This document shows positions 1-42,207 of a stretch of DNA of 42,207 nucleotides, piece after piece. Within the stretch, counting starts at the first letter, position 1. The number at the start of each line of letters is the position of its first letter. Source of the stretch: Bacilli bacterium (GTDB taxonomy: Bacteria > Bacillota_I > Bacilli_A > RF39 > UBA660); the NCBI GenBank assembly GCA_017622175.1, contig JAGARQ010000003.1, forward strand, positions 1-42,207, in the 5' to 3' direction. The translations under genes and the position numbers were made by a program. Under the pieces are notes generated by a model, which did not search any database, had not been told where the DNA came from, and saw nothing but the letters and a program-made list of their open reading frames with translations.

Positions 1-707
1 CATACTTCTATGTTAGTAGCAAGACCACAATTATCACATAGAACAAGCACATCTTCTCCAATGTCACATACAGCTTGGAATTCCTCAGATAAAGTTCCAC
101 CCATTACACCACAACTAGCAGTAACAATCTTATAATCTAATCCTACTCTATCAAATATCCTTTTATATGCCTCATACATTTTATCATAAGCAATAGCTAA
201 TCCTTCATCATCCTTATCAAAAGTATAAGCGTCCTTCATCACAAACTCACGCGTACGAATCAAACCATATCTACTTCTAGGTTCATCACGATACTTATTA
301 GCCATTTGATATAAACTAATTGGCATATCTTTATGAGACTTAATAACTTCTTTTGCAGCCTCAACAAACATTTCTTCATGTGTTGGACCAAGTACATAAC
401 TTCTATTAAATCTATCTTTCAAAGAAAACATTCCATTACCAAAGTTTTCTCTACGTCCGCTCGCAATATAAACTTCTTCTGGTAATAATTGTGGCATTAC
501 TAACTCCTGACAGTCAATGCCATTCATTTCTTCTCTCACAATCTTTTCAATTTTCTTAGTAACCCTATAACCCATTGGTAAGAAATAGTATATTCCACTA
601 CCCGCTTTCTTAATCATTCCTGATCTAACCAATAAATTAGCACTTACACTTTCTTCATCTTTAGAATCTTCTCTTTTTGTAAAAAAATAACTATTTTTTA
701 ATTTCAT
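1..707 (-). CDS. proS: Prolyl-tRNA synthetase, bacterial type (3' part cut off by window edge)
   Basis: Class II aminoacyl-tRNA synthetase that charges tRNA-Pro in the cytoplasm. I translated this stretch by hand: it opens MKLKNSYFFTKREDSKDEE and carries the class II motif 1/2 region with FRDE-type motif YRDEPRSRYGLIRTREF and MKDAYTF, which is typical of bacterial ProRS. The last visible residues (GGTLSEEF onward, CDNCG) are the start of the insertion (editing) domain that separates bacterial ProRS from the archaeal type. About 235 codons are visible of an expected ~560. The start is ATG at 707 with AGGAGG at about 714-720. A small ORF (834-691) overlaps this start, and a proline T-box lies just upstream. 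A second ProRS of the other type sits upstream in the same direction. Confidence 0.93.
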   Translation of the reverse strand, partial: MKLKNSYFFTKREDSKDEESVSANLLVRSGMIKKAGSGIYYFLPMGYRVTKKIEKIVREEMNGIDCQELVMPQLLPEEVYIASGRRENFGNGMFSLKDRFNRSYVLGPTHEEMFVEAAKEVIKSHKDMPISLYQMANKYRDEPRSRYGLIRTREFVMKDAYTFDKDDEGLAIAYDKMYEAYKRIFDRVGLDYKIVTASCGVMGGTLSEEFQAVCDIGEDVLVLCDNCGLATNIEV

Positions 708-834
708 AACTTTCTCCTCCTATTTTTAAAATATTTAAACATTCCGGGAGATTAACTCCAAGAAAAGAATTCTTATTGGGTAGTCCAGATAATATCTGAC
801 TACCATTATTTATAATTTTTAAATCAGTTCTCAT
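691..834 (-). CDS. Small ORF (47 aa) between the T-box and proS, overlapping the proS start
   Basis: A 47-codon reading frame starts with ATG at 834, eight bases after a near-perfect ribosome binding site (AAAGGAGGTG, about 841-850), right after the T-box terminator. It runs into the proS start and overlaps it by 17 bases, so translation could be coupled. It matches no family I know. It contains two proline codons, CCC and CCG, both unusual in this AT-rich sequence. The message can fold in this stretch: a stem with one bulge lies at about 776-803 and a smaller GGAG/CTCC stem follows. The other proS has no such ORF after its T-box. It may be a leader peptide, a real small protein or chance; the ribosome binding site is the main argument. 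Confidence 0.45.
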   Translation of the reverse strand: MRTDLKIINNGSQILSGLPNKNSFLGVNLPECLNILKIGGESYEIKK

Positions 835-850
835 CTGAACCACCTCCTTT

Positions 851-1046
851 AAAATAAAAAGAATGGTACCTAAAAGGAGTGCTTGATGCACGGTACCATC
901 CTTACTTTAACTTATTTTTTAACGATGTAGACCACCGGAAACCAAAGTTTCATCAAGAAAGGTAGGAATTATACTAGATTATCATTAAGTTCTCACTATC
1001 CTTAATTCACTTTGCATAAGAGCTAATATAATTATGGTCTTTCTTA
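851..1046 (-). promoter_or_regulatory. T-box riboswitch (proline, specifier CCU) ahead of bacterial-type proS
   Basis: The minus-strand RNA shows the parts of a T-box leader. Stem I has base AAGAAAG (1045-1039) pairing with CTTTCTT, then an internal loop, then AATTATATTAG pairing with CTAGTATAATT. The internal loop on the 3' side contains CCU followed by A (966-963), fitting a proline specifier. The T-box core GGATGGTACCGTG is at 901-889, with UGGU able to pair with the tRNA ACCA end. A competing terminator follows (GATGGTACC with GGTACCATT, then T5AT4, down to 851). It begins 8 bases past the stop of the upstream proS. Confidence 0.93.
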
Positions 1047-1052
1047 TCGATA

Positions 1053-2465
1053 TTAATATTGAATTCCCCAAACAACACGATGTTTAGCTTCTTTTCCACA
1101 CATCGCACATTTATGAGTAGGTTGTTCTTCTTCTAAAATACATCTAGATTTCAAACCACCTATTTCTTTTAAAGAAACCTCACAAGCTTCATCACCACAC
1201 CAATCAGCAATAATAAAACCCGGATGATTTTCAATTATTTCTTTCATTTCTTCTACAGATTCAACTTCATAAGTCATTTTATCTCTTCTTGTCTTAGCTG
1301 TTTCAAATAGATTATTTTGAATCTTATCCATTAAATCTTTAACATAACTCACAACGTCTATATCTGCATTAACTTCTACTTTTTCTTGCGTATCACGTCT
1401 AGCAATAGTATAAACATCTCTTTTTAAATCCCTTTCTCCAATTTCAATTCTAACTGGAATTCCATTAACTTCAGCTTCCTTAAATTTAAATCCTGGAGAT
1501 TTATTAGAATCATCTACATAAACCGAAATATTATTTGCTTTTAAAGCCTCATATACTTCATTAACTTTTTCTTCTACATTTCCAATAGGAACAATAACCA
1601 CTTGTTTTGGAGCAATCTTTGGAGGTAATACTAATCCAAAATCATCACTATGAACCATAATTAATGCACCAATCATTCTAGTTGTAACTCCCCAAGAAGT
1701 TTGATAAGCATATTCTTGTTTATTTTCTTTATTAACAAAACTTATATCATAAGCCTTAGAAAACTTTTGTCCAAAATAATGACTTGTTCCCGATTGTAAA
1801 GCAACACCATTATACATCAATGCCTCTACTGTTAAAGAATATTCAGCTCCAGCAAACTTTTCTTTTTCAGTTTTTCTTCCAGCAATAACTGGAATTGCCA
1901 AGTAATCTTCAAAGAATGTCTTATAAACATTTAACATTTGTCTTGTTTCAGCTTCCGCCTCCTCTGCAGATGCATGTACAGTATGTCCTTCTTGCCATAA
2001 GAATTCTCTACTTCTTAAAAATGGTCTAGTAGTTTTTTCCCATCTCATAACACTACACCATTGATTATACTTCATTGGTAAATCTCTATAAGATCTAACT
2101 ACATTGCTATAATAATCACTAAATAAAGTTTCACTAGTAGGTCTAACACATAATCTTTCTTCTAATAAATTAGCGCCACCATGTGTAACCCATGCAACTT
2201 CAGGTGCAAAACCATTTATAAGTTCTCCTTCTTTTTTCATTAAACTTTCAGGTATAAGCATAGGCATATATACATTTTGATGACCAGTTTCTTTAAACAT
2301 ACCATCTAATACACTTTGCATTCTTTCCCATAATGCATATCCTGCAGGTTCAATAACCATACATCCTTTAACATTTGAATAATCACATAATCTAGCTGCT
2401 TTTACAACATCTGTATACCATTTCGCAAAATCAACATCTCTACTTGTTATTGCTTCATTTTTCAT
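1053..2465 (-). CDS. proS: Prolyl-tRNA synthetase, archaeal/eukaryal type
   Basis: Charges tRNA-Pro with proline in the cytoplasm. It is 470 aa, as usual for the archaeal/eukaryal-like (type 3) ProRS also found in clostridia and mycoplasmas. Recognisable parts are DFAKWYTDVVKAARLCDYS at the N-terminus, the motif 2 region RWEKTTRPFLRSREFLWQEGH, GTSHYFGQ, and a C-terminal zinc-type domain with cysteines in WCGDEACE and KCAMCG ending in Tyr, as in this type. It has no insertion/editing domain. I start at ATG 2465 (MKNEAITSRD) because GGAGGG lies at 2476-2471; an upstream in-frame start at 2525 lies inside the T-box terminator. Promoter and T-box are at 2724-2477. A bacterial-type ProRS follows downstream. 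Confidence 0.96.
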   Translation of the reverse strand: MKNEAITSRDVDFAKWYTDVVKAARLCDYSNVKGCMVIEPAGYALWERMQSVLDGMFKETGHQNVYMPMLIPESLMKKEGELINGFAPEVAWVTHGGANLLEERLCVRPTSETLFSDYYSNVVRSYRDLPMKYNQWCSVMRWEKTTRPFLRSREFLWQEGHTVHASAEEAEAETRQMLNVYKTFFEDYLAIPVIAGRKTEKEKFAGAEYSLTVEALMYNGVALQSGTSHYFGQKFSKAYDISFVNKENKQEYAYQTSWGVTTRMIGALIMVHSDDFGLVLPPKIAPKQVVIVPIGNVEEKVNEVYEALKANNISVYVDDSNKSPGFKFKEAEVNGIPVRIEIGERDLKRDVYTIARRDTQEKVEVNADIDVVSYVKDLMDKIQNNLFETAKTRRDKMTYEVESVEEMKEIIENHPGFIIADWCGDEACEVSLKEIGGLKSRCILEEEQPTHKCAMCGKEAKHRVVWGIQY

Positions 2466-2476
2466 ATTATCCCTCC

Positions 2477-2676
2477 AAAAATAAAAAGAATGATACCTAA
2501 AGGAGTGCTTGACGCACGGTACCATCCTTACTTTAACTCTTATTTTTAACGATGTAGACTACACCGGAAACATCTGTTTCACCAGAAAAGGTAGGAATTG
2601 TATTAGATTATCATTAAGTTCTCACTATCCTTAATTCACTTTGCATAAGAGCTTATACAATTATGGTCTTCTCTAT
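2477..2676 (-). promoter_or_regulatory. T-box riboswitch (proline, specifier CCU) ahead of archaeal-type proS
   Basis: Near-duplicate of the leader at 851-1046. The stem I base AGAGAAG (2674-2668) pairs with CTTTTCT. The helix above is AATTGTAT with ATACAATT, a compensatory change from the other copy (AATTATAT with GTATAATT), which supports the fold. Specifier CCU then A lies at 2595-2592. The T-box core GGATGGTACCGTG is at 2527-2515. The terminator hairpin (GGTACC with GGTATC) ends in T5AT5 near 2477. The gene starts 12 bases later. Confidence 0.94.
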
Positions 2677-2695
2677 TGGATTTATCAATAAATCG

Positions 2696-2724
2696 ATTTT
2701 ACTATTTAAATAATCATTTGTCAA
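2696..2724 (-). promoter_or_regulatory. Sigma-A-type promoter for the proS T-box transcript
   Basis: On the minus strand TTGACA (2724-2719) and TAAAAT (2701-2696) are separated by 17 bases. Transcription would begin just before stem I of the T-box. No comparable promoter was found between the two proS genes. Confidence 0.75.
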
Positions 2725-2782
2725 ATTAATATCTATTAACTCCAAATGTGTTCATATTATAACATATCTACTATTTTTTGTC

Positions 2783-2809
2783 AAAAAAAGAACTAATTAA
2801 TTTAGTTCT
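2783..2809 (-). terminator. Intrinsic terminator after eno
   Basis: The minus strand reads AGAACTAA, loop ATTAA, TTAGTTCT, then a run of T. The eno stop codon (2799-2797) is in the loop. Confidence 0.9.
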
Positions 2810-4014
2810 TCTTCAATTCTCATTAATTGATTATACTTACAAATTCTATCTGTTCTAGACATAGAACCAGTCTTAATTTGTCCTAAATCTAAACCTACTG
2901 CTAAATCAGCAATTGTATTATCTTCAGTTTCTCCACTTCTGTGAGAAATAATTGTTTTATATCCATTAGCTTTAGCTAACTCAATAGTTTCAATTGTTTC
3001 AGTAATAGTACCAATTTGGTTAACTTTTAATAAAATTGCATTACCAGCTTTTTTATCAATTCCCATTTGAAGACATTTCTTATTAGTAACAAATAAGTCA
3101 TCTCCAACTAATTGAACTCTATCTCCAATTCTTTCAGTAATTTTAGTAAATCCTTCCCAATCATTTTCATCAACAGGATCTTCAATTGAAATAATTGGAT
3201 ATGTATTAACTAATTCTTCATAGAAGTTAATTAATTCATCAGTAGTTAATTCTTTTCCATCAACATGATATTTACCATCTTCATAGAATTCAGAAGCAGC
3301 AACGTCAATAGCAATTTTAACATCTTTTCCAGGCTCATATCCAGCTTTTTGGATTGCTTCAACGATTAACTCAAAACCTTCTTTATTTGACCCTAGATTT
3401 GGCGCAAAACCACCTTCATCGCCTACTCCAGTAAAATATCCTTTACCATTTAAAACTTTCTTTAAAGAATGGAATACTTCAGCACCAACTCTAACTCTTT
3501 CATGAATAGTATCAGCTTGTGGAATAATCATAAATTCTTGGAAATCAAGGTTATTATCAGCATGAGCCCCACCATTAATAATATTCATCATTGGATATGG
3601 TAAAGTTCTTCCTTCTCCAATATATTCATATAATTCTTTGCCTTCATTAATTGCACTAGCACGTAAAGCAGCCATACTAACTCCAAGAATAGCATTTGCA
3701 CCTAATTTGGACTTAGTTTCAGTACCATCAAGTTCAATCATTGCATAATCAAGTGCTTTTTGATTAGCAGCATCCATACCAATTACTCTATCGCGAATAA
3801 CAGTATTAACATTATTAACTGCATTTAAAACACCTTTTCCACAATAGCGAGTTCCACCATCACGCATTTCTAGCGCTTCTCTTTCTCCAGTAGAAGCCCC
3901 ACTTGGTACAGCGGCACGTCCTCTTACACCATTTTCTAGAATAACATCTACTTCAACAGTAGGATTTCCTCTAGAATCAAGAATTTCTCTTCCTTTTACA
4001 TCAATTATTTTCAT
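2797..4014 (-). CDS. eno: Enolase
   Basis: Converts 2-phosphoglycerate to phosphoenolpyruvate in glycolysis; cytoplasmic, Mg-dependent. The 405-aa product begins [19 protein letters not shown] and carries [16 protein letters not shown], the catalytic GDEGGFAPN region, Mg ligands in [10 protein letters not shown] and GDDLFVTN, and the signature LLKVNQIGT with [10 protein letters not shown]. It stops shortly after the conserved [11 protein letters not shown] segment, about 20 residues short of common enolases, so the C-terminal tail is trimmed. The start at 4014 has AGGAGG about 7 bases upstream. It is the last gene of murD-DUF1653-eno, 12 bases after the DUF1653 stop, and ends at a terminator overlapping its stop codon. 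Confidence 0.98.
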
Positions 4015-4026
4015 ATATTTCCTCCT

Positions 4027-4263
4027 TTATTTAGAAACATTTTCTTCCATTAATTGAAATCTATATTCTTGTTCAACTTCAGGGTATTTTTCTTTATCAA
4101 CCTTTGATATAAACATATCATAAGGTCTTGCCCAAACTATATTAGTCCCCTCATGCAAATAAACAACCATCATTTCCTCGGTTTCAGTATGCTTTGCAAT
4201 TTCTAAAACCGTAATAATGTGTCCTTTAAAATGCTTATAACGTTGTCCCTTAATTACTTCCAT
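4027..4263 (-). CDS. DUF1653 family small protein
   Basis: A 78-aa protein of the DUF1653 family, whose function is not established. The family features seen are the opening KGQRYKHFKGHIITVLEIAKH, the TEEMMVVYLHEG strand and WARPYDMF. I start at ATG 4263 (MEVIKGQ), which overlaps the last 14 bases of murD and has GAGG eight to nine bases upstream; an in-frame upstream start at 4302 would run deep inside murD. The overlap implies translational coupling to murD. The link with murD and eno looks like convenience of operon rather than a pathway. Confidence 0.85.
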   Translation of the reverse strand: MEVIKGQRYKHFKGHIITVLEIAKHTETEEMMVVYLHEGTNIVWARPYDMFISKVDKEKYPEVEQEYRFQLMEENVSK

Positions 4264-5608
4264 TTTTAAGTTCCTCAACTTTCTTTTTAAATTCTGCTCC
4301 ACGAACTTCGCATTCTTTATATTGATCCCATGAAGCAGATGCTGGGCTCAATAATATTATATCACCCTCATTACTTACTTCAAAACATTTATCAAATCCA
4401 TCCGTCAAATATTCGTAAATATATGTTGGAATATTTAAACTATTACCAAATTCAAGAACTCTTTCTCTACACTCTCCAATTCCAATAATACTTTTGACAT
4501 TCTTCATAAACGGAGTTAATTCATTAAAATCTTGTCCTCTCTCAAGTCCACCTAAAATAACTATTATAGGTTTATCAAAAGAAGATAATGCTATTTGTGT
4601 ACATTTAATATTTGTTGCTTCTGTATCATTATAAAATCTTCTACCATCAATAGTATCAACATATTCAAGTCGATGCTCTACTCCCTTAAAATTGCTAATT
4701 ACTTCATTAATAATTTCATTTGATACACCAAACTCTTTTACCAACATAATTGCACTAATACAATTTTCAACATTATGAAGACCAGCTATAAAAATATCAT
4801 CTCTAGACATAACTTTCTCTCCATAATAATAAATATCATTATCTTTTAAATAGCCACCATTTATTTCCTTTTTACTAGAAAAATACTTAACTGTAGACTT
4901 AATATTCTTAGTTTCTTCTAAAACATCATCGTTTTCAATATTAAGAATAGCAACATTATCACTAGTATGATTTTGAAATAATTTAGCTTTAACTCTTTTA
5001 TAATTTTCATAACTCTTTAAAAAATCAATATGTGCAGGACTCAAATTAGTCATTAAAGCAACATCAGGATTAAATTCAGTTAAATTTTCTAGTTGTTGAC
5101 AGCTAACCTCTATAACAATAATATCACCATTTTTAACATCATTTAAAATACTAGATAAAGGATAACCAATATTACCCGCTAAAAAAACTTTATCACCATA
5201 AGCCTTCTTCATAATTTCATATGTCAAAGTAGTTGTTGTTGTCTTACCATTTGTACCAGTAATTGCAATCATCTTAACACCTTCTGGTAATAATCTATAA
5301 GCCATCTCAACTTCATTCATTACTTCAATACCTAATTCTCTTGCCTTAAGAACATACTTATGATCAATCGGAACACCAGGATTTTTAATCAAATAATCAA
5401 AACTTTCATCTAGGATATTATCAGGATGTGAACCAAATACTAGTTCAACTCCCAAAGAACGCAATTCATTAATTTGTTCTTTATCGTGTTTTTCTTCATC
5501 TTTACCATCATTAAGAACAACTTTATTTCCTCTTTCAATTAATAATTTAGCAGCTTGATAACCACTTCTCGCTAATCCTAAAATAAATATTTTATTATTT
5601 TCAAACAT
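4250..5608 (-). CDS. murD: UDP-N-acetylmuramoylalanine--D-glutamate ligase
   Basis: Adds D-Glu to UDP-MurNAc-L-Ala in cytoplasmic peptidoglycan precursor synthesis, using ATP. The 452-aa protein has the N-terminal Rossmann UDP-binding domain (ILGLARSGYQAAKLL), the Mur ligase ATP loop ITGTNGKTTTT near residue 115, NLSPAHIDFL, and the C-terminal ligase domain with FYNDTEATN and ILGGLERGQDF. I start at ATG 5608 with GTGGTGA just upstream, rather than at the GTG inside that ribosome binding site. Its 3' end overlaps the DUF1653 gene. A possible -10 (TATAAT, 5630-5625) precedes it with no clear -35. The divergent neighbour femX also belongs to cell-wall synthesis. Confidence 0.97.
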   Translation of the reverse strand: MFENNKIFILGLARSGYQAAKLLIERGNKVVLNDGKDEEKHDKEQINELRSLGVELVFGSHPDNILDESFDYLIKNPGVPIDHKYVLKARELGIEVMNEVEMAYRLLPEGVKMIAITGTNGKTTTTTLTYEIMKKAYGDKVFLAGNIGYPLSSILNDVKNGDIIVIEVSCQQLENLTEFNPDVALMTNLSPAHIDFLKSYENYKRVKAKLFQNHTSDNVAILNIENDDVLEETKNIKSTVKYFSSKKEINGGYLKDNDIYYYGEKVMSRDDIFIAGLHNVENCISAIMLVKEFGVSNEIINEVISNFKGVEHRLEYVDTIDGRRFYNDTEATNIKCTQIALSSFDKPIIVILGGLERGQDFNELTPFMKNVKSIIGIGECRERVLEFGNSLNIPTYIYEYLTDGFDKCFEVSNEGDIILLSPASASWDQYKECEVRGAEFKKKVEELKNGSN

Positions 5609-5673
5609 ATCTATCACCACTTTAATTATACTATGACAACAAAAAATTAACTACTATAAATTGACTTTCCATA

Positions 5674-5702
5674 TTGAAAGAACATTTTACAAATGATATA
5701 AT
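5674..5702 (+). promoter_or_regulatory. Sigma-A-type promoter of femX
   Basis: TTGAAA (5674-5679), 17-base spacer, extended -10 TGATATAAT (TATAAT at 5697-5702). It lies 31 bases before the chosen start. Confidence 0.8.
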
Positions 5703-5733
5703 AATGAGTATAGATAGAAAGGAGCTCAAAGCA

Positions 5734-6978
5734 ATGAAAATTGTAACTTTATCCCCTGAACAATTTGATAAATTTGCATCAAATCATCGTTATAGAAATT
5801 ATTATCAAAGCTCCGCATACGGTAATGTAATGGTCAAATTTGGCTACAATATCCACTATCTTGGAGTAGTAAGTGATCAAAATAAACTTATAGGCGCAAC
5901 ACTAATCATATATAAAGAAATATTTATGAGTAATAAAATAGCTTATGCTCCTAGAGGAATATTATTTAATTATGAAGATGCAGACAAAGTTGAAGAAATG
6001 ATAAAAAAACTTAAACAACTACTTGGAAAACAAGGATTTATGTTATTAAGAATGGATCCATATATTCCAGAAACAATTAGAGATTCTCAAGGAAATACAA
6101 TTAATTTCAATAATCAAGCAAGTACTATTATAAACAACCTAGTAAATGCTGGTTTTTCATACAAAGGAAAAACATTATTTTTTGAAACAGAAAAGCCACG
6201 TTGGGAAGCCCTTGTGTTATTAAACAGAGATGACAGAGAAATATTTGCAAAATTTGACAAACGTACAAGAAATAAAATTAGACGCGCAACATCTAATGGA
6301 GTTCAAGTATATAGAGATAGTGAAAGAGACTTAAATGCATTATATAAATTTATTAATAAGAAAACACCAAATCCACTATCATTCTACAAAGAAATGTGTA
6401 AAAACTTTAAAGACAATATAGAAGTATACTATGCTATACTAAATACTGAAACATTTACAATAAATAGTAGAAGAATTCTAGAACAAGAACAAGAAAAAAA
6501 TGATCAATTAAATATGATTATTCAAAATCCACAATTAGATGCAAAAGAAAGAAACAACTATTTAAATCAAAAAATGGAATCAGACAAACTATTAAATCAG
6601 TATAAAAATAATATTGTTTTAGCAACAGATTTATTAAAAGCACATCCAGAAGGACTAAAAGTAGCTGCAGCAATGGTTATAACATACGACAATGCTGCAT
6701 ATGTATTCATTGATGGAATAAACGAACAATATAATCATTTAAATGCAAATTACTTATTAAAATGGTATATGATTCAAGACTATAATAGTAGAGGATTTAA
6801 ATATATAAACTTAAATGCAATTGTAGGTGAATTCCAAGAAAAGAATCAATACAGTGGTTTAAATGAAATGAAATTAGGATTTAATACCACAGTAACAGAA
6901 TACTTAGGAGAATTTGATATAATATTAAACAACTTCTCATACAACCTATATAAAAGTTTTAATAAAGATAAGAAATAA
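5734..6978 (+). CDS. FemAB/MurM-type peptidoglycan aminoacyltransferase
   Basis: Predicted to add amino acids from aminoacyl-tRNA to the stem peptide of lipid-linked peptidoglycan precursor, making interpeptide bridges at the inner face of the membrane. The 414-aa protein has the two GNAT-like halves of the Fem family: the N-terminal half with YYQSSAYGNVMVKFGYNIHYLGV and APRGILF, and the C-terminal half with FIDGINEQYNHLNANYLLKW, INLNAIVGEF and LGFNTTVTEYLGEFD. A Gln/Asn/Lys-rich helical insertion at about residues 245-295 matches the coiled-coil arm of FemA/FemX. The start is ATG 5734 with AAAGGAG nine bases before; the longer frame from 5674 overlaps the promoter. It is the only plus-strand gene here. 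Confidence 0.9.
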   Translation: MKIVTLSPEQFDKFASNHRYRNYYQSSAYGNVMVKFGYNIHYLGVVSDQNKLIGATLIIYKEIFMSNKIAYAPRGILFNYEDADKVEEMIKKLKQLLGKQGFMLLRMDPYIPETIRDSQGNTINFNNQASTIINNLVNAGFSYKGKTLFFETEKPRWEALVLLNRDDREIFAKFDKRTRNKIRRATSNGVQVYRDSERDLNALYKFINKKTPNPLSFYKEMCKNFKDNIEVYYAILNTETFTINSRRILEQEQEKNDQLNMIIQNPQLDAKERNNYLNQKMESDKLLNQYKNNIVLATDLLKAHPEGLKVAAAMVITYDNAAYVFIDGINEQYNHLNANYLLKWYMIQDYNSRGFKYINLNAIVGEFQEKNQYSGLNEMKLGFNTTVTEYLGEFDIILNNFSYNLYKSFNKDKK

Positions 6979-6996
6979 ACTTATCTTTATTTTTTT
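6964..6996 (+). terminator. Intrinsic terminator after femX
   Basis: AAAGATAAG (6964-6972) pairs with CTTATCTTT (6980-6988), followed by A and seven T. The femX stop codon (6976-6978) lies in the loop. Confidence 0.88.
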
Positions 6997-7000
6997 ATAC

Positions 7001-7028
7001 AAAAAAAGAACCGATTAACGGTTCTTTT
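7001..7028 (-). terminator. Intrinsic terminator after tuf
   Basis: The minus strand reads AAAAGAACCG, loop TTAAT, CGGTTCTTTT, then more T to 7001. It ends the rpsL-rpsG-fusA-tuf transcript and faces the femX terminator. Confidence 0.88.
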
Positions 7029-7042
7029 AATATATCAAATTA

Positions 7043-8227
7043 TTATTCAACGATTTCAGTAACGTTACCAGCACCAACTGTTCTTCCACCTTCACGGATA
7101 GAGAATTTAGTACCTTGTTCTAAAGCGATTGAATGGATTAATTCAACATCGATATCAACGTTATCTCCTGGCATTACCATTTCAGTTCCAGCTGGTAAGT
7201 TAATAACTCCAGTTACGTCTGTAGTTCTGAAATAGAATTGAGGACGATAGTTGTTGAAGAATGGAGTATGACGTCCACCTTCTTCTTTGCTTAGTACGTA
7301 TACTGTTGCTTTGAATTTTCTATGAGGTGTAACAGTTCCAGGTTTAGCTAAAACTTGTCCACGTTCAACTTCTTCACGAGCAATACCACGTAATAATACT
7401 CCAGCATTGTCTCCAGCTTCAGCATAGTCTAATTGTTTACGGAACATTTCAATTCCTGTAACAACAGTTTTCTTAGTATCTTTGATACCAACGATTTCAA
7501 CTTCATCGTTAAGTTTTAATTGTCCACGTTCAACACGTCCAGTAACAACTGTTCCACGTCCAGTAATTGTGAAAACATCTTCAATACTCATTAAGAATGG
7601 TTTGTCGTTGTCTCTTTCTGGAGTTGGGATCCATTCGTCAACTGCAGCCATTAATTCGTCGATTTTTCCTGTCCAAGCAGCATCTCCTTCAAGAGCTTTA
7701 AGAGCAGAACCACGAATAATTGGTGTGTTGTCTCCATCGAAATCATATTCGTTTAATAAGTCACGAACTTCCATTTCTACTAAGTCTAATAATTCTTCAT
7801 CGTCAACCATATCACATTTATTTAAGAATACAACCATTTTTGGTACTCCAACTTGACGAGCAAGTAAGATATGTTCACGAGTTTGAGCCATTGGACCATC
7901 TGTAGCAGCAATAACTAAGATTGCTCCGTCCATTTGAGCAGCTCCAGTAATCATGTTCTTAACATAGTCAGCATGTCCTGGGCAGTCAACGTGAGCGTAG
8001 TGACGAGCATCAGTACTGTACTCAACGTGAGCAGTATTGATAGTGATACCACGTTCTCTTTCTTCTGGTGCTTTATCGATATTAGCGAAGTCAACAGCTT
8101 CATTACCGTTTTTACCAGCTAATACTTTAGTGATAGCAGCAGTAGTAGTAGTTTTACCATGATCTACGTGTCCAATTGTACCAACGTTAACGTGTGGTTT
8201 TGAACGATCAAATTTTTCTTTTGCCAT
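7043..8227 (-). CDS. tuf: Elongation factor Tu
   Basis: GTPase that delivers aminoacyl-tRNA to the ribosomal A site. It is 394 aa, full length. The GTPase motifs are GHVDHGKT near residue 18, [12 protein letters not shown] and [10 protein letters not shown], followed by the beta-barrel domains ([24 protein letters not shown]) and the usual end [16 protein letters not shown] start at ATG 8227 ([16 protein letters not shown]) with AGGAGG about 7 bases upstream, rather than at 8257. It is the last gene of the str operon and is followed by a terminator. Confidence 0.99.
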
Positions 8228-8308
8228 AATTAATTTCCTCCTATATAAATTACACATTTATTTTATCTAATAATTGAAAGATTTTCAACTATTTTGATAC
8301 GTTTTTAA

Positions 8309-10378
8309 TTAATTTCCACTCTTTTTAATAATTTCATCAGCAATATTTTTTGGAACTTCTTCATAATGATCTGGGAACATTACGAATGTAGCTCTACCTT
8401 GTGTATTAGAACGTAAGTTAGTAGCGTATCCAAACATTTCTGAAAGTGGAACCATAGCGCTAAGTTTAATAGCGTTACCTTGAGCTTCTTGTCCAAGTGG
8501 TTTACCACGACGAGAAGTTAAATCACCCATTACATTTCCAAAATATTCTTCTGGAGTAGTAACGTCAACTTTCATGATTGGTTCAAGTAAAACTGGTTTA
8601 CATTTATTCTTAGCTTCTTTTAAAGCAAAGCTAGCAGCAATCTTGAAAGCCATTTCGTTAGAGTCTACATCATGGTAAGAACCATCAAATAATGTAGCTT
8701 TAACATCTATCATAGGATATCCTGCAAGTACACCTGATTGTAAAGCTTCTTGTAATCCCTTATCAACTACTGGAATATATTCACGAGGAACAACTCCACC
8801 AACGATTTGGTCAACAAATTCATATCCTTTATCTGGATTTGGTTCAAATTTAACCCAAACGTGTCCATATTGTCCACGACCACCAGATTGTTTAATGTAC
8901 TTACCTTCACAATCAGCAGCGGCTTTAATTGTTTCACGGTAAGCAACTTGTGGAGCACCAACGTTAGCTTCAACGCTGAATTCACGTTTCATACGATCAA
9001 CTAAAACGTCTAAGTGTAATTCTCCCATACCAGCGATAACTGTTTGTCCAGTTTCAGCATCAGTATGAACTTTAAATGTTGGATCTTCTTCAGCTAATTT
9101 TTGAAGAGCGATTGACATTTTTTCTTGGTCAGCTTTAGATTTTGGTTCTACAGCTAATTGAATAACTGGTTCTGGAACAACTAAGCTTTCAAGAATAATT
9201 GGTTTCTTTTCATCACATAAAGTATCTCCAGTTCCTGTATTCTTTAATCCTACAGCAGCTGCGATATCTCCTGTATAAACATCACTAATTTCCTTACGGT
9301 TATTAGCATGCATTTGTAGAATACGTCCAACTCTTTCTTTAGTATCTTTAGTAGAGTTTAATACATAACTACCACTTGATAAATGTCCAGAGTAAACTCT
9401 GAAGAAAGTTAAACGTCCTACGAATGGGTCAGTCATAACTTTAAATGCTAATGCAGCGAATGGTTCATTATCACTAACCTTACGAGTATCTTCATTTCCA
9501 TTTAAATCTGTACCTTTAACAGCTTCAATATCTAATGGACATGGTAAATAATCAATAACGGCGTCTAATAATAATTTAACACCTTTATTACCTAATGCTG
9601 TTCCACACATAACTGGGAAGAATTCAGCAGCTAAACATCCATTTCTGATTGCTTTCTTGATCATTTCAACACTAACTTCTCCACCATCAAGATAAGTCAT
9701 CATCATTTCTTCATCAAATTCAGCTACAGCATCGATTAATTCCATTCTCTTTTCTTCAGCGATATCTTTTAAGTCAGCTGGAATTTCAATTTCTTCAGCA
9801 TCTTCAGCTTGTTTACCATCATAATGATAAGCTTTCATAGTAACTAAGTCAATTACACCATTGAATTGATCTTCAGCACCAATAGGCCATTCGATTGGTT
9901 TAGCATTTACTCCTAAACGATCTTTAATAGTTTTTAAACTATATTCAAAATTTGCACCCATCTTGTCCATTTTATTTGCGAAAATAATTCTTGGAACTTT
10001 AAAGTCAGATGCTTGTCTCCAAACTGTTTCAGTTTGAGGTTCTACTCCAGCTTGTGCGTCGATTAAAGCTACAGCTCCATCTAATACACGAAGTGAACGA
10101 GATACTTCAATTGTGAAGTCTACGTGTCCAGGAGTATCGATAATATTTAAACGATGTCCCTTCCAATAAGCAGTTGTTGCTGCAGAAGTGATTGTGATAC
10201 CACGTTCTTTTTCTTGTTCCATCCAGTCCATTGTAGCGGCACCTTCGTGAGTTTCACCAATTTTATGATTTACTCCAGTATGGAATAAGATTCTTTCGCT
10301 ACAAGTAGTTTTACCTGCATCGATATGAGCCATGATACCGAAATTTCTTGTCTTTTCTAAAGACGTATCTCTTGCCAT
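8309..10378 (-). CDS. fusA: Elongation factor G
   Basis: Translocation GTPase of the ribosome, 689 aa as usual. G domain motifs: AHIDAGKTT near residue 17, [11 protein letters not shown] (switch I), DTPGHVDF and NKMDKMGAN. Domain IV carries the [15 protein letters not shown] region and the C-terminus ends with the domain V segment [14 protein letters not shown] and [20 protein letters not shown] 10378 follows a GGAAGGGAG site. It sits between rpsG (15-base gap) and tuf in the conserved str order. Confidence 0.99.
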
Positions 10379-10393
10379 TTTATGACTCCCTTC

Positions 10394-10861
10394 CTACCAT
10401 CTATAATGTGCGAAAGCCTTATTAGCTTCAGCCATTCTATGTGTATCTTCACGTTTTTTACATGCTGCACCAGTACCATTTGATGCATCAACGATTTCAT
10501 TAGCTAAATTATCAGCCATTCCTTTTCCACCACGTTCACGTGAATATTTAGTTAACCATCTTAATGCTAAAGCTTGGCTTCTAGCTGGTGTAACTTCAAC
10601 TGGAACTTGGTAGTTAGATCCTCCAACACGACGGCTTTTTACTTCAAGTTGAGGTCTAATATTTTCCATTGCTTCAGTAAATACTTCTAAAGGATCTTTT
10701 CCTGTTTTAGTCTTTACTTGTTCAAATGCTTCATAAACTATTGTTTGAGCTGTTCCTTTTTTACCATCTAACATAATAGTGTTAATTAGTTTTGCAACTA
10801 CTTTTGACTTATATATTGGATCAGCAAGAACATCTCTCTTAACTGCACGTCTCTTACGCAT
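10394..10861 (-). CDS. rpsG: 30S ribosomal protein S7
   Basis: Binds the 3' major domain of 16S rRNA and starts assembly of the 30S head. It is 155 aa, the bacterial norm, opening [20 protein letters not shown], with [26 protein letters not shown] and the closing [21 protein letters not shown] lies about 8 bases before ATG 10861. It is second in the str operon, after rpsL with a 41-base gap. Confidence 0.99.
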
Positions 10862-10902
10862 TTTAATTTCCTCCCTTCACTGTATTTAAAATTAAATTAT
10901 TA

Positions 10903-11316
10903 TTACTTTTTAGGTCTTTTTGCACCGTATTTACTACGTCCTTGCATACGATCCTTAACTCCAGCAGTATCTAATGTACCACGAATGATGTGATAACGAA
11001 CTCCGATTAAGTCCTTAACACGTCCACCACGAATTAATACAACACTATGTTCTTGTAGGTTGTGTCCGATTCCTGGGATATAAGTATCAACTTCTTTGCC
11101 GTTTGATAAACGAACACGAGCGTACTTACGTAATGCTGAGTTTGGTTTCTTAGGTGTTTTAGTACCAACACGAGTACAAACTCCACGTTTTTGAGGAGCA
11201 TTTGTATCAGTAGCTTTTTTCTTAATAGTATTTAAACCAACACCTAAAACTGGTGCCTTACTCTTTCTTACTTTATCCTTACGATTTTTACGAACTAATT
11301 GGTTAATTGTAGGCAT
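10903..11316 (-). CDS. rpsL: 30S ribosomal protein S12
   Basis: Decoding-centre protein of the 30S subunit, 137 aa with the longer N-terminal linker usual in Bacillota. It has [21 protein letters not shown] (Lys56 equals E. coli Lys42, the streptomycin-sensitive form) and [11 protein letters not shown]. In the second drug loop it reads [10 protein letters not shown]: Ile104 stands where almost all bacteria have Pro (E. coli Pro90); I checked the codon as ATC. It leads the str operon. AGGAG lies 9-10 bases before ATG 11316, with a strong promoter further upstream. Confidence 0.98.
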
Positions 11317-11375
11317 AAAATATATCTCCTTTCTTTACACATATCCAGGTGTATCATTTTACCCTTTAAATAAAA

Positions 11376-11392
11376 CTTTGCGCAATGCAAAG
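11376..11392 (-). promoter_or_regulatory. Possible attenuator hairpin in the rpsL leader
   Basis: The minus-strand leader holds CTTTGC, loop ATTGC, GCAAAG, directly followed by TTTTATTT. It lies between the rpsL promoter and its start. The shape fits a weak intrinsic terminator or a leader element; the L7Ae-like gene common at this position in relatives is absent. Confidence 0.35.
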
Positions 11393-11411
11393 CTATTTAA
11401 TCAGCAGTAAT

Positions 11412-11440
11412 AATATATCACTAAACAAAAATAATGTCAA
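11412..11440 (-). promoter_or_regulatory. Sigma-A-type promoter of the str operon
   Basis: Minus strand TTGACA (11440-11435), 17-base spacer, TATATT (11417-11412). It lies about 95 bases upstream of rpsL. The rest of the 291-base rpoC-rpsL gap is AT-rich with the rpoC terminator at its far end and no further gene seen. Confidence 0.85.
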
Positions 11441-11587
11441 CAAATCTTTAATAAAATATTTACTAAATTTACTAATTTATTATATTCAAAATAAAAAAAT
11501 AAATATTAAAAATAAATTAAATTATTTATTTGTTTATTTTTAACTACATTAAATTACAAAAAATGTAAAATCAATGCATAAAAACAA

Positions 11588-11614
11588 ATAAAAAGGAGTA
11601 GATTACTCTACTCC
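11588..11614 (-). terminator. Intrinsic terminator after rpoC
   Basis: The minus strand reads GGAGTAGA, loop GTAA, TCTACTCC, then TTTTTATTTG. The rpoC stop (11610-11608) lies in the first stem arm. Confidence 0.93.
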
Positions 11615-14600
11615 ATAAATTGATCTTCTAATTTTTCTAGTGGTTCTTCATCCATAAATTCTGTTTGAAGTTCATAATCAACATCGCGGTAAGCTTTGCT
11701 ACCAGTACCAGCAGGAATTAATTTACCAATGATAACATTTTCTTTTAATCCTGATAGTGGATCTACCTTACCCTTAATAGCAGCATCAGTTAAGATACGA
11801 GTAGTTTCTTGGAATGATGCAGCAGATAAGAATGAATCAGTTTCAAGTGCAGCTTTAGTAATTCCAAGTAAGATTGGTTTTCCAAGAGCCGGTTTTTTAC
11901 CCATAATAACTGCATCTCTGTTTCCATCTGTGAATTCACGGAAGTTAACAAGTGCTCCAGGTAAGAAACGAGTATCTCCACCTTCAACAATTCTAATCTT
12001 AGAAATCATTCTACGAGCGATAATTTCGATATGTTTATCAGAAATATCAACACCTTGAGAACGATATGTATGTTGTACTTCTTTTAAGATATATGATTGA
12101 GTTGTAATTGGGTCAGTAACTGCAAGTAACTCTTTAGGGCTAATAGCACCTTCAGTAAGTCTATCTCCACATTTAACTTCAGCACCCTTTTCAACACAAA
12201 GTTTAGAACCATAGTTAGTAACATGTTCTTTTGTTTCTAACTTATTAGTGATACTAATTTTATATTTTCCATGATCTTCTTTAATCTTACTAATTGTACC
12301 ATCGATTTCAGCAATAGTAGCTTTAGCTTTTGGATTACGTGCTTCGAATAATTCTTGAACACGAGGAAGACCTTGAGTAATATCGGCGTCACCACCATGC
12401 GCAACTCCTCCAGAGTGGAATGTACGCATTGTAAGTTGTGTACCAGGTTCACCGATAGATTGAGCAGCCATAACACCTACAGCTTCTCCAATTTCTACTA
12501 AGTTTCCTGTAGCTAAGTTACGTCCATAACATTTTTGACATACACCACCAGCTGTATTACATGTTAAGATTGTGCGGATTTCAACTTCTTTAATACCAGC
12601 AGCAACAACTTTATCAGCAAGTGATTCTGTAATTAATTGTAATTTATCAACAATAACTTCTTTAGTTTCAGGATGAACAATCTTCTTATTAGCAAAACGT
12701 CCAACAATACGATCACGTAAGCTTTCAATAACAGTACCGTTCTTTTCATTAATGAAGTCATATACAACAACACCTTGATCAGTACCACAATCAGCTTCTC
12801 TAACAATCATATCTTGAGATACATCAACTAAACGACGAGTTAAGTATCCAGAGTCAGCTGTCTTTAATGCTGTATCGGCAGAACCTTTACGAGCACCATG
12901 TGTAGATAAGAAGAATTCAGCAACTGATAATCCTTCAATGAAGTTTGAAAGGATTGGAATTTCAACTGGAGTACCATCTGGTTTAGCCATGATACCACGC
13001 ATACCAGCAACTTGAGTGAAGTTTGAGATATTACCACGAGCTTTAGAGTTCATCATGATGAAGATTGGGTTATCTACTTCAGACTTAGCTACTTCTTCAA
13101 GTTCTGCTTTTACACGGTCAGTTGCACCATTCCATGTTTCAATTACTTTAGTAAATCTTTCTTCTTCAGTAATTAAACCACGTTTATATTGTTTATTAAT
13201 TTTGTCTACCATAGCTTGAGTTTCTTCAACTATTTCAGGTTTCTTCTTACTTAACTTAACGTCAGCCATAGAAACTGTAATACCAGCGATTGTAGAATAA
13301 TAGAATCCTAAATCTTTCATCTTATCAAGCATTGTAGATGTTTCTGTAGTTTTATAACGTTTAAACACTTGAGCGATAATTTTTTCTAAAGTACCCTTAA
13401 CAAATGGTTTTACTAAATCCATAGCAGCAATTGCTTCAGGAATGTTAGTTCCTTTTTCAAGGAAATATTTATTTGGAGTAATATTAGAAATATTATCATC
13501 AGTTGGTTCATTGATATAAGCAAATGAATCAGGTAAGATTTCATTAAACTTAATTTTACCAACAGTTGTAACTAAATATTTACCTTTTTGATTTTCAGTA
13601 AATAATTTATATTTGAATGAATCAACAGGAATTGCAATACGTGTATGTAATGTAATTTCTCTTCTTTCATAAGCCATTAAAGCTTCATTAGAGTTTCTAA
13701 ATACACGTCCTTCTCCTTCTTCTCCAGCTTTTTCCATAGTTATATAGTAGTTACCTAAAACCATGTCTTGAGATGGAGTAACGATAGGATCTCCTGATTT
13801 TGGATGTAGGATGTTGTTAGATCCTAACATTAACATTCTAGCTTCAGCTTGAGCTTCTTCAGATAGTGGAACGTGTACAGCCATTTGGTCTCCATCGAAG
13901 TCAGCGTTGAACGCAGGACAAACTAATGGGTGTAGACGAATAGCTTTTCCACCAACTAAGATTGGTTCGAATGCTTGAATACCAAGTCTATGTAGAGTTG
14001 GAGCACGGTTTAACATAACTGGATGTTCTTTAATAACTTCTTCAACAATGTCCCATACTACAGGATCTTGATTATCAATTAATCTCTTAGCGGCTTTGAT
14101 ATTATGAGCAATATCTTTGCTTACTAAGCCATGGATAACATGTGGCTTAAATAATTCTAGAGCCATTTCTTTTGGAATACCACATTGATACATCTTTAGA
14201 GATGGACCAACAACGATAACTGAACGTCCAGAATAGTCAACACGTTTTCCTAATAAGTTTTGACGGAAACGTCCTTGTTTTCCCTTTAACATACTAGATA
14301 AAGATTTTAAAGGTCTATTTCCAGCACCTGTTACAGATCTACCACGACGACCATTATCAAATAATGCATCAACAGCTTCTTGTAACATACGTTTTTCATT
14401 TTGAATAATGATTCCAGGTGCTCCTAAATCAATAAGTTTCTTTAAACGATTATTACGGTTAATAACACGTCTATATAAATCATTTAAGTCACTTGTTGCA
14501 AAACGACCACCATCTAATTGAATCATTGGTCTTAATTCTGGTGGAATTACTGGAATACAATCCATAATCATCCACTCAGGTCTATTTCCAGATTGATAGA

Positions 14601-15246
14601 ATGCATCTAAAACATCAAGTCTCTTTAATAAACGAGTTCTCTTTTGTCCTTGTGCAGTTTCTAATTCTTTAGAAATTTCTTCAATATCTTTAGCTAAATC
14701 AACTTTACTTAAAAGTTCTTTAATAGCTTCAGCACCCATTCCTACTCTGAATCCAGTACCATATTTTTCATAATATGCACGATATTCTTTTTCAGATAAT
14801 GTTTGCTTGTTTTCTAACGGTGCATTTCCTTTATCAATTACAACATAACTAACAAAGTATAATACTTCTTCAAGATCTCTTGGACTCATATCAAGAACAA
14901 GACCCATTCTTGAAGGAACACCTTTAAAGAACCAAATATGAGATACAGGAGTAGCAAGTTCAATATGTCCCATACGTTCACGACGTACTTTGGCACGAGT
15001 AACTTCAACTCCACATCTATCACATACTATATTTTTATAACGAACACGTTTGTATTTTCCACAACCACATTCGAAATCTTTAGTAGGCCCAAAGATTTTT
15101 TCACAGAATAAACCATCACGTTCTGGACGAAGCGTACGATAGTTAATAGTTTCAGGTTTTTTAACTTCTCCATATGACCATTCACGGATTTTATCAGGAG
15201 AAGCAATACCAATTTTTAATGCATCAAACTTATTTACTTCTAACAT
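11608..15246 (-). CDS. rpoC: RNA polymerase beta' subunit
   Basis: Catalytic subunit of RNA polymerase, 1212 aa, a normal Bacillota size. It starts [20 protein letters not shown], then the N-terminal zinc ribbon ([20 protein letters not shown]), the bridge to the active site with the Mg-binding [12 protein letters not shown] near residue 450, the trigger loop region ([18 protein letters not shown]) and the second zinc cysteine cluster ([17 protein letters not shown]). ATG overlaps the rpoB stop by one base (TAATG), with AAGGAG inside the rpoB end, so translation is probably coupled. The stop lies inside a strong terminator. Confidence 0.99.
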
Positions 15247-18200
15247 TAAAATTCAGCTCCTTCCTCAAAATCTTCATCGAAGTCTACTTCAGATTCATCG
15301 AATTCATCATCGAAATCATCTTCATCTTCGAATTCATCGTCTTCTTCATATTCTTCTGTTTCTTCACTACTTGCAGTAATTTCAACTGCAGGACTTTCTA
15401 CTTCTTCAATAGAAGTATTCATATCTTCTTTGTCTTCTGCTTCTTCGATTTCTTTTAATTGTAAAGTTTCACCTTCATCATTAATGATTGAAATATCTAA
15501 TCCTAATGCTTGGAATTCTTTCATCAATACTCTGAACGATTCTGGAACACCAGCTTGATTAATTTCTTGACCCTTAATAATTGATTCATAAACTTTTACA
15601 CGACCAGTAACGTCATCTGACTTAACTGTTAAGATTTCTTGTAATGTATGTGCAGCACCATATGCATATAATGCCCAAACTTCCATTTCCCCAAATCTTT
15701 GTCCACCGAATTGAGCTTTACCACCAAGTGGTTGTTGAGTAACTAATGAGTAAGGTCCAGTTGAACGAGCATGTAACTTATCATCAACCATGTGATGTAG
15801 TTTAATCATGTACATTACACCAACAGAAATACGGTTATCAAAAGGTTCACCAGTACGTCCGTCATAAAGGATCGTCTTACCATCTTCGTCCATTCCTGCT
15901 TCTTTCATCATTTCTTGGATATCACTAATGTGAGCCCCATCAAATACTGGAGTAGCAATATGAACACCTAGTTTCTTACAAGCCATACCCATATGGATTT
16001 CAAGAATTTGCCCGAAGTTCATACGAGAAGGAACACCTTGTGGATTTAACATAATATCAACTGGAGTACCATCTGGTAAATATGGCATATCTTCTTGTGG
16101 AAGAACTAATGAAATAACACCTTTGTTACCATGACGTCCAGACATTTTGTCTCCAACTTGAATCTTACGTTTTTGAATTATATATACACGGATAACTTTA
16201 GAAACACCTGCTGGTAATTCATCATTATCCTTTCTTGAATAAATCTTAATATCGTGAACAATACCATCTCCACCATGTGGAACACGTAAAGATGTATCTC
16301 TAACTTCACGAGTCTTTTCACCAAAAATAGCATGTAATAGTTTTTCTTCTGAAGTAAGTTCAGCCATTCCCTTAGGAGTAACTTTACCAACAAGGATATC
16401 TCCTTCATGTACTTCAGTACCAATTGTAACAATACCATTTTCATCTAAGTTACGACGAGCTTCTTCACTAACATTTGGAATATCTCTTGTGATTTCTTCA
16501 GGCCCTAACTTAGTTTCACGACATTGCATTTCATAGTCTTCTAAGTGTAATGAAGTATATTTATCATCTTTAACTAAATTTTCATTTAAAATAATAGCAT
16601 CTTCATAGTTATAACCATTGAAAGTCATAAATGCAACAGTCATATTTTTACCTAATGCAAGTTCACCTTTATCAGTTGAGTTACCATCAGCAAGAATAGT
16701 CTTACCAGCAACAACTTTATCTCCAACGTGAACGATAGGTCTTTGATGTGAACAAATACTAGAGTTTGCTAATTCGAAGTTAGCTACTTTATAAGTATCT
16801 TTTCCTTCTTTTGTCTTAACAACAATCTTCTTAGCATCTACATATTCAACTACACCATCAGATTTAGCAACAATTTCAACACCAGAGTCTTTTGCAGCGA
16901 TAAATTCAACACCAGTTCCAACATATGGAGCTTCTGTTTTAATTAAAGGCATAGCTTGACGTTGCATGTTTGATCCCATCAATGCACGAGTTGCATCATC
17001 GTGTTCAAGGAACGGAATACAGCTTGTTGTAACTGAAACAACTTGTTGTGGACTTACGTCAATATAATCAACTTGTTCAGGTTTAGCTAAAATGTTTTCA
17101 CCACGGAAACGAGCTCTAACTTGTTCATCAATAATCACATTATCCTCAGTTGTTTCAACTGTTGATTGTGAAATAATATAATCTAATTCTTCATCTGCTG
17201 TTAAATAGCAAACTTCATCAGTAATTTTTGAATTTTCTACTTTACGATATGGAGTCATAATAAATCCATAATCATCAATTTTTGCATAACTTGCAAGTGA
17301 TGTAATAAGTCCAATGTTTGGTCCTTCTGGAGATTCAATTGGACAAATACGACCGTAGTGAGAAGCATTAACGTCACGAACTTCTACTCCAGCACGATCA
17401 CGAGAAAGTCCACCTGGTCCTAATGCAGATAAACGACGTTTATTTGTTAATTCTGCAATTGGGTTTGTTTGATCCATAAATTGAGAAAGTTGTGAACTAC
17501 CAAAGAATTCTTTCATAGCAGCAGTTACTGGACGAATATTAATTAATGTCTTAGGAGTAACTTCTTCCATTTCTTGAGTAGTCATTCTTTCACGAATTAC
17601 TCTTTCCATACGAGAAACACCAATTCTAAATTGGTTTTGTAGTAATTCACCAACTTGACGAATACGACGATTTCCTAAATGGTCGATTTCATCATAGTTT
17701 CCAACGCCTTGTAAAAGGTTTAAGTAATAAGAAACTGAAGCATAAACATCAGAAATAGTTAATCTCTTAACATCAATACTTTGATCATTACCTACAACAG
17801 CAATTTTCTTTTTCTTATCACTTGGATCATAAATTTTAACGATTTGTACTTTATTATAAGTATCTAACTCATCATTAATTGTAACTTCTTTTACACCAAA
17901 TCCCTTAGCTAAAACAGCTTTCAATTCTTCTAAGTTAGCCTTAGTAATTTTAGTGCCTTTTTCAAATACAACAACACCATTTTCGTCTGTTATATCTTCT
18001 GCTAAAGTTTGATCTAATAAACGATCAGCTACATTTAATTTACGATTAAATTTATAACGACCAACACGAGCTAAATCATATCTAAATTCATCAAAGAATC
18101 TAGTAATAATTTGGTTCTTAGAAGAATCTAAAGTAGCAGGTTCTCCTGGTCTTAATTTTTCATAAATTTCAATTAAAGCTTCATCTGTATTTTTAGTTGA

Positions 18201-18872
18201 ATCTTTAGCAATAGTATTCTTTAGATAATCATCTTCACCAAACATAGCTAAGATTTCATCATCTGAAGATAAACCAAATGCACGTAATAAAGTTGTTAGA
18301 GTAACTTTTCTAGTACGGTCAATTCTAACATATAATACATCTCTTGCATCAGTTTCGAATTCTAACCAAGTACCACGTGTTGGTATAATTTGGGAAGTAA
18401 TTAATTCACGTCCATTTTTATCGATTTCACGATTAAAATAAACACTTGGAGAACGTACTAATTGAGAAACAATAACACGTTCAGCACCATTAATAACGAA
18501 AGTTCCACTTTCAGTCATCATTGGCATATCACCCATAAAGATTTCTTGTTCTTTTACTTCACCAGTTTCACGGTTAAATAAACGAACTTCAACTCTTAAA
18601 GGTGCAGAGTAAGTAGTTTCACGGTCTTTACTCTCTTTAATAGAATATCTTGGTTCATCAAAATGATAATCTCCGAATTCAAGAGATAAAGTTCCAGAGA
18701 AATTTTCTACTGGAAATAAATCTTCAAATACTTCTTTGATTCCTGTTTCAATAAACCATTGGTAAGATTTCTTTTGAATTTCTAATAAATCCTTTAATTC
18801 ATAAGCATTTCTGATTTTAGAGAAATTACGTCTTTCTCTGTGATCACCACATTTTGTAATTTTAAATGCCAC
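15246..18872 (-). CDS. rpoB: RNA polymerase beta subunit
   Basis: Catalytic core subunit, 1208 aa. It contains the rifampicin region [19 protein letters not shown] followed by [12 protein letters not shown]: Asn477 (codon 17444-17442) stands at the place of E. coli His526. The rest is standard: [33 protein letters not shown] and [19 protein letters not shown]. The last ~57 residues are an acidic tail, more than half Asp/Glu, from [10 protein letters not shown] to the end. The start is GTG 18872 with GGGGTGA about 8 bases upstream. It follows the RsmC-like gene and is coupled to rpoC. Confidence 0.99.
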
Positions 18873-18918
18873 TAATATTCACCCCACACTATTGATTTTT
18901 TGAAAAACATTCTTTTCA

Positions 18919-19503
18919 TTATAAAGTGCACTCAATAATGAAAAAACCTTTTTTCTTTTCTAATACTTTTACATTGTATAGTTTTTGTAAGTCGACAATT
19001 AGCGATTTAGCACCTTGTTCTTTTCGAATTACCAAGAATAACTTCCCATCATCTTCAAGATAATCCTTAGCATTCATCACTATATCATAGACTACTTTTT
19101 TACCAGCCCTTATCGGAGGATTAGTAACTATAGTAGAGTATTTGCCAGACACATTCTCATAAACATTACTTTCAAACACATTAATATCTGCAACATGATT
19201 TTCTTTAATATTTCTCTCTGCTAAATGAAGAGCACGTAAATTAACATCAACCATATCCACATGTGCTTTAGCAAGTTTACCTATAACGATTCCAAACACT
19301 CCATAACCGCAACCCATATCAAGAATTTTGCCTCCAACCTCTTCAAGCGGGATTGTTTCAAGAAGAAGTCTACTGCCAAAATCCAAACCGTCTTTAGAAA
19401 AAACTCCATTGTCTGTTAGGAAGATAAACTTACGACCTAAGACAACACATTCAGTTCTGCGAACATTACTTGGTAAGTTCTCATTAGTAAAATATTGACC
19501 CAT
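18919..19503 (-). CDS. RsmC-like small-rRNA methyltransferase (YbxB type)
   Basis: SAM-dependent methyltransferase related to the C-terminal catalytic half of RsmC (16S rRNA m2G), here a single 194-aa domain like B. subtilis YbxB, which sits at the same place before rpoB. Motifs seen: ILDMGCGYGVFGIVIGKL (SAM-binding motif I), VDMVDVNLRALHLAERN, and the N6/N2-methylase motif VTNPPIRAGK. The RNA target is not proven for this form. The start is ATG 19503 (MGQYFTNENLP) with AGAGGAG upstream; an extended frame to 19554 has no ribosome binding site. The promoter at 19613-19585 serves this gene and probably rpoBC. Confidence 0.9.
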   Translation of the reverse strand: MGQYFTNENLPSNVRRTECVVLGRKFIFLTDNGVFSKDGLDFGSRLLLETIPLEEVGGKILDMGCGYGVFGIVIGKLAKAHVDMVDVNLRALHLAERNIKENHVADINVFESNVYENVSGKYSTIVTNPPIRAGKKVVYDIVMNAKDYLEDDGKLFLVIRKEQGAKSLIVDLQKLYNVKVLEKKKGFFIIECTL

Positions 19504-19584
19504 TTTAATCTCCTCTTTTTCTCTAGAAAAAAAAAGAAGAAGAAAACCGCACAAAAATCCTTAGTTTTCTTCCTTTCGAAAGAT

Positions 19585-19613
19585 ATAATACACGACTTTA
19601 ATCCATTTGTCAA
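19585..19613 (-). promoter_or_regulatory. Sigma-A-type promoter for rsmC-like/rpoB/rpoC
   Basis: Minus strand TTGACA (19613-19608), 17-base spacer, TATTAT (19590-19585). It comes just after the rplL terminator, so RNA polymerase genes have their own start. The leader that follows contains a long pyrimidine run (about 19549-19525). Confidence 0.85.
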
Positions 19614-19642
19614 ACATTTTTTGATTTTTTTACAAAATATTA

Positions 19643-19676
19643 CAAAAAAAGATACATACAAGTTCGTATGTATCTT
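19643..19676 (-). terminator. Intrinsic terminator after rplL
   Basis: The minus strand reads AAGATACATAC, loop GAACTT, GTATGTATCTT, then a T run. It separates rplJL from the RNA polymerase genes; some read-through may still feed rpoB. Confidence 0.9.
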
Positions 19677-19696
19677 AACTACATGAATTAAGTTAA

Positions 19697-20065
19697 TTAT
19701 TTAACTTCTACAGTAGCTCCAGCTTCTTCAAGCTTAGCTTTAATTTCTTCAGCTTCAGCAACTGAAATATTTTCTTTAACAACACCATTAGCATCTACGA
19801 TATCTTTAGATTCTTTTAAACCTAAACCAGTAATTTCTTTAACTACTTTGATAACTCCAACTTTTCCAGCTCCAGCATCAGCGATTGATACTGTTACAGT
19901 ACTTGGAGCAGCATCAGCAGCAGCTCCAGCTGCAGGTGCAGCAACTGCTACAGCACTTGGATCAACTCCAAATTCTTCTTTCATTGCATCTACTAATTCT
20001 TTGATTTCTAATAATGTCATTTCTTTTAAACTACTGATAAATTCATCTCTTGTTAATTTAGCCAT
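19697..20065 (-). CDS. rplL: 50S ribosomal protein L7/L12
   Basis: Stalk protein that recruits translation GTPases, 122 aa. It has the N-terminal dimerisation/L10-binding part ([18 protein letters not shown]), an Ala-rich hinge at about residues 40-52, and the C-terminal globular domain ([18 protein letters not shown], then ending GATVEVK). AGGAGG lies about 7 bases before ATG 20065. It follows rplJ by 36 bases and is closed by a terminator. Confidence 0.99.
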
Positions 20066-20101
20066 TTTTATTTCCTCCTATTTTTTATTTTTAACTAATA
20101 A

Positions 20102-20596
20102 TTAATTTTCTTCTTTTTGTTGACTATATAAGTCTAAGCAAATTGAAAGGTCTCTTGCGATACCAATCATACCACCAGCAAGCATTGTAAGTAGTCCTTC
20201 TCTTGAAGGGATAGTAGCATATTCAGCTAACTTAGCTGCATCAGCTTTTTCTCCATCAACAATCCCTACTTTTAAAACTAATGCTGGGTGATCTTTAGCG
20301 AATTCAGATAATGTCTTAATTGGAGCTATTTGATCTTCACCAAATGCGAAAGCACTTGGACCGTTTAACTCAGCATTAAGGTCAATACCTAAATCATTGA
20401 AAGCACGAGCCATTAAAGTATTTTTATATACTTTATAATCTGAATTACTTTCTCTTAATTTGCAACGTAATTCTTTAGCCTCACTATCAGTAATACCACG
20501 ATAATCGAATAATACGATAGTCTTTGCAGCTTCAACACGTTCCTTAATCTCATCGATTACAACTTGTTTTTGCTTTAAGATTGCTTCACTTGCCAT
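20102..20596 (-). CDS. rplJ: 50S ribosomal protein L10
   Basis: Anchors L7/L12 dimers to 23S rRNA at the stalk base, 164 aa. Family features: KQKQVVIDEIKERVEAAKT, FDYRGITDSEAKELR, YKVYKNTLMARAF and a C-terminal L12-binding helix. The start is ATG 20596 (MASEAILKQK) with GGAGGTG upstream; the longer frame to 20629 would begin inside the L10 leader. L10 with L7/L12 is known to bind this leader and lower its own expression in Bacillota. Confidence 0.98.
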   Translation of the reverse strand: MASEAILKQKQVVIDEIKERVEAAKTIVLFDYRGITDSEAKELRCKLRESNSDYKVYKNTLMARAFNDLGIDLNAELNGPSAFAFGEDQIAPIKTLSEFAKDHPALVLKVGIVDGEKADAAKLAEYATIPSREGLLTMLAGGMIGIARDLSICLDLYSQQKEEN

Positions 20597-20620
20597 AATA
20601 CACCTCCTTAATCTATTTAG

Positions 20621-20737
20621 GGATGCCATATAAAAAGTCCTTCAACTAGACAGCCAAAGAACTTTTTTTGATTACTTTTTAAAGTCCTCGGTAGGATTTA
20701 TTTGTATACCTACTGTCTATGGCACCAACAAATTGTC
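20621..20737 (-). promoter_or_regulatory. L10 leader (ribosomal protein leader of rplJ-rplL)
   Basis: The minus-strand leader holds the family's conserved parts: GTGCCATAGACAGTAGG (20725-20709), CCTACCGAGGACTTTAA, and then AAGTTCTTTGGC and AAGGACTTTTT, which can form a terminator-like hairpin, with ATGGCAT near 20622 able to pair back to the first segment. These match the known L10 leader, which controls rplJL. Confidence 0.9.
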
Positions 20738-20758
20738 TTTATTATAACTCAACTAATC

Positions 20759-21454
20759 CTATTTGTCAAAACTATTTTCAACTTTGATTCCAGGACCCAT
20801 AGTAGAAGTTATTGAAATGTTCTTAACATATTCACCTTTTACTGTTGCAGGTTTAATTCTTAAGATTTGTGCAACAAATGCATCTAAGTTAGCAAGTAAG
20901 TCTTCTTCTGAGAAAGAAACTTTACCAATAACTCCATGAATATTTCCAAAACTATCTGTTCTATATTCAACACGTCCAGCTTTAACTTCTTCAACTGCTT
21001 TAGCAACGTCCATAGTAACAGTTCCAGTTTTAGGGTTTGGCATTAAACCTTTTGGTCCTAATACTTTTCCTAATTTACCAAGTAATGGCATCATATCTGG
21101 AGTAGCAATCATTGTATCGAAATCGAACCAATTTTCTTTTTCGATTTTTTCAAGCATATCTACGTCACCAACGTAGTCAGCACCTGCTTCTTTAGCTTGA
21201 TTAGCTTTTTCTCCTTTTGCAATTACTAATACTTTCTTAGTTTTTCCTGTTCCTTTTGGAAGTACGATTGCACCTCTTAATTGTTGATCAGCTTTTTTAG
21301 TATCTAGATTTAATCTCATAGCAACTTCAACTGAACCATCGAATGAACAAACTGAAGTTTCTTTAACTAACTTAACAGCTTCTTCTTTAGAATATACTTT
21401 ACCTTTTTCAATCTTAGAAACAGCTTCAGTATATTTTTTACTTCTTTTTCCCAT
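20759..21454 (-). CDS. rplA: 50S ribosomal protein L1
   Basis: L1-stalk protein of the 50S subunit and, in many bacteria, a translational repressor of its own operon. 231 aa, usual length. It opens [19 protein letters not shown] and has the L1 signature region [20 protein letters not shown] and a closing [17 protein letters not shown] lies upstream of ATG 21454. It follows rplK after a 108-base gap that carries a likely L1 binding hairpin. Confidence 0.99.
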
Positions 21455-21470
21455 TTTTCATTTCCTCCTT

Positions 21471-21523
21471 ATGTGGTTTAAGCGGATTTTAATGTAAATT
21501 CCTTCCACATAGGTTAAACCTAT
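21471..21523 (-). promoter_or_regulatory. Likely L1-binding leader hairpin before rplA
   Basis: Minus strand: a perfect palindrome ATAGGTTTAACCTAT (21523-21509), then ATGTGGAAGGA and TCCGCTTAAACCACAT (21510-21471), which form an outer ATGTGG/CCACAT stem around an internal loop and an inner GGA/TCC helix. The pattern GTGG-(A)GGA...TCCG-TTAA-ACCAC resembles L1 sites known upstream of rplA in Bacillota. Function is inferred. Confidence 0.5.
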
Positions 21524-21562
21524 ATGTATTAATCTATTATTAATTACTTTAATTCTTAAGAA

Positions 21563-21994
21563 TTACTCTTGTCCTTCAACAGCAATTCCCATGTTCTTAG
21601 CTGTACCAGCTACAACTTTCTTAGCAGCTTCTACATCATATGCATTTAAGTCTTGTAACTTAGTTTCAGCGATTTCAGTTAATTGAGCATCTGTAATAGT
21701 TGCAACAATTTCCTTAGATCCTTTTACAGAACCTTTTTGAACTTTAGCATATTTCTTTAATAAGAATGCTGTTGGTGGAGTTTTAATTACGAAATCAAAA
21801 CTTCTATCTTCATAGATTGAAATTTCAACTGGTAATACATCTCCCATTTTATCTCTAGTTGCATCATTGTACTTAGTACAGAATTCTTGTAGATTGATTC
21901 CTGCAGGTCCTAGTACAGTTCCAACTGGTGGAGCTGGTGTAGCTTTTCCCGCTTGGATTTGTAATTTAATTTTCTTAATTGCTTCCTTTGCCAC
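21563..21994 (-). CDS. rplK: 50S ribosomal protein L11
   Basis: Binds 23S rRNA at the GTPase centre and is needed for RelA-type sensing. 143 aa. It has [20 protein letters not shown] and [14 protein letters not shown] at the N-terminus and the C-terminal rRNA-binding domain ([19 protein letters not shown]). I start at GTG 21994 (VAKEAIKK), preceded by AGGAGGTG; the GTG at 22003 is inside that ribosome binding site. First gene of the L11-L1 pair, 156 bases after nusG. Confidence 0.98.
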
Positions 21995-22029
21995 GAAAAA
22001 CACCTCCTAATAAATTTTTAGTTTTCGCG

Positions 22030-22082
22030 AGTGGTCCAAATAGCTTGATTACCGCTTTTCAATGCAAACCATGCTTCCCACT
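22030..22082 (-). promoter_or_regulatory. Leader hairpin before rplK (possible ribosomal-protein leader)
   Basis: Minus strand AGTGGGAAGC (22082-22073) and GGACCACT (22037-22030) form an outer AGTGG/CCACT stem closing a 50-base element. Its outline is like the hairpin before rplA, so it may bind L1 or L11. No separate promoter is clear in the nusG-rplK gap. Confidence 0.4.
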
Positions 22083-22150
22083 AAATCTATATTAATTTAA
22101 ATATAGCACCAAAATAATAACATAAAGTTTTTACTTTTGCAAGTACTTTA

Positions 22151-22684
22151 TTAAGCTTTTTCAATTTGACTTAATTCAACTTCAACAGAAGTTTCTTGTC
22201 CAAATAAGTCAACTAAAAGCATAACTTTTTGATTTGGTAAATCAACTTCATCAACTTTACCAAACATACCATTAAATGGTCCATCAACAATTTTAACTTT
22301 TGCTCCTTCAGTAAGTTCAGTATCAACATCAATTCTACTGATGCCCATATTACCAAGAATTTTATCAACTTCGTATGGTTGTAATGGAGTTGGTTTTGCT
22401 CCTTTACCACTTGATCCAATGAATCCAGTAACACCAGGAGTGTTACGAACAACATACCAAGCTTCGTCTGACATAACCATTTCAACTAAGATATATCCAG
22501 GGAACATTTTCTTAACTTTTTCCTTAGATACACCATCTTTTACTTCAACAACCTTTTCCTCTGGAATTACAACTCTATAAATAAAGTCTTGCATATCCAT
22601 AGATTCAGATCTCATCTCTAGTTTTTCTTTTACTTTATTCTCATGACCAGAATAAGTATTTACTACATACCATTGTTTTTCCAT
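22151..22684 (-). CDS. nusG: Transcription factor NusG
   Basis: Binds RNA polymerase and modulates pausing and termination. 177 aa, usual length. N-terminal NGN domain (WYVVNTYSGHENKVKEKLE, MFPGYILVEM, VRNTPGVTGFIGS) and a C-terminal KOW domain (EGAKVKIVDGPFNGMFGKV). AAGGAG lies upstream of ATG 22684, 14 bases after the secE stop. It is in the standard secE-nusG-rplK order. Confidence 0.98.
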   Translation of the reverse strand: MEKQWYVVNTYSGHENKVKEKLEMRSESMDMQDFIYRVVIPEEKVVEVKDGVSKEKVKKMFPGYILVEMVMSDEAWYVVRNTPGVTGFIGSSGKGAKPTPLQPYEVDKILGNMGISRIDVDTELTEGAKVKIVDGPFNGMFGKVDEVDLPNQKVMLLVDLFGQETSVEVELSQIEKA

Positions 22685-22698
22685 AAACTAACTCCTTT

Positions 22699-23031
22699 TT
22701 AATTAAATAATGTTTGTACAAGTGCAAAAATAACATTTATTAAATAAAAGAATAATGCACAGAAGATAATAAAGAAAATAGATGCTATTGAATAACGAAC
22801 CATTTCTTTTTTGCTTGGCCAATGAATTTTAGTAAATTCACTTTTTACACCATGACAAAATATACGAAATCTTACCCAAAGACTTTTCTTCTCTTCTTTA
22901 ACCTTTTTCTTATTATTTCTTTTCTTGTCTTTTTTTTCTACTTTTTTAGGTTCTTCTTTCTTATTCTTTTTTACAGCTATTTCATCAATATTATATTTTT
23001 CTACTTTTTCTTTTTTTCTTACTTCAGCCAT
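22699..23031 (-). CDS. secE: Preprotein translocase subunit SecE
   Basis: Small membrane subunit that clamps SecY in the protein-export channel. The C-terminal 60 residues are the SecE core: VKSEFTKIHWPSKKEMVRY, then one membrane helix (about residues 82-106). The first ~50 residues are an unusual Lys/Glu-rich extension, mostly K and E, which makes it 110 aa against about 60 for B. subtilis SecE. GGTGAAAT precedes ATG 23031. Promoter at 23117-23089. The rpmG gene that usually precedes secE is missing. Confidence 0.95.
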   Translation of the reverse strand: MAEVRKKEKVEKYNIDEIAVKKNKKEEPKKVEKKDKKRNNKKKVKEEKKSLWVRFRIFCHGVKSEFTKIHWPSKKEMVRYSIASIFFIIFCALFFYLINVIFALVQTLFN

Positions 23032-23088
23032 ATTTCACCATTCCCTAATTTTTTTCAAAATAAAAACACTTCTACGTGCTTCACCATT

Positions 23089-23117
23089 AAAATAGCATAA
23101 ACATATAGAAATGTCAA
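23089..23117 (-). promoter_or_regulatory. Sigma-A-type promoter for secE-nusG
   Basis: Minus strand TTGACA (23117-23112), 17-base spacer, extended -10 TGCTATTTT (TATTTT at 23094-23089). It lies between the kinase-like gene and secE. Confidence 0.8.
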
Positions 23118-23128
23118 CAATTTTATAA

Positions 23129-23833
23129 TTAACCAAAGCTTACAATCAAAGAAATAAGTGCAATAATAACCCCTACAACCAAAAGAGCTGTTGGGAACAA
23201 TAATAAACTTACAAAGGCAGCTTCACGTTTTCCACTTAATTGTTTGTAAATACCATCATTAATACGAGTATTAACATTAACATCTCCCATAGCATTTTTA
23301 GGTTTAGGAATACTTAAGCCCATTCCTTCTCCTGCAAGTTCTTTTTCTAAATTAGCTAAATCTCTATTAGCCTTCTCCATTGCATATTCACAAAAATATA
23401 CAGAAGCCCCACGATCAATTACACCTCTATAATACGGAATATCTCCTTCTGGTAAGAACTCACTAAATCTATCAAAATTACTTTTTAAAAAATCTTTTTT
23501 TAAATAAGGTAAACATTTTGAATATAAGCCAATTTGTATAAATGAAGAATTATAAATATCTTCTTTAATATATTGTTTTTTTAAAGCATAATCTTCTGGT
23601 AGTGGAATAATATCCAACTTAATTTGATCAAGTGAATTGTTCAAAATATAAATATTACGAGGATCGAATGACTTAACACAATATCCTCTATCATGAAGAT
23701 ATTTCATCGCTCTATCCATATTAAGAAAAATTTCACGCATTTCTTCTTCATCTCTAAAAGACTTAATCCAAGAATCTAACGATGTTGATTCAGAAGCATA
23801 ACCATTTAATTTATGTTGAACTTCTCTAGTCAT
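23129..23833 (-). CDS. Uncharacterised tail-anchored protein with protein-kinase-like C-lobe
   Basis: A 234-aa protein of unknown function. Residues 40-63 read like the alphaE helix and catalytic loop of protein kinases (MDRAMKYLHDRGYCVKSF then DPRNIYI), but the HRD triad is replaced by VKS, so the catalytic base is missing. The segment EDIYNSSFIQIGLYS (91-105) resembles the kinase alphaF region. No ATP-binding N-lobe or DFG is seen. Residues 205-232 form one hydrophobic membrane helix at the very C-terminus, leaving the rest cytoplasmic. GGGAGG precedes ATG 23833. It lies between the sigH and secE genes, where relatives carry rpmG. A pseudokinase-like scaffold is the best reading; the kinase resemblance is partial. 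Confidence 0.72.
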   Translation of the reverse strand: MTREVQHKLNGYASESTSLDSWIKSFRDEEEMREIFLNMDRAMKYLHDRGYCVKSFDPRNIYILNNSLDQIKLDIIPLPEDYALKKQYIKEDIYNSSFIQIGLYSKCLPYLKKDFLKSNFDRFSEFLPEGDIPYYRGVIDRGASVYFCEYAMEKANRDLANLEKELAGEGMGLSIPKPKNAMGDVNVNTRINDGIYKQLSGKREAAFVSLLLFPTALLVVGVIIALISLIVSFG

Positions 23834-23869
23834 AACACTATCCTCCCTATTTTCATTTTATATCAAACA

Positions 23870-23906
23870 AAATAAAAAGACAAATTTAAATTAAAATTTG
23901 TCTTTT
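23870..23906 (-). terminator. Intrinsic terminator after sigH-like gene
   Basis: The minus strand reads AAAAGACAAATTT, loop TAATTT, AAATTTGTCTTTT, then more T. The stop codon (23893-23891) is in the loop. Confidence 0.88.
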
Positions 23907-24475
23907 ATCCCCTGTAAAGTCTTCTTAATTTTACACAAATGACGAGCAACAGTTGTAGAAGAAATATCAAGTAGTGTTCCTATTTCAATATATGAAAACC
24001 CATTATATCTAAGTTCAAAAATAGTACTATCTAAAAAATCCAACGTATTTTTATAATCGATAATAGCCTTATCACTATACATATTTCCTACAAAAATACT
24101 AGGTTCATATTCAATATCACCTAAAAAACTATATGTTTCATCACTTAAACTATTATTTAATAAAGAATTCTTTGACGCACCTAAACTTCTACAATAAGTT
24201 ATCAAACATCTGTTAATACATAAACAAACATATGTATAAAACAAAGATGCACCATTCACATCAAACGATTTCATAGCTTTAAAAACAGCTATTCTTCCTT
24301 CTTGAATATAATCATTTAAATCAACACCATAATATGGATTATTTAAATAATATTTCTTCGCACAATTAATAATTATCGGCTCATATTTCTTCACCAAATC
24401 ATAAAATGCATTTTCATCATTATGCTCTCTAATTTTATAAATAAGATCATAATCATTTATGCCTTCATAGTTCAT
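23891..24475 (-). CDS. Sigma-70 family factor, SigH-like
   Basis: RNA polymerase sigma factor, 194 aa. Region 2 is visible as NAFYDLVKKYEPIIINCAKK and DYIQEGRIAVFKAMKSFD, and region 4 as STIFELRYNGFSYIEIGTLL plus SSTTVARHLCKIKKTL (DNA-binding helix-turn-helix). In B. subtilis sigH lies at the same position, between rlmB/yacP and secE, and drives early sporulation genes; position and domain make-up support a SigH-type call, though sequence is diverged. ATG 24475 lies 6 bases after the rlmB stop, so it is in the mrnC-rlmB operon. A terminator overlaps its stop. Confidence 0.85.
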   Translation of the reverse strand: MNYEGINDYDLIYKIREHNDENAFYDLVKKYEPIIINCAKKYYLNNPYYGVDLNDYIQEGRIAVFKAMKSFDVNGASLFYTYVCLCINRCLITYCRSLGASKNSLLNNSLSDETYSFLGDIEYEPSIFVGNMYSDKAIIDYKNTLDFLDSTIFELRYNGFSYIEIGTLLDISSTTVARHLCKIKKTLQGIKDKF

Positions 24476-24481
24476 TAAATC

Positions 24482-25180
24482 CTACTTTCTATTTCGGACA
24501 ACCTCATAAATCATAATTCCAGCTGCTACAGATGCATTTAAACTATTCGTAGTTCCATACATCGGAATTTTAGCTATAAAATCACATGATTTAGCAACTA
24601 ATCTAGATATTCCACTACCCTCATTACCAATTACCAATGCAATTTTTCCAGAGTAATCAATATCACGATAATCAACACTATTCTCTAAAGCAGTTCCAAC
24701 AACCCAATAACCATTCTTTTTAAGTTCTTCAATTGTTTGAACTAAATTTGTTACCGCAACAATATCCATATTATCTAAAGTACCAACACTAGTTTTCATA
24801 ACTGTTGAGTTAATCATAACTTGACGGTCTTTTGGCATAACAATAGCATCCACTCCAGCAGCTTCGCTAGTTCTAATAATTGCACCTAAATTATGTGGAT
24901 CTTCTAAATGATCAAGTAATACTAAAAATTGAGGTTCAGTTTCAAGCACTTCATTCAAAGTTTTGTACTTGTAATCCGGAATGTAAAGTATTATACCCTG
25001 ATGAACTCCCTCTGCCAAACGGTCAATATCACGCTTTTGCTTAATTTCTACCCTAAAATTTCCTTTTTCAATTAAAGAATTTATTTCTTTATCATCAAAA
25101 CCTTCTTGTAAAACAATTTTTTCAACTTTTTTATTTTTTCCTAAAATTTCCTTTGCAACATTTCTTCCATATACTAGCAT
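24482..25180 (-). CDS. rlmB: 23S rRNA 2'-O-methyltransferase, TrmH/SpoU family (RlmB-like)
   Basis: SAM-dependent 2'-O-ribose methyltransferase of the knotted SpoU family; RlmB methylates G2251 of 23S rRNA in E. coli. 232 aa: N-terminal RNA-binding part (YGRNVAKEIL, GVHQGI) and the SPOUT domain with LLDHLEDPHNLGAIIRT, ALVIGNEGSGIS and PMYGTTNSLNASVAAGI (motifs 1-3). ATG 25180 overlaps the mrnC stop region by 7 bases, with GGTGAT upstream. Position next to mrnC and cysS matches B. subtilis. Confidence 0.93.
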   Translation of the reverse strand: MLVYGRNVAKEILGKNKKVEKIVLQEGFDDKEINSLIEKGNFRVEIKQKRDIDRLAEGVHQGIILYIPDYKYKTLNEVLETEPQFLVLLDHLEDPHNLGAIIRTSEAAGVDAIVMPKDRQVMINSTVMKTSVGTLDNMDIVAVTNLVQTIEELKKNGYWVVGTALENSVDYRDIDYSGKIALVIGNEGSGISRLVAKSCDFIAKIPMYGTTNSLNASVAAGIMIYEVVRNRK

Positions 25181-25557
25181 TTATCATCACCTAAGATAAA
25201 ATTCATTATTTCATCTATTCTTTCTTTTTTATTTTCAAGTTCTAAATATCCAATTAAACTTTCAAGTCCAGTAGCATATTTATAAGTAACAATATCACAG
25301 TTTTTAGGATGTGAAGTTGTCTTATAATTTCTAGCTCTTTTAACAATAGTTATCTCATCATCTGTTAAAAAATTACTATCTATCATTTTAGTTAAAAAAA
25401 CCGCCTGACCTTTAGCACTTACATAACTAATAGATTCTTTTTGTAAATCATTAACATTGGCAATTCCTTTTTCAATTAGAAATCTTCTTATATAATTTTC
25501 ATATATACCGTCCCCTAAATAAGCAAGAACCAATACATTTATCTCTCTTGTTTGCAT
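25174..25557 (-). CDS. mrnC: Mini-ribonuclease III
   Basis: RNase III-type nuclease domain without the dsRNA-binding domain; in B. subtilis it matures 23S rRNA ends. The 127-aa protein has LAYLGDGIYENYIRRFL (family catalytic segment with Gly-Asp-Gly), YVSAKGQA, and KRARNYKTTSHPKNCDI followed by YKYATGLESLIGYLEL, typical of MrnC. I start at ATG 25557 (MQTREINVLV), with GTGGTGA upstream, rather than at the GTG in that site. An extended -10 (TGATATAAT, TATAAT at 25579-25574) lies 17 bases upstream. Overlaps rlmB. Confidence 0.93.
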   Translation of the reverse strand: MQTREINVLVLAYLGDGIYENYIRRFLIEKGIANVNDLQKESISYVSAKGQAVFLTKMIDSNFLTDDEITIVKRARNYKTTSHPKNCDIVTYKYATGLESLIGYLELENKKERIDEIMNFILGDDKC

Positions 25558-25654
25558 AAATTTCACCACTTACATTATATCATCAGTAACAGCAACAAAA
25601 ACATTGCCATTAAAAAAACAACCATATATTAACATATAAAATGTAAAATTACAA

Positions 25655-25684
25655 TTAAAAAGAACTAGACAAAGTCTAATTCTT
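25655..25684 (-). terminator. Intrinsic terminator after cysS
   Basis: The minus strand reads AAGAATTAGAC, loop TTT, GTCTAGTTCTT, then TTTAATT. The cysS stop (25685-25683) overlaps the first stem arm. Confidence 0.85.
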
Positions 25685-27077
25685 AAATAAGTTCGTAAGT
25701 TGTTCCTTCTCTTGTATCAACTAGTTTAATGCCTTTAGAAAGTAATTCATCTCTAATACTATCAGCCTTAGCAAAATCTTTATTTTTCTTAGCTTCTTTT
25801 CTTTCTTCAATCTTAGCTAAAATTTCCTTTTCTAAATCTGCATCTACATTTTTTTCTTCAATCACTGTTAAATCTAATCCTAACACTTCATCAAATTTCT
25901 CTATAATAGCTAATTTAGTACCATCACTTAACTGATCATCTTTTAATACGTCATATACCAATGTAACCATATTAGAAGTATTTAAATCATCTTTAATGGC
26001 ATCACTAAACTTTTCAATGTAGCTAACCATCTTATCTTCTTCAACATCATTTTTTTCTAATTTAGATATTCTATTTTTTAACTTATTATATGCATTTTGT
26101 GCACCATCTAAAATATCATAACTAAATGTTAGTTGACTATGATAGTAAGAGTTTAAACATAAATATCTATAAGCAAGTGGATTATATCCCTTTTCTTCTA
26201 ATAAAGATACAGTTAAAAATTCTCCCTTAGATTTACTCATTTTACCAGTCTCATCATTTAAGAAACCTAAATGCACCCAGTAATTACACCACTTATGACC
26301 TAAATATGCTTCACTTTGAGCAATTTCGTTAGTATGATGTGGAAAAATTGCATCTTCAGCACCACAGTGTATATCAAGTTTCTCTCCTAAATTCTTTATA
26401 GAAATACCAGAACATTCAATATGCCATCCAGGATAACCTCTACCCCAAGGAGAATCCCATTGTAATTCTTGATTATCAAACTTAGAATTAGTAAACCATA
26501 AACCAAAGTCAAATGGATTACGTTTTGCAGTATCTTCTTCTATATCTTCTCTAACCGCAACCATTAAATCATCACTGTTACGGCCAGATAATTCATAATA
26601 ATTTTTAAATTTTGTAGTATCAAAATAAACATTACCATCAGCAATATATGCATGTCCATTCTCTAATAACTTAGTAATCATTTTAATGTACATATCAATA
26701 TTATCTGTAGCATTTGATACAACATCAGGTTTACGAACGTTTAACTTACAACAGTCAGCAAAGAAACAGTCAGTATAGTATTTAGCAATCTCATAAGAAG
26801 ATTTATTTTCTCTTTTAGCTGCTACTGACATTTTATCTTCTCCAGAATCTCCATCTCCTACATTATGACCAACATCAGTAATATTCATCACTCTTTCAAC
26901 GTCATATCCAATAAACTTAAGACCTTTCTCTAAAACATCTTCAGAAATATAAGTTCTTAAATTTCCAATATGTGCGAAATGATAAACTGTCGGACCACAT
27001 GTATACATTTTAACTTTTCCTTCTTCATTAGGAATAAATTTTTCGACTTTCTTTGTCAATGTATTATATAGTTTCAC
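25683..27077 (-). CDS. cysS: Cysteinyl-tRNA synthetase
   Basis: Class I synthetase that charges tRNA-Cys, 464 aa. The HIGH motif is HIGN at residues 36-39, KMSKS appears as GKMSKSKGE near residue 270, and the zinc ligands are Cys27 (MYTCGPT), the Cys of WHIECSGIS and the His pair of FPHHTNE. The C-terminal anticodon-binding domain ends normally (SIRDELLSKGIKLVDTREGT). The start is GTG 27077 with AGGTGA eight bases upstream. It lies 51 bases after clpC with an extended -10 (TGATATAAT) between. No T-box is seen here, unlike proS. Confidence 0.97.
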   Translation of the reverse strand: MKLYNTLTKKVEKFIPNEEGKVKMYTCGPTVYHFAHIGNLRTYISEDVLEKGLKFIGYDVERVMNITDVGHNVGDGDSGEDKMSVAAKRENKSSYEIAKYYTDCFFADCCKLNVRKPDVVSNATDNIDMYIKMITKLLENGHAYIADGNVYFDTTKFKNYYELSGRNSDDLMVAVREDIEEDTAKRNPFDFGLWFTNSKFDNQELQWDSPWGRGYPGWHIECSGISIKNLGEKLDIHCGAEDAIFPHHTNEIAQSEAYLGHKWCNYWVHLGFLNDETGKMSKSKGEFLTVSLLEEKGYNPLAYRYLCLNSYYHSQLTFSYDILDGAQNAYNKLKNRISKLEKNDVEEDKMVSYIEKFSDAIKDDLNTSNMVTLVYDVLKDDQLSDGTKLAIIEKFDEVLGLDLTVIEEKNVDADLEKEILAKIEERKEAKKNKDFAKADSIRDELLSKGIKLVDTREGTTYELI

Positions 27078-27128
27078 CTTTCATCACCTGCCGTTATTAT
27101 ATCATACTAAAATCAAAAGAAAAAGATA

Positions 27129-29369
27129 CTATATATTTAAAATTAAATTTTCTTCAATAGTTTTATCAATAACTTTATCAATTTTTCTAGCACCAGATAC
27201 ATTATAATCAATATTCTTCAATATGTTATCCGCAAGAATTGTGGATTTTTCTTTTGAAATAATACCTTTTTCCACAAAATCTGTTAATTTTTTCTTAATA
27301 ATCTTCCTTATATCTCCAACATTTAATTCATTAAAAATCAAAATACGATCAATTCTATTAATAAATTCAATACCTAAAAAAGATTCAAATTCTTCTTTTA
27401 TACAGTCTACTTTGTCTTTACAAAAACCAATCTCATCCTTGCTTGTTCCTAAATTTGATGTCATAAAAACTATCACATTACTAAAATCCACTTTTTCTCC
27501 ACTAGAAGATGTTAAACATCCTTCATCAAAAACTTGTAAAAATAGTTTTAATACAGAAGGGCTTGCCTTCTCAACCTCATCTAATAGCAAAACAGAATAA
27601 GGATGAATTCTAATTTGATCCAGTAATGAATTATATTCACTATAACCTACGTATCCAGGAGGAGAACCAATTATTTTACTACTACTAAAATCATCTTTAT
27701 ATTCACTCATATCCAATCTAATAAAAGATTCTTTATTATATAACTCTTTAGCATACTCTTTTACCAAAAAAGTTTTTCCTAACCCACTTTTACCAACTAA
27801 TAAGAAGGACAACGGAACATTTTTATTACTTTTATGACAATTACAAGTCAAATTAATTATCTCATCAATAATATTATCTTGACCAAAAACAATATTCTTT
27901 AATTTTTTTGATAATTTTCTTCTATCAAGGCCTTTTAAATGTGATACTGGAATCCCAGTTTTTCTAAATAGTACATTATAAACAATATCCATAGAAACCT
28001 TATTATTCTTTTTTGAACAACTACCATTTAACAGAAAATTATTATATTCACTTTCTTTAATTCTTAATTCTTCTTTAAATAAACTAGCTTTTTTATAATC
28101 ATGTTCTACAATAGCACGGTTTTTATTATCCTTAAGTTTTTTTATTTGAACAATATAATTACGAAGTAATTCATCTTCATAGCTAATTTGTATAGATGCA
28201 TTAGCGCATGCTTCATCAAATAAATCTATTGCTTTATCAGGAAACTTTCCATAAGAAACATATCTATTACACAAATTAACAATTTCTTTAATAACATTAT
28301 CTTCTACAACAACATTATGAAAGCATTCATAAATATCTTTTAAACCATAAAGAATATTCTCTGTTTGTTCTAAACTCAACTCATTAACATATATTTTTTG
28401 AAAACGTCTTTCTAATGCCTTATCAGATTCTATATATTTAATATATTCTTCTTTTGTAGTTGCACCAATAATAGAAACTTTTCCTCTTGCCAAATATGGT
28501 TTTAAAATATTTGAAGCATCAATAGCCCCTTCAGCGCCACCAGCACCGACCAAAGTATGAATTTCGTCAATAAATAAAATAATTGTTTCATCATTTTCAA
28601 CTTCATCAATTATTTGATTAATTCTTTCTTCAAACTCTCCTCTATATTTTGTACCTGCAACTAAAGATGCCATTGATAAACTATAAACTTTTCTATTAAA
28701 TAGTTTCTTGGGAACTTCCCCTATCTCAATTCTCCTTACAAAATCTTCAACAATTGCGGTTTTACCAACACCTGCATCACCTATTAATAAAGGATTATTC
28801 TTTGTTCTACGTAACAAAATCTCAATCAATCTATTTATTTGTTCATCGCGTCCTAATACAGGATCAAAACCATATTCATTATATTTTTTATTCAAATTTA
28901 CAGCATAATCTTCAAGTAATAGTTTTTTACCAACATTATTCTTTTTTGCACAAAAACTATTAATAAATTTTTCATATAATAAATCTATATCAATATTCAT
29001 ACCCATTAAAATTCTATTAGCTACCCCATCACCTTCTTCTAATAGCGATGAAAATAAATCTTCTATAGTTACAACATTATTTTCACCACAATTCAAAATA
29101 GCATTTTCTATTACACGTTTTAATAATGGTGTAAATAAAAACCATTCATTATTACTTTTCCCAACACCTATAATATTAATTATCTCATTTTTAAAAACAT
29201 TGTAAGATACATGATAACTTTCCAAAAACTTAGTAATTGATAAACTTTTATTTTTTAAAATAGCTAAAAGAAAATGTTCACTTCCAACATAAGGATGTTT
29301 TAAATCATACATTTCTTTTTTTGTCATTAATAATATTTTTTGGGCTTCTTCACTAAACCTCGAAAACAT
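27129..29369 (-). CDS. clpC: ATP-dependent Clp protease ATPase subunit, ClpC-like
   Basis: AAA+ unfoldase that feeds ClpP, 746 aa (B. subtilis ClpC 810). Domains: N-terminal Clp_N repeats (about 1-140; MFSRFSEEAQKILLMTKKEM), AAA1 with Walker A GDAGVGKT (197-204) and Walker B ILFIDEIHT, a short UVR-like middle segment (HDYKKASLFKEELRIKESE), and AAA2 with GKSGLGKT, LLLDEVEKA and the family PPGYVGY. After MTSNLG it has an IGF tripeptide, the usual ClpP-docking loop. It is rather diverged. AAGGAGAG precedes ATG 29369. The ctsR-mcsA-mcsB genes that accompany clpC in Bacillus are absent. Confidence 0.93.
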   Translation of the reverse strand: MFSRFSEEAQKILLMTKKEMYDLKHPYVGSEHFLLAILKNKSLSITKFLESYHVSYNVFKNEIINIIGVGKSNNEWFLFTPLLKRVIENAILNCGENNVVTIEDLFSSLLEEGDGVANRILMGMNIDIDLLYEKFINSFCAKKNNVGKKLLLEDYAVNLNKKYNEYGFDPVLGRDEQINRLIEILLRRTKNNPLLIGDAGVGKTAIVEDFVRRIEIGEVPKKLFNRKVYSLSMASLVAGTKYRGEFEERINQIIDEVENDETIILFIDEIHTLVGAGGAEGAIDASNILKPYLARGKVSIIGATTKEEYIKYIESDKALERRFQKIYVNELSLEQTENILYGLKDIYECFHNVVVEDNVIKEIVNLCNRYVSYGKFPDKAIDLFDEACANASIQISYEDELLRNYIVQIKKLKDNKNRAIVEHDYKKASLFKEELRIKESEYNNFLLNGSCSKKNNKVSMDIVYNVLFRKTGIPVSHLKGLDRRKLSKKLKNIVFGQDNIIDEIINLTCNCHKSNKNVPLSFLLVGKSGLGKTFLVKEYAKELYNKESFIRLDMSEYKDDFSSSKIIGSPPGYVGYSEYNSLLDQIRIHPYSVLLLDEVEKASPSVLKLFLQVFDEGCLTSSSGEKVDFSNVIVFMTSNLGTSKDEIGFCKDKVDCIKEEFESFLGIEFINRIDRILIFNELNVGDIRKIIKKKLTDFVEKGIISKEKSTILADNILKNIDYNVSGARKIDKVIDKTIEENLILNI

Positions 29370-29451
29370 AAATCACTCTCCTTATAAATAATATTTTAAA
29401 ATTACAAACATATAACTTTCAAGAAAATGCATAACCAAAAATCCTACAAAA

Positions 29452-29484
29452 AAAGCAAAAAAAAAGAAGCATCTGCTTCTTTTT
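29452..29484 (-). terminator. Intrinsic terminator after the YfcC-like transporter
   Basis: The minus strand reads AAAAAGAAGCA, GA, TGCTTCTTTTT, then more T. It starts 3 bases after the stop codon. Confidence 0.88.
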
Positions 29485-29487
29485 CTA

Positions 29488-31350
29488 CTATAGTAATACT
29501 AATATCGTAAAGACAATTAGTAAAACAACAAACACTTCAAGTAAAAGTTTCCAAATTGCCTTTAACCAAGACTTATAAGAAACACCTAAATAAGATAACA
29601 CAGTTACTAAAAGTAAGCTTGTAGGTGCCACTAACATAGTAACTCCATAAACTGATTGGAATAAAATTCCTGCAATTGGATAAACATCACTATTTGTTAC
29701 AACACCAGTAAAATATGGAACTGCAGCTTGGAAAACATATGCAGGGTCTTGATTAAATAATCCTGATAAAATTCCAACTAAAGTTGCAGTAACAACATTA
29801 AATCCTTTACTAATACCTAATAAAGCTTTATAAATAGCTAATTGATATGGATGATATGTTGTAATTACTAAACAAGCATATACAATTAATGCTAAAAATG
29901 CAGGTACAAGCGCTTTCTTAGCTCCATTTGCAAATCCTTCTAATGCATCATCAGCACTTACTTTATAAATAACTGTTAATAAAGCAAGAACTACAGCCAT
30001 TACTAAGAATAGATCGCTAACTGACCACATACCAAAAGGATTTACAGTACCTAATAATTTACCAAAAATAGCAAAGTTAAATAATTCAAATCCTGTTACA
30101 GCTGTTGTAGCATCATTAAATGTTTCTAATCCAAAAGTATCAGCCCATGGAATAAAAGCTAAAATCATAACTACAAATAATAAAATAAATCCTGTTACAA
30201 TTGGCCAAGTTTTATGTTTACTATCTACAACTGTAGGTACTAACCCTGCTACAGATTCATTAACTAATGATTCTTTAACCACGATAACATCATCACCTTT
30301 TGCTGCTGCTTTAATATCTTTTCTACTAGATTTAGATGAAGATTTACCTTTTGTAGTAGTTGTCTTCTTTGTTGAAGTTTTCTTTGTAGTTGAACTCTTT
30401 GTACTTGCTTTTTTAGCAGTAGTTTTTGTTGAAGGTTTAGCTTCCTTGCTTCCTGCTTTTGCAGTTGTTTTTGCAGCTGATTTTGTAGAAGTTTTCTTTG
30501 TAGTAGTTTTCTTAGTTTCTTTAACAACCACACTCTCTGCTTCTTCACTCATAACAACTGTCTTAGCAGCTTTAAGAGCTCCTTTACTACTATTTGAACG
30601 TTTAGCATACATTAAAGTATTAAAAATTAATAATACTAATCCTGCTAATAAGATAATAACTTTAAGTAAGATATTATCCATCATATCAAGTCCAAGAATT
30701 GAACCTAATAATCCTGTATTACTGTACCCAAATGTAGTACCAGCAACACCTATCATTGTAGAACCAACAAGAGTTAGTGCAACAACAATTTTATCGTATC
30801 CCATTAATAAGATAACTGAAGCAAGCATAGGGAAGAATAACATTAATCCAATTTGTAATCCACAAATTGATGTAATAACTGCTAATAAAACCATCATTAC
30901 AGATAACGCAATAGCTTCTTTTCCTTTGCAAATAGCAACAACCTTATCTAAAAAAGTACGATAAGCTGGAATCTTATGTAAAATTCCATAGAATCCACCA
31001 ACTAATACTATGAATAAAGCAATATATCCAAAGTATGATAATGAAGTTAGTGAATAATTAAATACGTCGAATAGACCTATTTGAACGCGTCCTTGATCAA
31101 TATACTCACCAGAATAATAAGCAGCTGGTAAAATCCAAGCAAGTATACATAATGCAAAAGTTGTAACTAAAACAACCTTTAATGTATTGTTCTTATCTTT
31201 TAGATTCCATAACAATAACATTAATTCAACTAATGATAATCCGCATTTAACTAATACTCCCCAATCTTTATCAGGTAAGAATAATGCAGATATTAACCAC
31301 AAAGCAGTCACAACTATAAGAACGACTTTCATTGTATTATGTTTCTTCAT
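29488..31350 (-). CDS. YfcC/DcuC-type membrane transporter with a Lys/Thr-rich H1-like loop
   Basis: A 620-aa polytopic membrane protein resembling the YfcC/C4-dicarboxylate anaerobic carrier superfamily; substrate unknown. About 6-7 hydrophobic segments lie in residues 1-246 and about 6-7 in 382-620, with HPYQLAIYKALLGISKG and a re-entrant-looking NQDPAYVFQAAVPYF in the second half. Between the halves, residues 277-351 (30522-30298) form a low-complexity loop of Lys, Thr, Ser and Ala (about 24 Lys and one Arg, three acidic), like histone H1 tails. GGGAGG precedes ATG 31350. It stands alone between lysS and clpC, with its own promoter and terminator. Confidence 0.8.
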   Translation of the reverse strand: MKKHNTMKVVLIVVTALWLISALFLPDKDWGVLVKCGLSLVELMLLLWNLKDKNNTLKVVLVTTFALCILAWILPAAYYSGEYIDQGRVQIGLFDVFNYSLTSLSYFGYIALFIVLVGGFYGILHKIPAYRTFLDKVVAICKGKEAIALSVMMVLLAVITSICGLQIGLMLFFPMLASVILLMGYDKIVVALTLVGSTMIGVAGTTFGYSNTGLLGSILGLDMMDNILLKVIILLAGLVLLIFNTLMYAKRSNSSKGALKAAKTVVMSEEAESVVVKETKKTTTKKTSTKSAAKTTAKAGSKEAKPSTKTTAKKASTKSSTTKKTSTKKTTTTKGKSSSKSSRKDIKAAAKGDDVIVVKESLVNESVAGLVPTVVDSKHKTWPIVTGFILLFVVMILAFIPWADTFGLETFNDATTAVTGFELFNFAIFGKLLGTVNPFGMWSVSDLFLVMAVVLALLTVIYKVSADDALEGFANGAKKALVPAFLALIVYACLVITTYHPYQLAIYKALLGISKGFNVVTATLVGILSGLFNQDPAYVFQAAVPYFTGVVTNSDVYPIAGILFQSVYGVTMLVAPTSLLLVTVLSYLGVSYKSWLKAIWKLLLEVFVVLLIVFTILVLL

Positions 31351-31368
31351 AATTAACCTCCCACTATA

Positions 31369-31396
31369 ATTATACTATAATAGCCTTATTTTTCAA
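31369..31396 (-). promoter_or_regulatory. Promoter of the YfcC-like transporter
   Basis: Minus strand TTGAAA (31396-31391), 16-base spacer, TATAAT (31374-31369). It lies 19 bases before the start codon, so the leader is very short. Confidence 0.65.
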
Positions 31397-31437
31397 GCAT
31401 TTCAAAGGTTTTATCGTAATTTTTTCCTAAAAAACAA

Positions 31438-31464
31438 AGAAAAAAGACTCTATTCAGAGTCTTT
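31438..31464 (-). terminator. Intrinsic terminator after lysS
   Basis: The minus strand reads AAAGACTCT, loop GAAT, AGAGTCTTT, then T run. The lysS stop (31452-31450) overlaps the hairpin. Confidence 0.9.
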
Positions 31465-32931
31465 ATTTTCAGTATTTAATGGTCTCATTAATGGGAACAT
31501 AACAACATCTTTTATATTATCTGCATTTGTTAATAATTGAACAACACGATCAATTCCCATTCCCCATCCACTAATTGGAGGCATACCAACTTCCATAGCG
31601 GAAATATACTCATGATCCATTGGCATTGCTTCTTCATCACCATCAGCCTTTAAAGCAGCTTGAACTTCAAGTCTTCTTTCTTGTTCTTGAGGATCAACAA
31701 GTTCTGAATAAGCATTAATTATTTCAGCACCATTGATAATTAATTGGAATCTATCAGTAATTTCTGGATTATCATCATTAGCACGAGCTAATGGACTTAA
31801 ACTAATTGGATGTTCAGTTAAGAAAATAGGATTAACAACGTTTGGTCTAGCAACTTTTTTGTATAATTGATCAACTAAATTACCATATCCTAAATCTTCT
31901 AACGGAGTATCTGAGTCAATTTCAATCTTCTCATCATAAATCTTTTGTAATAATAATTCTTTAGTATTATATTCGTTTATATCAATATTTCCATATTGTA
32001 AAATTAAATCTCTAAAACTAACACTTGGCCATTCTCCACCTAAATCTACTTGTTTATCACCAACAGTAATAACAAGTGAACCAAATAGTTTTCCAATAAT
32101 ATGTTGTAACATTTCTCTTAAGAACTTCATATTGTCTTTATAATTATAATAAGCACAATATCCTTCAATCATAGTAAAGTCTTGTAAGTGAGTTGCATCA
32201 ATTCCTTCATTTCTGAAACATCTAGCAATTTCAAATACTTTATTAATTCCACCAACTACAGCTCTTTTTAAATATGTTTCTGGGGCAATTCTTAAATATA
32301 AATCAATATCTAATGCATTATGATGTGTAATAAATGGTCTTGCAGTTGCACCACTTGCTTTATTATTTAAGATTGGTGTTTCAATTTCCATATATCCAGC
32401 TTCATCTAAATAATTTCTAATTTCACGAATAAATCTACTTCTAAAAATAAATTTCTTTTTAGCATCATCATTCATAATTAAATCTAAATATCTTTCACGA
32501 TAAATAGTTTCAATATCTTCAATTCCATGGAATTTTTCTGGAAGAGGTTTTAAAGCCTTTCCTAAGAAAGTAATACTATCCGCTCTAACTGTTTTTTCAC
32601 CAGTATGAGTAGTAAACACTTCTCCTTCTACTCCAATAAAGTCACCTAAATCATAATTAGACTTAAATTGTTGATATGCTTCTTCTCCGATCATATCCAT
32701 TTTAACAGAAATTTGGATTTTCCCATGAATGTCTCCAATAGTTAAGAAACTCATTTTTCCCATCTTTCTCATTAAAATAATTCTTCCTGCCACTCTAACA
32801 CCAGTTGTTCCATCCTCAAGTTCAGCAGCTTCATGTAATTCATAATTAATTTCATATCTCTCTGGATATGGATTTTCAATATTTTGTAATTTCTCTCTTC
32901 TAACAATTTCTTGTTCACTTAATTCTCTCAT
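31450..32931 (-). CDS. lysS: Lysyl-tRNA synthetase (class II)
   Basis: Charges tRNA-Lys with lysine; cytoplasmic dimer. 493 aa. N-terminal OB-fold anticodon domain (VRVAGRIILMRKMGKMSFL), class II motif 2 FEIARCFRNEGIDATHLQDF, and motif 3 PPISGWGMGIDRVVQLL. I start at ATG 32931 (MRELSEQEIVRREKL) with AAGGAG eight to nine bases upstream; a frame to 32970 lacks one and overlaps the small ORF. It follows dusB and a 39-codon ORF, as dusB-lysS are neighbours in B. subtilis. Confidence 0.98.
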   Translation of the reverse strand: MRELSEQEIVRREKLQNIENPYPERYEINYELHEAAELEDGTTGVRVAGRIILMRKMGKMSFLTIGDIHGKIQISVKMDMIGEEAYQQFKSNYDLGDFIGVEGEVFTTHTGEKTVRADSITFLGKALKPLPEKFHGIEDIETIYRERYLDLIMNDDAKKKFIFRSRFIREIRNYLDEAGYMEIETPILNNKASGATARPFITHHNALDIDLYLRIAPETYLKRAVVGGINKVFEIARCFRNEGIDATHLQDFTMIEGYCAYYNYKDNMKFLREMLQHIIGKLFGSLVITVGDKQVDLGGEWPSVSFRDLILQYGNIDINEYNTKELLLQKIYDEKIEIDSDTPLEDLGYGNLVDQLYKKVARPNVVNPIFLTEHPISLSPLARANDDNPEITDRFQLIINGAEIINAYSELVDPQEQERRLEVQAALKADGDEEAMPMDHEYISAMEVGMPPISGWGMGIDRVVQLLTNADNIKDVVMFPLMRPLNTENKDSE

Positions 32932-32962
32932 TTTATTACTCCTTCTTTTTGTAAGTAACCTT

Positions 32963-33082
32963 TTATACAAGTAGATTAGATTTAGTAACTAACCTACTAA
33001 AAGGTCTAATTTTAAATTTTTGTTTGTCAGATTTATCACTTTTGTCTGATTTCTCAGATTCAGATACATCTTTGTTACTCAT
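32963..33082 (-). CDS. Small ORF (39 aa) between dusB and lysS
   Basis: A 39-codon frame, MSNKDVSESEKSDKSDK at the N-terminus, rich in Lys, Ser and Asp, then a basic segment KFKIRPFSRLVTKSN ending in LLV. ATG 33082 overlaps the last 8 bases of dusB and is preceded at good spacing by AAGGAGGG, one of the strongest ribosome binding sites in the window, which lies inside the dusB end. It ends 31 bases before lysS. No family recognised. The position and the overlap argue for a real, co-translated small protein. Confidence 0.6.
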   Translation of the reverse strand: MSNKDVSESEKSDKSDKSDKQKFKIRPFSRLVTKSNLLV

Positions 33083-34052
33083 CTAATCCCTCCTTAAATT
33101 CATTTAATATATCGATTATATCACGAATGTTCGAAGTTTGATAGATATTATTTTTAACAATATTTCCATCCTTCATACCTTTTAAATACCAACCTATATG
33201 ATTTCTGATTTCCAAACACGCAAGATGTTCATCTTTTAAACTATTCAAATAATCCAAATGATGTAGACACATATCAATCTTCTCTTTATTAGAAATATCA
33301 AATATTGGTTTACCATCTAAATAATCAATAGTATTTTTAATTATCCAAGGATTACCTAAAACACCTCTTCCAATCATGACAGCATCACAATTAGTTTCAT
33401 CTATCATTCTCTTAGCATCTTCAGGACTCTTAATATCACCATTCCCTATTACAGGAATTGAAACATTCTCTTTAACAGCCTTAATAATGCTCCAGTCAGC
33501 ACTTCCGCTATAACCTTGACTTCTTGTTCTAGGATGAACGCAAATAGCACTAGCACCGGCCTTTTCAACTATTTTGGCTACCTCTACTGCATTAATATTT
33601 TTATGATCCCATCCACTACGTATTTTTACAGTAACCGGAATTGGTACAGCTTCAACAACTGCTTTTACAATCTCATATATCTTCTTAGGTTTTTTCAACA
33701 ATGCAGACCCAGCTTGTGCACGCACAGCCACTTTTGGAACAGGACATCCCATATTAATATCTATAATATCCGGATGCATATTTTCATATATATATTTTGC
33801 CGCAACAACAAACGACTCCTTATCAGAACCAAATATTTGTTGAACAATAGGTCTTTCTTCTTCTGTCATATAAAGCATATCAATAGTTTTCTTATTGTTG
33901 TATGTAATAGCTTTATCGCTAACCATTTCGGCATAAATTAATCCACAACCCATTTCTTTGCAAATTCTTCTAAAAGCCGAATTACAAATACCTGCCATAG
34001 GTGCTAAAACAACTTGATTCTTAATTATTACATTACCTATATTCCACTCCAT
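33075..34052 (-). CDS. dusB: tRNA-dihydrouridine synthase
   Basis: FMN enzyme that reduces uridines to dihydrouridine in tRNA D-loops. 325 aa, with the TIM-barrel features VLAPMAGICNSAFRRICKE, IDINMGCPVPKVAVRAQAGSAL (the catalytic Cys is in MGCP), VTVKIRSGWD, HPRTRSQGYSGSADW and VIGNGDIKSPEDA, GRGVLGNPW. DusB subtype is by place next to lysS and length. Only a weak GGGAAAGAG site precedes ATG 34052. Confidence 0.95.
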   Translation of the reverse strand: MEWNIGNVIIKNQVVLAPMAGICNSAFRRICKEMGCGLIYAEMVSDKAITYNNKKTIDMLYMTEEERPIVQQIFGSDKESFVVAAKYIYENMHPDIIDINMGCPVPKVAVRAQAGSALLKKPKKIYEIVKAVVEAVPIPVTVKIRSGWDHKNINAVEVAKIVEKAGASAICVHPRTRSQGYSGSADWSIIKAVKENVSIPVIGNGDIKSPEDAKRMIDETNCDAVMIGRGVLGNPWIIKNTIDYLDGKPIFDISNKEKIDMCLHHLDYLNSLKDEHLACLEIRNHIGWYLKGMKDGNIVKNNIYQTSNIRDIIDILNEFKEGLDE

Positions 34053-34113
34053 AAAATCGTCTCTTTCCCTTTAAATCAAGCATATTATACACCATAACAA
34101 CACATTTGTACAA

Positions 34114-34139
34114 GAAAAAAAGAATGACTTAGTCATTCT
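34114..34139 (-). terminator. Intrinsic terminator after mscL
   Basis: The minus strand reads AGAATGAC, TAA, GTCATTCT, then seven T. It lies 7 bases past the stop codon. Confidence 0.9.
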
Positions 34140-34146
34140 CTAATTA

Positions 34147-34592
34147 TTATTTTGAATTTTTCTTTAATAAATCTCTAATTTCTTCTAAAAGCAATACTTC
34201 ATCACTCTTTTTAGGTTCTTCTTTCTTTTCTTCTTTTTTAGGTTCTTCTTTTTTCTTAAATTTTTCAAATACTTTAACCATTGCAAAAATACAAGCAGCA
34301 ATAATTAAGAAATCTACAACAGTTTGAATAAACAAACCATAATTAATTTGTGCATCTTTTAATCCAAAACTTAATTCACTAAAATTAAGACCACCAAGAA
34401 ATACACCAATAATTGGAGTTAATACATCGTTTACTAAACTGGTAACAATCTTACCAAAAGCACCACCGATAATAACACCGACAGCCATATCAACAACATT
34501 TCCTCTTGAAATAAATGATTTAAAATCTCCACCTAATTTCTTTACTTTACCAATTTTTTTTTTGCATCAATACTAATTTTTTCCTTTTTCAT
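34147..34592 (-). CDS. mscL: Large-conductance mechanosensitive channel, reading frame broken at an A10 tract
   Basis: Osmotic release channel of the inner membrane. The downstream frame (34488 on, and in-frame back to about 34550) reads FKSFISRGNVVDMAVG, IIGGAFGKIVTSLVNDVLTP (TM1) and a second helix, and has a Lys/Glu-rich C-terminal part plus the usual ending helix. The only good start, ATG 34592 with GGAGTGA upstream, begins MKKEKISIDAKKK and runs into TAA because the run of A (34563-34554 on the minus strand) has 10 A; 11 would join both frames into a 148-residue protein. Without repair, only an N-terminally cut 113-aa form from ATG 34488 could be made, lacking the S1 helix. A sequencing indel, slippage-dependent expression or decay are possible. 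Confidence 0.85.
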
Positions 34593-34644
34593 TATTATTT
34601 CACTCCTCATAGTTTTTATTATAAATAAAATCAATATTTTTTCA

Positions 34645-34679
34645 AGAAAAAAGAGTTAAATTAAACATCTAACTCTTTT
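34645..34679 (-). terminator. Intrinsic terminator after ftsH
   Basis: The minus strand reads AAAAGAGTTA, an 11-base loop, TAACTCTTTT, then T run. The ftsH stop (34663-34661) is in the loop. Confidence 0.85.
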
Positions 34680-36619
34680 AATAATTCAGCTTTAGTCATT
34701 TTAGAATAATTCTTAATACCTTTTTCTTTAGCAATTTCTCTTAATTTAGTAACTGATAAAGCTTCTAGATTACTTTCATCTTCTTCAGGCATTTTTCCAT
34801 GTTCTACTAAATAATCAATTTGTTCTTTAGTTAATGTTTCATATTCTAATAATGTTTCAGCAATAAGTTTTAATAAAGATTCATTTTTTTTAATAATTTC
34901 AGTTGCTTTTTTATGACAATTATTAATGATTTTTCTCATTTCCATATCAATTTCGTTTGCAACTTCATTTGAGAAATGTTGACTCTTATTGTAATCTCTT
35001 CCTAAGAACACACTACCAGCTTGTTGCTCAAATTGAAGTGGCCCTAAATCACTCATTCCATATTCAGTAACCATTGCTCTAGCAATCTTAGTAGCTTTTT
35101 CAAAGTCGTTATGAGCACCAGTTGTAATTTCTCCAAATGTAACTTCTTCAGCAGTTCTACCTCCAAGTAAACCTGTAATTTGTTCTAATAAATCAGTCTT
35201 AGTAGAACACATTTTTTCTTCACTTGGAACCATCATATTATATCCACCAGCTGTTCCTCTTGGAATAATTGTTACTTTTTGTACAACATTTGCATGTGAA
35301 AGTTTAAGTCCAATAACCGCATGCCCTGCTTCATGATAAGCAACTAACTTACGATCATTTTCACTGTATTTATGAGAAGCTTTTGCTGGTCCCATAAGAA
35401 CTCTATCTGTAGCCTCATCAATTTCACTCATTGTAATTTCTTCTTTGTTACGTCTTACAGCAAGTAATGCTGCTTCATTAAGTAGGTTTTCTAAGTCAGC
35501 CCCACTAAATCCTGGAGTTCTCTTAGCTAAATTTTCTAATGTAATTCCTTCAGCTAAAGTTTTATTTCTAGCATGAACAGCTAAAATTTCTTCACGCCCC
35601 TTGATATCAGGTAAGTTAACAGTAACTTGTCTATCAAAACGTCCTGGTCTAAGTAATGCAGGATCTAATACGTCAGGACGGTTAGTAGCTGCAATAATTA
35701 TAATTCCTTCATTTGCACCGAATCCATCCATCTCAGTAAGTAATTGGTTAAGCGTTTGTTCACGTTCATCGTGTCCTCCACCTAAACCAGTACCTCTTTG
35801 ACGACCAACGGCATCAATTTCATCAATAAATATTAAACATGGAGCATTTCTCTTAGCTTGTTGGAACATATCTCTTACACGAGAAGCACCAACACCTACA
35901 AATAATTCTACGAAATCAGAACCACTGATAAAGTAGAATGGAACATCAGCTTCACCTGCAACAGCCTTTGCAAGTAAAGTTTTACCAGTTCCCGGAGGAC
36001 CAAATAATAATACTCCTTTTGGAATTCTAGCTCCAAGCTTTTGGAACTTTTTAGGATTCTTTAAGAAATCAATTAATTCCTTAACTTCTTCTTTTTCTTC
36101 TTTTAATCCAGCAACATCTTTAAATGTTACTTTATTTGAATCACTATTTAATTTAGCTCTACTCTTACCAAAATCCATAGAACTCTTATTACCAGCAACT
36201 TGTCTATTTAAAAACCACATTGCAACTGCTATTAAAATAACAAAAGGTAATACATTAACCAAAATCATAAGTAGTGAACTAGAAGCAGGATCTGGTTGAG
36301 TAGTTAACTTGAAATCTTGATTATCACTAGCTTCAACTATTTTCTTCATTACTTCTTCACTTAATGGTAATACAGATTTAAATGTTTCTCCATCTTTGTA
36401 CCCCTCTAATGTACCAACCACATCATATGTATGACCACTAGCTCTAGGAACAATTTCTAATTCTTCAATTTTTCCACCATCTAAATTTTCTACAAATTGA
36501 TCATAGCTTAGCTCGTGCACTTTAAGACCAGAAAAATTCATAAAGAAAATCATTCCACCCATTATTAAAATTATAAATAAATAAGGCAATAAACCTCTTT
36601 TTACAGTTTTCTTATCCAC
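34661..36619 (-). CDS. ftsH: ATP-dependent zinc metalloprotease FtsH with Rho_N-like C-terminal tail
   Basis: Membrane-bound AAA+ protease for quality control. 652 aa. Two membrane helices (about 11-29 and 116-137) flank a small external domain. AAA domain: Walker A GPPGTGKT (207-214), [15 protein letters not shown], arginine fingers in RPGRFDRQV; protease: zinc site HEAGH near 430 and the usual GGRTAEE. Beyond the normal end, residues 621-652 ([19 protein letters not shown] then [11 protein letters not shown]) look like a Rho_N/SAP-type helix-hairpin, a nucleic-acid-binding module not usual in FtsH. GTG 36619 with TAAGGAGGG upstream. It follows tilS by 12 bases; hpt, often between them, is absent. 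Confidence 0.97.
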
Positions 36620-36631
36620 TAAATTCCCTCC

Positions 36632-37945
36632 TTAACTGTATTTCAATACAATATCATAACTATCTACTTTCCTTTTATCATATGCTGACTTTTTAATTCC
36701 AGGAATCCATACTATCTTTCCTCTAGAATCAACAACTATAGGCCAAGCATCCCTTTTGTCCATTTTTATTTTTTTATCAATAAAAATATCTTTTACTTTC
36801 TTAGAACCATCAAGTCCTTTAACCATCATTCTATCACCAATTTTTCTAGTACGAACAATAAGTGGTAATGTTATTTCCTCGCTATTAAGTCTACAAATAT
36901 CATTACTGTTGTCACTCGTATCCAAAATCTTCTCAATAACATGATTATCAGGCAATAAAACATAGTCATCAAACTCTATCTCATAGCTAGTTATTTCTAA
37001 TGTCTCACGATTTAATTCTAACATATTATAGCTCTTATTAGCAACAACCTCATTAGGTAAATTAACAAATCCATTTGCTTTATTACTATAAATAAGATTT
37101 AAAACTAAATCAATATGCTTATCATTTACTAAAATAAGATCATCTTGATAAAACTCACTAAGTAAATAATATAGAATTTCTTTCTGAATAAACTTATCCT
37201 CTTGAATAAATTTATCTAAATTTAAAGAGTTTCCCATCAAGCAACGATCCAAAGCTTTATCTCTTTCTTTATCAATAAATTTACTTGCATTACTTAACTC
37301 TTCGCTAAATTTCAGAAATTTATGATGAACATTACAATCCTCATCTTTTAAAAATGGAATTACATATTTTCGATATCTATTTCTGGTATACTTATCCTTA
37401 TCATTAGAACTATCTATAAAATATTTTACATCATTTAACTTATCATAGTCTTCCAACTCTTCCTTAGTATAATGAATCAAAGGACGTACAATTTTATATC
37501 CTTCCATAGGTACAACTTTCTTAAATCCACTATATCCACTAAGATTCGATCCCCTAACTAATCTCATCATTACAGTCTCTATTAAATCATCACCATGATG
37601 AGCTGTCATTAAATAATCAGCAGCATATTTTCTAATTAATGACTCAAAAAAATTATATCTAATATTTCTAGCTTCATTATGAAAGTTATCATCACCATAT
37701 TCTTCAATAACCATTGTTTCAAAAACAAGTTCATTATTTTTACAATATTGTTCCATAAACTTAGCTTCTTCATAACTTTCTTTTCTAACATTATGATTAA
37801 CATGTGCAATTATCAAAGATAAATTATACTTTTCTCTGATCTTTAACAACATATCAACTAATGCCATCGAATCTGGTCCACTAGAACATCCAATTACTAT
37901 AGTATCGTTAGGTTTAAACTCAAAGTTTTCTTCTATATTAATCAT
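36632..37945 (-). CDS. tilS: tRNA(Ile)-lysidine synthetase
   Basis: Converts C34 of the CAU anticodon of tRNA-Ile to lysidine, using ATP and lysine; essential for AUA decoding. 437 aa. PP-loop IVIGCSSGPDSMALVDML, IAHVNHNVRKES, MTAHHGDDLIETVMMRL, then the C-terminal domain (LIVRTRKIGDRMMVKGLDG, KIVWIPGIKKS). The PP-loop reads SSGPDS instead of the common SGGPDS. I start at ATG 37945 with AGGAGGG upstream, not at 37984. In order divIC-tilS-ftsH as in B. subtilis. Confidence 0.95.
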   Translation of the reverse strand: MINIEENFEFKPNDTIVIGCSSGPDSMALVDMLLKIREKYNLSLIIAHVNHNVRKESYEEAKFMEQYCKNNELVFETMVIEEYGDDNFHNEARNIRYNFFESLIRKYAADYLMTAHHGDDLIETVMMRLVRGSNLSGYSGFKKVVPMEGYKIVRPLIHYTKEELEDYDKLNDVKYFIDSSNDKDKYTRNRYRKYVIPFLKDEDCNVHHKFLKFSEELSNASKFIDKERDKALDRCLMGNSLNLDKFIQEDKFIQKEILYYLLSEFYQDDLILVNDKHIDLVLNLIYSNKANGFVNLPNEVVANKSYNMLELNRETLEITSYEIEFDDYVLLPDNHVIEKILDTSDNSNDICRLNSEEITLPLIVRTRKIGDRMMVKGLDGSKKVKDIFIDKKIKMDKRDAWPIVVDSRGKIVWIPGIKKSAYDKRKVDSYDIVLKYS

Positions 37946-38010
37946 AAACCCTCCTATATCCAAAACTATATAATAGTATAACATAAAACCAAAAGAAAAA
38001 GAGAAATTTA

Positions 38011-38316
38011 TTATTTTTCTGGTATTTTAATAATAAATTCTCCATCTTTTGAATATGAATACTTTTCTCTAGCATATCTAGCTATATAATCAGGGTCTTG
38101 CAATTTATTTGCATCAAGTTTAAGTTCTTTTTCTTGAGCTTGTAATTCAGCAAGTTTTTCTTCTAATTCTTGCTTTTCTTTATACTTATCAAAAATATCA
38201 ACCCAGTACTTACCAATTGTTAAAGTCATAGTAATAATAATGGCAATAGAGCCCAGTCCTAATAAAAGCATTCTCCTTGTTCTTTTCATTTTAACTGTCT
38301 TTTTTTTATTTGCCAC
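38011..38316 (-). CDS. divIC: Septum formation initiator, DivIC/FtsB family
   Basis: Bitopic division protein that acts with FtsL and FtsQ/DivIB. 101 aa: a short basic cytoplasmic part (KKKTVKMKRTRR), one membrane helix (MLLLGLGSIAIIITMTLTIG), a coiled coil (KYKEKQELEEKLAELQAQE) and the family end LQDPDYIARYAREKYSYSK. Start at GTG 38316 with AGGTGA five bases before; the in-frame GTG at 38325 is within that site. Promoter at 38372-38343. Follows yabP-yabQ as in B. subtilis. Confidence 0.9.
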   Translation of the reverse strand: MANKKKTVKMKRTRRMLLLGLGSIAIIITMTLTIGKYWVDIFDKYKEKQELEEKLAELQAQEKELKLDANKLQDPDYIARYAREKYSYSKDGEFIIKIPEK

Positions 38317-38342
38317 TATTATCACCTACCTTTTCACCATAT

Positions 38343-38372
38343 AGTATAACCCTAACAAAAATATTCTTACAA
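38343..38372 (-). promoter_or_regulatory. Promoter for divIC-tilS-ftsH
   Basis: Minus strand TTGTAA (38372-38367), 18-base spacer, TATACT (38348-38343), about 27 bases before the divIC start. Confidence 0.55.
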
Positions 38373-38403
38373 GCGATTAAACAAAATTAGATAATAATTG
38401 ACA

Positions 38404-38682
38404 CTATTTTTTTACATATTTGTCTAGCACATAAGACAAAAATAACCATCCACATAAAAACATAATAAAAAAATAAATATGTATAAAACCATTATTTAGA
38501 AGTTTTAAAATAAGAAAATAAAATAAAGACATATCTAGCATAAAAAAGAATGTTCCTATAATCTTAATTATTTTATTAACATTAAATAATATAGAATAAT
38601 TAATTCTTATAAAAATACTAAACAAAACACCATATAAAAATGAAAACAACAATGAAATTAATTGAGATTTTAAATTAATCAT
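38404..38682 (-). CDS. yabQ: YabQ-like spore protein (integral membrane)
   Basis: A small membrane protein of 92 aa with about three hydrophobic segments (about 8-26, 40-60, 68-86) and the opening LKSQLISLLFSFLYGVLFSI, which fits YabQ, needed for spore cortex in B. subtilis. It is shorter than the B. subtilis protein. It starts inside the yabP stop (ATGA overlap), implying coupled translation. The call rests mostly on gene order yabP-yabQ-divIC and topology. Confidence 0.75.
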   Translation of the reverse strand: MINLKSQLISLLFSFLYGVLFSIFIRINYSILFNVNKIIKIIGTFFFMLDMSLFYFLILKLLNNGFIHIYFFIMFLCGWLFLSYVLDKYVKK

Positions 38683-38972
38683 TTAAATAATCTACTAAAA
38701 ATACTCTCTTCTTTTTCTTTTTTAGAATTTTCTTCTACATAATTAATACTGCAAACAAAACCTTTTATAGTGACATGTCCTTGCAAAGTATCAAGTTTTA
38801 CTAATTCCAAACCTTCTCCCTTTATAATCATATATCCCATCAACGTTTCTAAAATAAATTGTGCATTATCAAAATTATCAATCTTTTTAACACCAGTAAT
38901 AACTAAATTTTTTCTTTCAAACAAACTTATTCCATGACTATAATTACTAATTCCATTATCTTGTTTATCCAT
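38679..38972 (-). CDS. yabP: YabP/YqfC-family sporulation protein
   Basis: A 97-aa protein with the YabP/YqfC core: HGISLFERKNLVITGVKKID, then FILETLMGYMIIKGEGLELVK and DTLQGHVTIKGFVCSINY. The family acts in the spore coat or cortex under mother-cell control. It ends with TGA within ATGA shared with yabQ, which shows TGA is a stop in this genome. AGGAGG lies before ATG 38972. The upstream gap to spoVG is 70 bases and includes the spoVG terminator. Confidence 0.85.
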   Translation of the reverse strand: MDKQDNGISNYSHGISLFERKNLVITGVKKIDNFDNAQFILETLMGYMIIKGEGLELVKLDTLQGHVTIKGFVCSINYVEENSKKEKEESIFSRLFK

Positions 38973-39020
38973 TGCATATTCCTCCTACTAAAGATTATGC
39001 AAAAAATAAAATTATAGAAC

Positions 39021-39044
39021 AAAAAAAAGAAGCATATGCTTCTT
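39021..39044 (-). terminator. Intrinsic terminator after spoVG
   Basis: Minus strand AAGAAGCATATGCTTCTT, a perfect inverted repeat, then a T run. The spoVG stop (39045-39043) overlaps it. Confidence 0.88.
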
Positions 39045-39318
39045 ATTCTTCTTCTGCTGCCTCTGGAGCGTTTTCATAAGCTTCTAAAATTGCTTCTTCA
39101 AACATAGAGCGAACTTCAGGGTTAATTGGATGAGCGATGTCACGATATCCACCTGTAGCTGTCTTTCGGCTTGGCATAGCTATAAATAGACCGTTGTCTC
39201 CCTCAATAATACGAATATCATGTACTGCAAAGCTATCATCTAGTAAAACAGATGCAATTCCCTTCATACGAGAACCTTCTTTTTCAATTTTACGTACATT
39301 AACTGATGTAATTTTCAT
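39043..39318 (-). CDS. spoVG: SpoVG family regulator
   Basis: Small nucleic-acid-binding regulator; in B. subtilis a SigH-dependent gene for cortex formation and asymmetric septation, in staphylococci a pleiotropic regulator. 91 aa: [53 protein letters not shown], with an acidic end. All of the family core is intact. GGGAGG precedes ATG 39318. It is flanked by yabP and a glycosyltransferase. A TTGTTG/TATAAA promoter with an 18-base spacer (39393-39364) is possible. Confidence 0.97.
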
Positions 39319-39363
39319 GAAAATATTCCTCCCTCTTAAAGTATAACCACTTTATAAGTACAT

Positions 39364-39393
39364 TTTATAATAAATACATTGATTTTGCAACAA
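39364..39393 (-). promoter_or_regulatory. Possible promoter of spoVG
   Basis: Minus strand TTGTTG (39393-39388), 18-base spacer, TATAAA (39369-39364), about 45 bases before spoVG. A SigH-type motif could not be made out with confidence. Confidence 0.4.
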
Positions 39394-39473
39394 TTTTTAT
39401 CATTTGAATAAAACAAACTTCTAACAATAAAACAATGTAAATTAAAAATATAACAAATTAAAAACAAATAAAC

Positions 39474-39506
39474 AAAAAAAGAAAAATAAATGTTCTATTT
39501 TTCTTT
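39474..39506 (-). terminator. Intrinsic terminator after the GT2-GtrA gene
   Basis: The minus strand reads AAAGAAAAATA, loop GAACATT, TATTTTTCTTT, then T run. The stop codon (39497-39495) lies at the loop edge. Confidence 0.8.
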
Positions 39507-40589
39507 TCTTTTTAAACCAAAAACCCATTTTTGTTGAATTTGAAAACTTACTAAGAATAAAATTGCATCTACAACTATTTTAACTACACTTGGATGAATA
39601 AATTTATCTAAGAAATGATATCCCAAATTAACTAATCCCCAAGATGCAAATGTTTGACAAGCACATAAAATATAATACTTAACAATAGTATTATTACTCT
39701 TGTCAGCATTAAATACTATATTTTTATTTACTGAATAATTAAATAATGAAGAAAAAATTCTTGCCCCAACAGTAGCAATTAAAATTGATGCAGTATCTCC
39801 TAAAAATGTATCAGCAATTCCATAAAAAATTGTAAAAAGTAAAATATCTAACACTGCTGAACTAATACCAGAAAAAGCAAACTTAAAAAACTTTTTAAAC
39901 ATTACATTATATATTTTTAAAGAATCTTTAATTGGTCTAAAATGTGTTTCGCTGTTATTATTAAAGTAAATAGTTTCTATAGTAGGTTCTGAAATTTTAA
40001 TTTTTCTCTTAACAGCTTCAATAAGCATATTAATTTCATACTCAAATCTTTCACCATCTAAGGCAATACAGTCCTTAACAAACTCATATGTTAAACCTCT
40101 AAGACCTGTTTGAGTATCATTAATTTTCTTACCATACAATAATTTAAACACTTGAGTAGTAATTTTATTTCCTTTACGACTCTTAAATGGAACATATTCT
40201 AAATTAAAGTCTCTTGTACCCAAAATTAAAGTTTCCTCTTTTGCTTCATTTAATTCTGCTGCAATCTTAATAATATCATCAATTGCATGTTGACCGTCTG
40301 AATCAGCCGTAATAATACCATTAGCTTCATCAACAGAGTAATTATTAATAAAATAATTAAATCCATTCTTTAAAGCTCTACCTTTTCCTAAATTAATAGC
40401 ATGAGTTAATACAACACATCTCTTAATTTTTTCTATTTCATCAAATATTTCCTTTAATTCTTTTCTACTTCCATCATTTACAACAATTACCTCAATCAAA
40501 GAATTAGAATTAACTAATTTTTTTACATACTTAACTAAATCTTTGTCCGGATTTAAAGATGGAATTAACACTACTGTCTTTCTTTTCAT
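39495..40589 (-). CDS. GT2 glycosyltransferase fused to a GtrA-like membrane domain
   Basis: A 364-aa fusion. Residues 1-220 form a family 2 glycosyltransferase: VVLIPSLNPDKDLVKYVKKL, IVVNDGSRKEL, NLGKGRALKNGFNYF, TADSDGQH with the metal-binding DxD, and DTQTGLRG, as in dolichyl-phosphate mannosyltransferase relatives. Residues 230-360 carry about four membrane helices with the GtrA signature (RIFSSLFNYSVNKNIVF). Such proteins often make or flip polyprenyl-phosphate sugars for cell-wall decoration. Start ATG 40589, with GAGGTGA upstream. It is 58 bases after veg. Confidence 0.92.
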   Translation of the reverse strand: MKRKTVVLIPSLNPDKDLVKYVKKLVNSNSLIEVIVVNDGSRKELKEIFDEIEKIKRCVVLTHAINLGKGRALKNGFNYFINNYSVDEANGIITADSDGQHAIDDIIKIAAELNEAKEETLILGTRDFNLEYVPFKSRKGNKITTQVFKLLYGKKINDTQTGLRGLTYEFVKDCIALDGERFEYEINMLIEAVKRKIKISEPTIETIYFNNNSETHFRPIKDSLKIYNVMFKKFFKFAFSGISSAVLDILLFTIFYGIADTFLGDTASILIATVGARIFSSLFNYSVNKNIVFNADKSNNTIVKYYILCACQTFASWGLVNLGYHFLDKFIHPSVVKIVVDAILFLVSFQIQQKWVFGLKRKEK

Positions 40590-40602
40590 ATAATCACCTC
40601 AA

Positions 40603-40620
40603 ATACAATATATATTGTAT
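40603..40620. repeat. Perfect 18-bp palindrome before the GT2-GtrA gene
   Basis: ATACAATATATATTGTAT is its own reverse complement and lies just upstream of the ribosome binding site; on the minus strand it overlaps a possible extended -10 (TGATACAAT). It has no T run, so it is not a terminator. It could be an operator, or just AT-rich chance. Confidence 0.4.
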
Positions 40621-40647
40621 CATATATGAAAAAAAATAAAAAGAAAA

Positions 40648-40860
40648 CTAATCAATAATCTCTAATGTAGCAGTTAAAACATCACTATAACTATAAGATT
40701 TAGTAGAACCATCACTACTTGTAATAATAAAAATAGCTGGAAAAGTTTTAGTAATGATTCCCTCAAATATGTCTTTTTGATTCCTAGAACCATGATAAAT
40801 AAACTTGCATCTCTTCCCGACATAAGAATTAACCACTTTTATTACATTATCTATAATCAT
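40648..40860 (-). CDS. veg: Veg family protein
   Basis: A 70-aa protein of the Veg family (DUF1021), linked in B. subtilis to biofilm formation. It has the family pattern VGKRCKFIYHGSRNQKDIFE and the strongly conserved end SYSYSDVLTATLEI. ATG 40860 overlaps the yabG stop (ATGA), and yabG-veg is also the B. subtilis order. Confidence 0.9.
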   Translation of the reverse strand: MIIDNVIKVVNSYVGKRCKFIYHGSRNQKDIFEGIITKTFPAIFIITSSDGSTKSYSYSDVLTATLEIID

Positions 40861-41639
40861 CTTGGATACCCCACATACATAGTTCCATTAGTAATTATTC
40901 CACCTATGCCATCACTTCCATATTTTGTTTTTTCAATAAGTTTAATGATGTCAATACTTTGGTTTTTATCTGAAAGTGCAAGTGACGAAGCTATAATTGC
41001 CGGATCCAAAGCATGGATATTAATACGTTTTGGACTTGATGCAAAATTAGCACCAGCTTTAATTAATTCCTCGTAATTTGATTGACACGCTCCCGCAATA
41101 ATAATTAATTTATCTTGACTCTTTTCATATTTACGCGCAACCTTTACCGCATCAATAAAATTGTTAGTATTTTGATATTGACTACCCCTATCACCTTTAA
41201 CATTACGCTTATAATATGCATCATGACCAGTTATAACTACAATATCAGGTCTAAATTCCATTAAAAGATCTCCTATTTTTTCCGAAAACTCAGATTCTGA
41301 TAAAGACAAGCCATTTGCTTTGATATTCATTTTTTGATAAAAAGTCATACATCTTTCTAAATAATCATTATCACCATCAATATGTAAAATCTTTCCGGGT
41401 AAATAAAAATACTGACTTCTATCTAAGCTTACTTCTCTAATATTAGCATCAATAATTTCATTATCAGACGAATTGTAATTATAATTAATATTAACTAAAT
41501 CAGAAATATCACTATCAGCTAAAAGTCTTAAATCAACTCCCTTTAAAAACACCTTATTGCCGTCAAAACCTATTATTTTAAAAACTATATCATGCTGATG
41601 AGATACTCTAGTTACTAAGTCTCCTATTTTAAAATTCAA
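40857..41639 (-). CDS. yabG: YabG-type sporulation-specific protease
   Basis: Family U57 peptidase that processes spore coat proteins in B. subtilis. About 260 aa, close to the family length. It has FKIGDLVTRVSHQHDIVFKI, DIVVITGHDAYYKRN, IIIAGACQSNYEELIKAGAN and the typical SPKRINIHALDPAIIA. Start is uncertain: I prefer TTG 41639, nine bases after GGAG; the ATG at 41648 touches the same GGAG directly, and a frame reaches 41654. It ends with TGA in an ATGA overlap with veg. Confidence 0.92.
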   Translation of the reverse strand: MNFKIGDLVTRVSHQHDIVFKIIGFDGNKVFLKGVDLRLLADSDISDLVNINYNYNSSDNEIIDANIREVSLDRSQYFYLPGKILHIDGDNDYLERCMTFYQKMNIKANGLSLSESEFSEKIGDLLMEFRPDIVVITGHDAYYKRNVKGDRGSQYQNTNNFIDAVKVARKYEKSQDKLIIIAGACQSNYEELIKAGANFASSPKRINIHALDPAIIASSLALSDKNQSIDIIKLIEKTKYGSDGIGGIITNGTMYVGYPR

Positions 41640-41683
41640 AAAAATCATCTCCAATAAAGCATATGAAGAAAACTATTTTTTAG

Positions 41684-41708
41684 CACAAAAAAAGCACAGA
41701 AGTGCTTT
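41684..41708 (-). terminator. Intrinsic terminator after the NlpC/P60 gene
   Basis: The minus strand reads AAAGCAC, loop TTCT, GTGCTTT, then T run. The stop (41709-41707) overlaps the stem. Confidence 0.9.
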
Positions 41709-42207
41709 ATATACCAGTTGGAATATTTGAAATAGAATCTTTCGGATACTTCTTAGCAATGCTTTCTCCTTTTGCTATCCAATAACCAGATGTTTTACTA
41801 TAAGAATGATTACTTAAACACATACCAGGACCTTTACCAGCAGCTTCAGCACAAATAAATCCAGTATCTGTTTTACCAACAATTAGTTTAACATGACCAT
41901 CAGAAACAATAAAATCTCCAACATCCCCATTATCTTTTTTCAATGCATATTTATCAAAAGACCAGAACCAAGGATATTGTCCTCTATTAATATCATATCC
42001 CGCATTAACATATGCCCAGGTTGTAAATCCCGAACAATCAAGTCCATAGTAATAGTACCAAACATCATATGTATCAGAATATTTAGTTTTATATATTCCC
42101 CAAGATTTGTCAGCGCCATACTCCCAAGATTTTCCACCCCACCAATAAGGTAGTTTAATTTTGTACTTTTGTGCAAGAACAGTTTGCATTGCAACTCCTG
42201 CTGTTGC
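41707..42207 (-). CDS. NlpC/P60-type cell-wall hydrolase (5' part beyond the window edge)
   Basis: Cysteine peptidase of the NlpC/P60 fold, which cuts peptidoglycan stem peptides. The open frame runs through the window edge at 42207 with no start, so only the C-terminal 166 residues are seen. Catalytic Cys is in YGLDCSGFTTWAYVNAGYD and the His in SDGHVKLIVG. The N-terminal part of the domain is unusually rich in Trp and Tyr (LPYWWGGKSWEYG, DVWYYYYGLD). An exported enzyme is likely but the signal peptide would lie outside the window. Confidence 0.87.
   Translation of the reverse strand, partial: ATAGVAMQTVLAQKYKIKLPYWWGGKSWEYGADKSWGIYKTKYSDTYDVWYYYYGLDCSGFTTWAYVNAGYDINRGQYPWFWSFDKYALKKDNGDVGDFIVSDGHVKLIVGKTDTGFICAEAAGKGPGMCLSNHSYSKTSGYWIAKGESIAKKYPKDSISNIPTGI

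Follow-up and report, generated by a model that had tools for sequence, protein, structure and literature searches.

Why should a bacterial transporter carry, between its two membrane halves, a stretch of 75 residues made almost entirely of lysine, threonine, serine and alanine? The stretch in question lies in a 42,207-nucleotide piece of DNA from a Bacilli bacterium (contig JAGARQ010000003.1; the whole piece analysed is called the window here). An earlier note, made from the sequence, described residues 277-351 of a transporter (30298-30522) as a polycationic segment in a continuous frame, at the place of the central cytoplasmic loop. The recount bears this out: the composition is K24 T20 S13 A10 E2 G2 P1 R1 D1 I1, that is, 24 lysines, one arginine and three acidic residues. 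The frame is open through the loop, and predicted membrane helices (hydropathy and a structural model) flank both ends. The transporter, its parts and its neighbours are as follows:

29488-31350, minus strand: coding sequence of the DcuC/YfcC-type transporter, 620 aa (open reading frame; PF03606 DcuC, E 6.3e-20; PRK11588 YfcC, E 7e-13)
31201-31350, minus strand: N-terminal extension, residues 1-50, with two extra hydrophobic segments (comparison of relatives, hydropathy)
30610-31185, minus strand: first membrane half, residues 56-247 (hydropathy; helices in the model)
30208-30609, minus strand: whole central loop, predicted cytoplasmic, residues 248-381, about 134 aa (comparison of relatives, hydropathy, model)
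30328-30522, minus strand: K/T/S/A core of the loop, residues 277-341, with fast-changing sequence and apparently retained composition (composition, dN, simulation)
30253-30327, minus strand: conserved distal motif, residues 342-366, SRKDIKAAAKGDDVIVVKESLVNES (dN 0.02-0.04 within the genus; recurrence in relatives)
29491-30207, minus strand: second membrane half, residues 382-620 (hydropathy; helices in the model)
31450-32970, minus strand: immediate upstream neighbour, by its sequence lysS (lysyl-tRNA synthetase); kept beside the transporter in most relatives
27129-29369, minus strand: immediate downstream neighbour, a clpC-like ATPase

In a profile search the 620-aa protein matched PF03606 (DcuC) at 71.6 bits, above the curated Pfam cut-off of 23.1, whereas the YfcC equivalog NF008611 scored 48 bits against a cut-off of 500 and the PRK11588 YfcC match was likewise far under its cut-off. 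Judged by these matches it is therefore a divergent DcuC/YfcC-type transporter, a relative of YfcC and not YfcC proper; the earlier label "YfcC-like" stands at the level of the Pfam family but not at that of the equivalog. An AlphaFold model, built from eight sequences and of low confidence (mean pLDDT 54), has helical segments in each half and is disordered between residues 255 and 377, with pLDDT 22-33 across residues 261-370, suggesting a disordered loop. The best solved-structure matches of this low-confidence model were MleN, NaDC1, NaS1, Pho90 and ArsB (Z 10-17), with Z 16.6 to the MleN model and 15.6 to NaDC1 over 377-409 residues and NaS1 within Z 13-17. We take all five to have ion-transporter superfamily folds, and the model is consistent with that fold, in two inverted MleN/NaDC/INDY-like halves. 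This assignment is based on structure alignment to solved structures (Z scores) and not on Foldseek, which matched the model to nothing within an E value of 0.001; a sequence search for relatives of solved structure returned nothing significant.

The start of the N-terminal extension, MKKHNTMKVVLIVV, resembles that of the core transporter, KDKNNTLKVVLVTT (MKKHNTMKVVL vs KNNTLKVVL), and the extension is possibly a duplicated first helix. Outside the genus, residues 1-50 occur in just a few relatives (L051, L059). In the sibling genome G001 the orthologue runs on at its C-terminus for about 125 aa (L035:7822-8205), a stretch with more hydrophobic segments that the other two genus members lack.

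On which side of the membrane does the loop lie? We used the charge pattern of the remaining loops over 59 relatives, leaving the central loop out of the count. Predicted inside loops average 3.1-6.1 K+R per 16-22 aa and predicted outside loops 0.4-2.3 per 28-44 aa; by this difference the central loop lies on the cytoplasmic side together with the N-terminus, while the ordinary C-terminus faces outward. We thus strongly infer a cytoplasmic central loop, and the suggestion that an outward-facing loop might bind teichoic acid conflicts with this predicted topology and is rejected on that ground. Two homologues with a short central loop carry similar blocks elsewhere. L041 has a K/T/S-rich tail at its N-terminus, MEKKSSKKTTSKSKSTTAKKTTK; L022 has a K/T/S-rich C-terminal tail, ...KKTVTKTKTDTKKKTSSKKKSKK, which is predicted inside because one extra hydrophobic segment precedes it. 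The K/T/S-rich block is thus found at three positions, all of which the charge pattern puts in the cytoplasm.

The loop opens with YAK(K/R), a sequence that ordinary YfcC-type loops contain too. Its core contains no aromatic and almost no hydrophobic residues, and in the window's protein and its siblings the cores span 54-65 aa at a net charge of +0.26 to +0.30 per residue. Beyond the core, the distal motif (KAA..K..(D/E)VI(V/I)V(K), also given as KAA.K.(D/E)VIVVKES) recurs in most long-loop relatives and could serve as a short binding motif or form a strand.

The transporter is present in 219 of the 243 genomes of the family; the named relatives are metagenome-assembled gut Bacilli, including goat cecum and colon isolates. 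Both genus relatives have a long K/T/S/A loop, and most of the nearest genera have versions of 66-124 aa. A private repeat expansion, absent from close homologues, is ruled out by the loop's presence in both genus relatives and many other genera. Among 59 non-redundant relatives, a set biased to near relatives, 23 have long loops (66-133 aa) and the other 36 have loops of 23-50 aa; the more distant orthologues also fall at 23-50 aa, and short-loop orthologues have an average net charge of +3.6. lysS adjoins the transporter in most relatives, long- and short-loop alike, and this shared neighbourhood indicates that the two kinds of gene are orthologous. We built a tree from the membrane parts, with the loop excluded; on it the long/short state needs five changes, at least four of them on well-supported (starred) branches, against a mean of 18.5 for shuffled labels. 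One clade contains most long loops and L045 and L007/L008 are separate cases, which suggests more than one origin of the long loop within this transporter. The long loop of L039 has an acidic stretch (EEDVEEEPEEKEEKK) before its K/T/S block, leaving the whole loop charge-segregated and about neutral (net -1); whole-loop net charge is therefore not what is kept. A class-wide PF03606 search yielded 30 further DcuC-family proteins, none with a comparable K/T/S block in the loop; their central loops are of mixed charge and mostly 30-50 aa long. A loop-only search of six genomes matched just the transporter in four and missed the G004 and G030 loops, so such a low-complexity search is no fair census.

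Within the genus, the core changes quickly: its dN is 0.37-0.46 against 0.07-0.18 in the membrane part, or 2-7 times as high, while synonymous divergence is of the same order (0.54-0.85 in the core, 0.41-0.46 in the membrane part). The 25 aa behind the core have the low dN (0.02-0.04) given above for the distal motif. Core replacements nevertheless stay largely within K/T/S/A, in 23 of 28 cases between the window's protein and G002 (P 3e-8) and 19 of 23 between it and G001 (P 5e-7), where about 0.31 is expected. The core K/T/S/A fraction is 0.885 and 0.907 in the siblings, and 89-92% over all the cores; in 2,000 runs of a neutral simulation from the window's core at 0.4 substitutions per site it averaged 0.59 and reached at most 0.80, in a comparison that rests partly on low-complexity alignment and a simulation that omits homogenising in-frame duplications. 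Amino-acid composition, rather than sequence, thus appears to be retained in the core, although repeated in-frame duplication inside it could be an alternative keeper of that composition. Simple DNA slippage as the sole cause is disfavoured by the mixed codons (Lys AAA 17/AAG 7; Ser TCT 4, TCA 5, AGT 3, AGC 1; Thr ACT 11/ACA 9) and by tandem repeats in the loop DNA that are only short and weak (scores 45-57). An Rfam scan of the window found no RNA element in or near the loop; its one match elsewhere is an L10 ribosomal leader RNA (RF00557) at 20622-20740 on the minus strand.

To rank the loop against a whole proteome we took G002, a sibling genome of 1.50 Mb with 1,429 ORFs of 80 aa or more. 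Its orthologous loop holds the top K/T/S/A 40-aa segment of all 1,429 (0.95), followed by 0.875 in a small two-TM protein and then by 0.675 and below; when only proteins with at least five hydrophobic segments are compared, it also has the highest 75-aa net charge (+19, next +14). General proteome bias is thereby mostly ruled out, with weaker basic N-tails on a few other G002 membrane proteins. By these rankings the loop is the most extreme member of a small group of basic appendages that membrane proteins of this genus carry in the cytoplasm. The second most K/T/S/A-rich segment in G002 belongs to a two-TM protein of 152 aa whose C-terminal tail is rich in K/T/S; the protein is conserved in the genus (L192, at G000:C13:67208-67654, and L190), with counterparts in the window's own genome and in the other genus relative.

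What might such a loop do? We infer that it works as a non-specific electrostatic arm, and our leading explanation, to which we give a probability of about 0.4, is an arm kept by selection and acting, most simply, on acidic membrane lipids. A disordered cytoplasmic polycationic loop would link the two halves of the transporter, and the nearest and most concentrated polyanion available to it would be the acidic phospholipids of the inner leaflet. The inner leaflet is the likeliest partner because both ends of the loop are fixed at the membrane and the core is without aromatics and nearly without hydrophobic residues. Ionic strength or Ser/Thr phosphorylation could govern the binding and release of lipid, which could bias the movement of the two halves, tuning transport as with the cytoplasmic tails of ProP and BetP. 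Those tails are thought to bind lipid and so to gate transport (PMC10710835), and reversible lipid binding by disordered basic tails is a recognised form of electrostatic switch (PMC10771482). The core is presumably not needed for basic transport, since short-loop orthologues do without it. Among the papers covered by literature searches, none describes a Lys-rich transporter loop on the cytoplasmic side.

Second to the lipid-binding arm, and a doubtful though serious candidate, is the tethering idea of the earlier note, in which the loop would hold the transporter at ribosomes, RNA or the nucleoid and so slow or position it. A free polycation in the bacterial cytoplasm is mostly ribosome-bound (PMC5726854); the H1-like Lys-rich tails of AlgP and PhaF are considered tethers that hold granules at the nucleoid, polyP granules for AlgP and PHA granules for PhaF (PMC9239181); and the charge density of the 54-65-aa cores would suit such a role. 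However, the core is Thr/Ser-rich and nearly Pro-free, unlike the KPAA-repeat tails, searches of the protein found no folded nucleic-acid-binding domain, and both ends of the loop are tied to the membrane, where lipid competes. A bolder version, in which a secondary transporter docks on ribosomes or the nucleoid through an internal, composition-selected polycationic arm, so that where it sits or how active it is would depend on cytoplasmic conditions, and in which this arm arose more than once in one family and sits at any of three cytoplasmic positions, strikes us as improbable.

We also consider it rather unlikely that the core is a near-neutral low-complexity insertion, tolerated rather than used in a permissive central loop of an A+T-rich genome. 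The DNA has 30.6% G+C, loop length ranges from 23 to about 133 aa, the sequence changes fast and with in-frame gaps, and a few further G002 membrane proteins have weaker K/T-rich tails, which fits the same account. Against it, composition is retained well over the neutral expectation, the codons are mixed and the DNA is without a strong repeat, the segment is the strongest among the 1,429 ORFs of G002, the block has several origins and two further sites (N- and C-terminus), and 0 of the 30 DcuC-family proteins from the class-wide search has one in its loop.

A topogenic or assembly role, with extreme positive charge fixing the orientation of the two halves at insertion, agrees with the positive-inside pattern and with the L022 tail, which follows an extra hydrophobic segment that would place it inside. 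We regard this as very improbable, because short-loop orthologues, at their modest average charge, manage without the core, and because membrane orientation needs a few charges only, not 25.

The lysine content invites a further idea. lysS sits in a kept block, dus-lysS-clpC-cysS, which we take to resemble the Bacillus order. Family name and literature annotation hint at basic amino acids as the substrate, as does the lysS neighbour taken together with C. difficile yfcC, which is under a lysine riboswitch (PMC11477304). Should the protein be a lysine transporter, its Lys-rich stretch, encoded next to lysS, might then slow translation when charged Lys-tRNA is scarce. This is barely credible: the sign is wrong for an importer, as low lysine would yield less transporter; Thr and Ser are enriched as much as Lys; no lysine riboswitch or T-box lies above Rfam thresholds in the window; and a functional lysS link we reject, since the kept chromosomal block explains the adjacency better. 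An arm binding polyphosphate, in the manner of AlgP, whose H1-like tail accompanies association with polyP granules (PMC9239181), is just as unlikely, as PF02503 (polyphosphate kinase 1) was absent from all 19 family genomes searched for this kinase alone, a set that took in the window's genome and those of the two genus relatives, with positive controls matching.

Returning to the proposed electrostatic arm, what is new here is that relatives share the loop, that its composition is apparently retained, that it appears to have more than one origin and that homologues carry similar blocks at further cytoplasmic sites. A natural series is formed by orthologous transporters whose loops range from 23 to about 133 aa, with a polycationic block gained repeatedly and similar blocks at either end of homologues. 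This series, a case where composition rather than sequence appears to be retained, opens to testing the general question of what a disordered basic arm does on a membrane protein.

Compared with known systems, the transporter shares its membrane core, above the PF03606 cut-off, and the loop sequence YAK(K/R) with DcuC/YfcC proteins, and its low-confidence model shares the fold of the ion-transporter superfamily (MleN, NaDC1, VcINDY and ArsB folds), with Z 13-17 to MleN, NaDC1 and NaS1. In ordinary DcuC/YfcC proteins of the class the central loop is of mixed charge and roughly 30-50 aa long, whereas this one has a loop of about 134 aa with a polycationic core and two extra N-terminal hydrophobic segments. 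With the tails of ProP, BetP and OpuA (PMC10710835) it has in common a cytoplasmic appendage on a bacterial transporter; theirs, thought to meet anionic lipid or charge, are C-terminal domains or motifs of defined structure, while here a disordered K/T/S block lies internally, between the halves. With the H1-like tails of AlgP and PhaF (PMC9239181) it shares a long, disordered, low-complexity Lys-rich block of variable length. Those tails are Pro/Ala-rich KPAA repeats on soluble or granule-bound proteins, but here 75 residues contain 1 Pro and 10 Ala, with Thr and Ser prevailing over Ala, inside a polytopic membrane protein; the name "histone H1-like", apt for the lysine and the disorder, fits loosely.
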